Below are positions 1 to 64,000 of a DNA stretch of 64,000 bases, piece by piece. The stretch's first letter is position 1; each line of letters opens with the position of its first letter. The notes beneath the pieces were generated by a model, which saw only the letters and a list, made by a program, of their open reading frames with translations, was not told where the DNA came from and made no database searches. The DNA is taken from contig OX439052.1 in assembly GCA_949317995.1 (NCBI GenBank), positions 43,954,599 through 44,018,598 of the forward strand. Direction: 5' to 3'. The DNA comes from Acholoe squamosa. Its lineage: Eukaryota > Annelida > Polychaeta > Phyllodocida > Polynoidae. The translations under genes were made by a program, and so were the position numbers.

Positions 1-339
1 CAAATCTTCTTATGACTCTGGACAGGCTCTAACAGACACTGTGTTCTTATGGTGCATCCACACGGGATATTATGTAGCCTTTTGGTCTTGGACTCTCAGT
101 CTGACAGGACATGGGTAAAAGTGGACTTGTAGGGGAGGGGGTAAGATGACTGACTTAAAACCCCTGTAGGTTTGAATGGATTGGTCTCAATCTTTTTAAC
201 TGTTTAAGGACTGAAAATGGCACTTTTTAGATGTTTTGCCTATTTGTCCTTAGCGCATCGGGTTGCTACTCACAAGAAGTCTATACATAAAAATGCCAAT
301 CCATTTGGGTGAAGTACTTTCAGGGTTGGCAAGTTCAAA

Positions 340-425
340 ATCACCAGCACTGCATTCATGCATCATGACAATCAAAAGCATGATGTCTTAATGCAGTATG
401 TGGCCCTACAGTAGGTTATTGCCCC
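340..425. mobile_element. PAL fragment (arm B side)
   Basis: CAGCACTGCATTCATGCATC followed by ATGACAATCAAAAGCATGATG matches one side of an arm plus the inner end. Both termini are missing. The rest of 1-880 shows no gene or recognised repeat. Confidence 0.45.
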
Positions 426-579
426 TTTAAGCCTTTGGAGTCAGTAGAAGATAAGAATGTTGTCTCTCTGCCTGTGTTGTAGAGGACTCTGTGTCAGTCT
501 CTACATTACCATTGGGAGAGACTTAAAGCTTTGAACACTGAAAAACAACTTCAACCCATCAGTGTCCTGAGCCTGTTCT

Positions 580-725
580 GCTTACCGTATCGCTGTGTTT
601 AAACACCAGGATTTGAATAAGTGCCTGTCTCAAATAAGCACCATGAGTAGTGGGATGCCGCAATATCTCTTAAGCACTAAAACTGGATCTCCAATAACCG
701 CCTGTCTTTTATGAGTGCTGGGGGA
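580..725. mobile_element. Decayed element with AATAAGTGCCTGTCT / GCGCTTATTCAAG-like motifs
   Basis: GAATAAGTGCCTGTCTCAAA and TAACCGCCTGTCTTTTATGA resemble the repeated motifs of the short elements at 60643-60832 and 62637-62822. Termini are degraded. Confidence 0.25.
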
Positions 726-883
726 ATTTAGGCAGCCAAATCAAAGACTGCCCGGGTGCTTCAACACAATGGTAAGGTAGTTTCATTGGAGCAATTTTGG
801 GCTTCAGATGATGATGATGCTGAGAATTCAGCAGAATCAGTATCATTTGTGGCCTTTGTAAAAGACTATCTTGAATTGAATTT

Positions 884-1056
884 CTTATTGCGCCAGCGGT
901 GCACCGGTCAGCAGTGCACTGGTGCTGTAATTGAGCATCATATTGACTATGCAGGAATGGGCAGTCAGCATGATGCATTTATAAAACAATAAAGAATTCT
1001 TCAGGAGAGATGACAGCACATGACAGCACATGGGCATGATGCACTGATGCATTTAG
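884..1056. mobile_element. PAL, decayed copy adjoining the next one
   Basis: The right half keeps GGGCATGATGCACTGATGCA and runs directly into the next copy at a TTAG. The left side is strongly diverged. Confidence 0.45.
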
Positions 1057-1296
1057 CACTTCAAAGGCTGCTCATGCAGTAGTGCATCATACCCATTGGT
1101 CGGCATGATGTAAAAAGTGATGGCGAGTCGGCTCACCGGCCAGCACTTCATTGTCGCATCAGGGGGACCCTATGAGAGAGTGTCAACACTGTATGATCAC
1201 AATGATGTACACAAATATAGCCCTAGCAGCTTACTCGCCAGGGCTGCATTTATGCATTGTTGACCCGTTTTGGAATAGCGGGCTTTAAAGGGTTAA
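1053..1296. mobile_element. PAL, two-armed A-B copy
   Basis: The left end is TTAGCACTTCAAAGGCTGC and the right end GGGCTTTAAAGGGTTAA. The left arm is type A (TGATGGCGAGTCGG...GGCCAGCACTTCATTG). The right arm is type B (CTTACTCGCCAGGGCTGCAT). The central GACCC hairpin is degraded. Confidence 0.75.
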
Positions 1297-1974
1297 AATC
1301 CTAGAGGACCTGGGTCATGAAGTATCAATGACAAAGACCCTGTAAGGATGTAGTAATGTGCAGAATGGATGTGATGTCTAGCACTAGGCTAAATGTTAAC
1401 ATCTGTACGATCAAAAGGTTGAGTGATCATAGATAAACCTTGAGATTGCTGACGTAGCAAGTGTCAATAACTGAACAAGGTCAGCGAAATGGGTCCATTT
1501 TTTTTAGGATGAAGATTAGACATGTTTTGAAAGGCATGTGGCTGTTTTGGACTTGTCCTTTGGAATTGCTTTCGTTCGACTAAAAATGTGTTTTATAAAG
1601 TGCTATGAGCCCACTATGAAAACTACCCTGCTTTTACAATGAAACTTGTTTACAATTTACTTTTTATCATGAAACTCGGCTATAAGAAACACTTTAGGGT
1701 ACCACCTTTTCTACCATATCTATACACCCTCAAATTGGTTACAAATATTTTTCATCAAAACAAACTTTTGAGGTATAAGGAGATTGCTGTTATCAAGTTT
1801 GAATGATAAACATGAGAAAAAATACATGTAAACCTTAGTGTTATTTGATACTAGTTTCTTATCACTTTCCACCCAGAATAAGTGTGACATAGCAGAGATG
1901 TGCACAGCTTTGAGAGCGGAGGGGCCACTGACAGTCACTGAGTGAGGCATTGAGAGAGGCCCTGTCACATTTGA

Positions 1975-2540
1975 TAGACCGTCCCTTTTCTCTGACCCAC
2001 AATGGCGTGGCCCCGTTGCCAGCTCCTATTTCTCACCTTCGCGAGACAGGTCTATTTCGGCTTCATCCCAGTCCCGACCGTCCCCCCAGTTGACATCTCG
2101 GCTTGGGGCCATTATTACCCGTCGGCACTTGTAGCCGACAAGCCGCCATTGATTGTTACTGATCTCCATTAATCAGCCAATCAGAATGCAGATAGCCATG
2201 CACTGCGGGACTACCTCCATATCCCTGAGCTGGGTCCCTGCGTCTCTCTGTACACAAACAGTGTGTAAACTGGCAACCAGCGGAATAGAGCAGAAAATGC
2301 TGATGTCATGGCTTATGTCTGTCTTAAATGACGTCACAATTCATCTACATCATGTTTACGTTGTCAAGGCAAAGGCAAACCAACCCCAGACTTAGAGACG
2401 CTGCAGTTGTAGTTACAGACAACATTTGATGTCTTTTTCCCGCCCTTTTTATTTGTGTATTTCCCGTGTATGTCCTGAGTGATTTATTTAGTAGGGGCCG
2501 GGCAGGGAGGGCGGCGAGGGTCAGGCCGCGGCATTTGGCT
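1975..2540. promoter_or_regulatory. CpG-richer segment with CCAAT box and cAMP-response element
   Basis: This stretch has many CpG dinucleotides compared with its surroundings, a CCAAT box in AGCCAATCAGA (2177), and a perfect TGACGTCA at 2329. It could be a promoter or enhancer. No first exon is visible and this is compositional evidence only. Confidence 0.3.
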
Positions 2541-2842
2541 GAAAATTCAGGACTGCATTTTTGACGTTGTTGTGCCTGGGATTGATTGGACAAGTTGGCA
2601 CTGAGCCAAGCAGGAGCAGCCGACATTCTGCGAGCAGGACAAGTTGGCTGCTCGGCTCCTTCTTTCCTGCCCAAATAACCTCACCCTCACCACCATTCAC
2701 CGCATTCAAGTCTTTTCTATGCTATAGAGTCTATGTCTTGTGAACGATTCTAAAGCAATCCACCAAACCTGTGTCAACTACTTTCAAAGGTAGAATCTAT
2801 CCCCTTTTTTACCTGCGGCCATTTTCCTAGCCCTTTTAGAAT

Positions 2843-3038
2843 TACCGTAGTGGCCCGTTTTAGCGCAGGTTCTCAAATTAGCGCAGGTCTCGTTTTAGCG
2901 CAGGGTAGAGGGAGGTTTTAAAATTTGATTTTCCATACATTTTTATACTTCAAATAACCGCAGGTCTCATATAAACGCAGGGCAAGTCATAGACTGAAAT
3001 ATATTACCGCAGCTGCGCTAAAACGGGCCACTACGGTA
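2843..3038. mobile_element. 196-bp MITE with perfect 26-bp inverted repeats
   Basis: The ends TACCGTAGTGGCCCGTTTTA and TAAAACGGGCCACTACGGTA belong to a perfect 26-bp inverted repeat bounded by TA. Internal AGCGCAGG motifs recur five or so times. TA flanks fit a Tc1/mariner-type target, but no transposase is present. The TAGTGGCC end is shared with 60643-60832. Confidence 0.85.
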
Positions 3039-3231
3039 GGACTCATAGTCACATCTTTTGTCCCCTCTAAGTGTCTGCTACACATATATAGGGGCAGCAC
3101 TGAAATATACACATTCATACATGTGTATGTTTCAGAATAGAAATGGTGCATTAACATCCAGAGGTCACTCACTCATCTATGAACTGTGCTATGTTGTCAT
3201 TGCCCAGCGATATACACACAAGGAAAAGGAG

Positions 3232-3765
3232 GTCAGAGAACAACATAAAGAAGGGTGGTCACAGGACAAATTGGGGTGGGTGGTTACAGGACATACACTT
3301 AGGGGAACAGGACACACAGGGAGGGGTTGGTGGTTACAGGACATATACGGAGGGGAACAGGACACACAATGAGGGGTGGTTACAGGACACACAATGAGGG
3401 GTAGTGACAGGACACACAAGGAGGAGTGGTACAGGACACACAAGGAGGGGTGGTTACAGGCCAAAAAAGGAGGGGTGGTTACAGGCCACACAAGGAGGGG
3501 TGGTTACAGGCCACACAAGGAGGGGTGGTCACAGGGCATAGACACCCTCAGGTTGTCCTGTGACCACCTTTTCCTCGTGCAGTCCTGTGACCACCTTTTC
3601 CTTGTGCTGTCCTGTGACCACCCCATAAGGATGAAGTCCTGTGACCACCCTTCCCTCATGCTGTCCTGTAACCACCCCATAAAGGATGTAATCCTGTGAC
3701 CACCTTTTCCTCGTGCTGTCCTGTGACCACTCCATTGTCAGGTTGTCCTGTGACCTCCTTTACCT
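3232..3765. repeat. Minisatellite that reverses orientation in the middle
   Basis: From 3240 to 3540 the motif GGAGGGGTGGTTACAGGACA repeats about ten times with variants. From 3550 to 3760 the complement TCCTGTGACCACC repeats about eight times. The switch lies near 3540. The array can fold into a long imperfect hairpin. Long open frames on both strands here are repeat artefacts. Confidence 0.9.
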
Positions 3766-4560
3766 CATGTGTATAGTGCCACTATACGCACAAGGCCTTC
3801 GTTCGTATATCATTGACCGTTGTCATTGCTGGCGCAGGCCTTTGAGCACTTAAATGATGAAATCCATCTTTCAGAAAGGTTCTTCATCCTTTTCCTTTCA
3901 TCCATCTTTCCTCATAATTATGTAGCAATCCACTACCTAAATCAGCCTGTGCTTTGCCCTACTTAATTCCTCTTATCCCCTATGTTGTTTCACAATCTGT
4001 TTTCTCCTCAAGATAGTGAGCTAGTTTTCAATGGGGTAAATAGTAACTAAGGATTATAGACTTAGAGGAGACATGTCAGCTATGATTCCTGCCTGTAGGA
4101 AAGCCCCAATTCTCCAAACGGCAAATTATCAGACCTTCTATAGACAGCCCTATGGGGATGTGGGTAGTATAAAGGTACCTAAGGTCATGTTGTTGTCACT
4201 GAGTTATCACATTGTCTCCTCTAAACACCATTGCAGTCTCGAAAAAGACGTATGGCGGTATTGAAATCCCTCGAAATATTTATATAAGTCTCAAATAATG
4301 GCTGGGAATACAGGGGTATTAAAATTTACAAGTGACTGAGTGTTTGAACAGGCTGTTATGGTAGTACTATAGCTTTGTCGGTAGCACTACCATGGGAGGG
4401 TGATGCATGGCAGCCATGTTTAGGGCCATCCAGTTCTGAAGGTCATCAACGTTATGTCGTATTTACGTGTGTGTGTGCCATAAGTGTGATGACATAGCTT
4501 AATGTCTCATTACCCGTAATACTGCATTGACATTATGATGGTACCCCCTCTGACTAACCC
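3766..4560. other. No recognised feature
   Basis: AT-rich unique-looking DNA. No exon, repeat or RNA gene could be supported. Confidence 0.5.
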
Positions 4561-4563
4561 TGC

Positions 4564-4797
4564 GCTGTGAAAAAAATGCAGTCAAATAAACAGTGGTCAT
4601 CCGGGAACTTTGGGACACAGCTTTCACTGTTATTCTCTTAGTTATTAGTTCCAACACAATGCTTGACTGTGCTGCCATCTGGAGCTTCAGTGTAAAAGCT
4701 ACTCTGCTTCACTGCATTGCAATCATGGTGGTTCACTGTTCACTTTATCATGGATACCTGGTAGATTTAACATTTATTTCTTAAATTGTACCCTCTC
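4564..4797 (+). mobile_element. ACTG-family element (TTACACTGTAAA-type ends), decayed
   Basis: It starts GCTGTGAAAAAAATGCAG and contains the family block TGCTGCCATCTGGAGCTTCA, then TGGTGGTTCACTGTTCAC and CCTGGTAGATTTAACATTT. The same order of blocks occurs at 22376-22612 and 37588-37802. Confidence 0.65.
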
Positions 4798-4910
4798 CTA
4801 ATACCCCTTTTCTAATATAAAAGGTGTCATGCAAAAAGAATGATGCTTACCAATTACTGCATTGGGTCAGGCTTATCTCTATGATATATTACTAGAATGG
4901 TATGCTTTTT

Positions 4911-4967
4911 TTAGCGCCGCCCACGCCGCATAGCGGCGGTACCGCAAAGCGGTACGGGAGTGCGCTA
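4911..4967. repeat. Compact double hairpin closed by AGCGC/GCGCT
   Basis: GCCGC-ATA-GCGGC is followed directly by GTACCGC-AAA-GCGGTAC. AGCGC at the left and GTGCGCT at the right can close them into a three-way junction. No second copy was found in the window. Confidence 0.6.
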
Positions 4968-5010
4968 TGATGATTACTGTATAAAGAAATTGATAATTGT
5001 GAAATCTTCT

Positions 5011-5389
5011 TTATTTTATGTGAATAACTTCTTCCCGTAGAGATAGCATTGCGCGGCCGATCGCCACACCCCCAGTGGCGTAACTTGTGTCGATCCACCA
5101 CAGCGGCTGATCCACCACTGCAGCCTCGTTCTGGGTGCATGTAAACATTCAAAATGGCCATGGGCGCTCGTGCGGTGAGCTACGGTACTGGATTTTGATA
5201 ATTTTTCCTTATTTAAACCCTCTAAAAACATCAAATAAATATAGAACTAACCTCCCCTGGTGCCCTCGGTGGACGATCCACCCCTCGGGAGTTGTCTCCC
5301 CCCTCGGGCTAACGCCCTCGGGGGAGACAACTCCCTCGTGGTGGATCGACCACCTCGTACACCACGGTCGTTTAGTTCTATCTATTTAT
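5011..5389 (+). mobile_element. Foldback-tail element, copy 1
   Basis: It is about 85-90% identical by eye to 23608-23949, from TATTTTATGTGAATAACTTC to TCTATCTATTTAT. The last 145 bp fold back: ATAAATATAGAACTAA pairs with TTAGTTCTATCTATTTA. Inside are GATCCACC/GGTGGATC and a GAGTTGTCTCCC/GGGAGACAACTC hairpin that is absent from copy 2. There is no coding region. I do not recognise the superfamily. Confidence 0.75.
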
Positions 5390-6236
5390 GTCTGCTTTTA
5401 TGAGACATGTCATCAAACACTGGTATACTGACATTAACGGCGGGAGGCGTTTTTTTACGCGGTCACAACCGCATTTCTTGCTTACTCTTATTGAAGGAAT
5501 GTTATTTGGGATTTCAGAAATTGGCATTTGGGGGTTTATCAAAATGTGCCCAACAAGCTTTAATTCAATCAATATAGATAGAGTATGTCAGATTATGAGA
5601 CGGAACATTGCTTCAGGCTTTAACATGTTTATTAGTGGCAAAATTGTAGGCAGCTAGCTTTGGAAGCCTTAGATTTCGGGTCCAATTTCGACCTGAACTG
5701 CAACCAGAAGGAAAAATGATCTGAGGCTAAGGTTCAATGCCCATGTGCATTAGTCTTGTGCACATGTTTTTCATCTAATTTGTCAAATATGAAAAATGAG
5801 GAATAAAAAGAAAAAAACAAAAAAACAAGAAATACTCTGACATTAAATAATGTGAGGGAAGCCATATTTGGCACTGCTCCATTAGGGTCCCTTCCCAGTC
5901 TATCAGGAGGGTCAATCACCATGGCAACAGCTGCCCCTTTCACTGATAACCCATATCAACCACCCACCCTACCAACCTGAGGTCATTACCATGGAAACAG
6001 GGGCAGTGTGCCCAGAAAAAAGAGCCATATGGAAAATTGCCATTTTTGTTTACACTAGAGGCCCTCTTTCATTTATAAACATACAGAATGCATTGATTCG
6101 GCAAATCCCCTGCGAAGGTCTTCCTATTACATTGGCAACGGCAACACTGCGGGGGATTAGAGGACCGGATACATCTTGTATCTTTGCTTATCGCTCGGTA
6201 AATCCCTCTTGCAGCAACTGCTGTGTAGAATAACCT
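5390..6236. other. No recognised feature
   Basis: No gene or repeat was identified. The open frame at 5388-5657 has no splice context and no recognisable domain. Confidence 0.45.
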
Positions 6237-6435
6237 TACTTACACTGTAAAATGAATGTCATCAAATTAATGACCGTTGACCGGCACATTTGTGACAAAA
6301 ATTTCACTGTTATTTTTTTTCAGATATTGCTCATGCCACAGTGCTTTACTGTACTACCATTTGAGGCTTAGAGGGTAGATTTTACAGGGGAAATCTCATT
6401 GCAATTTAAGTTTTGAATAAACAGTGGTATTCAAG
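6237..6435 (+). mobile_element. ACTG-family element, decayed
   Basis: It begins TTACACTGTAAAATGAATG and contains the block CACAGTGCTTTACTGTACTA followed by CCATTTGAGGCTTAGA, as in the other copies. The right end is eroded. Confidence 0.5.
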
Positions 6436-7683
6436 GAGGGCCTGGGGTATGGCCTGGTTGAAATTAATGAATGCTTGGGTGCTTATACATGCCAATATGA
6501 TATACCTTAAATCAGTGATTGTCTTGTTTAAGCATCAGGGTAATTATGACACTGTACCAAGGCACTTAACCGGGATGATGCGGTAGTTATAAAATTCCCA
6601 ATGCTTGCACTGAAACTAATACCAAACAATTTTTTTTGCATCAAATAGAGTGTAATCACTGATGTAAATTAAAGAAGTTGATGAGGATCCTTTTTCAATG
6701 AGACTCTCGTTTTAATCTGATTTGATTGGGTCAGTGTTTGCCGCTGGTTGCGACTGGTGTCGATGCTGTGTCAATACAACCAGCCGAGTACCAGCGAACA
6801 GAAAAAAAAGTCCTCTGCTTCTTCTTCCATTATTTGTCCAATATTTCATCCTCCACTCTCCAAGCTGAGGTTTTGTCTCTGGCTAAAAGATATGAATCTT
6901 CATTAGAAGAAGATAAAAAGATATTAAGTACTATTTTTTTTCTGAAAGTACCACAAACTAACATCTAGCTAAACAAGATCATGGCACGATAATCATGTTC
7001 TACAGGATAGATATGCCCAAGATGTCTGTTTTTCAAAAGAATTGACATTCTTATATCATAGGTATCTGTCTAAAATATGGCAATTATTTAATCAATAATA
7101 GAAAAGATTTATTCCAATCTAGGTCCAAAGGTGAGGTTTTTGAGTGATTTTACTGTGAAATGCTAGGTCTGAAAGAGCCATGAGATCTGCTTGGAGAGTG
7201 ATGCTATCCCATGTGTCTGTAACCAATCTTCACGTATCATCGCCCAGTCAATATTTACCCACACTCCTCCCTGAGACACCTCCGCTCTCCAAGTCTCGCT
7301 ACATCTAAACGCGATCCAAAAAAATTACTCGAGAAATTTCCCACCAAAGTTTTGATCAATTTACCTCGCTCTTTATGAGAAACAGGTTCTCTTTTTTTAC
7401 AATTTTATCATTCAAATTGAGATTTTGATTGAAAACTGTGTTATCTCTGAGAAAAAATTGACTTTCGGTGGAAAAGCGAATGCAGAAACAAAATGGATAT
7501 TGGAGTAATTTAAATGAAGATTCGATCTGTGTGTTGAGGTGTTAGGAGGGTGGAGCTTAGATTGATTGAAGCTGATGGCACTTTTGGGACTGTGTACAAG
7601 CAAGGGATATGGTGGAGCCAGGGGATCTATTGCAAAGAGGACAAAAAAAGAAATCTCACATTTGGGTTAGAAACTGAGGGGCA

Positions 7684-7685
<2 letters not shown>
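6436..7685. other. No recognised feature
   Basis: Unique-looking AT-rich DNA with poly-T runs. No supported gene. Confidence 0.45.

Positions 7686-7731
<46 letters not shown>
7686..7731. repeat. (TA)n microsatellite
   Basis: About 23 perfect TA units. Confidence 0.98.
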
Positions 7732-7734
<3 letters not shown>

Positions 7735-7959
7735 TAGCCCCAATGGTGGCTTGGAAATTAAAGTTATGTCTAATGGACAACTCAAGTATAGCCCCTAGAT
7801 GGTCTATACAAAATATTTCCTAACGTTTGGTGGATATTTTTGGGGTCTGCTCTGTTTTCCTAGGGAGGCTTAGGTTATTAATCTGATCAAAGAAATCCTT
7901 TTGTTGGCCTTGTCCATATCAGAAGGCATGCGCCTGATGTACATACATCATACTTTCCC

Positions 7960-8165
7960 TTAACCCTTTCAATGCCGCTAATGCAATCAAGCTTGACACT
8001 CGTTTGTTGATATGATACACCAATTAAGTGCGCATCATGGATGCTTCATGCAGCATTTTTAATCCGCAAGGGTCAGCATTATGTATGTAAAAGTAGCCAA
8101 AGTGACGTACGAGTGCTGCATTTATGCATCATGTCAACAAATGGCACAATGTAATGTTTTGATCC
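7960..8165. mobile_element. PAL, decayed copy
   Basis: The left end TTAACCCTTTCAATGCCGCT is clear. Internal pieces CACCAATTAAGTGC and GTGCTGCATTTATGCATCAT suggest A then B arms. The right terminus is lost. 8166-8926 shows nothing further. Confidence 0.5.
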
Positions 8166-8926
8166 ATTTGCAGCCTCTATTTGGCTACAGTACATTTAGT
8201 GGTTAGATCCCAGTCCCCCTCCTTGTCTATCATATATAGATTGATTTTGGGTTTCAAATTGAGGCTAACATGGCAGACAATATGGCGGTGGGGCTGTAAT
8301 GGTTTGTCGATAGCGACAGAAAGCATTGCCTAACCTAGTTTGCTCCGGGGCTCACTGACGGACTATTCTACCATAGTGTACAGGAGAAGCCTTTATCTGT
8401 CCAATAGTGATGAACTTGTATGCTCTTTACGGGAAGCACAGTACTTTCATACACTTCATCCACAACTTGATGATTTGGGACGTCATCATATACATTACAT
8501 ATACCTTCAGCTAACCTCTATAGTGACATATATTGCAGTGACGATGTCAGGATCCTTATTTGACATAAATGCCATCAAAATATGCCATCATGAAAATGGG
8601 GTACTGTTTGTCTTTCACAATTAATAGCTCTATGCCAAGTAAAGGCATTATTGCCATTAGAAAAAAAGGTAGCATGGAAATGCGTATAGCGTATTGCCAT
8701 ATTGCATTTGAAATGAGCCTGGCATTCCCTGTTATTTGCAATATTATCATCCATTCTAGTCAGTGAATGACATTATTCATTTGAAAATGACAAAATGATC
8801 TAATTCCAAAGATGTCTCGATGAAGCAATTAGATTTCACAGGTGTGTTGGTTAGTTTTCCTAAAAGTCAGGAACCCTTAGAGGGCATAATGTATTACGGC
8901 ATCAAGAACCTTTGTTGGCATGGTGA

Positions 8927-9108
8927 TTAACCCTTTACCGGCCGCTGATGCAGGAGTGCATCATGCCTATTGGTCATCATGATGCACCAATGAAGTGCTG
9001 GCATGACTGCTCACCAGCACTTCATTGGAGCATCATGCCGACCCCTTGGGGTTGATATCTATATTCCCTGAGGATGCACTCCTGCATCAATGGCCTTTAA
9101 AGGGTCAA
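8927..9108. mobile_element. PAL, one-armed copy (arm A)
   Basis: It runs from TTAACCCTTTACCGGCCGC to GGCCTTTAAAGGGTCAA with one intact arm A, then CCGACCCC, then directly the right inner end GATGCACTCCTGCATCA. The second arm has been deleted. Confidence 0.85.
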
Positions 9109-9401
9109 ATTCAGCCCTGTAGGACTCAAAGGTCAGTATGGTCCACCTTTGCAATGATTTTGAGTAGAATCAATAGCACTCCATTGTTGCTAGAGACCTT
9201 AAAATTGTCTGGCCCTTAAAGAGTTAATGATTTTGAAAATTGCTGTACTTCATTATCCCACTATGATAAAATCACTTTCATATGATCATCCTTACACATT
9301 AACATTTGCTCAAAAACTCTCATCCTATATCAAGTGGAAAGAGACCCTAAAGAAATATATTTTGTTACTTCAATAATCATCTCTTTATTTGTGGATCATA
9401 C

Positions 9402-9549
9402 AGTGGCGGATCCAGGATTTTGAAAAGGAGGGGGCGAATTCCCTGATTTTTAGTAAATTTTGGGCTTGAAAAAATGCAATTAAACTCTCAAGTACTGGCA
9501 AAAAGGAGGGGGCGCGCGCCCCCACATCTCCCCTCTAAATCCGCTACTG
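9402..9549. mobile_element. 148-bp MITE with CAGTGGCGGATCC ends
   Basis: Left end CAGTGGCGGATCCAGGATTT and right end AAATCCGCTACTG are inverted repeats. The inner GGAGGGGGCG/CGCCCCC also pairs. CAGTGGCGGATCC termini are common in animal MITEs, as I recall. A related, longer element lies at 57620-57986. Confidence 0.75.
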
Positions 9550-9607
9550 CATCATACTAAGCAATGTTATGATGCACTCCTCATGAATTACCCTCAAAGG
9601 GTTCAGC
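9543..9607. mobile_element. PAL right-end fragment
   Basis: GTTATGATGCACTCCTCATGA then CCTCAAAGGGTTCA matches the right inner and terminal parts only. Confidence 0.5.
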
Positions 9608-11039
9608 TGTGTTTTAGGTACTTCTTACTGGTTTATCTCCTAGGGCTGTTTAATAATTCTCTTTAGGTTTTTCCACGTGGATAGCTTAAGCCTTCTTCCC
9701 CAACATCTCACAACGATCCAAATCCATGTCCACGAGACGTGTTCTCACCACGCATGCAGATAAAGCATGGAGTCGAAAGGACAACGACCTTTTGAATTAT
9801 TTCCTCAGGACTTCTCACCTTTTAAGTTGCCCCAATGGGAATTCACAAGTGATACAATCAAAGAGGATTCCATAAAACTGTGCTTCCCTTGACTCATGTT
9901 TGAAGAAATATCTTTTAGATTTTCCACTGTCAGCTGCATCCCTTATTGTGTTATGGAATTTAGTCAATAACACATTTATATATATGGAAACTGCCACACA
10001 GAACCACATTAGATTACAGAGGGCTTCTGACAGACATAGGAACATAGAGGGCAATCTGGTCTATAGTGTATTTTTGAACAATTGCCACCGCAGCTAGGCC
10101 ATGGTTGAATACTCTCTGTTTGACCTTATATGCATTAATTGTAGTAAATAATATGCTGAACCAGGTATGACGGAATGCCTTGGTCAGCTAGCTAGCTAGA
10201 TAGACCATAGTCAGCAGTTCATTGGGGCGCGAAGGTGGGAGGTGGATTACTTACACTTCATTGTTGGTAAACACTACGTACAGCGAACCATTAACCCTTT
10301 AGGGTCAACATAGAGCTTCTACATTTTTTTTCATTGAACTTAGAAGCCAAAAACACATAGGCCTGTGGCCTAGACTTAACCTTCATATATAGTGGTAAAT
10401 CTAGCTTATTGTCTAAAATCATATAAAGAAGCCACACAAATAGAATGGAAACATCAGTCAAGTCATGTGGAATGTAGATGATCATTGTATAACATTTAGT
10501 AGAGCATCTCATCCATTTTTTTGGACTTAATTGAGAAATAAAGTCACTAGCCTATATCACTTTGTTCTAATATGGAAACCTTCCTCAGACAAACCATTAG
10601 CTGTATATATACACACACATTGCAGTTCACATACCTGCGTAGCGGAAGATACCTCGATGTACAGGAAATTGTTCACAGGAAGGTGAGGCGGATATCGAGA
10701 GACCGGAAAGTGTTAAATTTTTGATAATCTGCCAGCCCAGTATCATGATCTGTAGGATCAGGCAAGAAGCAAGGTGACTGGTCTATTGTCCTTTAACCCT
10801 GTGAGGACGGAACAAAAATAAATGAGGGCAGCCTCTATAAATATATAGGGCCCAGTGATTTTGCAATTCCTATTCTATTTCCATATAATGAGTAGCAACA
10901 CTAGGCCTACCTTGGTGTCGACCAATGCTAAATGATCCTAAGACAGTTGAGGTGAGTCCCTCTACGAAGTCACCATCACCTATCTACAGTCAATGTTAGG
11001 CCTGACATGGTGTTGACTTTAAGGAATATTCAGCCTTAC
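9608..11039. other. No recognised feature
   Basis: No gene or repeat family could be supported. It includes a short CTAG-rich run near 10190. Confidence 0.4.
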
Positions 11040-11240
11040 ATGCTGTCAATAATGGATGCAATGATGCATCATAACAATGGACATGATGCATTTATGCATT
11101 AACAATTAACATGATTCATTAATGCATCAGCAGCCTAACAATGGACTTGATGCATTAATGCATTAATAATGGACATAATGCATTAATGCATTTGCAGCCT
11201 AACAAGGGACACCAATGCATCAGCAGCCTTTAAAGGGTTC
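11040..11240. mobile_element. PAL, array of inner-end modules without arms
   Basis: The module ACATGATGCATTAATGCATT with AACAATGGACATGATGC variants repeats about four times. It ends with the right terminus CAGCCTTTAAAGGGTT. Arms are absent. Confidence 0.55.
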
Positions 11241-11279
11241 CAGGCTTGAGCAGGGACACAAGGTGAACCGGCCAGGGAT

Positions 11280-11345
11280 GTGCCGGGTGAGAATGGAGCT
11301 TGGTATAAATAAGGGGTGAATTGGCCACGTACAGCACCGCGCTCC
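11280..11345 (+). promoter_or_regulatory. TATA-box-like site
   Basis: TATAAATA at 11304-11311 sits in a locally GC-rich setting. No downstream exon was identified, so this is only a sequence match. Confidence 0.15.
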
Positions 11346-12617
11346 GCACCATCTGACCATGAATAACAAATGTCGCCCATTCACCCCGCAAGTCACGTGA
11401 GCGGACGCATGGCCCTTACCGCAACCCTTGAAGGGTTGCACCATGTAATACCTTTGGGTTTTATGTTCGTTCCCTTGCTTCCATGATGCAATGATGTAGG
11501 GCTCGGGAGAGTACTCACCAGCAATACCTTAGAGCATCAATTTGACTCTTTAGCACTGTTACCCGTGAAGGGTCTGAATGGTGCAGGATGGCAACACTGC
11601 TGAGTTACTTATGAAAGTAGCATGTTTTAATCAGAATGAATAATGGACAAAATGCATTAAACCACAACAATACCCTGAAAGAGTTAGGTCTTACCACTGC
11701 AATCCAACCCCTATATATATTGGTGAGCAGGCAGGGCAAAAGAATAGGGTGTGACTGAGCCCCTTCGCGTATCTTTTTAGTTTGTATGTTCATATATATT
11801 TTCTCAAATAACATATATCATTTCAGCGAGAGAAAGATCCATCTGCGTCTTGTCTTTACTCTCCAAGAGCTATGCCCGAAGCAATACATCATACCTTTTT
11901 TAACAAGGTTTTTTTCCATTCACCCACTACTTCCCGTCCGTCACGCTGGGGGGGTCGGGTCTGATCGGGTGGGCGACAAGGAGGGAGCTATAATGAAGAA
12001 TGATGTATTAAATGATGAAGATTGCACAGACAGTGACAAACAACCCTCTGCACCCCCACTTCACACACATCTACTTTATTATACATATCCCCAGGCCCCC
12101 TGCTCCTCCCTTTGATAGCCATGGGCACAACAGGGCCTCATTGTCATGTATATGAAAGCAGCCATTGCTCATCTTGTGCACAGAGATCTATTATTATTTT
12201 ACCCCATTCTGGTGGAGTGAAGGAGGGGGAGGGTCAGATATGATTGTTATAAGAGAAATGTATTATTTGATAAAAAGAATGGGATAAGCCACAATGAAAC
12301 ATGCACAGGTACTGGAAGATGAATTGAATTCAATCTTTTTCGCTGTCACTTCCTCACCTGCAGGAATATGTATACAGTAAGTCCTCTGTGGAAGAAGCGC
12401 TGTGGAATTTTCATATTTAATACCCTTGAAATCTTGTTATCACAGCTTCGGTGTTTTATGACTCTTTGGTAGGATATCGATCCCTTTAGACACCCTTCAA
12501 TATTTGATTTGATGAATTCTTTATGTATCATGCTGACCATATAAGAGGGTATCATGTCATGATGTATCTAAAGATGAAACATTGCAGATAGACTGGCCCG
12601 AGTGCGCATACACTCCG
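11346..12617. other. No recognised feature
   Basis: No supported gene. The frame at 11786-12115 is uninterrupted but of simple composition and unrecognised. Confidence 0.4.
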
Positions 12618-12823
12618 TTAACCCTTTAAAGGCCCCTAATGCAGGAGTGCATCATGCCCATTAGTCATCAAGATGCACTAATAAAGTGCTGGTGAGTCTG
12701 CTCACCAGCACTTCATTGGAGCATCATAGGGTCAGCATGATGCATGAATGCAGGCCTGGTGAGTTAATCACCAGGGCTGCATTCATGCATCATGCTGACC
12801 ATTGGGCATGATGCATTAGGCTT
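12618..12823. mobile_element. PAL, two-armed A-B copy
   Basis: The left end is TTAACCCTTTAAAGGCCCC. Arm A is followed by AGGGTCAGCATGATGC and a near-perfect arm B (AATGCAGGCCTGGTGAG...CACCAGGGCTGCATT). The outermost right terminus is lost after GGGCATGATGCATTAGG. Confidence 0.85.
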
Positions 12824-13512
12824 ACATGATACAGAGACGCTTTATCAGCAAAATAATCAGATATCTAAAAGCTGAAATTTGAAATAAATGTTGGCTCAGT
12901 AAAGGTCAAGTTAGTTCAGGTTAAATTGGCTTGAAAGGGGATCTCAGCTCATTGGGATGTGGCAAAAGAGTCTGGTGTCATCTGGCGAGAGAATATGCAT
13001 TTGAGCAAGTTTCTCCATTCCCAGGCGGCAAAAGAGGGGGACTTTTGCACAAATGTTGCATTTCTAGCAGAACCATGATATCTACATAATGCACACATAT
13101 AAGACTGTGAGGTACTGGGCATGCAGTTTCATAGACTCATAATGCACTTCATACGATTGACGTTAGTTAGGGAAGCGCTTCATATGATCGGTATTTTAAC
13201 ATCAAATTACATGTACCGGTATTCATAAACTGATCAAAATCATGCCCCATTTCTAGATACAAAATCAGCCATGTATGAGGGTCATGGAAGTTTGGTTTTT
13301 AAATAATTTTACCTACTACAGCAGGGGTTCGAGTAATACTATTAACATCCAATAGATCAAACTTGGAGATTTCCATTCTCCGCTGTCTACTATAAAGAAA
13401 CCCCTATTCATAGATATCACTTTATCACAATTCAGGCTGTCTAACAGTCCCCATTCCTCTGACAACTGACAGCCTTATCTCTCAGAGCCTGACAGTAGGG
13501 GCTTAACCCATA
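12824..13512. other. No recognised feature
   Basis: No gene or repeat identified. Confidence 0.4.
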
Positions 13513-13690
13513 ACCCATTAAAAGCCACTTATATAGGAGTGCATCATGCCCATTTATTGTCATGATGCACCAATGAAGTGCGGGCGAGTCCGCTTGTCAT
13601 AACTTCATTGCTGCATCATGCTGACCCTCTGGGAGTGTCCCAACTACATTGGGATGGCATGATGAATGACTGTAGCCTTAGCTAGTTTCT
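13513..13690. mobile_element. PAL, left portion with arm A
   Basis: AACCCATTAAAAGCCACTTA leads into the inner end and a diverged arm A (CCAATGAAGTGCGGGCGAGT...ATAACTTCATTGCTGC). The remainder is eroded. Confidence 0.6.
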
Positions 13691-13717
13691 CTACAATAAA
13701 ACCATTACTGTCAACCT

Positions 13718-13781
13718 TTAACCCTTTAAGGACCTCTGATGCATTATTGCATTAATGCACCAGTGGGCATTGAGGGGTTAA
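13718..13781. mobile_element. PAL, 64-bp armless miniature
   Basis: TTAACCCTTTAAGGACCTCT to GCATTGAGGGGTTAA with only GATGCATTATTGCATTAATG between. It is the shortest end-to-end copy in the window. Confidence 0.7.
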
Positions 13782-14299
13782 AGGTTGGGGAGTAGGGCTT
13801 CTATTTAGAAAATAGACAATGACCTTCTTTACGTCGAGACTATCTGTGCACTTGGATGCATTCATGCATTATAGGACAACAGGCAGTCGATATGTGAAGA
13901 AGGAGTTGTCTATTGTTCTCATTGAAATATTGTTGATTTTCTTCCAAACAATCAAGTACCCAATCAAGGTATGTCTAGACCAAAATTAATGGTACTTGAC
14001 CTGTTCATAGCTATGGTGACCTTGCTCAGGTGTGCACTGTACTCCTACAATGCACCCAAGGTCACTTCTGTTTTGCAGCAGTGCATGGGCTGTCGTTTTA
14101 TGTAGAGTAGATTATATTGATTTATCTTGGTGAAGGGTTGCAGACGTTGGGTTGTGTTTCTGGCTCAAAGTCTCTAAGTTTGTGTCACTTTGTTACCATT
14201 TTACAATACTGATGTTAATAATGTATCTATAGGTGAATCATACATTTTGTCCATAGACTCAGCATGATGAATACACTTGGAATTGTTGTATTAACTCAC

Positions 14300-14440
14300 C
14301 GTGGCTTCCCTAGCCCACTTAAAAGAGTCTACTGACACATTCTAATGTGAAATTATGTAATGTAGTTCTCGCCATGAAAATGACCTCAGCTGTGGAAATG
14401 GCAGTAAACATCAATTACTCACTCACTTATTTACTTACCA
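14300..14440 (+). mobile_element. SINE-like 3' fragment with CTCA tail
   Basis: GGCTTCCCTAGCCCACTTAA, then TTCTCGCCATGAAAATGACC and AAACATCAATTACTCACTCA align with the copies at 31355-31516 and 50883-51063. Confidence 0.65.
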
Positions 14441-14481
14441 AGTCTGCATCGCAGTAATATTGTGACCAATGACCTTGGTTC

Positions 14482-14610
14482 TTAACCCTATTAGGCCCTG
14501 TATTTCACATATACAATGCTATAGTACTGCATAAATGTGCAGTACCATGAGTACTATTAATGGCCCAAAACAGTACTGCACAATTGCAGCATATGGACCC
14601 AAAGGGTTAA
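14482..14610. mobile_element. PAL relative with different interior
   Basis: The ends TTAACCCTATTAGGCCC and GGACCCAAAGGGTTAA match PAL. The interior instead carries AGTACTGCATAAATGTGCAGTACC, a perfect-stem hairpin, and a second CAGTACTGCACAATTGCAG. Confidence 0.6.
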
Positions 14611-15790
14611 CAACTTTATCATTATCTGCTCTGGTAGTGTTTAAGGGTAACATCGATCCTTCGATTCATTATAAATGTCCATTTTACCACCATTATGTAT
14701 GTATATTATTGTCATGGCTAGGTATAATACTTTACACAGCACTCTAGTAGTTAAAAGGTCTAGAGTAGATACCATTAATTTTTATCCTTGATAAAAGTTA
14801 AGATAAATGGATTCTAGGGCTCTCCAAGAAGGTTGTTTGCTGGTAAAAGCTAGAGTGTTAAAATTGAGGAGACAAAGTATCTGTTTGGAGATGGGAGACT
14901 GGCAGGTGAGAATGGACCAATTACAGTTAATGTAAGAGAACTGATGGGAAGTAACAGGATCTAACACCAACTGCGAGTGGCTGGGGCTGTTCAACATTGC
15001 ATACTGGCTTTCAATGGCTTCAATTGGTATCGCATTTCTTAGAGAATCCCCTTCTTGTCTCATGTTCATCAACATGATGACCGAGGACAACCAACTTTTT
15101 GCTGAGTAATGAACAAGCATCAAGTGATATAGTGCATTACTTTATCGGACGATAATTTCTTAATACTCTTTAAAACATGTCTGCTTCAAAGATGAAAACC
15201 GCAAATGCTTTATGAACATTTCAAGATGGCCGCCCCTCCCAAAGGACTCCTCATTTTGGTAACCATGGTTACCAATAAGGCAACGGCCTCTAGGGACCCA
15301 TGGGGGTCTGGGGACTTGAGGAGTTTGAGGATGTTGCTCTTCCCTATCCAAAACTGAAGTGCCTCTGTCAGTCAAGGTAATGGGTTTCTAAAGGGAGCTT
15401 TCTTTTTCATCTGTATGTACAATGACAGCTCTGAGCTCGGAACTTCTCGCGTTATTCATATAGGTACTATGCTTTCAAACTGCAAGACATGCCAGGAACA
15501 AGTCTGGTGAAAGATCAGAACCAGATGTCACTGATGTCAGCATAAGGCTCTGCAACCAGTCCAATCCCATAAGATCATTATGGATAGGGCCTGGTATTAT
15601 CTTGTTGCAAATCAGGCATCCCAAGATCATCTTAAAAAGGTCTTTAATTCCACTTATTGGTCTCCTCAGTTTGTTTCATGCATGAGCATGACCACAGACA
15701 CACATATTGATCAAGTTGATATCTTACGTACTTTACTCACCATGAATGTGATCTTACTCATTGAGACAACACCATCAATCATTACCAACT
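14611..15790. other. No recognised feature
   Basis: No supported gene. The minus-strand frame at 14782-15123 lacks splice context or a recognisable motif. Confidence 0.35.
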
Positions 15791-15794
15791 ACAC

Positions 15795-15995
15795 TCGGCC
15801 CAAAGTTGCCAGAGATCCATCATTAATTTCACAGAGATGTTGTCATTTTACAGAGATTCCTTGTACCACTATTCTGCCACCTGGAGCTTCTTGTAAAGAC
15901 TACACTGGCTCCTAGTTATATAATTATGGTTGTTCACTGTTCAGTTTCACAAGGATCCCTGGTAAATTCAACATTTGTTTTTTTTCCAGTGTATG
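15795..15995 (+). mobile_element. ACTG-family element
   Basis: It contains AAAGTTGCCAGAGATCCATC, TTCTGCCACCTGGAGCTTCT and GTTGTTCACTGTTCAGTTTC, and ends CATTTGTTTTTTTTCCAGTG. It shares these blocks with 27780-27955 and 37588-37802. Confidence 0.65.
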
Positions 15996-18365
15996 AAATA
16001 TAACTACTTGTGGCAAGTGTCTTCTATGCCAATTTTTTATGGCGATCACCTATATGATATAAACTTTGCTTTAAAAAACAGTATTCATTCTATTGGACCA
16101 GAACTATTTCTTTCTAATTTGTTTTTACAAAAAAAAGACCTTGTTGCTCTTTTGTGCACAGGTCAGTTCTCCATGTGTCAATACATCACCACTCTCAGGT
16201 GAATTTAAAATTTGAATTAAAGTAATTCATCTTCATTCCACACCTTTTTAAACCATGATACATGGCTCCTACCGAGGCTTATGGAAAAAAAAAACAGAGT
16301 CAAATCACAGAAAGGAACTCAAACTGTGGCACATCCAGAATAAATAACTCAAATTTTAAGCGAGAATTCTGAATCCATACCTTCATTACAGACAGAGAGA
16401 GGCCATTTATTCCTAACAACTTTATCAAAATCAACTTTTTCCTCCACAAGCCTCCCAACATCAAACAAACTCAAACCAATAGAAACTTCAATTATGGAAA
16501 CATTTTTTTCTTACAGAAAGTACATTTTTTTTTCAATATTTACCATTTCATTACATTTAATCCCATCTTCACTTGGTGCAAGTCTGGCTCTTCATTCCCA
16601 ACTTTCTCACTTTTTCTGATTTGAAAAAAATGTTACCTTTTGTCAGTTTATTTAAGTGTGATTGTGTTTGGGAAGGTGACAAAACAATTATGGTTGTGTC
16701 ATGCGGCATGCAGCGGGATGGCGGGTTATCAGCAAACTCATTAAGTATAGAATACAAGCCGGCACCAAGCCAAAGTGAGCACCAAATCTACCTTGATACT
16801 GTACCATGATACACTGCCAGTTTAAGTGCCCGGTGTAAATCTCAATTTTGAAGTCACCCTACCCCCACGTTTATTTAAGACAGGTGCTTATTCAAAGAGC
16901 CTGAGCTCTCAGGAAAGCTAAAATTAGTAGTTTTGAGACAGCAAGTTTTACAAATCTGTCCTAAATTTTATGACCGTTTGCTTGAAATTGTGTTATATAT
17001 ATACATATAATTTTATTACTATCCAGGCTATACCCCTTGCAGCAGGCCAGACGAGCCAGAAATACACATCTCTGTAATGCTGATGTCATCAGAAATTGTA
17101 CTCACATATTGATGACGTCACCACTGTGGGCATTGGCACCTGGGTCCCAGTGGAAGTGTTGACAATCATTGGGCATTGATTGCGCCGTGTGATGAGTAAA
17201 CTGTAGAGGGCGCTACCGCATACATGATGCACTAATTATGTCAATACTCAGAAAGAGGCTCACCGACACGTATTGTCGCTGTAGTTGGAATTAAGCATCG
17301 TTTCTTATTTTAATCCAATGTAGGCAGATTTAAAGGCACTGTGGGGATGCCAAGGTGTTTTGGGGGAAATTTTGTGTGTTTTTTTTTATCTTAAATCCTA
17401 TCCTAAAAAAAATAAGTAAGGGGAATTTATACAGGAGTGCTTCTTCCCTTATGGGATGAATATTCAAAATGTGCCGCTATCATCTACAGCCCCAACTCAA
17501 GGAATAGGGCCTTATCCTTGTCTATATGGCAGGGCTTATACATCGAATCCGTAGAATCTGGACCAGTGGGCAGATGGGAAGGTCAAGGTCATGCACAATC
17601 TGGTCGAGAGTGATAGAACAAAAATAGTATCTGACCTTTTTGAAGGCCAGGGCACAACCCAAAAGTAGATGAAAAAAGAAAAGGGGGTTCCGGGGCCTTG
17701 TGGTTCAATTTAATATACATTTAGCCATCTTTTCCCTCTAAAAATATAGCGACACATGTGCCCCTACAGAGACTACATCTTAAAATTTTTGCCATCAATC
17801 TTCTTGTGACAGATTGTTAACATCTCGCTCCCTCTGCCCGCTGGTTCAGATTCTAGCGGCTCCTTATACATGGGGCATTATGGTACTACAACATTTTCAG
17901 GCTATGCCTCCTGAAGCTGAGAGTAACTATGTTATATTAGTGTGTATGGGGTCAATATGAGTGCTTCGCTCCAGACTACAACAAGCGTTGATCAATTCCA
18001 CTTGTGTAGCCTCCGCTGGGGGGAAATACAAAGTGGTATTCCAGCCTGCACTATGCCGCTCAGCCTATTTACCCGATCCACAACACATACTACCAAACCA
18101 CAGTTTCAAATATTTACGATTCCATTCAACTTAATAATCTGCCCAGGTTATTTGCACTGAGCTCGACAGAGGGAAAAATTCAAAAGCAGGGAAACTTAAA
18201 TTAACCTTCCAAGGTGTTTTTATTTGTCTAATGTTAAAGTTCAGACCTGGTTGGTTCCACTCATCACTCCCAGAAATGACAGTTAAATTCACCAGGCATT
18301 GCTGTAAACTTCACTCTAAGAAATGACAGTTAACATACAATGAAGAACCACCATAGCTTTGGTGC
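15996..18365. other. Mostly unrecognised; weak element remnant at 16804-16905
   Basis: No gene supported. TTTAAGACAGGTGCTTATTC near 16875 resembles the GCGCTTATTCAAG-type elements at 60643 and 62637. TTGATGACGTCACC near 17110 holds a cAMP-response element. Confidence 0.35.
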
Positions 18366-18497
18366 GGTGAAGCCCCAGGGAATAGTATAATAAGGCACTG
18401 TATTATGAGGAATTTCCATGAAAACGATGGTGAAAGCTTCGTCCCAAAGAGAACCATCACTTTTTCGACAGCATTTTTTTTTACAGTGTACAGCTGC
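18366..18497 (-). mobile_element. ACTG-family element, end portion
   Basis: GAAGCCCCAGGGAATAGT to CAGCATTTTTTTTTACAGTG, in the same order as 22085-22212. It is read here as the reverse of the copies at 22376 and 37588. Confidence 0.6.
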
Positions 18498-18519
18498 ATC
18501 CATGCAAAATGATGGCCCT

Positions 18520-18715
18520 TTAGGGTTATTTGTGTCTTGAATGGGGCAGCATGATGCATCAACACAATGATACTGAGCAGGCACTGCATTGGTGCATCAT
18601 GAAAAACTGGCATGCGCAGCAGAAATTGGTGCATCATGACAACACAGGTATTTGCAGTTGAACTGCCATGCATCATGCATAAAAACAGTTCTGGTGAGTC
18701 AATTTGCCAGGATGC
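18520..18715. mobile_element. PAL, decayed copy
   Basis: CAGCATGATGCATCAACACA, CACTGCATTGGTGCATCATG (twice-like) and GTTCTGGTGAGTCAATTTGC survive. The terminal TTAA ends are not clear. Confidence 0.5.
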
Positions 18716-19011
18716 CCAGAGCCCAGAGAATCAGCATAAAACTTTAATGAAGTGTGGACCCCCTAGCACTTTATTAGTGGACTTGTCAACCAAATAGCAT
18801 CAGATACCAATTTATTAGGAGTCTGTAAAGGCTTGGAACAGTCACTAAGTAATAGATAGAGATCACGGTGAGGCGGCTCCATTCACAGTCATCATAATGA
18901 ATTGATCATGGGATGAAAGCGGTCTGACTGAAGCAAAGATAGAACACACATTTCTTCCAAACTGATGACGCTGTCGATCAGAGCATTTCTGACCCTGCGT
19001 CGTAAACATGA

Positions 19012-19329
19012 TAAACCCTTTAAGGGCTGCTAATGCATTAATGCATCATGCCGATTGGTCATCATAATGGATTTATGCAGCCCTGGTGGGTAACTCTCCA
19101 ACACAGTAAAAGGTACGTCTCTGATGGGGTGCGCGGGTGTGCCTTTTACCGCGTTGATCCACATATTCATTCATCATGCCAATCCTTCAGGGTGGATAAA
19201 CTCCCGGGGGGTCAGCATGATTCACCAATACCGTGCTTGTGAACAGACTCACCAGCATGTCATTGGTGCATCAAAACGACCAATGGGCATGATGCGAGCG
19301 AGTGTGTCAGTGGCGCATAAAGGGGTAAC
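19012..19329. mobile_element. PAL, B-A copy with a 60-bp interior insertion
   Basis: The left end AAACCCTTTAAGGGCTGC is followed by one side of arm B (TTATGCAGCCCTGGTGGG). At about 19104-19160 a foreign hairpin TAAAAGGTACG...TGCCTTTTACCG interrupts it. Arm A and CGCATAAAGGGGTAA follow. Confidence 0.65.
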
Positions 19330-19866
19330 TTTAACTTGTTCAATTAATCTTTAGCAGTCACTCTGTAGCATGTAATAGCAGGTTCATCACCGAGTCACCT
19401 CTCCAATAACAAGTTAACTCTTGGTATCCCTAGACTCATAAATGTAGGGACTGATAACTGCGGTACGCTCCTTCGTACAAGTCTTTGACTAACCTACCAA
19501 CAAACAGGGAAAATTGGTTGTGCGCTGACATGACCCTTGCATTCTCAGAATCGCTGGTATGAAAGTATCTAGAGTCAACCCACACCCAATGTCTACAATA
19601 GAAATGAACAGTGTGTGAGCAGGGGATTTACTGATGCCTACAGTTATTGCTTTTCTCCGATTGCTTCGAGGTGCCAAGTACATGTACATCCTTTCTCGGT
19701 GCCCTTCTGTAGGGGCTATGCTTATTTCAGAACATCCAGAGAGTAATTTCTAGTTTTGTGAGTAAAGCCCCTGGCTTTAGATGAGATATTTGCTAATTAA
19801 AGGCTGCCTCCATGTAAGCTAACATTTGCACAATGTCACCTGTATTGAATTTATATATTTATCACC
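19330..19866. other. No recognised feature
   Basis: No supported gene or repeat. Confidence 0.4.
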
Positions 19867-20102
19867 TTAACCCTTTAAGGGTCCCTGACGCATCATGCCC
19901 ATTGGTGGCCATGATGCACCATTAAAGTGCTGGCAAGACTACTTCATCGCTGCATCATTTCGACCCTCCTGGAGTTTGTGTTTCAATCCTGGAGGGTTGG
20001 AATGATGCTCCAATGAAGTGCTGGTGAGCAGTCTTACCAGCACTTCATTGATGCATCATGACGACCATTGGGCATGATGCATCAGCGGACTTGAAAGGTT
20101 TT
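19867..20102. mobile_element. PAL, two-armed A-A copy
   Basis: TTAACCCTTTAAGGGTCCCT opens it. The left arm is shortened (AAAGTGCTGGCAAGACTACTTCATC). The right arm is intact (CCAATGAAGTGCTGGTGAGC...CCAGCACTTCATTG). CGACCCTCC and GGAGGGTTGG form the centre. Confidence 0.8.
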
Positions 20103-21129
20103 AAAAGGTGTCTTATTCTGTTCTACACTCTTAAGTCAGTCACTTGCAAAAGACCTTCCAAGGTCAAGGTCACATGGAGCGAAAGTGCCCTTAGGTTTAC
20201 CGCACATGTCACTGAGCATGTCACATGACATTGCCGGAAGACCACTAGGTAGCACCACTCACTCACTCAAAATGGCCGCCGTTTCAATAGCAACGCCTGG
20301 TCATGTGACTGACAGGTTAGGGTCTGTGTTAGGTTGACCACTTGGGTACTGGCTGAGCCACTGGCAGTCCACTCCAGGGCACTACCAGTTCTCAGCCCCC
20401 ACCCCTTGCTGGACTCCTGCTATAATCCCCCTCCAGTACAAAGTCTGGTCCAGCCACTATTGGCCAATCCCAGTCTCCTACATGCTTGGAACATAATCAT
20501 ACATTCCTATACAGGTTCACTGACAGGGGGGCTGTATAAAGCTCGATTCCCAAACTAGAAGCCCAAAGCGACATCCTACTCAGTGCACTAATATAACCGT
20601 AATTGACCGTTTAAGCCCACCTTATGAATTTCAAGTACTTTGTTCCTGTGCCTATGCAGGACCTGCACTAATTTTAAACATAGTTTTAGGTTTTAGGGGG
20701 TTATTAACCCTGCATTTAAATGAGACCCTGTGGTCAATTGAGACCCTTGTGCTTAAATGGGAAATAACTGTATATATTCTACCTCATGATAGTGTAGAAT
20801 TCTATTATGATTCACATCTGCCTTATCCAGGAATATAAAGAACCCCTCTCCTATTGTTATTAGATATATTTAGACTACTCTGTATATCCCCCAAGGCAGG
20901 CAAATATATATGCAAGCTTCCCTTGGCAAGAGGGCTTCCAAAAACACATGTATTCATCAACTGATCATGTTGAATGTAGTTTATGCGATTATGAATATGA
21001 CACAAGCTGTCCAAATGGCATTCAACAACCATTACCAACTTGTTCTTTCGGCAAGCAATAGTCTGATGTAGCCTGTGGGGAAGTATATATTGTACCTGGT
21101 CTTGTCACGGGGCTTCAAAGTGTGCAATT
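20103..21129. other. No recognised feature
   Basis: No supported gene. ACTCACTCACTC near 20257 is too short to call a SINE tail. Confidence 0.4.
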
Positions 21130-21373
21130 TTAACACTTTAAAGGCTGCTGATGAAGGAGTGCATCATGCCCATTGGTCATCATGATGCACCAACTGACCA
21201 GCACTTCATTGGAGCATCATGACGACCCTATAGGGTTAATACATATACTCCCGGAGGGTAGACATGATGCTCCAATGAAGTGCAGGCAAGTAGTCTTACC
21301 AGCACTTCATCGGTGCATCATGACGACCAATTGGCATGATGCATCAATGCATCAGCAGCTCTCAAAGGGTTAA
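21130..21373. mobile_element. PAL, 244-bp A-A copy
   Basis: TTAACACTTTAAAGGCTGCT to GCAGCTCTCAAAGGGTTAA with TTAA at both ends. The left arm lost about half of its outer side (CACCAACTGACCAGCACTTC). The right arm is complete. Confidence 0.85.
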
Positions 21374-21497
21374 TGTTCAGGACTGGATGTCCCCTGTGAA
21401 CAATGCTTGCATATTTTGCCAGAGTAAATTCTGTTAACACAAATTCAAACAGAAACAGCTCATACTCTGGTGTTGTGGGGCATATATACTTTGTGGG

Positions 21498-21675
21498 CGT
21501 CCTAAAGCATTGCTAATGCAATTGTGTATACATAATGCCCACTGCTGATGCCAATGCTGGCAAGTCTTCTTGCCATGAATGCAGCACTGTTGAGTCACCC
21601 GCCAGGAGTAAAAATGCATGCATCATGATGCGTAATGAGTATGATGCATTTACTATACTTCATTCCTTTGAAGGA
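21498..21675. mobile_element. PAL, decayed copy
   Basis: GCATTGCTAATGCAATTGTG, CATAATGCCCACTGCTGATG, ATGCTGGCAAGTCTTCTTGCC and GCATGCATCATGATGC survive in the expected order. Confidence 0.45.
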
Positions 21676-22084
21676 TTGAATAGATAGACTGCATACAATA
21701 TAGTACTCTCTGATGTCATTCGATCCTGCCTTAACTGCTACTATGTTGCTGTTTAGGAATGACTGTAATATGTTATGTCTGCCTAACCTCCCCCCCCTCT
21801 ACCCCTCACATCCACACACCCCTCCCGTCCTTACTGCACTCTGAAAAATTACCGCTGAATATCCCAGGCATCCCCATGAACTATTCAGGAAATCCCCTTA
21901 TTTGAGATGCAGTTAAACAATTTGATTCCTATAATGAATGACGCTTTGATTTCTATGAAGCCCTGGAAAATAGTAGCATGAAACCCACCTTAAGTAATAA
22001 CTGTTGAATCTACTGTGCATACCTGTAAACTATTCACAGCTATCCATCATACTTATATGATGCTATGAAACAATGCTATTTCTA

Positions 22085-22212
22085 CATTAAAGCCCCAGAA
22101 AATGGTACATGCTGAAGCGCTATGCTATGAGGAATCTTTGTGAAAATAACAGTGAAAGCTTTGTCCGATAGCGGCGACGTAACTGTTGTTATTTTGACTG
22201 CATTTTTTACGG
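22085..22212 (-). mobile_element. ACTG-family element, end portion
   Basis: AAGCCCCAGAAAATGGTACA to TTGACTGCATTTTTTACGGTG, parallel to 18366-18497. Confidence 0.6.
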
Positions 22213-22375
22213 TGTATAGCCGGCCCTAGGCATATATCACTAGAAGCCGTAACAGAGGCTGTTGTAGACATATATGTCATACCCAGACCTGCCTAGTGCA
22301 TATCTCACAAAGCCTGGCACTGATGTTACCTTCATAGCTCTGTCTGGTAGGACTGAAGCAGTATAACTAGATGAC

Positions 22376-22612
22376 TTACACTGTAAAGAGAGAGAGAAAA
22401 AAAACATGTCTTTGAAATAACAGTGAAATTCTTGTCCCAGATATACCAGAGATTCGTCATTATTTTCATAGAGAATCCTTGTACCTTTGTGCTGCCATCT
22501 GGGGCTTCATTGTAGAAACTACACTACTTCACTGCAATGTGATTACGGTGGTTCACTGTTCACTTTTATGAGGACACCTGGTAGATTGACCAGTTTTTAT
22601 TTGAGAGTGTAT
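22376..22612 (+). mobile_element. ACTG-family element, near full length
   Basis: It starts TTACACTGTAAAGAG and ends TTTATTTGAGAGTGTA. In between are TTGAAATAACAGTGAAATTC, TGCTGCCATCTGGGGCTTCA, GGTGGTTCACTGTTCAC and CCTGGTAGATTGAC. It is about 237 bp, non-coding. Confidence 0.7.
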
Positions 22613-22929
22613 GCATACCTTACAAGGCTTGACACTGATGTCACCTAGGACTAGACCTGTCTGGCTGACTGAGCAGTAGAAAAAAAAACCAAGTGTTGCC
22701 TATATATGAATGCCCATTAGTACAAACAAGCTTAATTCACTTGGTAAAAGCCTGGTTGTGCAGCACCTATACTGAGCTAGCGGGATGTCCAATGGATGCA
22801 GCCATTGCTGAACTGGTTATGAGCAAACTATCACTGATAACAGTCTGTAGGCACCCCCCCCCAAAAGGCCCGCAGTGGATAGTGATTGGTTGATAAGTAA
22901 TCCTGCTATATAATTTTATAATCATATTG

Positions 22930-23040
22930 CAGTGTAGTTTCTACAATGAAGCCCCAGAAGGAATCCTGTGTAAATATTGATGGATATCCGGCAACTTTAT
23001 GGCAAGGATTTCACCATTATATTGACGACCAATGCATGTT
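22930..23040 (-). mobile_element. ACTG-family fragment
   Basis: GCAGTGTAGTTTCTACAATG then AAGCCCCAGAAGG, the complement of the block found at 22490-22520. Confidence 0.5.
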
Positions 23041-23071
23041 ATACATCTTAATCATATGCAGCTTATCCTTT

Positions 23072-23413
23072 TACCACTTCAAAGGCTAATAATTAAGCAA
23101 AAGTGTGTCATGCCCATTGATTGTCATGATGTACCGAGAAGTGCTGGCACTCTATTGGTATGTCATGCCACGATTATGCAAACTTTCTGAAGTGCATCAT
23201 AGGCCATCATAAGATTTGTGTAATGCATAATTGTAACTCTAGCAAATTACCCACTAGGGCCGTCATGCCGTTTTGCCGAATTGATATATGTAACTCGCCA
23301 CGGCAACATTCAGGGTTTATACACTCTCGAAGGATTAGCCTGATGCACGTCATCGGTGCCGACCAATAGGCATGATGCATCAATGCATTGGTGTCCCTAA
23401 TATAAAGGGATTA
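23072..23413. mobile_element. PAL, diverged long copy
   Basis: It begins CACTTCAAAGGCTAATAATT and ends GGTGTCCCTAATATAAAGGG. The inner ends TCATGCCCATTGATTGTCAT and CGACCAATAGGCATGATGCA are clear. The interior holds pieces of both arm types. Confidence 0.55.
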
Positions 23414-23572
23414 GGACTTAAAGGTATATTTGGCTATAGGTAGCCTAGTACAGGCATTAGCAGTTTCCAACTCTCAGGATAGAGCAGCATAATGTAGGCA
23501 GCAGGGTGTCAACTTGGGCAGGCAGATAGATGGGGACGGGTAGTGAGAGAGAAAAAGTGCTGTATCTACCCC

Positions 23573-24107
23573 TTAACCCTTGGAGGAACCATGGAGGATC
23601 AATGCATTATTTTATGTCAATAACTTCTTCCCGTAGAGATAGCATTACAGAGCCGATCCGCACACCCCCAGTGGCGTAACGTGTGCCGATCCACCACAGC
23701 GGCCGATCCACCACTGTAGCCTCGTTCTGGGTGCATGTAGACATTCAAAATGGCGATGGGCGCTCGTGCGGTGAACTACGGTAACGGATTTTGCCAATTT
23801 TCAGTTAATTAAACACTCTAAAAACATAAAATAAATATAGAACTAAACTCCCCTGGTGTCCTCGGTGGCCGATCCACCCCTCGGGGGGTCTCCCCTCGTG
23901 GTGGATCGGCCACCTCGTACACCACGGTCGTTGAGTTCTATCTATTTATACCATTGGTCAATGCAATGTGCAGTTGTGTTAGCACTTCTTTGATGCATCA
24001 TGATAACCCTCTGGGAGTGTATCAACCCATACGGTCAATATGATGCATGAATGCAGTCTGGCAAGCTTCTCTCCAGTGAAACATTCATGCAATACGCTGA
24101 CATTCTG
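23573..24107. mobile_element. PAL copy split by a foldback-tail element
   Basis: Left terminus TTAACCCTTGGAGGAACC and AATGCATTA lie before 23608. ACCATTGGTCAATGCAATG, AGCACTTCTTTGATGCATCA, CCCTCTGGGAGTGTATCAAC and an arm B remnant follow after 23949. The PAL copy must be older than the insertion. Confidence 0.65.
23608..23949 (+). mobile_element. Foldback-tail element, copy 2, inserted in PAL
   Basis: It is 342 bp, aligned end to end with 5011-5389 but lacking the inner GAGTTGTCTCCC hairpin. The tail stem AGAACTAA...TTGAGTTCTATC is kept. Confidence 0.75.
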
Positions 24108-24350
24108 CTAATTTCAGGAGAGCATAATGCCATTGGTCATCATGATGCACCAATGAAGTGTGGGCGCAACTCCTCACAGCACTTCCTTTGAGCATCATGC
24201 TGACCCTAAGGGGTTGATACATAAACTCCCAGAGGGTCAGCATGATGCACTAATGAAGTGCTGGCAGTCACTCTTGCCAGCACTTCAATGGTGCATTATG
24301 ATGACCAATAGGCATGATGCCCTGCTGCGCTATTGGCTCGCAAAGGTCAA
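24108..24350. mobile_element. PAL, A-A copy without left terminus
   Basis: Starts at the inner end (GCCATTGGTCATCATGATGC). The left arm A is diverged on one side; the right arm A is CTAATGAAGTGCTGGCAGTC...GCCAGCACTTCAATGG. The centre TGACCCTAAGG/AGAGGGTCAGC is kept. Confidence 0.75.
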
Positions 24351-24511
24351 TGAAAGCCTGTGTTTACATACGCCACTATGAAAATCTAGAACTAAGACTG
24401 TAATGATGAGGGACTGATCTTCACTCTTATCACTCCTTCAGCCCATTAGGATAAGATCTAGTCTGCTGCATAGGTCTGCTATCAGTTCAGAGATGCTATG
24501 ATGGGAGGTTC

Positions 24512-24612
24512 TTAACCCTTTTTAAGGCTCATAGTGAATTATTGCATCATGTCCATTGCCAACCACTGGGCCATTGGTTGTTATGATGCATGAATGCAGC
24601 TCTGGTGCATAA
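24512..24612. mobile_element. PAL left portion, broken by the CACAGTG element
   Basis: TTAACCCTTTTTAAGGCTCA leads into GCATCATGTCCATTG and one side of arm B (ATGAATGCAGCTCTGGTG). Confidence 0.6.
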
Positions 24613-24952
24613 GCCTCTAGCCTTTAGCACAGTGGGGACACCTATGAGCGCAATTCAAATTACGTATGTTGATCCTGTCAACAAGCGAAATTGGTGCATA
24701 TTTGTTTAATTGAAGTGTATGAGAACTGTAGGGAGTTAAAGCCTGTAATTTGAACAGGCTATGAGATTGATATCAGAAAGATATGTATCTACCTATATTT
24801 GTCTTAAATATAACAGTTAATGCATGAATCAGCTTTGTTAAAATGGAGAGTACGTGCGTAATTCAGTTGGTGGTATGATCTGGTCCATTGCCAACCAATG
24901 GGCCATTGGTGGTTATGATGCATGGATGCGGCTCTGGTGCATAAACCTTCAG
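24551..24952 (+). repeat. Tandem duplication of a PAL segment around the truncated transposon end
   Basis: The segment CCATTGCCAACCA..GGGCCATTGG through GCTCTGGTGCATAA occurs at 24551-24612 and again at 24893-24948, separated by the truncated CACAGTG element. The unit is about 340 bp. Confidence 0.6.
24628..24876 (+). mobile_element. Truncated copy of the CACAGTG-ended transposon (left end)
   Basis: About 250 bp match 25508-25765 closely, beginning with the same CACAGTGGGGACACCTATGA. The 15 bp to the left (GCCTCTAGCCTTTAG) are also shared with the larger copy. Shared flanking DNA points to local duplication rather than independent insertion. Confidence 0.75.
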
Positions 24953-25100
24953 ATGCATCAGGCTCACCCTGCTGGGGTCGATACCCTTCTGAGGAGCTTA
25001 TTGTACCAATGTGGTACCTGCATGTTATCTGCTTGTATCAGAAAACAAGCAAAAAGAAAATCAACATTGCCTTTGAGTCAACAGCCTGTCTTTTAACATC

Positions 25101-25262
25101 CTAAACCTTTAAGGGCTGCTGATGTATTGATTCATCATGCCCATTGGTACATCATGCCGACCCTCCGGGAGTACATGTATAAACCCTGTAGGGTCAGCAT
25201 GATGCACCAATGAAGTGCTGGCCAGACTGCTCGTACTCCTGCATCAGTGACGTTAAAAGGGG
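25101..25262. mobile_element. PAL copy with left arm deleted
   Basis: AAACCTTTAAGGGCTGCTGA, then GCCCATTGGT joins directly to ACATCATGCCGACCCTCCGG. The right arm A survives on its outer side only (CCAATGAAGTGCTGGCCAGA). Confidence 0.7.
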
Positions 25263-25407
25263 AAGGGTCACATGATACCCCGGGTATGTGATAAAAATCC
25301 AATAATCTGTGTGAAGCACTTATGTATGTGCAGTGCTGGTACGCAGATTAAACATTGTATTTGTAATTCATATTAGGATGTCATGAGTTGAATTGCATGG
25401 ATATCAT

Positions 25408-25470
25408 GGTGCATCTTGCCAACTGCAGAGAATAAATGCGCTCCTACATCAGCAGCCCTTAAGGGGTTAG
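25408..25470. mobile_element. PAL right-end fragment
   Basis: GGTGCATCTTGCCAACTGCA, GCTCCTACATCAGCAGCCCT and TAAGGGGTTAG. Confidence 0.55.
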
Positions 25471-26229
25471 ATTAAGAACAGACCATGCTAGGGCCTCTAG
25501 CCTTTAGCACAGTGGGGACACCTATGAGCGTAATTCGAATTACGTACGTTGATCCTGTCAACAGGCGAAATTGGTGCATATTTGTTTAATTGAAGTGCGT
25601 GAGAACTGTAGGGAGGTAAAGCCTGTAATTTGAACAGGTTATGAGATTGATATCAGAAAGATATGTATCTACCTATATATGTCTTAAATAATAAATAATA
25701 ATAACAGTTAATGCATTAATCAGCTTGGTTAAAATGGAGAGTATGTGCGTAATTCAGTTGATGGTATGAGCGTAATTCTGTTATTGAAATTGTCAACTAC
25801 ATCCGTAATTCTGTGAAAATGTATGAGCATAATTCAGTAAAATCTCACACAAAGAAGCCTGTCATTCTTAAATGATATTGTTATGATTTCCCCCCAGATC
25901 TACCACAATTACTACTCTGATACTGGCAGTAACTAACTCAAGGAAATTATTCCGAGTTAGCAGGTTGTCTCATGGGCGCCGCCATTACTGAAGCTTTTTA
26001 TCAGCGAGTTCTACTGATAATACCTATCAGATGGGTACCAGTTGGCCCCCAAGAGGACCGCAGTAAATAATTGGTGTAATTTCATTGGCTAATAATCAAA
26101 CCAGCTACGTCCATATAAATCACAGTATTACAAGCCATGTTCAAAACACTTTCAAATTCAAAAAAACTCCTATTACATAAGTTCACAGGAAAAATGTTTT
26201 ATCAAGAAATACATTTCCCCGTAGAGAAC

Positions 26230-26625
26230 TCTCACAGATGAGCAGAAAGTCCGGGATGGTTTTAGTTATCTAGTCGACCTGACAACAAAGAAGCTGAAAT
26301 GGGTGAAAAGAGCTGTGCAAATAAAGGGAGAAAGATGAGACCAACACCATCACTGAATGTACTACAAATGATGAAATAACTGAAATCTTTCACAGGGTTT
26401 TAAGTGTGATGAATGATATTGGCTGACAAGAAGACTTCATTTCTACTCTCATAGGACTAGCAAATGGTGATCTAGACCCAAAAGACATATCGCTACATCT
26501 GCTGTTGTACATGATTAGGGAACTTCTTATCTACTCAGACCACCAATAATGTCCGTTACAACAAAACCACCCAGCTAATCAGGGGTTAAGCCACCCACTT
26601 CTTCCAAGGTCATATGGCTAACAGT
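26230..26625 (+). pseudogene. Decayed open frame inside the CACAGTG-ended transposon
   Basis: Coding-like sequence survives in pieces with stops and frameshifts. One piece from about 26270 reads VDLTTKKLKWVKRAVQIKGE. A second from about 26330 reads on through FHRVLSVMNDIG, an in-frame TGA, then EDFISTLIGLANGDLDPKD and ISLHLLLYMIRELLIYSD. After a shift near 26540 it continues TTNNVRYNKTTQLIRG, a stop, then ATHFFQGHMA. The order LxxGxLxPxxI-LLL-VRYxxxT-FxGxxM resembles uncharacterised proteins I recall from cnidarian and other invertebrate genomes; that match is from memory. Its place inside the element at 25508-27346 suggests an element-encoded or captured gene. It cannot be functional as it stands. 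Confidence 0.45.
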
Positions 26626-26774
26626 TCCAACTCCAGCAATGATTTTGAATAGATTAGGAACTTTGGGGGTATTATAGGGTGAAGGCTAAGGCAAAGGTTT
26701 AGCAGGAAGGGGTATATGTAAATAAGTAATGGCTGGGCCATACCACCTCAGCCTTGTTTACAGGTAACTAGAGT

Positions 26775-26855
26775 TAACCCTTTGAGAACTGCTGATAGAA
26801 GAGTGTGTTGTTCCCATTGGTCAGCATCATGATCCAATGAAGTACTGGGAAGTAC
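26775..26855. mobile_element. PAL left fragment nested in the CACAGTG transposon
   Basis: TTAACCCTTTGAGAACTGCT, CCCATTGGTCAGCATCATGA and CCAATGAAGTACTGGGAAGT. The second half is missing. Confidence 0.6.
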
Positions 26856-27351
26856 TCTATCTGTAAGCGAGAATAACTCTATCTGTAAGTGAGAATTATG
26901 CACATACATGATCACATGTCTCTGTTTTCCTTCCCTGAGGATGGATGACCTGGATTTATAGTGGCATGGGATTTACTATCAATAGAAGGCACCATTCTCA
27001 CACCTCTGAAAGAGAAATATGCCATTTTAAAGCCAAAACGTTGGAGTTGAACTGATACAATTGTCCAGAATTATGCATGTACCTGTCATGAAATATGCAT
27101 GTACCATGACTTGAGTGGAAACTGAATTACACTCATACTTCAGAAACTTCTAAGCCTTCTCAGATAAAATCCTTAGCATTTGGCACCTTAATTCACTCAT
27201 TGATAGGTCTAACCTTTATGCATATGTGGATGTAATCGCAACTCCTTTGATGCCTTCTAAGTATGTTAACTCAGACCCCTTCCCTTAGTATAGCAATTCA
27301 TATCTACTACATAATTTGAATTACGCTTATAGGTGTCCCCACTGTGTTTAG

Positions 27352-27427
27352 GTAGGGAGGTATGCAGTGCAGACAGTCTCTAATGTATCTCGGGCAGGAG
27401 CGGAATGATGTGTGGGGGGTAGGGGGC
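27352..27427. other. No recognised feature
   Basis: Short G-rich spacer between two elements. Confidence 0.3.
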
Positions 27428-27606
27428 ATTAGCCCTTTACAGGCCGCTGATTTGATGGAGTGCTGCGAGGTCTGCTCGCAAGCACTTCATTGAGACATTA
27501 TGCTGACCGACTTTGAATATCAGCCCCGTAGGGTCTGTATGATGTGTGAATGCAGCATTCATGCATCATGCCGACCAATGGACATGATGTATCCCTCGCG
27601 GGGTCA
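27428..27606. mobile_element. PAL, two-armed copy with shortened arms
   Basis: TTAGCCCTTTACAGGCCGCT opens it. The left arm is reduced to GAGTGCTGCGAGGTCTGCTC then GCAAGCACTTCATTG. The right arm collapsed to GAATGCAGCATTCATGC, the two ends of arm B without its tip. Confidence 0.7.
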
Positions 27607-27779
27607 TCAGGTGAGTGGGTGGTGAGGCATTAGGGGCTGCTGGCCTGCAGGGCTTTGCGGGGCTCAGTGAGACAGGCCCCAGGGGGAGGTGAGCAGCTCT
27701 GAGCTACAGCTAGACCTGCTGTGTACTGCTCTGTTCTACATGGAACTGCTCATCTCTACATTGTTGAAATAATAGCGCA

Positions 27780-27955
27780 ATCCTCATCTCAAAGTTGCCA
27801 GAGATGTGTTATTTTCACAGAGACTCCTCGCACATTTGTGTACCACCTTTCTGCCACCTGGGGCTTCTTGTAAAAACTACATGGGTTCAGTGCTCTATAA
27901 TTATTGTGGTCCACTATTCAGTAGATTCAATAGTTATTTTTTTATGGTGTAGGTA
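27780..27955 (+). mobile_element. ACTG-family element
   Basis: AAAGTTGCCAGAGATGTG, CTTTCTGCCACCTGGGGCTT and TGGTCCACTATTCAG, ending TTATTTTTTTATGGTGTA. Confidence 0.6.
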
Positions 27956-27978
27956 CCCCAAGCTATAACACTCATTGT

Positions 27979-28210
27979 TTAATCCTCTTAAGGCCACTGA
28001 TGCATTCATGCATCATGTCCATTGGTCATCATGATGCATGAATGCAGCCCTGGCAAGTAACTCGCCAGGCCTACATTTAGGCATCATGCCAACCCTACTG
28101 GGCTGGAACACACCCGAAGGGATGGCATGATGCTCCATTGAAGTGAGGCCGAGCAGACTCGCCAATGACATTGATGCATCTATGCATTAGCTGTTCTGAA
28201 AGAGTTTAAC
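27979..28210. mobile_element. PAL, two-armed B-A copy
   Basis: TTAATCCTCTTAAGGCCACT, arm B (GAATGCAGCCCTGGCAAGTA...CTCGCCAGGCCTACATT), centre CCAACCCTACTGGG, diverged arm A (CTCCATTGAAGTGAGGCCGA), right end GCTGTTCTGAAAGAGTTTAA. Confidence 0.8.
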
Positions 28211-28483
28211 AGCTAAAGAGGAGCCTTCTCTGACAACCAGGCCATCTTCTCCCATCTCCATCCTGGCCATCAAATAACTCCATTCATACTAAATCTTCTC
28301 AATTACCAACAATCTCCAATGATTAAAAAGAAAGGCCCAGATTTAATTACTAAAATCCAGGGGTGCTTTGCTGGATTGATAATCATGCTTAATCAATGGC
28401 CCATTTTACAATAATTCACACATGATTTGGGATTATCAGAATCAAAATGCTATAGCCCCAAGTGGCCGAAACACTTCATTATC

Positions 28484-28726
28484 TGCTGATTTAGGATTGC
28501 ATCATTCCCAGTGGTTGGCATGATGCACTAATGCAGTGCTGACAGGTATCTCACCAGCACTTCATTGGTGCATCATGCCGACCTTCTGGGAGTGTATCAA
28601 CACCATAGGGTTGACATGATGCAAGAAGGCAGGCCTGGTAAGTGACTCACCGGGGCTACATTCCTACTTCATGACTGTCAATGGGTATGATGAATTAATG
28701 CATTTAGCGGCCTTTAATGGGTTAAT
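28484..28726. mobile_element. PAL, two-armed A-B copy
   Basis: The left terminus is eroded (CTGCTGATTTAGGATTGC). Arm A reads CTAATGCAGTGCTGACAGGT...CACCAGCACTTCATTGG, arm B GAAGGCAGGCCTGGTAAGTG...CACCGGGGCTACATTCC. The right end is GCGGCCTTTAATGGGTTAA. Confidence 0.8.
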
Positions 28727-28804
28727 AAAACATGACATGGCATTAATTCTAGATAGCATTGTTATGCAATCTCAATCCAAAGGTCTTTCATTCCATGATA
28801 TGAA

Positions 28805-28882
28805 TTAACCCCTGGCCTGTGAATGCATCAGGATATCAGTGAGCCTGATGCATTCATGTAATAGCTGTCCCTAAAGGGTTAA
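28805..28882. mobile_element. PAL, 78-bp miniature with new hairpin
   Basis: TTAACCCCTGGCCTGTGAAT to GTCCCTAAAGGGTTAA. The inside is a single hairpin GAATGCATCAGG...CCTGATGCATTC. Confidence 0.7.
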
Positions 28883-29047
28883 GCACCTTGGGCCTATCAA
28901 TGTATGTGATAAGGTCTCATATGATACCATCTATCTCTGATATTGAAACAAAGTAGATATTATGTCTCCACCTGTCTCAGATAAACCTACATTAATACAA
29001 CCACAATACCACATTAACCCAAAAAAAAAACATAGAGCAAGAAGCCC

Positions 29048-29150
29048 TGTATCAACCCTGTAGGATCGACATGATACATAACTGCAGTGCTGGTGAGTTG
29101 CCTGCCGTGCAGGGCTGCATTTACGCATCATGACGAACACTCTGTATCAT
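29048..29150. mobile_element. PAL half with arm B
   Basis: ATCAACCCTGTAGGATCGAC, then TAACTGCAGTGCTGGTGAGT...GCAGGGCTGCATTTACGC. The outward side of the arm mixes A and B words (GCAGTGCTGG against CAGGGCTGCA). Confidence 0.6.
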
Positions 29151-29496
29151 GTGGGATTTCAAGCATTAACACACTTGACTTAAAGGTACCCACTTAAGTG
29201 TATTACTACTCCTTAGGGACCCCCCTGACGTCACTTAGGCTGAGTGGAGAGACGATTTCTTAATCACTGTTAATCATTTTAATCTGATAAGTATGCAGTA
29301 TGAGGGAATGGGTTGGGGTAGGGGTGGGGTGCTTAGCTTGTTCATACAATTTGAGTAATTCCATTTGCTAGCATTTATTTAAGTTGTTTTGATCGTAGAA
29401 TGGCCTTACCTACTGGTATTCCCCCTATAGATGTCAATGTCCTTGAAATATTTCATCTTGATAGTATATTATGGTGTTTCTTCTGTTTCCATGCAG

Positions 29497-29553
29497 GACA
29501 TAGAAATTTAAAAGTTGGTCCTATACTGGTTTGTCTAAGTGCCATGGCCATAG
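29497..29553 (+). CDS. Candidate 57-nt exon, unidentified
   Basis: A pyrimidine-rich acceptor (TTCTTCTGTTTCCATGCAG) and a GTAAGT donor flank 57 nt that are open in only one phase. They encode HRNLKVGPILVCLSAMAI plus split codons, phase 1-1, the same phase as the Ig exon on the same strand. The peptide is hydrophobic in its second half. I do not recognise it. Splice-like signals of this strength also occur by chance, and the distance to the Ig exon is 26 kb, so linkage to that gene is a guess. Confidence 0.2.
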
Positions 29554-29894
29554 GTAAGTATTGGTCTTCAGGAAGCACTGAGTTAAGGAAATCAATCTCA
29601 GCACTAGAAATAGTATTCAAATAATAGCCGGCGATAGAAGGATATATTAGAATCTAATAAATTCTCGCTACTCCGACGATTTATAATATTGCAAAACTAT
29701 AGAAACATTCGGTTGGATTAGCAAAGATTCGCCCCATCTAACTAGCTCAGTGGAACTAGGGCTACCGTATTTGCTGACAGTGGCAACATAGAAAGGAAAT
29801 CTCCAAAAGTTGATTTTCACAATAATCACATAGTATCTCCACAGCATTCTGGGTAAAATTATACCACATGGTAGCTATTGGATGTAACAAACAA

Positions 29895-30075
29895 TCCCAT
29901 TGGTCAAAATGACTGACCGGAACTCGTGGCGATCCCTCGGACCATTGAGTCAAATATCATAATTTGTGGGCAGCAAAAACGCAGGCACTAGAAACCCACC
30001 AATCAGGGCAGGTAATAGTTCATTGATCGGCAGTTGTGACACGGGATTCCTTTTGCAAGCTGCATTCTCATTGGC
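29895..30075. promoter_or_regulatory. Three CCAAT boxes within 180 bp
   Basis: ATTGG at 29899 (CCCATTGGTCA), CCAAT at 29999 (CACCAATCAGGG) and ATTGG at 30070 (TCATTGGCTGA) are good NF-Y-type matches. Nearby CpGs are frequent. A first exon was not found. Confidence 0.25.
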
Positions 30076-30189
30076 TGAACCCGATCTCGTGACTTCTGGT
30101 TCGGTTGTGGCGGTAATATTACAAGACCAAAGTCGGAGATATTCCTGGTTAGAGAAACTCCCGAACGTGGCACTGCTTTAGCTTCTTCC

Positions 30190-31213
30190 TTTTCAATGGG
30201 GAATTGGAGGGGGTAGGTATTGTCCTCTTATTTAGAATTAAAAGAAAATAGGAACACTTGTGAGGCTTGAAATGTTCTGATTTATTTCATATTAATCAAC
30301 CTAATAGGTGTTCACTCTCCAAATAAAGGGGAGACAATGAAGAGGAAAGACAAGGAAGGGGAAAAAGTAATAGAAAGCCTCAAACCCCTTGTGGAGCATT
30401 CTAAAACAATTGTTTCCCTCAGAACCGTGTTCACAAATACGATAATGAATATTGAGTTCACCTCCAACCCCTCTCCCCCTCTGCGGGAGAAAGTGTTTGA
30501 GGATGGACAGAGTCTATGGTGTTGTCCCTCCTATTGGCATTAACGGATTGCCACTCAAAAAGAAAACTGTTTCTTTTTTCATCCACTTCTGTGATTAGGT
30601 ACTTTTGTGGAATGGTATTAATTTGAGGAATGCAATTATTGCCCAGCTTTTGAGGGCATTTTATTAGGAATGAACCCTTTAAAAGCTCACAGAACCGACC
30701 AAAACCAACTTGATTTCCTCAGCTGTTCCTATAGCGGACGACTTAATTCACAGAGCTAAAATATTCTATAAGAACACCTTAATTCTACAAGCGAATATTT
30801 GATATAAAAACCTTAGCTCTAAAGACCTAAGGAAACATTCAATAAAATACCTTAATTCTAAAGTCTTAAGCAAAGATGTAATTTGACTACCCGGTATTCT
30901 AATTTTAAGGAGCTAACAAAGGACATAGCAATCAAGCTACATTTCACTGTTGAGTCAGAAGAATATTAGTATTGGAGATGGAAATCTTCGATCTTTTATA
31001 AACTATTTATCACAGAAGCCATCTTGAAATGGCTCCATACTGTCTTAACATGTTTGGTTGGGGGCTGATGACCCTGCAGTAGAGCTCAGTCTCCATCACA
31101 AATTGCTCTTCTGGCAGAGTCTCAGTGAGTGTAATTATGGCGTGGGTGGAAGTTAGCTGAGTGACACTGCACCACGCAAACAGCGATAAGAGACGACATG
31201 ATCACAGAGCCAA
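30190..31213. other. No recognised feature
   Basis: AT-rich. Loose AATTCTA/CCTTAATTCTA repetition at 30740-30870 (CACCTTAATTCTACAAGCG, ACCTTAATTCTAAAGTC) suggests an old short tandem repeat. No gene. Confidence 0.35.
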
Positions 31214-31345
31214 GCCTTTAAGTGCCGCTGATGCAATTTTGTATCATACTGCTCGGTTGTCATGATGCACTGCTGACGCGCTGATGAACACCTTACCAGG
31301 GATATACTTCAAGCAGCATGCTGACCCTACATGGTCAGCCTTACC
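31214..31345. mobile_element. PAL, shortened copy
   Basis: CCTTTAAGTGCCGCTGATGC, GGTTGTCATGATGCACTGCT, then a reduced arm and GCTGACCCTACATGGTCAGC, which keeps the central hairpin. Confidence 0.6.
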
Positions 31346-31354
31346 TAGTCTTCT

Positions 31355-31516
31355 CTAGTCCAGCTCAAAGGGTCTATATCTCCTCTTTCCTCTCCCCTTG
31401 CCACCAACTGATCCATCCATGAAATTTTGCAATGTAGTTTTCGCGCCATGGGTATGACCTTAACTGTCGAAATCACACTAACCCATGTTTAACATCTATT
31501 ACTCACTCACTCAATA
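31355..31516 (+). mobile_element. SINE-like 3' fragment with CTCA tail
   Basis: CAGCTCAAAGGGTCTATATC, CATGAAATTTTGCAATGTAG, CGCCATGGGTATGACCTTAA and AACATCTATTACTCACTCAC align with 50883-51063. Confidence 0.65.
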
Positions 31517-31832
31517 CAGGGTCGGTACACTCCCAGCGGGCTGGCATAGTGAACAAATGAAGTGCTAGTAAACAGACTTGTTGGACCATCATCAGCTTTA
31601 AAGTATCAATGCATGATGCCACCAGGTTCATTTTCATTGGTTGTCATGATGCGCCAATGTAGTGATTCTGCACACTAATGCTGCATTGGTGCATCATCGC
31701 AACCCTTCAAGGGTGAATAAACCCCATGGGCTCCGAATGATGCATGCATGCAGTCGTGGTGAGTTACTCACCAAAACAATATGATAAGTTAGCAGTAAGC
31801 TTTAAATCGCTCCATGGCCTTAAAAGATTAAG
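31517..31832. mobile_element. Two diverged PAL copies in tandem
   Basis: 31517-31618 holds a centre and arm A half (AAATGAAGTGCTAGTAAACA). 31619-31832 holds GTTGTCATGATGCGCCAATG, an arm ending AATGCTGCATTGGTGCATCA, then CCGAATGATGCATGCATGCA and a half arm B (GTCGTGGTGAGTTACTCACC). Confidence 0.55.
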
Positions 31833-31837
31833 AGCCA

Positions 31838-32066
31838 TTAACGCTTTATTGGTTGCTAATACTTTAATGCATCATGCCCATTGGTTGTCATGATGCATAA
31901 ATACAGTTCTGCATTCATGCATCATGCCGCCCCAATCAGGGGTGATACACTCCTGGAGGGTCGGCATGATGCTCCAATGAAGTGCTGGTGAGCAGACTCG
32001 CCAGCACTTCATTGGTGCATCATGTCGACCATGATACACTCCTGCATCAGCAGCCCTTAAAGGGTT
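31838..32066. mobile_element. PAL, B-A copy
   Basis: TTAACGCTTTATTGGTTGCT, short arm B (AAATACAGTTCTGCATTCAT, tip deleted), centre CCCCAATCAGGGG, then intact arm A (CCAATGAAGTGCTGGTGAGC...GCCAGCACTTCATTGG) and AGCCCTTAAAGGGTT. Confidence 0.8.
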
Positions 32067-32211
32067 GGAGTCTTTAAGAGGTTTGGCTGTCTGTGGGAGT
32101 CCCTAATGGTTCATCATGGAGTATTTGCACAGCCTCTTGTAATGGAAACCTAGTTGCTGCTTTCAAGCACCAGCTGTCCTAACACTGCTTTTAGGCATTC
32201 CTTTAAATCCA

Positions 32212-32470
32212 TTAACCCTTTAACGTCTGCTGATGCAGGAGTGTATCATGCTCATTGTCATGATGCACCAATGAAGTGCTGGCAAGAGTACTCGCTAGCA
32301 CTTCATTAGTGCATCATGCCGACCCTACAGGGTCGATACATAAACTCCCTGAGGGTCAGCATGATGCACCAATGAAGTGCTGGTGAGCAGTTTTGCCAGC
32401 ACTTCATTGGTGCATCATGACGACCAATGGGCATGATGCATTATTGCATCAGGGTCCCTCAAAGGGTTCA
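32212..32470. mobile_element. PAL, well-preserved 259-bp A-A copy
   Basis: TTAACCCTTTAACGTCTGCT to CCCTCAAAGGGTTCA. Both arms A are complete (CCAATGAAGTGCTGGCAAGA...GCTAGCACTTCATTAG; CCAATGAAGTGCTGGTGAGC...GCCAGCACTTCATTGG). The centre CCGACCCTAC...GAGGGTCAGC is intact. This is a good reference copy. Confidence 0.9.
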
Positions 32471-32474
32471 GGTG

Positions 32475-32535
32475 GTGAGCGCTTTGATGCATCATGCACA
32501 TTGGTCGCCATGATGCATAAATGCAGCCCTGGCAA
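32475..32535. mobile_element. PAL fragment, one side of arm B
   Basis: GATGCATCATGCACATTGGT then CATGATGCATAAATGCAGCC CTGG. It stops where arm B should turn back. Confidence 0.6.
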
Positions 32536-32817
32536 TTCTTTCAGGTGCCTTTCTTAGTGTTTGATGTTTATTTCAATGCCCACGTACTCCCAATGCCTAT
32601 TTGCAACCAGCCTAAATTTAAAATCTCCGGTCATTTCTGAACAGTGATGACCATTTTTGATGCAAGTGCTACTTCAAACAGTGAAAGCGGTTATACAACA
32701 TCCAAAGTAGCCCAAACTTCATTTTTTACTATAGCCGAGAGCAGAAACATCCCTGAGGTACACCCGGGAGTTATGTCTGACCACCCTATTTGATTGATTT
32801 AGGGCACTCTCTTCATG

Positions 32818-32882
32818 GCTCATACACACCCAACACTCAGGGTGCACCTTATATGCTAGGTGCACCTTTTAAGGTAGGTATC
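32818..32882. mobile_element. Fragment of the GCGCACC/TATAAGG-ended family
   Basis: CTCAGGGTGCACCTTATATG and AGGTGCACCTTTTAAGGTA resemble the right end of 48261-48546. Confidence 0.4.
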
Positions 32883-33074
32883 ACAGTAGCTCGAGTTACC
32901 ATATCTCAGAGCATATAGAGTCCTATGATAGATCCCTGTGGTACACCCGGACAATGTGCCTGACCGCTCTGATTGATTTAACGCCCTCTCCCCTGGCTCG
33001 TAGACACACTGCTACAAGGACTGACATTCATGACCCCTGCCCACCCTCGTACTGCTCCTCACACATCACATCGT

Positions 33075-33210
33075 CAAACCCTTTACGGGCTGCTGATGCA
33101 GCAGTGCATCATGCCCATTGGTCGTCATGCCGACCCTCCGGGAGTGTATCAACCCCATAGGGTGAGCATGATGCATCATATTGATGCATTAGTGGCCCTT
33201 AAAGGGTCAA
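33075..33210. mobile_element. PAL, armless copy
   Basis: AAACCCTTTACGGGCTGCTG, GCCCATTGGTCGTCATG joins straight to CCGACCCTCCGGGAGTGTAT, then AGGGTGAGCATGATGCATCA and GGCCCTTAAAGGGTCAA. Both arms are cleanly absent and the central hairpin remains. Confidence 0.85.
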
Positions 33211-33328
33211 ACCCTGACTACTACCGCGATCATGATGCATGAGCCGCTAGGTGGCGTGCCACTCGTCTCACCCCATCAGTTCTAATAACTGATGCTTCAA
33301 GAGCCTGTATGTTGCCTCCTTGTTTAAT

Positions 33329-33465
33329 GCTTTAAAGGCCGCTGATGCAGAAGTGCATCAGGCCAATTGCATTGCTGGCGAAACTGCTCCCGTACACTTC
33401 CTTGGTGCATCATGATGACCAATGGGCATGATGTATTAGTGCGTCACCGGCCCCGAAAGGGTGAA
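33329..33465. mobile_element. PAL, one-armed copy
   Basis: CTTTAAAGGCCGCTGATGCA, GGCCAATTGCATTGCTGGCG...CACTTCCTTGGTGCATC, then CGACC-type inner end and GGCCCCGAAAGGGT. Confidence 0.7.
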
Positions 33466-33512
33466 GATTCCTTTGTTGCTATAATGGACCAATGTAACTC
33501 AGTCCCATTGTT

Positions 33513-33698
33513 GTATCGCAGTAACTCGCCAGGGCTATATTCATGCATCACGCAGACCGTATGGGGTTGATACACTCCCCGAGGTTTGGCATGATGCACT
33601 TATGAGGTGCTGGTGAGCAGACTCACAAGGATCTCATTGGTGCATCATGATGACCAATGGGCATGATGCACTAATGTATCAGCAGCCCTTAAAGGACC
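33513..33698. mobile_element. PAL, right part B(half)-A
   Basis: AACTCGCCAGGGCTATATTC, centre ACCGTATGGGGTTGATACAC, arm A (TTATGAGGTGCTGGTGAGCA...CAAGGATCTCATTGG), and CAGCAGCCCTTAAAGGACC. Confidence 0.7.
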
Positions 33699-33904
33699 AA
33701 TGTATTACCAGACCTCACTGGTTGTTTCGAACCATCTCTGTTTGACTCCCCTGTAAAGCTAATGAGCCTACTGGATTATATAGGGTGCTTAGAGGTTTTA
33801 GCATATAGTCAGCCATTGTATTAGGGCTTTCCCCAACCAAGACCTTTATAAATATGATTCGTAGCAGCTCAGGCGAAGCTCAATTATCATATCAGAGCTT
33901 GAAG

Positions 33905-34335
33905 ATAATATATACACACAAAACCAGACAAGGATAAATTTAATTTCATCAGTTTTATTGGAGCATTTTTGAAGTCGTGACAATCATTGGTGGTATAGAG
34001 AATTGTTGATGATCTATGCAACGTTTCGAACAATTTTATTGTTCTTTATCAAGCAAGATCAGAGCTTATAAAATCCCAAGACGTTGGCAATATATCCTAT
34101 ATTATTAACAATGGAAGTCATCAAAGTAATGTAACCAGCATTTCGACGGGTAATGTCCATTTCTGAACTAAATGCTTATCATTGTCACAAAAGGCATTCA
34201 ATTACCCCTAATCTTCTGGTAGATGTTATTTCAGGTGGCATAGCTTCTACTAAAAGTAGGATGATTAAAATGTCTGTGTTTTATTATGTCACGTCAAGTC
34301 AAGCACAGGGATTACAAATACCGGGGCATACAAAG
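33905..34335 (-). mobile_element. Possible Penelope-like element fragment with hammerhead-like core
   Basis: On the minus strand TTGATAA is followed by a perfect 7-bp hairpin GAACAAT-AAA-ATTGTTC (34028-34044) and then GAAAC. This is the layout of a hammerhead ribozyme core, with two changes from CTGATGA. Penelope-like retroelements carry such motifs in their terminal repeats. No reverse transcriptase sequence was found, so the extent is arbitrary. Confidence 0.4.
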
Positions 34336-34346
34336 TAGCTCTAAGG

Positions 34347-34595
34347 TTAACCCTTTAGGGCCGAGGATGCATTAATGCATTATTCCCATGGTCATCATGA
34401 TGCACCAATGAAGTGCTGGCGAGACTGCTCGCCAGCACTTCATTGGAACATCATGCCGACCCTCTGGGAGTCTGTGTATCAACCCTTAGGGTCGGCATGA
34501 TGCTTTAATCAGACTACTCACCAGCACTTCATTGGTGCATCATGACAAGCAATGGGCATGATGCACTCCTGCATCAGCAGCCTTTACAGAATTAA
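34347..34595. mobile_element. PAL, A-A copy with partly deleted second arm
   Basis: TTAACCCTTTAGGGCCGAGG. Arm A left is perfect over 15+15 bp (CCAATGAAGTGCTGGCGAGA...GCCAGCACTTCATTGG). The outer side of the second arm lost CCAATGAAGTGCTGG. Right end GCAGCCTTTACAGAATTAA. Confidence 0.85.
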
Positions 34596-34769
34596 GTGGT
34601 TGATCAAGGACTGACAAAAAGAAAATGGCCACCTACTCGTCCCCTGCGCCCCTTCTAAATCCGCCAAGGAGGTTATAGACCTAGACGACCGTGAGACTGT
34701 AGAGTACCCCCAAGAGACCAACCCAACCACTAAATAAATCTCCTCTGACGGAAACTAATGAAGCGGCGT

Positions 34770-34820
34770 TTCGTGACGTCACAATTATTCATAAACTGCA
34801 ACCTGACAAGGTCACGTGAC
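34770..34820. promoter_or_regulatory. cAMP-response element plus CACGTG E-box
   Basis: TGACGTCA at 34774 and CACGTG at 34813, followed by GACGTGAC. A motif match only. Confidence 0.25.
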
Positions 34821-35200
34821 GTGACTGTCAAAGGCCTTACAGCAAGTCTGACTTGATGTCCCGTTCCCGTTTATCACCCGCATACATGCCGAGGTCTTCC
34901 ATAACACAGTCGAGACACTGTCAAACTATGAGCTGGGCCGTTCTAGTCCAAGGTTTTCCTGTATTTTTGGAGAAAATACTGATGTGAACTACTGCAGAAT
35001 GGAAAGAAAACATTGTGGGTCTTGATGAGCTCTGGTTGAGTCGCGTTCCACCAGGGGTCAGTGCTGTAAGACGTGCCAGACGACATTATGCTCAGGTGGC
35101 CACCACGTGATCGATGACGTCGACACAAAGTGTGTAAAATATGGAGGTGTATAGATGGGCAAGGTCTGACACTTTTACCATTTAGTGACCACAAGGTACC

Positions 35201-35425
35201 TTAACCCTTTAAGAGCTGCTGATGCATGAGTGCATCATGCCCATTGGTCATCATGATGCACGGATGAGGAGCCGGCAGGTCTGCTTACACTGCATTGGTG
35301 CATCATGATAACACTTCGGAGTGTATCAATAGGACCGGCATGATGCATGCATAATTCAACCGATTCATGCATGGTAACAACCAAATGGCAAAGTGATATT
35401 AGCAATATGGGATCTTTAAAGGGTT
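35201..35425. mobile_element. PAL, A-B copy, arms shortened
   Basis: TTAACCCTTTAAGAGCTGCT, arm A-like GGATGAGGAGCCGGCAGGTC, CACTGCATTGGTGCATCATG, then CCGGCATGATGCATGCATAA and GGGATCTTTAAAGGGTTGA. Confidence 0.75.
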
Positions 35426-36095
35426 GATTTGTTATGAATAGGCCCTCACCTACCATCCTCTCCTTTTACCCTGAACTAAACTTATAAATACCCCAGGTTA
35501 TTGTCTCCCTCTCTCCTGTAAAATGTCAGAGGCCACCTAGAATTTAAATCTTCAGTGCCCACATTGGTACTGTTCGGAGAATCTTTCAGTTGGTGATAGT
35601 AAAATGAAAGTGACCTATGGATATGCAATCTTGATTTTAGACCTCTTGTCAAATACATGCACGGGTCACCATTATTTTCCTACTCTAATAGCCCACAGCC
35701 ACTAGCATCTCAAACCCTGTAAGTCAGAGCAGTTACAATTGATCATAGGCAGCTGCTTTACCATTACAAATGTAGTCAGGGAGATGGGGTCTAGACTAAC
35801 CCCCCGCCCCTTCTTCCGGCCTGTACTTCAGAGTCTATTCGCTTATTTCAGAACCCACATTTTCCTCAGAAATCAGGTTGCACCCTCCTTTTGGCCTGTG
35901 CCCCCACCTTTTCAATACCCTGGATATGTCAATAATCTCTGCTTTGCCCTTCCCCTGAACTGCCTCCTCTGCCCTTCCGGCTTGGTCTGGAAGAGGCACC
36001 AGGGTCCTGCAGTCTGCCCCAGTACAGGTACTCAAAGTTCATCATCCTGCCCCAATCCTGATACACCCTTCCTGTCCTGACGCCCCTAAGTTGTC
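35426..36095. other. No recognised feature
   Basis: No supported gene. The frame at 35739-36080 is pyrimidine-rich and has no recognisable domain. Confidence 0.35.
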
Positions 36096-36419
36096 CAGCC
36101 CTGTATGTACCCTCTATTATACTGGGGTTCCAGGATGTCTAATGGGCGCGGCCATTGCTGAAGCTAGCTACCAGTGGTTATCAGTGAAAGAAATTATGGG
36201 TACCATCTGCTTCCCTGAGATGAGGTACCATCTGTCCCCAGAGATGAGGAGTCTGCAGTGCATATTTGGGTTTCAGGCACTGAATACAGTATCAAAATCA
36301 AGACTCTGTTGGATAAGGGCCGGGGGTGCTGAGGTATTAAAAATAATTAACGCACCGGTGCTTGAACGGGCTACTTGGTATACTGTCCAGAGCTACCCTG
36401 CTTCTCTTGCACTCGCAAA

Positions 36420-36620
36420 CCCTACCCTTTCCTTCCCCTATAGGGCTTAGTATGGACGTCCTGCGTGTCCACCATTTTGAATTTCGCTGGTTGAGGTAAA
36501 GCCCACTGATAAGACATATCATGATGGGTACCTTGTCCCTGGTTACCACCCACTTCCAGGGACATGCTGATTCCATCCTATCAGCTCTTATCAGTGCATG
36601 TCGCCAGGAACCAGCTCCAG
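36420..36620 (-). repeat. Dispersed repeat, copy 1
   Basis: Its complement aligns with 59980-60180, roughly 85% by eye. Shared blocks include AGCATGTCCCTGGAAGTGGG, GTACCCATCATG and TTTACCTCAACCAGCGAAAT. The element type is unknown. Confidence 0.7.
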
Positions 36621-37060
36621 TACCGCTTACACCCAATACTTTACCCTCCCCCTGCCCATGCTCCCAGTCCCAGTGTCTATGGAAGGTCCTGTGCCACATA
36701 CTCTGCCTCCCTGACCCCCCAGTGTTGGCAGGAGGTGGCCGTGTTAAACATTCATGATGATTGATTGCGAGGCTGTAAATCAGACTCATGCTGTTGCCGC
36801 TGCATCAGAGATGGCGCTCGGAGCTGCGTCTTAAACTGCGTTTCCAATGAAAGAAAATCAGGCTGATCGGATTTGAGGATGTTCAAAGAATTACTGAAAT
36901 TTGATTAATCATTCAGGGTGAACGAGAAAGGGTTTGTGATGCTTTATGGTGAGATCAAGGATTTCCATTGTCATCTTAAGGCATAAGGAGGGCTGCCAAG
37001 TTTGCTCTCAATTCAACATCAGGGGTGGATTGGCTCCATTCAAAAGCTCTGTTGAGTCTA

Positions 37061-37136
37061 TTTGCTGGGGCTGCATTCATGTATCGTGGAAACTGCGCTG
37101 AATGAATGCACATTCAGAGGGCTAGCATGATTCCCA
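37061..37136. mobile_element. PAL fragment
   Basis: GGGGCTGCATTCATGTATCG and AGAGGGCTAGCATGATTCCC. Confidence 0.35.
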
Positions 37137-37299
37137 CTGTTGGTCTAGACAGTGTCTGGTATACATCAATGAATAAGAAAGAAATATGAATCTGAAAGCC
37201 CCAGACAGCCCTTTGATAAAGGCACCAGATTCTAGTGTCTGACTCCAAACTATAATACACTATAGATCCATCCATACATCATGCCCCACTCTCATATAC

Positions 37300-37505
37300 G
37301 TCATTGTGACGTGCTATCTGACGTACTATGACATGTCTTCCCTTTTCACTGTCTAACCAGCCAATCATCAGTCACATTTCATTCCTCTCCTATCACGTGA
37401 TCGATATGAGCCAATAAGAATACTTCTGACTTTCATCCCATTATTAACCAATCAGCTCCACCGACGCATGTTGAGACAAGGCACCTGACTATGCTGGTCC
37501 AATCA
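37300..37505. promoter_or_regulatory. Cluster of four CCAAT boxes with E-box and TGACG sites
   Basis: CCAAT at 37371, 37411, 37448 and 37499 are all in the same orientation, spaced 40, 37 and 51 bp. Three are CCAATCA. CACGTG lies at 37394 and TGACG at 37307 and 37319. Multiple regularly spaced CCAAT boxes are typical of NF-Y-dependent promoters. No exon was identified next to it. Confidence 0.4.
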
Positions 37506-37587
37506 GAAATCGATTAAGCTGTGGTCTGTAGTGAAGTGGGCCCTGGCACATGAATATGAATACCACCCCTCTCATTGCCAAGCCATG

Positions 37588-37802
37588 CACTGTGAAAAGA
37601 AAATGTCGTCGAAATAATGGCGAAATCCTTGTCCCAAAGTTGCAAGAGATCCTTCGTTATTTCCACAGAGATTCCTTGTACCACAGTACTGCAACTTGGG
37701 GGTCCTTGTAAAGATGGTAATTCACTATATATAATAAGGTTGGTTCACTGTTCAGTTTTAGAAGGATCCCTGGTAGATTCAACAGTTGGTTTTTACAGTG
37801 AA
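37588..37802 (+). mobile_element. ACTG-family element, full-length-like
   Basis: The ends GCACTGTGAAAAGAAAATG and GTTGGTTTTTACAGTG are inverted. Internal blocks: TTGTCCCAAAGTTGCAAGAG, GGTTGGTTCACTGTTCAG, CCCTGGTAGATTCAACAG. About 215 bp. Confidence 0.7.
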
Positions 37803-38577
37803 GGCTGCAGTATGCGCAGCTAGGACTGATTGTTTTGGAATCTGCGGCAATGTCAGTCATGCCATGTAAACAGTGTGTTTACTCGCAGCCGGGTCCTGAT
37901 TCCGTCTCTGATGGACGACAAAGTAATGAATTCCCTAGAATCACAATATCCCCCTTCTACCACTTCCCTATCGTTGCGTTTCTCCTTCTACCAACCCCAA
38001 ACGAAATTACACCCCTCTGTTCAAGTCTACCGCTAATCCTTAGGGAAAATACTTGACAAAATGGTCATCTGGTTGATCATTGATAGGGTGATTTTTACTA
38101 TATGATATGGCCATGTTTGTAATGGCATTTTGGTATCTTGCGAGAAAGATCTCAATGTTTTACATTTTGGTGCTTTTCATTTGATCTCATCTTTATTCCT
38201 ACTCAGTACAACTGGTATTTCAAGACCGCTCATGGTGAAACACTTTTCCTTCATAGTTCTTTTTATATACATGTTCCCCTATTTTCCCTTTCAAAGTGAA
38301 TGTCTTCTGCGCTTCTAAAATGCTGGCTTCCAAAGAGAGGGAGGGGGATAAGTCAGCGGCTTCCTGGTGGAGATTGGGTAATATTTGTATCCAACATTTG
38401 TATTGTAACAGCGACCTGCGGGCGAGATTGACTGTCAACACACTGCCCCCTGGTGCCGCATTCTGACATGACCATGCAGACGACATTTGGAGAATTGGCG
38501 GGAAAAGTCACAGAGGCGCGCCACGAGGCTGACTTTGTGTGCTGGGACGTGGAAGCTGTATCATCAGGGGATGGGGG
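37803..38577. other. No recognised feature
   Basis: No supported gene or repeat. Confidence 0.35.
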
Positions 38578-38654
38578 CACTGTTAAAAAAAATGCTGTAA
38601 AAATGCTAAAGTATGGCAAATTTGGGCAAGGTTTTCACGAGTATTCTCAAAGAG

Positions 38655-38706
<52 letters not shown>

Positions 38707-38760
38707 ACAGTGTATACCACAGTGTTTTACTGTACTGATATTTTCAGGGGCTTCATGGGT
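38578..38760 (+). mobile_element. ACTG-family remnant interrupted by a TA array
   Basis: GCACTGTTAAAAAAAATGCT at the left and CAGTGTTTTACTGTACTGAT with TTTTCAGGGGCTTCATGGG at the right flank the (TA)n at 38658-38704. Confidence 0.45.
38658..38704. repeat. (TA)n microsatellite
   Basis: About 23 uninterrupted TA units. Confidence 0.98.
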
Positions 38761-38947
38761 GTCAGGGGCTTCATGGGTGTGCGGTTGGCAAGGCCACCTT
38801 TTGGCCGAAATCCCTCTCACCAAGGGTCTGACTTTTATGAAAATCCCTCTCAGCAAGGATAACTTTTTCTGAGCTTTCAATGCTACATGGCAAACTTAGT
38901 TTTTTAAATCTTCCCCAAAAAATTCACAATAAATGGTCACTTTTGAC

Positions 38948-39046
38948 GAAAATCCCTCTCACCAAGGGTCACTTTTGGTCTCGGGACCAGTCACACACCC
39001 GTTTCAGTACAAAGCTCCCCCCCCTGCATCATCCACTGCATCACAA

Positions 39047-39124
<78 letters not shown>

Positions 39125-39219
39125 ATCCCTCTCACCAAGGGTCACTTTTGGTCTCGGGACCAGTCACACACCCGTTTCAGTACAAAGCTCCCCCCCCTGC
39201 ATCATCCACTGCATCACAA

Positions 39220-39293
<74 letters not shown>
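38948..39293 (+). repeat. Exact tandem duplication, two 173-bp units each ending in a TA array
   Basis: Units 38948-39120 and 39121-39293 appear identical, both GAAAATCCCTCTCACCAAGG through CATCACAAGTACATATAT plus about 70 bp of TA. The word AAATCCCTCTCACCAAGG also occurs at 38811 and, with one change, at 38839. Confidence 0.9.
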
Positions 39294-39297
<4 letters not shown>

Positions 39298-39929
39298 AGC
39301 TTTATTGTGATGCTTGGTAGATTTAACATATCAGTTCTTTGAGTGTGGGGAGGTGGGGTTGGTGCATACAACTCTATTGTAAGGGCCACTATAGCCAATC
39401 TTTTCATACCCAACCTTCAGCCTCTGACCCCTAACCCACCACCAACTCGCCCGCTTTCACACCCCTCCCCCCAACCCCCTGCTCTCCTCCTATGGGAATA
39501 AGTGAATGTGGGAAAGGTAACGTGTGAACTTGACCCTATTCCCAATGTATATGATATCTCCTACATATCATATCTATCACATTTCTTGCACACCCATCTC
39601 TGCAATTCTGTTTCTGAAGATCCCAGCACAGTGTATCGCTGTGAAGCAACTCGCGGCGGTTTCCCTTCCTCACTTTATTTCTTTGATTGTTGCTCTCTTC
39701 TGTCCTTGTATCCTCCTTTTCTCCCTTTTTTTGAGTTTGAAATAATGTTTATAATTTGAACTTCTCACTAATGAATAAAAAGTGGTAGATTGAAGAACAG
39801 CTCTCTATACAAATTCATACTTTCGCTTGTCTTCGACACGCATCTCCAAAATGGTATCAATTATCTTGACATCTCAATATTCATCCTCCCTGACCATTTG
39901 GTCAATACCAATTACTGTCCGTCTGTCCA

Positions 39930-40460
39930 ATTATCTACCTGTCACTCTGTCCCTTCCCCTATTTTACTCTTTCACTCCCTTCCACCTGTCCTCTTTCTTC
40001 CGCTCCCTTTTCTGCCCCTCCTCTCCTCCTTTCCTTATATCCGTACCCCTATAAGCTTACTGGTCCGTTCCTCCCTCCATTCCTTTCTATGATCCCTCCA
40101 ACTCCTCTCTCACTCTCAGTTTGTTCTACCTTTTCTCCTCTCCTTCCCCCTATATTCATTCTACCCCCGTCTCCCTTCCCCTCTATCCCTCCCCCTTTCC
40201 TGTCCCCTTCTATAACCCATTTTTCCCCTTTCCCTTTCTCTCTCCCTATTTCTCCCTATCCCTCCCACCTGCTCTAATCTCCCTATCCCCGCTCTCCCCT
40301 ACACCCCCTTGTCCTTTTCTCTCGTTCCCTCTCTCCCTCACCCTTTTCCCTCCAACCTTTTCTCCTTCTCCCTTTCTCTCTCCTTTTCCCTCCTCCCTCC
40401 TCTACCCACCCTCCCTAATCCCCTCCCCCTTCTCTCCCCTCCCCTTCCCCCTCCCCCTGT
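39930..40460 (+). repeat. Long polypyrimidine tract
   Basis: About 530 bp are almost all C and T on this strand (CCCTTCC, CTCTCC, TTTTCCC words). The apparent proline/serine/leucine open frames in all three phases are composition artefacts. Such tracts can form triplex DNA. Confidence 0.9.
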
Positions 40461-41116
40461 GTATACAGCAGTGTCATATCCTCAGAGAGACATCGGATCA
40501 GCCCATAGAGGCAGCCTCACATCCCCTTCCCCTTCAGCCCCTAATGTACTTTTTCAATTACTTATCACATAAAATGGGGCTTGGCAGTACCTTTTGCCGT
40601 GTCGCTGTCTCCCATGTATATATACTTCCCTGACAGATCATATATAGTGCCTATTCTCATGGATTTGGGGCTATTTCAAATGAGAAAATATCTTTTAGTA
40701 TCGCTTTATGTTTTATTTGTATGATATTCGTATCACCGATATCATCTAGACAAATTTGGAGGAAGAAAACTACCTCATTTTTCCCTATAGATTTACATGT
40801 ATGTGCTAGATAGAATTATCTCCCTGAAAGGCTGACCACCATTTGGGATTTGAAACCAAATTAAGCCTACTGCATTCTCTCAAAGTAGGGAATGTCTTTC
40901 TTTAGGGTTTATAATCAAGTTAATTACATTTTAAATAGTTCCAAATGTGGGTCATGGTCAAGTTAGGAGGCTGGCCTCTGAAAGAGGTTTTATGATAATG
41001 CCCTGGAGCAATACATTAGCTGTGGCCAAAACTGTGATAACTGTCCTTGGAATTACTCTTGTATTCTGATATATGATATTCATATTTGTTTGCATAGTGT
41101 GTCAAAGCTTTTTGCC
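40461..41116. other. No recognised feature
   Basis: No supported gene or repeat. Confidence 0.4.
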
Positions 41117-41308
41117 TGTTCATCGGCATGATGCATGAATGCAGCTGTTCCGAGTAACCTACCAGGGCTGCATTCATGCATCATGAAAACCCTACTGGGT
41201 TGATACTTTGGCAAAGGTTCTACTTGATGCACCAATGCAGTGCTGGGGAGTAGACTCACGAGAACTGCATTCTTACCGAATGAGATGCCTCATACAGCCC
41301 TCAAAGGT
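41117..41308. mobile_element. PAL, B-A copy, termini lost
   Basis: CGGCATGATGCATGAATGCA GCTG...CCAGGGCTGCATTCATGC is a clear arm B. The centre AACCCTACTGGGTTG follows, then a diverged arm A (CCAATGCAGTGCTGGGGAGT). It ends ACAGCCCTCAAAGG. Confidence 0.75.
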
Positions 41309-41356
41309 CTCTTTGCATGGACTTAATTCCTACCTTTCATGTCTGTTCAATGTACC

Positions 41357-41510
41357 ATAAGCCTTTGCAGGTCAAGCGCACCCTACATATAAGGCGCACC
41401 CCCAACTTCAGAGAGAGCTATGAGGCGAACATAATTATAGCTAGATTTTGAGCAATTAAGTACTGTCTTATAGTGTAATATCCTCGCCTATGATGCGCAA
41501 CCACAACATT
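41357..41510. mobile_element. Decayed GCGCACC/TATAAGG-ended element
   Basis: CAAGCGCACCCTACATATAA GGCGCACC at the left and ATCCTCGCCTATGATGCGCA at the right. Confidence 0.4.
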
Positions 41511-42435
41511 TCCTTGCCTTAGTGCAAGAAGTTTATAACTGACATTTTGGAAAAATGAGTTTCCTTCTGTGTTAACATGTATTGACCCTTATCTAGCTAC
41601 TATGAAAGTTCTGGAGCTCTGTCTATGATATGTCTGCCTACAGGCCCCACTGCTATGTTGGTGTTTCCACTTTGTGCTATAGTTTCGTTCTTTTGCTTCT
41701 CCTGGAAAACTTGAAAAATGCTGTTACAACCTTTTTGCGCTAAGGCGACGATTTGCTGATTGTATAACACACTAGCAGGTTATCCTTGCATATTAATTGC
41801 ACGTAATATGTGAGATATTACAGTTTATATCCTTACATAGTAAATACATCTATGTCTCATTTTACAAAGGGACAATGATCTTTCTATGTACGATAAATAC
41901 AAATCTATGGGGAAATATACAGGAGTATACAACAGCGGGGTACTCTTTCATGGCGCGACACAAGTGGGACCTGTTATCTCTGACAAAAGAATTTGAGGTA
42001 AAGCTTTGAGAAGGGACTTTGGACATTCACGGACAAGAGCAGCAATGTTCATAATTCATAACCCCTCCATTCTTTTGTAGCACAGGCAAGTAAGCAGCCC
42101 CTCCCCCAAACAACAACAAAAAAAGACAATTAAAACACACCAATATGCAAGAGTTACAGATGCATTATGAATGCCTTTTGTGGAAATGGAAAAAAAATAA
42201 TCTCTAGTCTGACATTTATTAGCTGTCACCTTTGTTGACTCATGAAACATTAATTTTTACCTGCGAGCATTGACTGAGGGGAAGAGCAACGGAAAAGAAT
42301 TCTATACCTGACAAATATTAGTTTTCATCACACACACACCCACACAAGAAAAGTGATGACATTGTAAAAGGGGAAAATCACTTGCATAGCATATGTTAGC
42401 CATTGTAAGGTTGTATAGTGTTTTAATACTGTTTA
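41511..42435. other. No recognised feature apart from repeat edge
   Basis: No supported gene. Confidence 0.35.
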
Positions 42436-42439
42436 TGTC

Positions 42440-42912
42440 ATGTTGAGAACGACAGTTTCTATAGTAAAGCATAGCCAAAGCCATTCCCCATCAGGATGGG
42501 AGGAAACACTGAGAAGCTGAATCTCATTCTTTAGGGCTCTATTCTCCACTGTGACACATCACAATAGCCTCAAACCCATTCTCAAAAAGCAATTTTGGAT
42601 GACTGTTTTAATGAGCTAACATGGAATAGATACAGAGTTGCACTTAAAAGTTTCTCCACTCCTAGTTTCTTCACTTGTGGGGTGAAGAAACTGGTCACAC
42701 TTTACCATGCAACTTTCCCTCAGGGCATGAAGAAACTGAATCTCGTTGTTCATGGTAACGTCATCAAAATAACCTCAAACCCCTTAGCCAAAGTGATTTG
42801 CAGGGGCTAGGCCACATGAAATAAATTTATCCACCGATTCACTTTAATTACCCCAAACTGAATGTTTCTTCACACGATAGCCTGGAAGCAGGATTCCATG
42901 CAGTTCCATCTC
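42440..42912 (-). repeat. Dispersed repeat with hairpin end, copy 1
   Basis: Its complement shares AAACTGTCGTTCTCAACATG-type and CCAAACTGAATGTTTCTTCA blocks with 61955-62260. It also holds CTAGTTTCTTCAC-TTGTGGG-GTGAAGAAACTGG, a 12-bp-stem hairpin at about 42663, and an internal direct repeat (AACCTCAAACCCC, 42560 and 42770). Confidence 0.6.
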
Positions 42913-42914
42913 AC

Positions 42915-43192
42915 CATCATTATGCATAAAATAGCTGAAGTGGGTAACTCACCAAGACTGCATTCCTGCATCATGCAGGGATAGATAAAGCTCAAAAGGG
43001 TTAGCATAATGCAGTAATGGCAGTAAATAAACTCACCAGCACATAATTGGTGCATCATACTTACCCTCCAGGAGTGCATCAAGCCCATATGTGATTGGCA
43101 TGATGCAAGAAGACAGTCCAGGCAAGTTACTCCCTGGGACTTCGTTCATGCATCATGACAACCAACGGCACAATGGCCTTTGAAGGGTTATT
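42915..43192. mobile_element. PAL, diverged multi-arm copy
   Basis: AGTGGGTAACTCACCAAGAC TGCATTCCTGCATC (arm B), CTCACCAGCACATAATTGGT (arm A half), centre TACCCTCCAGGAGTGCATCA, second arm B, and GGCCTTTGAAGGGTTA. Confidence 0.65.
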
Positions 43193-43320
43193 CATTGGAG
43201 AAAGGCCTACACAGTATAATGTGTACATTTGAACATGGAGGAAGGCGCTGTCTGCTGTTTACCCACAGTACACCTCACCAGGCACCCACCCATCCATGGC
43301 ACCATCCTCAGGAGGAGGCC

Positions 43321-43551
43321 TTAACCCTTTAAAGGCCGCTGATGCAGAAGTGCATCATGCCCATTGGTCGGCATGATGCACCAATGAAGCACTGGCAAGA
43401 CTGCTCACCAGCCCTTCATTGGAGCATCATGCCGAGCCTCTGGGATATACCAACACCGTTGACGTACTTCATTGGAGCACCATGATGACCTGCGGGGAGT
43501 TTATCAGGGTCAGCATGATGCATTAATGCATTAGCATCCTTTTAAGGGTTA
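43321..43551. mobile_element. PAL, A-type copy with rearranged right half
   Basis: TTAACCCTTTAAAGGCCGCT and left arm A (CCAATGAAGCACTGGCAAGA...CACCAGCCCTTCATTGG) are clear. The right half keeps only CGTACTTCATTGGAGCACCA and AGGGTCAGCATGATGCATTA. Right end CCTTTTAAGGGTTA. Confidence 0.8.
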
Positions 43552-43898
43552 TGTGTGCTCAATGAGGCATTACCACTGCTCCCCCCAGTGCAGCAACATC
43601 ACACAAAAATTGAGCTTCTAAAGGCAGCATTCATGCATAATGCCATGATGCACTACCTTGCAATGTGTGTGAATATGAGCCTTTCAGCCCTGCCTCACGA
43701 CGGTAAAGGAATATAAACCTGAAGGAATTGAGGCCGGAATTGATGCAGCTCTTAAAGGTTTAACCGTGCCCATTAAGGCGTGACCAATGCTCACAGACCC
43801 ATATAAGGCTATAAGTGGGGGGTGGGTGGAAAATGTAAAGGTTGAAGAGGAAGATGAGAAGATCACAAGGATTGTTCACTATGATGATAGTTATCAAC

Positions 43899-44136
43899 CA
43901 TTTAAGTCTTTAAGGTCTGCTATTGTTCGACATGATGCATAAATGCAGCCCTTGCAAGTTACTCACCAGGGCTGCATTCATGCAGCATGCTGACCCTGTG
44001 GGCTTCACAAACCCCTGGAGGTCGGCATGATGCTCCAATGAAGTGCTGGCTAGACTGCTCGCCAGCATTTCATTGGTGCATCATGACAACCAATGGGGCA
44101 TAATGCAGTTCTACATTAGTGTCCGTTAAAGGGTCA
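43899..44136. mobile_element. PAL, two-armed B-A copy
   Basis: Left end TTTAAGTCTTTAAGGTCTGC, arm B (AAATGCAGCCCTTGCAAGTT...ACCAGGGCTGCATTCATGC), centre CTGACCCTGTGG...GGAGGTCGGC, arm A (CCAATGAAGTGCTGGCTAGA...GCCAGCATTTCATTGG), right end TCCGTTAAAGGGTCAA. Confidence 0.85.
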
Positions 44137-44440
44137 AGGGCCAATGCTGCATTAAGGCATCATGCCTATGACACTCGCCAAGGCAGCACTCATAAATTAG
44201 ACCTCTTCTAACTGAGAAGGTTTCAACCTCTTAGGGCCGGGTGATGCCTATAGGTCTGTGCACATTTGTAATCATGGTGCACAATTGCATTGAAGCATCA
44301 TGATATCAGGGGGTGTAACAATACTATGAAGTGATGGCATGATACCTGAATGCACCATTGGCGAGTAGGACTGCCAGGGCTGCATTCATGCAGTATGACG
44401 GTAAATAGCGTTAATATGCAGTATGCAGCTTTTAAAGGCG
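44137..44440. mobile_element. PAL, decayed copies
   Basis: CATTAAGGCATCATGCCTAT, then from 44232 TTAGGGCCGGGTGATGCCTA, an arm B (GGCGAGTAGGACTGCCAGGG CTGCATTCATGC) and AGCTTTTAAAGGCG. Confidence 0.5.
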
Positions 44441-44494
44441 TAATGTTGTTACTGTACAGGGATAGCATAATGAGATACCTTGCGCTTACAAATA

Positions 44495-44711
44495 TGTAAC
44501 CCTTTCAGCATTACCAACCACTAAAATATAACGACCATAACGATGCATCAAAATCACTTAACTTTGTTAAATTGATTTACAAATGCAGGGATGGCAAGTC
44601 TACTCACCACCATTGCATTAGTAATGTATCAACCCCAAAGGGTCAAAATGATGGATTTGTGAATATAATTGTAGTCGTACCTCATGACAACCAATGGGCT
44701 TAATGCATTAA
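44495..44711. mobile_element. PAL, decayed copy sharing its right TTAA with the next
   Basis: TAACCCTTTCAGCATTACC, CTCACCACCATTGCATTAGT, GTATCAACCCCAAAGGGTCA, GACAACCAATGGGCTTAATG. It ends at TTAA 44708-44711. Confidence 0.55.
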
Positions 44712-44869
44712 CCCTTTAAAGGCTGCTGATGCATTTATGCATCATGCCCAATAGTTGCCATGATGCACCAATGAAGTGCTGGTGAGCAGTCTCCCCAGCA
44801 CTTCATTGGTGCATCATGGCGACCAATGGGCATGATGCACTCCTGTATCAGAGGTCTTTAAAGGGTTAA
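44708..44869. mobile_element. PAL, 162-bp one-armed copy, nearly a perfect palindrome
   Basis: TTAACCCTTTAAAGGCTGCT to AGGTCTTTAAAGGGTTAA, TTAA on both sides. The single arm A is CCAATGAAGTGCTGGTGAGC...CCCAGCACTTCATTGG. The two halves pair almost throughout. This is the best one-armed unit in the window. Confidence 0.95.
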
Positions 44870-44926
44870 TGTATTAGTGGTCCTTCAATGGTTAAAATAT
44901 TATGTAGAACTTAAAGGGTTAAATAT
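44870..44926. repeat. Stacked PAL right termini
   Basis: GTCCTTCAATGGTTAA and AACTTAAAGGGTTAA follow the intact copy within 55 bp, as if several right ends accumulated. Confidence 0.5.
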
Positions 44927-45520
44927 CCAAAGGGTAAATTAATAACAGATCTAGCTGTGTAATATTCAGAGTATGAGCGCAGTGCCTCGTCTCAACGCTT
45001 TCATGATATAACTACATTGAGAATACCCATACATGTCTAAAGCGGACTTTAATCACATTTATTCCTTCAAACTGCCTCGCAGTAAGTGGTATTTACAGGA
45101 GTCATTGGGTGCTTTATTGTGTTAAAGATGGCTCTCATTTTGGATATAAAATGAATTGTCATTGGAGCTTTTATCACGCTAAATTCCATCACATACAACT
45201 CTTTCTTGTCCCTTAAATGAATTTATACAGTGCAGATTTATGCTGCCATTCACAAAATGATGAACACCATATCTTTTTTAGCTTTACAATGGCAAATGTG
45301 CCCATATGTATGTACATGCAACACAAAGGAAAGCATTTATTTTAATATAACATAATATATATGTCTTAGAAATCCCTATCTACATATCTAGTTCAAATAG
45401 TTTTACATGGTATGAGGAATAATGGTTGATTAATATGAGTTTTGGGGTGTTTTGGCAAAAAGAAAAAAACTGCATTTGCCTTTGCTCTTGTAACATAGCC
45501 AATTCAGGAAATTCTATCTG
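44927..45520. other. No recognised feature
   Basis: AT-rich, no supported gene. Confidence 0.4.
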
Positions 45521-46222
45521 AACTGTGTTGGTATCTTTGAGTGGTAGCCCATACCCTTATCACTGCCCTGTGGATGTCCTCAATCTACTACCACCCAGCT
45601 CCTACCATCACCCACCACGCCCTTCCATAGGCTGTAGCATGCTGGACACTCGATGGCAAAGAGCTGCAGAGGCAATTGGCTGGAGCAGGCCCTTGTCCTG
45701 CCCGACCTCCCACCAAGCAACCCGAGCGAACCACCGGCAGCAGCAGAAGCAGATGCAGCAATAGGAATGGCAGCAGGAACAGCAGAAGCAGCAGTAGTAG
45801 TAGCAGCTGAAACATCAGCAGCAACGGCATAAGGGGGAGCTACCGCAGCATCAGCTATCCGGGAGATGAGACAGACAGGACGGTAGGTGCTGAAGCAGCC
45901 CGGGCCAGCACAGCCCACTGCCTCACCATCAGCACCGCAAGCAGCCTACCAACCGACCAACGGCCAACGCCTAGGAGGAGTCCATAGTTCTGTGCCCAGC
46001 ATACTGCCACACTACTACCTGGAGGAGGCAAATAAAGCTGGGCCGGACACTAGAAGACATATCTAAGGCTGGCCCGGAGGTCTGTCATTATAGCCATATT
46101 GAGCCTGTGTTAAACTGTGTGTGCGTATGCCATATATATAATGCTGGACATGTTATCGTGATTTCTACACATGATGGTGATACCTACTGTGCCATCCTAC
46201 CCTACATGCCTATATATACTGA
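45521..46222. other. GC-richer, CAG-rich segment of unknown origin
   Basis: 45730-45830 is rich in GCAGCAG words and reads as poly-Gln/Ala or, on the other strand, poly-Leu. The segment differs in composition from its AT-rich neighbours. It may be part of a retroelement together with 46223-47604, but no diagnostic domain is visible. Confidence 0.3.
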
Positions 46223-46600
46223 TTATCAACCTGCTGTGGGATTCATTTAACTAAGGAATTATCACCCAACCAGTCCCTGATACAACTATCTGATGCTTCA
46301 TGTGCTTATAAGGAAGCTGATCGCCTATAGCATGAACACCGGGTTTCACTGGTTGCGGAATATAAGGCATGTACTTGTGAATCCGCCTTAAACAAGGTAC
46401 TTAAGGATATTCCGAATACACAGAAAGGGTTACCTGGTATTAAAACGCTGGCATGTGTGGCCCGACCTTGTAAGAGCTACCCGTATTACAAATACCAACA
46501 ATTCCAGCAGGAACATTGTGGGTCTAAAGCAGAGTATTACAAGCGGATTATCGTTTCATATTGGTGTAACTATTGTGCCCTCTCCCAATACTCTGATTAG
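46223..46600 (+). pseudogene. Open frame with one stop and no start, unidentified
   Basis: 126 codons in one frame contain a single TAG at 46328-46330. The 89 codons after it encode HEHRVSLVAEYKACTCESA through SYPYYKYQQFQQEHCGSK to YWCNYCALSQYSD. The peptide is Cys-, Lys- and Tyr-rich and of non-repetitive composition. There is no ATG start. It could be a relic of a mobile-element protein or a chance frame (an 89-codon run is not rare at this scale). Confidence 0.25.
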
Positions 46601-46955
46601 TTGCTTCCTACTTAGATTGCTCCCTACTTGAAGCCCATTGAGATAGCACAGTCCTGGTGCTGGTAGACAAGGAGTGGAGGCAAGCGGCGGAGGATCCAGC
46701 ATTGGGATGTGTATTATTTAACAGCTGCGAGCAGTTCTTACCTACTCGGAGCAGCTCACCCCACAAGGCAGCCTCGACAACAAGTACCGGAACCCACTGA
46801 TTAGTATTACCCACCGTGTGCTGTGGTGTACCAGGGCAGACCTATATAGGTTGTGTCTACAGACTCGATGCTGACCTGCGAGTAGCAAGTAGCTCACGCT
46901 GTGAGGAAATTGCTGGTTTTGAGCAGCTCTGAGAGTCATTGAGTTAGTGGCAGGA

Positions 46956-47604
46956 TGTGACGGAGTGAGTTGGTGAATGAGTGAGCTGACGAGTAACTGA
47001 GTTGGGTTATGTGGACATGTAGTCTATAACTGCTCATTTCTCAAAGCTTTGTAGATTGCCTGAGTGGTTATACCCCTACTGAGCAATAGCGAGCAGGTGA
47101 TTGAGGAGATTTGGGAGTGCCTCAGACTAAAATATCAGGATATTATTCAGGGTAAAACTCATGGAAACTAAGGGAGAAGGGCTGCTAGAGTACAGCTATC
47201 CACAGCGCAAATTAGTGAGCAACATAAACCTTAACGAGTAGCTTACAGAATACAGAACAGCTAAGAGTACAAGTTACAGCGCCGTACACAGAGCATCTCA
47301 ATGGGAAGTACACAGAACAGCTCACAGAGCAAAACACAAGGCAGAACACAGAACACCTCATAAAGCAGTATACATTTATAACAGCTCAGAGGGCAATACA
47401 CAGAGCAACCTGAAGGGGAGCAGCACACATACCGTTCCAAAGATCAGTTCACAATACCTCTGACAGAGTAAGCTTCTCCGTCTACCATTATGCTCCCTAC
47501 AACCCACATTCCACACACATCTCAGGTCTCTCTTCACACCCGCTAATCCGGATTTACGTCAATAAACCCGTGTATAAACCACTCCACCGGGTCCTGGTTT
47601 AACA
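46956..47604 (+). mobile_element. Possible long terminal repeat (LTR) of a retrotransposon
   Basis: It begins TGTGACGGAGTGAG and ends GGTTTAACA, satisfying TG...CA. CAATAAACC, a polyadenylation-like signal, lies about 45 bp before the end. TGGGAGCCGATC starts 5 bp downstream and could serve as a tRNA primer site. No second LTR, gag or pol was found. CACAGARCA words repeat at 47260-47430. Confidence 0.3.
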
Positions 47605-48260
47605 GTCAGTGGGAGCCGATCACTTCACAAGGGAAAACCCTGGAGGAAATAGATATATAGGTTCCTAGTAACTCAGGGTATGCTGGATTAATGAGGCCCT
47701 GGAGGATTAGCATTGATAAGAGTGTTTAATATTATATAGGTGAATACACACTGGAGTTATAAATTTTGTGGTTACTGCCATCAACATAGGGATTACATCC
47801 AACCTTTATGTCTTTAACCAATTTAAGAGCCCTGTTTCATTTTTCATGGTGAGTGCCTGCATATATATGCAACATGGAGAGGACATTCATAGAGAATATG
47901 ATGTATCTAATCAATATGCACACGCATGACGGAAATGCTAAACATGGCCATTTTTACCTCCATCTAAGCCTGTTAATTCTCATCTGAAATTCAATAAGTA
48001 AGATTGCTAATGATGCTAAGATTATGGAAACAGGTGCCTGATGCAAACTCCCATGTCCATCTACTACTCACTATAAAAGTCTACACTTGTAACGGCAGTC
48101 TAGAGGAGCCATCATATAAGCCATTCCCTACCCCTCCCTTCCAATTTTACCCCATATCATCTCTCAAGACCTCCTTTATTACACCAAATGAATCATCAGT
48201 ATGCCCTGGTACTAGCCTTATATCAAGAATTTTAACTCTTTCCTTTAATGTTATACACTG
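47605..48260. other. No recognised feature
   Basis: No supported gene. Confidence 0.35.
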
Positions 48261-48546
48261 TATTACCTCGCATATAAGATGCACTTTATACACGAGGATG
48301 GACCTCTGGTGCGCCTTATGGAAGCAGAATATTTTAGGGAATTTTTTTTTTAAATGTTACCAATATTTCTATTACCATACACAGTGTCAGGAAAGGATAG
48401 GGGAAGCAATGAGATGGCCATAGATCTTTGAATTTCGGAAATCCATTGGTTAGAACAGAAGTTATGATATTTTGATTTTTTTTCTCTAACATCTACAAAG
48501 TCTGGGTGCGCCTTATATGCGAGGTGCGCCTTATACGCGAGGTATA
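48261..48546. mobile_element. About 285-bp element with GCGCACC/TATAAGG inverted ends
   Basis: Left end TTACCTCGCATATAAGATGC and right end CGCCTTATACGCGAGGTATAA are inverted. The right end carries the GTGCGCCTTATA motif twice. The inner GAAATCCATTGGTTAGAACA matches GGAACTCCATTGATTAGAAC in 49512-49790. Confidence 0.7.
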
Positions 48547-48683
48547 AAGGTATGTACCTTCACTGACATGATGCATACTATATTGGCATGTATAAAGGCA
48601 GGGTATTTGAATAAGCACCGGTCTTGAAAACCCTACTTTAAATAAATGAGCGGCCTGGCGCCTATACAGGGCAATGCGGTAAA

Positions 48684-48852
48684 TGCAGCAGTGGTGAGAT
48701 ATTATACCAATGGCAGCGAGATGCATTTCAGCATCATGCTGATCCTTCAGGAGTGTATCAGGCACATGTGGTCGGCATGATGCATGAATGCAGCTCTGGT
48801 GAGTAAGCATTCATGCATCATAACAACAAATGGGCATTACTACTTGAAACAT
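48684..48852. mobile_element. PAL, diverged copy with arm B
   Basis: GATCCTTCAGGAGTGTATCA (centre), GGTCGGCATGATGCATGAAT, GCTCTGGTGAGTAAGCATTC ATGCATC (arm B with its return side shortened). Confidence 0.6.
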
Positions 48853-48869
48853 CATAAACTCATGGATCT

Positions 48870-48904
48870 GTAAGCGCCACCCGCATATAATGCGCACCCT
48901 ATAT
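48870..48904. mobile_element. GCGCACC-family end fused to PAL
   Basis: AAGCGCCACCCGCATATAAT GCGCACCC runs directly into the arm of the following PAL copy at about 48905. Confidence 0.5.
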
Positions 48905-49111
48905 GCGCCAATGAAGTACTGGTGAGACTGCTCGCCAGCACTTCATTTGAGCATCATGCCGACCCTACACGGTTGATAAGTATACTCCTGGAGGTTCGTC
49001 ATGATGCTCCAATGAAGTGCTGGTGAGCAGTCTCGCCAGCACTTTATTGGTGCATCATGACGACCAATGGGCATGATGCTTTGATGCATCGTTGGCGTTT
49101 AAAGGGTTAAA
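48904..49111. mobile_element. PAL, A-A copy without left terminus
   Basis: GCCAATGAAGTACTGGTGAG...GCCAGCACTTCATTTG, CCGACCCTACACGG...GGAGGTTCGTC, second arm A nearly perfect, and GGCGTTTAAAGGGTTAA. Confidence 0.85.
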
Positions 49112-49510
49112 CATTAAAAATACCCTTATATACACCACACTCCTTGTTTTGGGGATATTCGATAAGCCGCGGAAGGCCTCTCCTTCCCATATTATAAGCA
49201 GATGTTTGTAAGCACCAGTTTGTGGTATTAGGCATTTAATGTTTCCACCATCCTTTTCCGATCTCCCACCATCCCATGTTATCAGTCCTTATCTCTCGCC
49301 CCTGCTGCCTGATACCAATTGCTCCACTGACACCCACAGTTCACTGACCCCATCTGATGGCTGACTGACCCTGCAGATGTACTCATTAACCTTGGGGGCA
49401 GTGGGAATCAGGTAGTGACAGATTGGGGGTTCGAGGGTAGGGGTAGTAACCCTAGGCCTTCAATGGCCGTTAATAAAGGACTGTATTATGTATAATAGCC
49501 AGTGGCACAC
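49112..49510. other. No recognised feature
   Basis: GTTCGAGGGTAGG near 49428 does not belong to a tRNA. Confidence 0.35.
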
Positions 49511-49511
49511 A

Positions 49512-49790
49512 TACCAAAATACCCTGCCTATATGGCGCATCCTATACACAAGGATGAGGAAAAATTTGTGGCCAAATCTTCCCAAGCTGTCACATTAACT
49601 TTAAAGTGGTTGTGGGCAACTAAAGGACGTCTAAGGTATCCATAGTTCTTTTTTTTTTTAATTTTGGAACTCCATTGATTAGAACAAAAGTCATTTCATC
49701 TAAAATGTTTTTCTAGCAGATCCATAAAGTCTTGTTGTGTCTTATATACTTGGCGCGCTTTATGCACGGGGTTTTCCGGTAGTTTCTTTA
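49512..49790. mobile_element. Second GCGCACC/TATAAGG-type element
   Basis: CCTGCCTATATGGCGCATCC at the left and TCTTATATACTTGGCGCGCT TTATGC at the right. The interior aligns with 48261-48546. Confidence 0.6.
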
Positions 49791-49922
49791 TAGCCTGATG
49801 AATGGGTGCTGAAGATTTAAGGGTGTGATACGAGAGAGATTAGGGCTGGAAGGAGTCCATAGTGGATAGGGAGTGTGTAGGAAATGGGGCTTAGTGTTAA
49901 CTATGTATAGACAATGAAGGAG

Positions 49923-50196
49923 TAACCGTTCGAGGGTTGGTAATGCATTAATGCATCATGCCCGTTGGTTGCTTGGCATGATGCATGAATGCAGCCCTGG
50001 TGAGTAGCTCGCCAAGTCCACATTCCTACAGTACGCTGATCCTATGGGGTTATTACACTCACAGAGGGTTGGTATGATGCTCCAATGAAGAGCTGTTGAG
50101 CAGACTCACCAGCACTTGGACGTCATGTTTGGGTGTATCATGACGACCAATGGGCATGATGCACTCCTGCAATAGCACTAGCAACCCTTAAAGGCT
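49923..50196. mobile_element. PAL, two-armed B-A copy
   Basis: Arm B (GAATGCAGCCCTGGTGAGTA...CTCGCCAAGTCCACATTCC), centre GATCCTATGG...GAGGGTTGG, arm A with an insertion in its return side (CAGCACTTGGACGTCATGTTTGG), right end CAACCCTTAAAGG. Confidence 0.75.
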
Positions 50197-50349
50197 TATT
50201 AAGGTAGGCTGAAGAATGGGGTGTGACGCCTAGGTGCAGAGAATTAGATGAAGTATTAATGAATGAGGTGTATAATTATTTTATGACTGAGCTATTGGGG
50301 GATAACATTGTGGCTAACAGCTGATAAGGGTATAGATATAGGTAGTGGC

Positions 50350-50640
50350 TTAACCCTATACAGCGTGCATTCTGCTTGTAACAAGTACTAAACCCATTTT
50401 GTTATAAAGCATGAATGTAACTCTGGCGAGTTAAAAATAAGTGCATCGTCGACCTTGACCTGATCAGGAATGCAGCACTGGAGAGTAACTCACCAGGGCT
50501 GCATTCCTGATACTGTCCCGTACGGTCGGCATGATACACCAATGAAGTGCTGGCAAGCAGACTTGGCAGCACTTCATTGGTGCATCATGCCGACCAATGG
50601 GCATGATGCACTCCTCCATTAGCAGTCTTACAAGGGTTAA
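50350..50640. mobile_element. PAL, long B-A copy
   Basis: TTAACCCTATACAGCGTGC. An extra half arm (CATGAATGTAACTCTGGCGA) precedes a full arm B-like hairpin whose outer sides are AGGAATGCAGCACTGGAGAG and CACCAGGGCTGCATTCCT. Arm A follows, then GCAGTCTTACAAGGGTTAA. Confidence 0.75.
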
Positions 50641-50797
50641 ATGCTCCATGGTCTAGGAATCAGCGACTCTAGTATTAATAATTAACACGCTCTAGTGATT
50701 GCTTTTTGCACGAGCCGTCATAAAACTGCCACGGTGAAAGATCTGGTGGAGGAAATATGACTGTCGTGATTTCACCAGGGAATAGGCTCAGCCTCAC

Positions 50798-51116
50798 AAC
50801 TTCAGTTAGCTCTTTGTGGGCAGCAAGCTCACAAACTTAAGTTAGCTCTTTGTGGGCAGCAAGCTCACAACTTCAGTTAGCTGGGCTTCCCTAGCCACTT
50901 AAAAGGGTCTACTTCTCATCTTTCCTATCCCCTCAGGATGTGTGTGGTGCACATATGTGCGGGCACTGACACATTCCTCTGTGAAATTGTGTAATGTCGT
51001 TCTCGCCATGAATATGACCTCAGCTGTCGAAATGGCGTTAAACATCTATTACTCACTCACTCACTTCAGTTAGCTCTTTGTGGGCAGCAAGCTCACAACT
51101 TTAGTTAGCTCTTTGT
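50798..51116 (+). repeat. 37-bp tandem repeat array interrupted by a SINE-like insertion
   Basis: CTTCAGTTAGCTCTTTGTGG GCAGCAAGCTCACAA repeats about four times, two before 50883 and two after 51063. Confidence 0.85.
50883..51063 (+). mobile_element. SINE-like element with 12-bp target duplication
   Basis: Starts GGGCTTCCCTAGCCACTTAA and ends ATCTATTACTCACTCACTCA. CTTCAGTTAGCT flanks it at 50871-50882 and 51064-51075. The duplication and (CTCA)n tail indicate LINE-type retrotransposition. It may equally be the 3' end of a LINE. Confidence 0.8.
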
Positions 51117-51128
51117 GTCAGCAAGGTG

Positions 51129-51286
51129 CAATAATACATCATGGGTACTGGCTGTTGCCATGCAAGAATGCTGCCCTAGCGATTTACTCGCCAGCCCAGA
51201 TTCCTGCATTATGCCAACCCTCTGAGAGGCCATATATCAACTCCAGTGGGTCTACATTTATGCATCATGGAGACTAATGCTAGCAC
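51129..51286. mobile_element. PAL, arm B copy without termini
   Basis: GCAAGAATGCTGCCCTAGCG...CTCGCCAGCCCAGATTCCTG, CCAACCCTCTGAGAGG, GTGGGTCTACATTTATGCAT. Confidence 0.55.
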
Positions 51287-51732
51287 TATAGCGAGAAATC
51301 AGACTAACCTACTGATAGAATAAAGCAGCGCCTAGTGAAATTACTAGTTTCCATTGAGAAATGTTGATGAACTGCTGATAACAAGAGCGGTGAAAAAAAT
51401 AACAACAGAGGTATCAGTAGAAGAAATGTGAAAACCTAGCCCCTTAGTTATTATCAGAAACCGTCTCTGTATGAAACTATAACCATTTGCCAAACCTTTT
51501 AAAATATGATCCCTACCCTAAAGATAGAAATAGGCATACTTCCTGAGCCCCTGGGGAATATTTACCTAGCCTCTACTCTATGCCCTGGGAGGTATTGGCA
51601 TACATACTACTTTAATCAACCCTGGACACGCGGAGGTCATTCAATGCTATAGCCAGAGATCGATACTCGTCACATATTCACACATTACCAGTCCCTCAGT
51701 GCACGACCACCTGACACTCCTAGTTCTCCTGC
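51287..51732. other. No recognised feature
   Basis: No supported gene. Confidence 0.35.
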
Positions 51733-51872
51733 CACTCACCAGGGCTACATTCCTGCTTCATACCAATCCTGCGGGGATGATACAGTCCCAGAGGGTCGGC
51801 ATGATGCTCCAATGAAGTGCTGGTTAGAAGACTCGCCAGCACTTCATTGGTGCATCATGCCGACACTCTATG
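51733..51872. mobile_element. PAL, B(half)-A, cut by the TCTG tract
   Basis: CACTCACCAGGGCTACATTC, centre CCAATCCTGCGGGG...AGAGGGTCGGC, perfect arm A (CCAATGAAGTGCTGGTTAGA...GCCAGCACTTCATTGG), then CCGACACTCTATG and a switch to simple sequence. Confidence 0.8.
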
Positions 51873-51894
51873 TAGATCTATATTTTTCTTTTAC

Positions 51895-52150
51895 CCTTTA
51901 TCGTTACCTCTGTCTCTTATCTGTATCTCCCTCTCTTTGTCTCTGTCTGGCTGTCTGTCAGTCTGTCTCTGTCTGTATGTCTGTTTGTCTGTCTCTCTCT
52001 CAGTGTATCTCTCTGTGTCTCTCTTTCTCTGTCTGTCTCTTTCTGTCTCTCTCTCAGTGTCTCTCTGTCTCTCTTTCTCTGTCTGCTCTCTGTCTCTCTG
52101 TCTGTCTCTGTCTCTCTGTCTCTGTCTCTCTGTCTCTCTCTGCCTCTGTC

Positions 52151-52221
<71 letters not shown>

Positions 52222-52262
52222 GTCTCTGTCTCTGTCTCTCTTTCTCCCCTGTTTGTCTTTTA
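51895..52262 (+). repeat. TCTG/TCTC-rich simple tract
   Basis: Mixed (TCTG)n and (TCTC)n, with (TCTG) pure at about 52156-52187 and (TC) pure at about 52188-52217. The Ser/Leu/Cys-rich frames in all phases, and Arg/Glu/Asp on the other strand, are artefacts. Confidence 0.95.
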
Positions 52263-53385
52263 GGCTCCTGCCTCTGTCTCTGGTCATTTCCAATGATCTC
52301 CGAATCTAGTTGCTCCTCTCAAACCATCGTAATACTTCCAACACAAACAGGTGTTTTTCTTCCCTCTCTTGATCTGTCCTATCCCAGTTTCCTTTATACC
52401 GACCCCCACCTTATCCTAATAGCTTCACCCCGTTCTCCTATCAAAACAAGTCCTCCCCTGCCCTCCCTTTATGTTCTAATCACTCATCCAACTGGCTTAT
52501 CTGGATGGTTCTATCCATCCCTTATAGTCCCTTCAGTGTTGAAAAAAGCATGCATTCGTGAGAAGTCATCTCAGCTGCCAGGTTGACAGAGCAACACGTT
52601 TTATGATCAGTTTTTTTTTAAAGAAAGGAGTCATTCTGTCTGGCCTGTGAGATAACTATCAATTCCTGAAATGATGTAGTGATTTTTGGCATTAGGAATT
52701 TTCCCTAGGTTGGGGTTTGGGGGAGTGTAGCAGGTATATTATCGGTACTGGACAGCAGGGAGTACAGGCTTACCGCCGCTTACCAGAGCGGGCCAGAAGT
52801 GAGCGAAGAGGGCTTTAGAGGCTTCAACATCACAGAGCATGGTACAGCCTCTCCCATCCCATTTCTTCCCATCCCCTACCCTCTACCTACACCCCACCCC
52901 CTCCCACTGAGCTTTCCTCCCCCCTCCCCCTACACCCTTTGCAACCTCTCTCCCTACCCAGCCCCGGCTCTGTTACAGATGGCCTCCTCTGCTGCATACG
53001 TAACCAGCCTCATCTCACCGCTATTTTTGTCACTTTTATCCGCAGAATCGACTCTCTCATCATTGACACGGAGCCCGAACTAAAAACAATTTGAAGGGGA
53101 AATACCAATATTCACTTGAAGTACACACTGCTGAATTTTGACTGAAATCAGTTAAGAATTAGCTGAGATTAGTCCTAAAGTGTTTGACATTTCGTTTCGG
53201 GGAGATATTTTTTGGCGGGTTGGTGAGCGGGCTCGGAGGCTGAGACTGGGTGGCATCTGGTGCGGTCCAGACGCTGCTTTATCACCCGCCGCGCTGCCAA
53301 AAGACAGATCGGCCTTCGAGCAAGCGGCAAAGAGCACTGCCGGGTAGATTGTGTATTCCCTCTTTTACCCGCCACCTTGTCCAGA
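52263..53385. other. No recognised feature
   Basis: No supported gene. It includes a second pyrimidine-rich stretch at 52845-52975. Confidence 0.35.
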
Positions 53386-53450
53386 CAACGTGACGTGATG
53401 CCATGACCTGATGACATGACGTCATGAGCAGACAATGTGACGTCATGACC
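53386..53450. promoter_or_regulatory. Three tandem cAMP-response-element-like sites
   Basis: TGACGTGA at 53391, TGACGTCA at 53417 and TGACGTCA at 53438, in a short repeated context CATGACCTGA. It may be regulatory or just a small minisatellite. Confidence 0.35.
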
Positions 53451-55714
53451 TGACAAGGATCTCTTAAAGAGCGGCTGACACCAGTGGGGTAGTCTACTCA
53501 AAATGGGACTCTCCTCGTGAAATCACAGAACCCATTTCTATTATGTCATTAAGGGTACCTGAGAAATAGGGATTCATATTCTAATGAACAAACAGAAGTC
53601 AGTTCCGAACAATGAGGCAAGCCATATTGAAATTTGCCTGAGCTCATCACAAGCATTGTTATTGCCCTGTTGAGCATTGAAAGCCTTTCATATCATGGCT
53701 TTATAGTTATTAACCACATGTGCTATTTACTGGATACATGTAAATTAATAGAACAGTGACAGTTGGTGGACAAACTAATGAAATACACATCTATATCTAT
53801 GGATAATACCCTTTTTAGTGCTGGGTGAAAGCTGTCAGTATACTATTAGCACTAAAACATACTCTCATGCTATATTTTGGAAAATGTCACTTCCTTGGAT
53901 CATATTATGAGGAAGTCCTGAGTGCCTCGAGGGCATTCTCTGACACTTGCAGCCTTCTTGTCTGGGATCTGAGCAGCAATCTTGTTTTTTTGTGGTCCTC
54001 TCAATATTAATTAATGATAATTGTGATTAAGTGATTGTGTTGTAAATATGATGCAGAACAACCTTGTCGCCATGGATAATCCTACATGAGGGAGCCATCG
54101 TAGTCACTGCAGTGGCCATGACAGTTCGAGCGATAACATCGCTCAGACACCTCCGAACATGGTCTCCTGGAAGCCATTAAAAACATCACAACACCATAAA
54201 AAACATACTCTAGAAATAAAAGTTTATGTCTCTTTGTGATGGCGAACTCTGGTACTTAGGTCAAAAACCGCACTGGTTTAACAGAAAGGATATGCAACTA
54301 TCATCATCTAATCTGCCACAGAGCTTTTTTTTCTGAAAGTTGTCTGTTGTGGTGAAATATCGTCTGCGTTTTCCCGCTGAAAACTCCCAACCTTTCAGAT
54401 GTAGGTCAAGTTCGTTTGGAAGGCCTAGATAATGGAGGAGTGATGTACATTACCCAACAATCTCAGCAATTATCAAGTTTAGGGGGATTCTGGGAAATGG
54501 TTGTAGAGATGAACGAAGATATCTTGAGCAGTGAAACTAGCGCAAGGTGTTCACAGTTTGGACGCAGGAAGCACTGGGGATTACGTAGTGCGTTAGTCTC
54601 GGGGGGATTAGGGCTGCGGTTCGAGTCGCTAATCTACTCCAGCCTGAAGCAAACTTCACAGATTATCACTTGGATCCTGTGCCTGGATTAACACGATTAA
54701 TTGGCCTTATTATCGTCCATAACAGCCATAGCTCACCACGGGTAGCTTTACCAGCCTCACACATCTAAATTATATCAACTAATACACCCATTTTCTTCTG
54801 TTTTTTAATGTAAAATTTCTGGTTTTATTTCATCTTTCATCAAATTATATTAGAAAACCAGCCATAATGCTGCTCTACTAGTAACAATAGCTACCAGTAT
54901 ATACCTCTTGTTGCTAGTGTTATATTGATTCCAAGAATCTTAATTTACTGGGGAGGAATTGATGGAATTTAGTTATCAACCTTTTGAGTAAAAAGTTATA
55001 ACTATGGTGAAATAGCTAAAATTTAGATAATTTATTATCATACTAGGCACTGACATTGGATTTACGTCTGCTGGACTTTATCTTGTCCCGTTGAACACAT
55101 GATAAACCTGATAGTATCTAAGATGTTTTAGTCATATATAAAAACTTTGATACACAACCCCTCTCTATCCCTCTCAGCAATATTCATGGTATCACATAAT
55201 CATAACATGTGATGCAATATACCTGGATTACGTTATTTTACATGCGATATATAGTATCCATAGTTTTAGCAGTGACTCTCACCACCGGGAGTCTTCTTAG
55301 AGGCTCTACTTCCGGTCTGTGTCACTCTCCAAGCTTGAGACCAACCTTCTTCACTCTCCAATCAGAGTTTATGTGTGTTAAACAAATAAACCACTTATAC
55401 AAGGAGTGGTTCAAAACCAAGAGTGTGAGCCAATGAGAAGTGAGCAATACATTACGTGATTGCATCTATAAATAGCATTTATGGTATATAGGTTGTGTTA
55501 TTATCAAATCACGTGACCACCTATCCCAACATGCCTCTGATAACACGGCCGCTGGAAGTGTCGTCGACCAAGGCGCTAGGTGTGTCCCCCTGTACTTCTA
55601 TGTCCGGATCATCTTGTGTGGTGACGTTGACGTTACTACCCGCTCTAGTCACGTGTTCGCTAAGTCGCCTCTGGTTGGTCCTCCTCTACATGACTTGTAT
55701 GTGTGCTATTTCAG
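53451..55714. other. Unique-looking DNA upstream of the Ig exon
   Basis: Presumably intron. No exon with Ig character was found on scanning. GGTTCGAGTCG near 54617 resembles a tRNA B box but has no cloverleaf around it. Confidence 0.4.
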
Positions 55715-55999
55715 ACTTACCCAGAGTTCTCAGTATGCCAGTGAGGATCTACCTTCCCAAAGGTATGTCAGGGCGAGTGCTGTGTCCAGTCGAGGCCAAC
55801 CCGCCAGTGACCCTCATAGTATGGACACGAAATGAGCGGGTGATTGACTTCACACACACGTCGCGACTCAAACTGAGTAAAGACGGGACACTGCTTATAA
55901 AGACTACGGAGCAGGCTGACGAGGGACGGTACACCTGCACACCCTACTCACCGCTAGGGGCGGGACGCAGCTCCACCGTGGTTCAGATCATCGTAAGAG
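55715..55999 (+). CDS. Internal exon encoding one immunoglobulin domain, turtle/IGSF9-like (partial gene)
   Basis: The 285-nt exon is preceded by a pyrimidine-containing acceptor ending TGTGCTATTTCAG and followed by a GTAAGC donor. It starts with two bases of a split codon and ends with one, so it is phase 1-1, the usual arrangement for Ig-domain exons. The 94 full codons carry the Ig hallmarks: Cys at residue 23 (LCPVEANPP context), Trp at 36 (VWTRN), and DEGRYTC at 68-74 with the second Cys at 74, followed by TPYSPLG. The CPV-x-ANPP, VWT and YTCTPYxxLG pattern is what I recall from Ig domain 3 or 4 of turtle/IGSF9 cell-surface proteins, which mediate neurite and synapse adhesion. That family assignment is from memory. 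The upstream open reading frame from 55495 is intronic read-through. No neighbouring Ig exon was found within the window, so the gene must have long introns or extend beyond it. Confidence 0.85.
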
Positions 56000-56401
56000 G
56001 TAAGCCTGAAATTACTTATACCGGAAAACTCTGTGTTTAAGATGTGGATTATTCATATAAGCAAAGATGGACTCATAGTAAGGTTTATAGGACTGGCAAC
56101 ATTTACAGGTGCGCCTTATAGGTTTATATTCCTTTGTTGTGGATGATACAATTTTCATTAGATTTGTATATCTGCAAGGAGTTAGATCTCCTCCAGCCCA
56201 AACCAAAGTTTCACACATAAAACAAAATGTTCACTGTTCATATTGGATAAGTTCAAAAATTGGTTCATACTGAACCCAAAGTACACTTTTTGAGAGCCCT
56301 CTCAAATGAAGATGTGCGTTGTAAGTGAAGCATGCCCTGTACACAGTTTAATATGATTCTACAATCTAAATACTGTGAAGACTTATCTCAGACCCTGGCA
56401 T
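56000..56401 (+). other. Presumed intron after the Ig exon
   Basis: Begins with the GTAAGC donor. AGGTGCGCCTTATAGG at 56108 is a fragment of the GCGCACC-ended family. Confidence 0.5.
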
Positions 56402-56692
56402 TTAACCCTTTAAAGGCGGCTGATACAAGAGTGAATCATGCCCATTGGTCAGCATAATGCACCAATGAAGTTCTGGTGAGTTCTTGCCAGCACTTCATTA
56501 GAGCATTATGCCGACCCTCCGGGAGTATATGTATCAACCCGTAGGGTCGGCTTTCTGGGGATGTATCAAGGCAAAATGTTCGGCATGATGCATTAATGTA
56601 GCTCTGGTCTGTTTCTTGCCATGGGTGCATTCATGCTTCATGACGACCAATGTGATTCATAAAGTGCATTAATGGCCCCCAAAGAGTTATAC
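56402..56692. mobile_element. PAL, A-B copy
   Basis: TTAACCCTTTAAAGGCGGCT, arm A (CCAATGAAGTTCTGGTGAGT...GCCAGCACTTCATTAG), centre CCGACCCTCCGGG...AGGGTCGGC followed by an extra 45 bp, arm B (TTAATGTAGCTCTGGTCTGT...), right end GGCCCCCAAAGAGTTA. Confidence 0.8.
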
Positions 56693-56768
56693 AATTATGT
56701 ACAATAGCTAACTGATTACTCGTTTTTCTGTCAGTCTTCTTTTTCAGTTTTGAGCAACGCTCACGAAT

Positions 56769-57001
56769 TTAACCCTTTAAGGCGCCATTATGCATTAACC
56801 CAGTCTGCTAATGTAGGAATGTATCATACAGTGCTAATGTAGGAATGCATCATACAGTGCTAATGTAGGAATGCATCATACAGTGCTGGGTATTCTGCTC
56901 ACCAGCACTTCTATGGTGCATCATGCTGACCTGCACAGAGTGCATCAACGCCTATAGAGTCAGAACGATGCATGATGCATTGAAGCATCATTGGCCCTTA
57001 A
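56769..57001. mobile_element. PAL copy containing a 26-27-bp triplicated segment
   Basis: TTAACCCTTTAAGGCGCCAT. TGCTAATGTAGGAATGCATC ATACAG occurs three times at about 56808-56886. Arm A half and centre follow. It ends TTGGCCCTTAA, the TTAA being the first of the next copy. Confidence 0.8.
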
Positions 57002-57246
57002 CCCTTTAAGAGCCGCTGATGCATTAGTGCATCATGCCCATTGGTCGTCATGATGCACCAATGAAGTGCTGGCGAGACTGCTCATCAGTACTTTATTGGA
57101 GCATCATGCCGACCCTCTGGGAGTATTTATATTACCCCAATAGGGTCAGCATGATGCTCCAATGAAGTGCTGATGAGCAGTCTCAGCAGCACTTCATTGG
57201 TGCATCATGACAACCAATGGGCACGATGCACTCCTTTAGAGGTTTA
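56998..57246. mobile_element. PAL, well-preserved A-A copy
   Basis: TTAACCCTTTAAGAGCCGCT, two arms A (…GTGCTGGCGAGACTGCTCAT… and …GTGCTGATGAGCAGTCTCAG…), centre CCGACCCTCTGGG...AGGGTCAGC. The last 15 bp of the right terminus are altered (CTTTAGAGGTTTAA). Confidence 0.9.
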
Positions 57247-57339
57247 AACTATTACCCTAAAACTCTGCTTATAAGCCACACTTGCCTACAAGCAGCACCT
57301 GGGGTCTGAAATGGTCTTTAAGTCACAGCTTTTATTTCA

Positions 57340-57600
57340 TGGTAGGAACGTGGTCTAATATAGAATTGCACTGCAATGCCATTCCCGACGTGGGCGTGCA
57401 GAAAAGAGGAGCCATTCTGCACGCCGTTGAAATAAATGCAGAGTTTCACTGTAAGGTGTCTCCACTTCTAGTTTCGACAATTGTGGCTGTCTGGGTGTTC
57501 CAAACTAGCTCTCCGGGCTTGTTTGGAACACCCAGACACCCATGCGTGAAGAAACTGGGTGTGCCAATGCATCGGGTTCACCATGATGCACCAATTTGCC
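57340..57600. repeat. Dispersed repeat related to 42590-42730 with two perfect hairpins
   Basis: CTCCACTTCTAGTTTCGACA and GTGAAGAAACTGGGTGTGCC match the copy at 42650-42700. CGTGCAGAA...TTCTGCACG (57396-57424) and GTCTGGGTGTTCCAAAC...GTTTGGAACACCCAGAC (57489-57537, 17-bp stem) are perfect stems. Confidence 0.65.
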
Positions 57601-57619
57601 AAGAGGCTTCATTCAATCA

Positions 57620-57986
57620 GTGGCAGATGTAGTATTTTGAATGAGAGTCGGCAAAATTCCAAAATGATTAGGGGGATGCAGTCCCCCCTTTTTTAAGGAT
57701 TATTTTGGAGTTCAAAATCATGAAATGAACTCTCAACTATAGATAGAAAGGAGTTGAAGTTATGCTGCTTCTTAGCCACACTGTCCAGCGTGTCCACATA
57801 ATAAACTTTTATAGAAATCTCGACCGAAATCAAGACCGAAGAAGGTGCAGCAAAATGTCCGCAGAGCACACTTTGACTGCAAAAACTCTCATGTATAGTC
57901 CATGTGGACATCTTATGCCCTCTGAACAAAACATGGCTACAGTTGGTGCACGCCCCCGTGCGGCCATGTCTAATTCCGCCACTGCA
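57620..57986. mobile_element. About 367-bp element with CAGTGGC/GCCACTG ends
   Basis: CAGTGGCAGATGTAGTATTT at the left and TCTAATTCCGCCACTG at the right are inverted repeats, related to 9402-9549. The minus-strand frame overlapping it has no recognised domain. Confidence 0.55.
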
Positions 57987-58469
57987 TGGTTCAGCCAATA
58001 TAGGGTTGAATCGCCTCAGCATTTTACACCCCGCCTCCTCATGTATTGAGTGTCGGTTATTAAGTGATGTAAGTGAAAGCATCAACAGAAGCAAAATATG
58101 CCGCGTCTGCATTTTCAAGACATCATTGACAAAATGGCAGAAGGAATTATTACTTCTCAAATCATGATGATCCCTGCAATCTTTTTGCTTTTCCCCTTCC
58201 TCCTTTGTGAATTCATACATCATGTTGTGTTTTGTCAGCTGCAGTGAATAAGGACTGCTATACAGACTATTTTACATGTCCCAAGGTAATGTCTCTTGTC
58301 TTTCAGATAACTCTTTCTCAATCCAGACTCTTATTCAGCTGTTTCAAAGTCAATGCTGCTTCGAGAAAGCCGAAGCCGTTCAGAAATTTTGGCTTGCTAG
58401 ATCTATACTCTAAAAAAACCCAAGATCTCTGACCGCTATTTTTGAGAGAAGGGTGGAAGATTGTGTCAG

Positions 58470-58549
58470 GATGAGAGGGGTAGACAGAGAGACAGAGAAA
58501 TGGGGGCAGAGCAGGGCGAGAGGGATAGAGATGCAGAGAGAAGGAGATG

Positions 58550-58591
<42 letters not shown>

Positions 58592-58700
58592 CAGAGAGAT
58601 ATGCAGAGGAAAAGAGATAGGGGGAGAGAGAGGCAGAGAGAGGGAGTGAATGAAAGAGAGAGGCAGAGAGACAGAGAGACAGACAGACAGACAGAGACAT
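58470..58700 (+). repeat. (GA)n and GACA-rich simple tract
   Basis: Pure GA over about 58554-58585, then mixed GAGAGACAGA words. The overlapping Ser/Leu and Arg/Glu frames are artefacts. It is roughly the reverse complement in composition of the tract at 51895-52262. Confidence 0.95.
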
Positions 58701-58982
58701 AGGCGGATAGACAAAAACAGTAACAGGGAGAATTAGGGAGTGGGAAATGAAACCAGAAGCTGCAGCGGCTCACTCCCAGTAAAAGTAAAAAGTCAGCAGT
58801 CAGCAATGTCCATGAATACTGCATGTCTCAATGATGGATAGTGCCGGAGTCTCTACTTCATTGATGTATTGTATGCACCACTTGGACTGACGAGCTTTGT
58901 GTTAAAAAAAGTTAAAAATACAGAAAACAGGGCTTTTCAGGCCAAACAACCTTCTTCATGCTATTTTCCATTATACAAGTAT

Positions 58983-59159
58983 CTGCTCACCAACACTTCA
59001 TTGATGCATCATGCTGACCCTCCTGGGTCGTTTCATCTCTACACGGTCGTTATGATGCATGAATGTAGCCTTGGTGAGTTATTCACCAGCACTTCATAGG
59101 TGTATCATGGCAACCGATGGGCAGTATGCACTCCTGCATTAGTAGCCCTGAAAGGGTTA
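58983..59159. mobile_element. PAL copy with a chimeric B/A arm
   Basis: CTCACCAACACTTCATTGAT, centre GACCCTCCTGGGTCG, then an arm whose outgoing side is type B (GAATGTAGCCTTGGTGAGTT) and whose return side is type A (CACCAGCACTTCATAGG). Right end TAGCCCTGAAAGGGTTAG. Confidence 0.8.
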
Positions 59160-59290
59160 GGACATGGCATGACAGGGCCAAGGTAAACACAGTGATCAAT
59201 GTGTAGGAGGTGGTAGGTGGAGTGGGAGTAGGAGTGTGGGAGGCGACAGGTGAGGAGGGGGGCTTCAGGTCTGGCAGCTCACATGCCCTT

Positions 59291-59657
59291 ACCCTCTAAG
59301 GGCCACTGATGCATTAGGGCATCATGCCCATTGGACTGTATCAACCATGTCAGGTCAGGATGATGCGTAAATGCAGCCCTGGCGAGTAACTTGCCAGGGC
59401 TGCATTCATACACCCTGACAACCAATGGGCATGATGCATTAATGCATCAATCGTTAACTTTAGATGCACTAATGAAGTGCTGGTGAGCAGTCTCGCCAGC
59501 ACTTCATTGGTGCATTATGACGACCCTACTGCATTGATACATATATACTCCCGGAGGGTCGGCATGATGCTCCAATTAAGTGCTGGTGCGCAGTCTCACC
59601 AGCACTTCCTTGGTGCATCATGACGACCGATGGGCATGATGCATTAATGCATCAGCT
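59291..59657. mobile_element. PAL, three-armed B-A-A composite
   Basis: CCCTCTAAGGGCCACTGATG, arm B (AAATGCAGCCCTGGCGAGTA...TTGCCAGGGCTGCATTCAT), an internal end GGGCATGATGCATTAATGCA, then arm A, centre CGACCCTACTG...GAGGGTCGGC, arm A, and GGGCATGATGCATTAATGCA again. Two copies seem fused end to end, with ATCAATCGTTAACTTTAGAT at the joint. Confidence 0.8.
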
Positions 59658-59979
59658 AGCTGTACACATCCCACAATGCCCCTAAGATGAATATGAGGCT
59701 CTGAAGGTCATGTGACAGGTTTGGGACGATGCCTCGTTCATCTCAGAGTCCAGCCAAGTTCTATTCCAACCGTCCTTGGTTCTTTTGAAAAGCAGTCTCA
59801 GAGGTTTATTTTGGCTTTATGCAGAAAAGCATTTACATAGTATAAGCAGGGTTGACCTTGTGTATACATATTGTGGGCCAATGGAGAAGGAAAGCTTTGA
59901 GGGTGGGGCAGTCGGACCCCCCCCCCCTTGAAGAAAAGGGCCAAACTTGGGACCTCGATTATATTTGCCACTTGCTGGT

Positions 59980-60180
59980 GTGGAGCTGGTTCCGGCAACA
60001 CACACTGATAAGAACTGATAGGATGGGACCAGCATGTCCCTGGAAGTGGGTGTTAACCAGGACTATGTACCCATCATGGTAGGTGCTATCAGTGGGTTTT
60101 ACCTCAACCAGCGAAATTCAAAATGGCGGTTCCACTAGGCCTCCATACTGAGTCCTATATTGTCCCCTCCCCACAGGAAG
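59980..60180 (+). repeat. Dispersed repeat, copy 2
   Basis: The counterpart of 36420-36620. It covers GAGCTGGTTCC through AGCGAAATTCAAAATGGCGG and on to AAGGAAAATC. Confidence 0.7.
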
Positions 60181-60642
60181 GAAAATCTGTGAATTAAGTT
60201 ATTCCTTGCACACTTATTTGACAATTAATGGAGGACGCCCCCATCACCCCCCCCCCTTTTCGAAGGTGGCTGGAGTTATGTTCTAATAGGATCAGATTAG
60301 ATCCTGAGATTACCATGTGCATGCTGACATCAGTGACTTCCGGCTCTGATCTGGCAGTCATACTTATTCCTGGCATGTCATGCTGCTTTGAAGTATGGTA
60401 CTGATATAAATAATGTAGGACATTCCTAGATAGGAACTGTCATGGTGGTGGATTCCAGGGTCTTTCAAGTCAGTGCTTTACATAATATTCAGTGCTATGT
60501 GCACTCAAGTGCTCATATTGATATATCATAAACAATTCAAAGGAATCGACTGAAGAGTGCCCCCTCCACATCTTATTGTGGCTCATTAAGGAGTTTTTTG
60601 GAGGTTGGACCTATTTCAGATGTTCTCTGATTATAGTCACCA
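60181..60642. other. No recognised feature
   Basis: No supported gene. Confidence 0.35.
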
Positions 60643-60832
60643 TAGTGGCCTGTTTATGCAACCGGCGCTTATATAAATAGATTTCAACCTACTTCTCCCT
60701 CAGCCCTTATTCAAGACTGGCGCTTATTCAAGAGTTAATTTATAGTGTATTTGTCAAGTTCAATGACACTTTACCCCCGGTGCTCACTAAACCGGTTCTC
60801 CAGCAAAGGCTCAGCACTTGAACAGGCCACTA
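60643..60832. mobile_element. 190-bp MITE with TAGTGGCCTGTT ends
   Basis: TAGTGGCCTGTT at the left pairs with AACAGGCCACTA at the right. Inside, CGGCGCTTA and CTGGCGCTTATTCAAGA repeat. Length and end sequence make it a relative of 2843-3038. Confidence 0.7.
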
Positions 60833-61210
60833 CAGGTGATATTGGGCCTTGATAATGGTTCTGACAGTAGCACTGGTTGATCAAAAATTAGTCGCTGTAG
60901 GTGGGTCACGACACTTAGTCCGGACATGGCCTACTCAGACCCTGATTCTCCCCGATCGACTCGGCAGACATAATGGATGCAATCCAAGAAAACACCATCA
61001 ACCAGGAAAAAACTCTTTAATTAAAGCAAATGAGTGGGACTGCGCATGCCAGCCTATCGCTCTGTGGTCTATACGGCCCAGTTCGGGTAGAGTTTTTCTT
61101 GGTTTTTACCCTGAGTCGTGTGGTGATGGGATAGGATGATGGTGGGATGTTGGGCCATCACTGCAGCCCCTCCCTGCTAGATCATACATTACTTATTCAG
61201 GCCCCAGACA
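60833..61210. other. No recognised feature
   Basis: No supported gene. Confidence 0.35.
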
Positions 61211-61573
61211 TTAACCCTTTAAGGGTGGGCGGAATAATGCTGCCAGGTTCATGCGTCCTCCAGTGGCAGATTTAGACAGTGCAAACATGCGTGGTCAAGT
61301 CCTCTTCTTTCTATCTGGACCTAGTCTTTTCCACCAATTCTAGCAAGAAATTCTGCCAAAAAAAGTAGGATGTGTGAACGTACACTGTAGATTTCCCATG
61401 CTGCATGAATGCAGCCCTGGTGAGTTACCATTTCTGCAACAATGCATCATACACACCCTACCAGAAACCCTGGAGGTGCATTGGATGCAGTCTGCTCTCC
61501 AGCACCTAATTGGTGCATCATGCTGACCAATAGGCATGGTGTACTTCTGCATCAGTGGCCCTTAAATGGTTAA
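61211..61573. mobile_element. PAL copy with about 145 bp of foreign DNA inside
   Basis: TTAACCCTTTAAGGGTGGGC at the left and GGCCCTTAAATGGTTAA at the right. 61255-61395 is not PAL and starts near CAGTGGCAGATTTAGACAG, like the CAGTGGC-ended family. Arm B half (GAATGCAGCCCTGGTGAGTT) and arm A half (TCTCCAGCACCTAATTGG) remain. Confidence 0.75.
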
Positions 61574-61954
61574 CCAGGTCCAAGATGAGCAGCTAAATAT
61601 CACCCTGAGGTGCTCGCAGCCTATTTCAGTTCACACTGAACCACATTAAAGGCTTCTCCAGGAAATACCATCAAAGAGAATATGATATGCCAGACTTTGA
61701 AATACATCAGCTTTAAGCCGCTAAAACCCTGCTCATTAGCCACTCCCTCATTTTGAGGGAAAGCTATAATCCACACATGAGACTTGGAAATGGTTGTAAT
61801 TCCTTAGTATAGACTATATAATTATGTATAATCCCACGTATAAACTGCACCCTAATTTTTGGATGACTGTATAAGCCTCGGTAGTCCTCTAAAATGGCCT
61901 ATAACCTTTGGCGTATACATAGGTTTTACAGAATTTATAGACAGAGGTTCACAC
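61574..61954. other. No recognised feature
   Basis: TCCCACGTATAAACTGCACC near 61832 is a weak GCGCACC-family fragment. Confidence 0.35.
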
Positions 61955-62260
61955 AAATTGCTCCAAATTGAGCATTTCTTCATGAGTTAGCCTTGAAGCA
62001 ATATTCCATGAGGTGGAGTCGAGTGGAATGTTGCTTCAAGCTAACGAGTGAAGAAACATTCAGTTTGGAGAAATTTAAGTTAATCTCTGTCATTTTTTTC
62101 ATGTTTTTTTTTTATGGAGCAACCATGCCATAAAAATGATATTTTCATAAGGGGGTCAAGGCTATTTGGTGAGGTCACAGTTGAGAATGGCATTCATTCT
62201 CTATGCTTTACCATAGAGGCTGTCGTTCTTAACATGAAATAAAGACTATCTCTAAATGAC
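61955..62260 (+). repeat. Dispersed repeat with hairpin end, copy 2
   Basis: 61955-62083 is an inverted repeat with sides TTGCTCCAAATTGAGCATTT CTTC and the partner GAAGAAACATTCAGTTTGGAG. The rest matches the complement of 42440-42480 (GGCTGTCGTTCTTAACATGA). Confidence 0.7.
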
Positions 62261-62636
62261 TCAGGGTTCTATTAGTATGCTAAAAGTGTCACCCATTGTA
62301 TTGACATAGACTGCCTTATATCTTTATACATATTTTCTTTGATAGCATTACATTTCTTGAATTGGTTCAACCCAGAAAGACTATAACTGGTGCAGTAGAG
62401 AACTAGCTGGAAACACTATATGGGGCCCTAGAGGGGTAAAATCATGAGGCTTACAAGGCCACTTCTTTAAATCTATAAGAGACATGGGGTTGCATGACAA
62501 GTGACACGGCTACCCCTTATAATCAACAAGGGGATAAGCCTACTACTTAAATTCAACAAGGGTACAATTCTGCTCCTTATTAAAACTGACAAATGGACAA
62601 GAGCCATTCCTTAAAATCGACCATGGACATGAGAAT

Positions 62637-62822
62637 ACCATATTTCCCTGTATAAGGGCCCCAGCACTCATAGACTTCAAGTAGGCTCTACCCCGGAGCT
62701 CATTCAAGACCAGCGCTTATGTAAGACTTAGATTATAGTGTATTTTAAATTACAAAACCCCTGTACGCCGGTACTTTTTTAAGACTGGTGCTTATTCAAG
62801 AACCATGATTACATTACGGTAA
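62637..62822. mobile_element. Decayed short element with GCGCTTAT/GGTGCTTATTCAAG motifs
   Basis: ATACCATATTTCCCTGTATA at the left, ACCAGCGCTTATGTAAGACT and ACTGGTGCTTATTCAAGAAC inside, CATTACGGTA at the right. 62261-62636 holds nothing recognised. Confidence 0.45.
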
Positions 62823-63139
62823 AATAAGCTATAAGGTATTCCGAGTCAGGTCAGCGCAACATTCCCGGGAGAATACAGCGGAGCCTGGCTGGATTAAACC
62901 CATTGATTGCTGGTGTGTCCCGGAGATATTGATGACTTGGATATGGGATCTCCGCATATTGAAAGGGACCAGCAGCCATGTTTACCCATAATGCACCCTG
63001 TCAGAGGGCCGCCCCGGTGTTATTGTAAACACGAGTCGCGAGTCGCCGACTGAGCCGACAACCATCTCCCTGATAATACATCCAGCTATGTGCCATCCAT
63101 CACTCTTTGGCACATAGAGGACTATCAGGAGGACATTCC
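62823..63139. other. No recognised feature
   Basis: Locally GC-richer (63000-63060), no exon found. Confidence 0.35.
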
Positions 63140-63431
63140 TTAACTCTTCAAAGGCGGCTGATACAGGAGGGCATCATGCTTATAATTTGAAGCATGATGC
63201 ACAAATGAAGTGATGGTGAGACTAGTAGCAAGTGCCCCATGCCCATTTGACGCATGATGCACCAAATAAGTGCTGGCCAGACTGATCACTAGTGCTTCAT
63301 TGATGTATCATGAGGATCCCCCGGGGGTTCATCAACTCTATAGACTTGGTGAATGGAGCCCTGGTGAGGGGTGCATGCATGCATCATGACAACCAATGAG
63401 CATGATTCATTAACCGCCCTCAACAGATTAA
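63140..63431. mobile_element. PAL, three-armed diverged copy
   Basis: TTAACTCTTCAAAGGCGGCT, a first arm (AAATGAAGTGATGGTGAGAC...GCAAGTGCCCCATG), a second arm A (AAATAAGTGCTGGCCAGACT...CTAGTGCTTCATTG), centre GATCCCCCGGGGG, a third arm B half, and CCGCCCTCAACAGATTAA. Confidence 0.75.
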
Positions 63432-63629
63432 CATACTACAATTTTAGATTGTAGTCAAAGCCTCACTAGTCACTAATGATTGCATTCCTATGACTGCCCT
63501 ACCCTGTGTAATAACTAAATATGATGATTGGACACAGCTGTTGTACATAGTTCATCACCTACAATCACCCACTCTAATTTTGGGGGTTTCCAATCGTAGT
63601 GGCTGTATGCAGTCATAGTGACTTAAGAA

Positions 63630-63910
63630 ATGACCTATAGAGGGTCTCACACTGTGTCCAGTTGATTATGATGAGCATGGCCAAAATATGAGGATGCTGG
63701 CGAGTAACTAGCCCGGGTTGCATCCATGCATCATGTATACCCGCACGATCAGAGGGTCTTTCAGTGTCGGTTGATTTTTATGAGTGCGGATGAAATTTAA
63801 AAAAAAAGCTTTGAGCATGCTTGCGAGTAACTCGCCCAGGTCTTTCCAAGCATCATGCCAACCCTATGGGGCTGATACACTCCTGGAGGGTCGGCGTGAT
63901 GCCCCAGTAT
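63630..63910. repeat. Tandem pair of PAL half copies, about 120-bp spacing
   Basis: TGGCGAGTAACTAGCCCGGG TTGC at 63700 and TTGCGAGTAACTCGCCCAGG TC at 63822 are parallel. Each is preceded by CAGTTGATTATGATGAGCA or CGGTTGATTTTTATGAGTG. The second continues into the centre CCAACCCTATGGGG...GGAGGGTCGGC. The window ends 90 bp later. Confidence 0.6.
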
Positions 63911-64000
63911 AAAGTCTCCTCACATCATTTGAATTCTGTGCAAGGGGAATCTTAAGGTGCATATTAAGATACTGTTCAGTGTGAAAGGCAAATAACTTTG

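Follow-up and report, generated by a model that had tools for sequence, protein, structure and literature searches.

Foldback-type elements carry long inverted repeats with self-complementary arms. The repeat family that we describe here, PAL, resembles them in its long self-complementary arms and differs in being short, in inserting at TTAA and in falling into few length classes. The coral CMITEs, MITE families of piggyBac type, resemble PAL in their TTAA duplication, their mostly CCCTTT tips (family II, CCCTTTAAGCCCTA), their occurrence in tandem arrays and their insertion into another element's TTAA; they are ~100 bp long with terminal inverted repeats (TIRs) of 13–14 bp, whereas PAL comes in classes of 162, 263 and ~364 bp with perfect arms of ~119 nt and nested, countable hairpin modules (PMC2872659). 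The same source gives CC[C/T]T as the piggyBac/TTAA terminal motif and 12–19 bp as the usual length of piggyBac TIRs, and records tandem arrays both of TTAA MITEs and of an internal portion of one.

The T. ni piggyBac element shares the TTAA target with PAL (PMC7351741), and T. ni piggyBac and Myotis piggyBat both have a tip palindrome bound by two cysteine-rich domains (CRDs) and repeated end sites (PMC7351741, PMC11707139). The T. ni CRD dimer binds a palindrome at bp 17–33 with a narrowed groove centred at ~bp 25 (PMC7351741), an imperfect palindrome close to the piggyBat tip has the same role (PMC11707139), and adding a third CRD site to an engineered piggyBac doubled integration (PMC7351741). 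Unlike these two elements, PAL encodes no protein; its ends are symmetric and its palindrome has a distinct sequence. Native T. ni transposase shows no activity in cells on symmetric LE35/LE35 ends (PMC7351741), so PAL would need an enzyme that tolerates symmetry. Within the same genome, the piggyBac element L013 has TTAACCC ends and, at its 3′ end, a near-perfect 18-bp palindrome at bp 16–33, as in PAL; unlike PAL it is 2.7 kb long with a broken transposase frame, and its tips match those of PAL at 8–9 of 17 bases.

We analysed a window of 64,000 nucleotides (the whole stretch of DNA presented here, C18:43,954,599–44,018,598) of the Acholoe squamosa assembly (1.48 Gb in 63 contigs, 18 of them totalling 1,478.6 Mb). 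By the features tested, PAL is a striking, unusually elaborate case within the known piggyBac/TTAA MITEs, and the window needs no new kind of element. Structures of piggyBac transpososomes offer a frame for interpreting the odd architecture of this non-autonomous element.

Extent and modular anatomy of PAL

The PAL end TTAACCCTTTAAAGG, allowing up to 2 mismatches, matches the window (GC 40–46%) 33 times, against a mean of 0.16 and a maximum of 2 in 100 shuffles. Profile searches delimit 70 non-overlapping PAL pieces; they sum to 10,595 bp, a 16.6% share of the window (68 pieces and 11,418 bp under our first PAL model). Among the interspersed repeats encountered there, PAL is the largest. Genome-wide, a 24-base arm motif with at most 1 mismatch occurs 19,107 times forward and 19,192 times reverse (38,299 in all; reversed control, 0); 14 + 16 of these matches lie in the window, a density ~18 times the genome mean. 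With up to 3 mismatches, a 47-base end yields 2,072 + 2,067 = 4,139 near-intact ends (control, 0). A consensus search of the genome gave 3,229 first-look candidates, and the 40 that were scored are all full or near full length, at 85–91% identity and on both strands. Extrapolated roughly from window bases per arm match, PAL would total ~13.5 Mb, ~0.9% of the genome.

The earlier note had described a transposon family that dominates the window with more than 45 copies. The TTAA duplication, the nested insertions and the thousands of near-intact ends bear out the family; dominance is upheld in the sense of the share of bases and the arm-motif density, and the copy estimate was too low, not too high. 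Viral contigs hold no exact arm-motif match, and our literature search, judged from titles and abstract openings, recognised no description of the family. On C1 the arm-motif matches listed seemed to fall into runs of one strand, a pattern that we discarded as an artefact of the list: it lacks an exact reverse-strand match that L090 contains.

Four copies had been singled out as intact. Their presence, the kind of their ends and their inner hairpins stand; the 3′ ends of three of them are altered. The near full-length, two-unit copy at 32212–32470 (forward strand, as are its parts) has TTAA on its 5′ side and the tetramer TTCA on its 3′ side. Read against the consensus, its tip-proximal palindrome site (32231–32248) is an asymmetric GGAG variant; a first 60-bp hairpin unit (CATGATGCACC...GTGCATCATG) follows at 32259–32318, then the 41-bp centre of a 101-bp module (32319–32359) and a second 60-bp unit (32360–32419) that starts 101 bp past the first. 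The two-unit copies at 34347–34595 and 56998–57246, both forward, have an altered and an eroded 3′ end, respectively, and the forward one-unit copy at 44708–44869 (162 bp) has TTAA at both sides. TTAA likewise flanks both sides of 21130–21373 (reverse). Further forward copies lie at 19867–20103 (3′ tetramer TTTA), 35201–35427 (TTGA), 49922–50199 (end tetramers altered) and 56402–56690, which at 289 bp exceeds the 263-bp class; further reverse copies lie at 27979–28208 (TTTA), at 31838–32068, 143 bp ahead of the 32212 copy, and at 1053–1296, adjoining the PAL piece 902–1053.

The 261-nt consensus derives from an alignment of 44 best-scoring copies, a sample biased by their selection for completeness. 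Its arms are complementary without mismatch over ~119 nt, far beyond the usual TIR length, and enclose a centre of ~25 nt; the source element was symmetric. From the tip CCCTTTAAGGGC, which carries the CC[C/T]T motif, each arm runs inward through CCCTTTAAGGGCCGC, the palindrome TGATGCATTAATGCATCA (a perfect 18 bp at bp 16–33), a linker and the 60-bp hairpin unit. The word TGATGCA occurs three times per arm, in the tip palindrome and on the outward side of the 60-bp hairpin unit. GGAG often replaces TTAA mid-palindrome in one or other arm of the copies, which leaves many of them with a single perfect palindrome site. PAL is short, non-coding and homogeneous in length, with a high copy number.

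The module of 60-bp hairpin and 41-bp centre (101 bp) is present one to three times. The two hairpin units of an element start 101 bp apart, and one-, two- and three-unit elements (the last being L088 and L090) fit 101-bp steps. The 172 unit chains in the sequence examined comprise 94 with a single unit, 72 with two and 6 with three, in loci mostly picked as full-length copies and with decayed neighbours scored as single units. Two three-unit chains with ~100-bp spacing lie in the window, with no strand assigned, at approximately 24035–24300 (unit centres 24065, 24170 and 24270) and 59356–59622 (59386, 59491 and 59592). In L088, units 1 and 2 have derived changes in common, a likeness that suggests tandem duplication in place. 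Each hairpin unit has a mismatch at its ninth base pair, and in the consensus this difference is mirrored around the element centre, which suggests that the hairpin unit may predate the whole palindrome.

Target sites and probable kinship with piggyBac elements

Two ends are recognisable in 49 of 63 full-length copies. TTAA stands on both sides in 23 of these 49; exact TTAA at both sides is absent in the other 26, in our reading through decay. L060 (TTAC/TTAC) and L004 (TTAG/TTAG) have the same non-TTAA tetramer at both sides, as expected of a duplicated target. When the flanks are joined, they reconstitute a host PAL on both sides in 4 of the 49 (L067, L077, L060 and L050), above all 49 shuffled controls; a looser profile test flagged 8 nested copies, not all of which hold up. 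The insertion points of three of the four nested copies fall at host TTAA 9, 234 or 252. TTAA at both sides, nested copies and the CCC tip together fit a MITE of the piggyBac superfamily.

TTAA occurs six times in the consensus itself, a density of 22.8 per kb where window sequence other than PAL has 6.1, so each copy is a rich target. PAL pieces cluster in the window, with 16 gaps shorter than 60 bp against 5.2 expected and none of 2,000 random placements as high.

Profile PF13843 has 90 matches in the genome, which we grouped into 38 positions. Both ends were read in three piggyBac elements, and each of these ends carries TTAACCC. In PAL, the dyad centred at 24.5 reaches 9 of 10 (shuffle p ~1e-4). 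Five of the 11 piggyBac ends scored have a dyad of at least 7 at this same centre: L009_5 (7), L013_3 (9), L011_3 (7, from a relative of L013), famA (8) and famF (7), the last picked from 8 candidate sites (7 distinct) partly for its dyad, so that its p is not independent; some of these dyads had been noticed by eye before the scripted scoring. The other six (L009_3, L010_5, L010_3, L013_5, famB and famE) show no strong dyad there, the famB and famE ends possibly not being true element ends. Counted by family, four of the seven same-genome piggyBac families with ends read have a dyad at PAL's spot on one end. The PAL palindrome thus occupies the position of the CRD-dimer site of piggyBac, at a distance from the tip that recurs on one end in several families of the same genome. 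The tip sequence is closest to famF (13 of 17 bases; 4–9 for the other ends), and a piggyBac gene with PAL's own ends was not found among the ~7 families read, of 38 positions.

Several further observations concern piggyBac loci. Position 1221 of L048 (reverse) is a TTAA element end whose first 16 bases, TTAA included, are identical to famF, with a 14-bp palindrome that on reading is centred 24.5 bp from the tip. PAL-like pieces in the piggyBac loci L024, L025, L027, L028, L031 and L035 do not seem to lie at element ends and are taken as old insertions. In L027, L031 and L035 they separate stretches of coding sequence in a multi-copy piggyBac-like group, and their places correspond between L027 and L031. 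Tandem arrays beside piggyBac genes (L011, ~1–230; L012, 3257–3424) are built on TTAACCCTTTATGGAT, with GCATGATGCATTGATGCA in addition in L011, and form a satellite resembling PAL ends.

We consider it highly probable that PAL is a non-autonomous cut-and-paste MITE of the piggyBac/TTAA superfamily; an enzyme of piggyBac type very probably mobilised it in the past. In the mechanism that we propose, a piggyBac-type transposase would recognise the CCC tip, and a putative transposase dimer would bind the 18-bp palindrome at bp 16–33 of either symmetric end. The element would be cut out and inserted at TTAA, with duplication of that target. Its nested hairpins would be inherited from a source in which the 60-bp unit and 41-bp centre stood one to three times between symmetric ends, and each copy would decay freely once inserted. 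Self-targeting at the copies' own TTAA sites may account for part of the density, and copies would have piled up in the outer chromosome parts. A tentative extension, which we think unlikely as a whole, treats PAL as a natural, symmetrised, multi-site piggyBac substrate: hairpin units might recruit extra transposase dimers, gain or loss of 101 bp might tune mobility, and modules and copies alike might multiply at recombination-rich chromosome ends. The extra-dimer idea draws on the presence of TGATGCA in both tip palindrome and unit and on the analogy with the third CRD site.

Fold, decay and age

The earlier note had pictured the single strand as able to fold into a cloverleaf closed by the element ends. 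We folded the refined consensus as single-stranded DNA (261 nt plus closing AA); one long hairpin reaches −176.0 kcal/mol, against −115.8 kcal/mol for a composed cloverleaf in which the end stem was imposed and the interior folded locally. On this deficit of 60 kcal/mol we reject the cloverleaf as the main fold: the consensus prefers a long hairpin to nested side hairpins. The first consensus gave a long hairpin of −154.6 kcal/mol (z −30.7), and a long hairpin is likewise the fold of the window copies 32212–32470 (z −17.2) and 44708–44869 (z −16.7). The two 60-bp units, folded singly, give −33.6 and −33.8 kcal/mol. Among 28 near-full copies, the unconstrained fold is better than a local-only fold in 24 and equal in 4; in some decayed copies, such as 31840–32066 and 1056–1296, the local hairpins alone are as good as the best fold. 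As modelled, the local hairpins could form as fast alternative folds, and the cloverleaf could form as a clearly less stable one. The further claim of a layered foldback beyond usual MITEs survives in the unusual degree of its layering, whereas tip palindromes and tandem TTAA MITE arrays are already on record in the sources cited above.

We compared changes across the paired positions of the copies with a rough coupling test, in which the rows of this near-symmetric element took their orientation from the score and the centre is reversed in about a third of them. Long-hairpin pairs show no coupled change (42 compensatory cells observed, 53.1 expected), and we accordingly rejected the idea that the two long arms evolve in step. 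The hairpin-unit region alone gives 19 against 17.3. Local-hairpin pairs give 22 against 8.7, with 11 of these at four pairs of the CpG-bearing tip; these four hairpin-tip pairs explain only half of the local excess. In our reading, the fold is a property of the source element.

Non-CpG K2P distance to the consensus has a median of 0.159 (0.067–0.309) for the 49 window copies longer than 100 bp, and K2P a median of 0.067 (0.030–0.143) for 44 high-scoring copies outside the window. Given these medians, the PAL burst does not look recent.

Chromosomal distribution and competing explanations

PAL is concentrated towards chromosome ends. Taking as distal the outer 20% of either chromosome side, with an expected share of 40%, we find 71 of 79 PAL ends distal among the matches listed at up to 2 mismatches (not counting a hit on the small contig C57), 36 of the 40 full copies among the scored candidates, and 87 of 100 exact ends among the matches listed, which reach C18. 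The controls give 10 of 38 for piggyBac positions, 11 of 43 for exact copies of a SINE-like repeat among the matches listed (one on the small contig C41 left out) and 13 of 35 for its one-mismatch copies on C1, again among the matches listed. The SINE-like control was picked for adjoining PAL copies and for its presence in the window, a choice that would if anything favour distal positions. The distal crowding of PAL, without counterpart in this control, is a clean case of family-specific chromosome-end accumulation. As to its cause, we can offer only conjectures, such as recombination or less efficient removal towards the ends.

Three other explanations bear on these data. PAL could belong to another TTAA-targeting superfamily and share only the target with piggyBac. 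Kolobok and Sola3 likewise duplicate TTAA, and a PAL-ended piggyBac gene was not found among the ends read; we nevertheless regard such membership as very unlikely, for PAL has its CCC tip and a palindrome centre at bp 24.5 in common with piggyBac elements of the same genome. It is highly improbable, to our minds, that PAL spread in the manner of a dispersed satellite, chiefly through replication or recombination driven by its hairpins (template switching or unequal exchange) and with little transposase activity. The module number of 1–3 in ~101-bp steps, the derived changes shared by L088 units, the clustering of pieces (16 short gaps against 5.2) and the distal bias would all suit such a process, and yet four-base duplications and nested insertions at TTAA speak against it, as do the flanks of 49 copies, which by eye are unrelated except where one PAL lies in another.

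We find it barely credible that the fold, as a cloverleaf, is an RNA or DNA structure under selection in the host. The low z of the first consensus (−30.7) and the local-hairpin compensatory changes (22 against 8.7) are what selection on structure might leave; against them stand the 60 kcal/mol lead of the long hairpin, the uncoupled long arms, the absence from the window of any tRNA (ARAGORN, bacterial code) and of any Rfam match that reaches the gathering score, and a divergence of the measured copies from the consensus of K2P 0.03–0.31. A piggyBac/TTAA MITE whose hairpins came with its source is the explanation that we retain.

Other features were noted along the way. The SINE-like repeat, at ~50880–51060 in the window, has a TCAC-rich tail, and 103 of its bases match the genome 819 + 814 times with up to 2 mismatches. 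In L002, a tandem array of ~53-bp units (~1650–2100) begins within a PAL copy. A 173-bp tandem duplication with 100% match and a long AT run inside occupies 38948–39298 of the window. The contig C63 carries COX1, with 11 internal TGA codons; judged by eye, this COX1 looks lophotrochozoan. On the forward strand of the window, an open frame at 55492–56040 encodes an immunoglobulin domain (Ig_3, E 2e-8; I-set, E 2e-7) and is probably part of a cell-surface protein gene.
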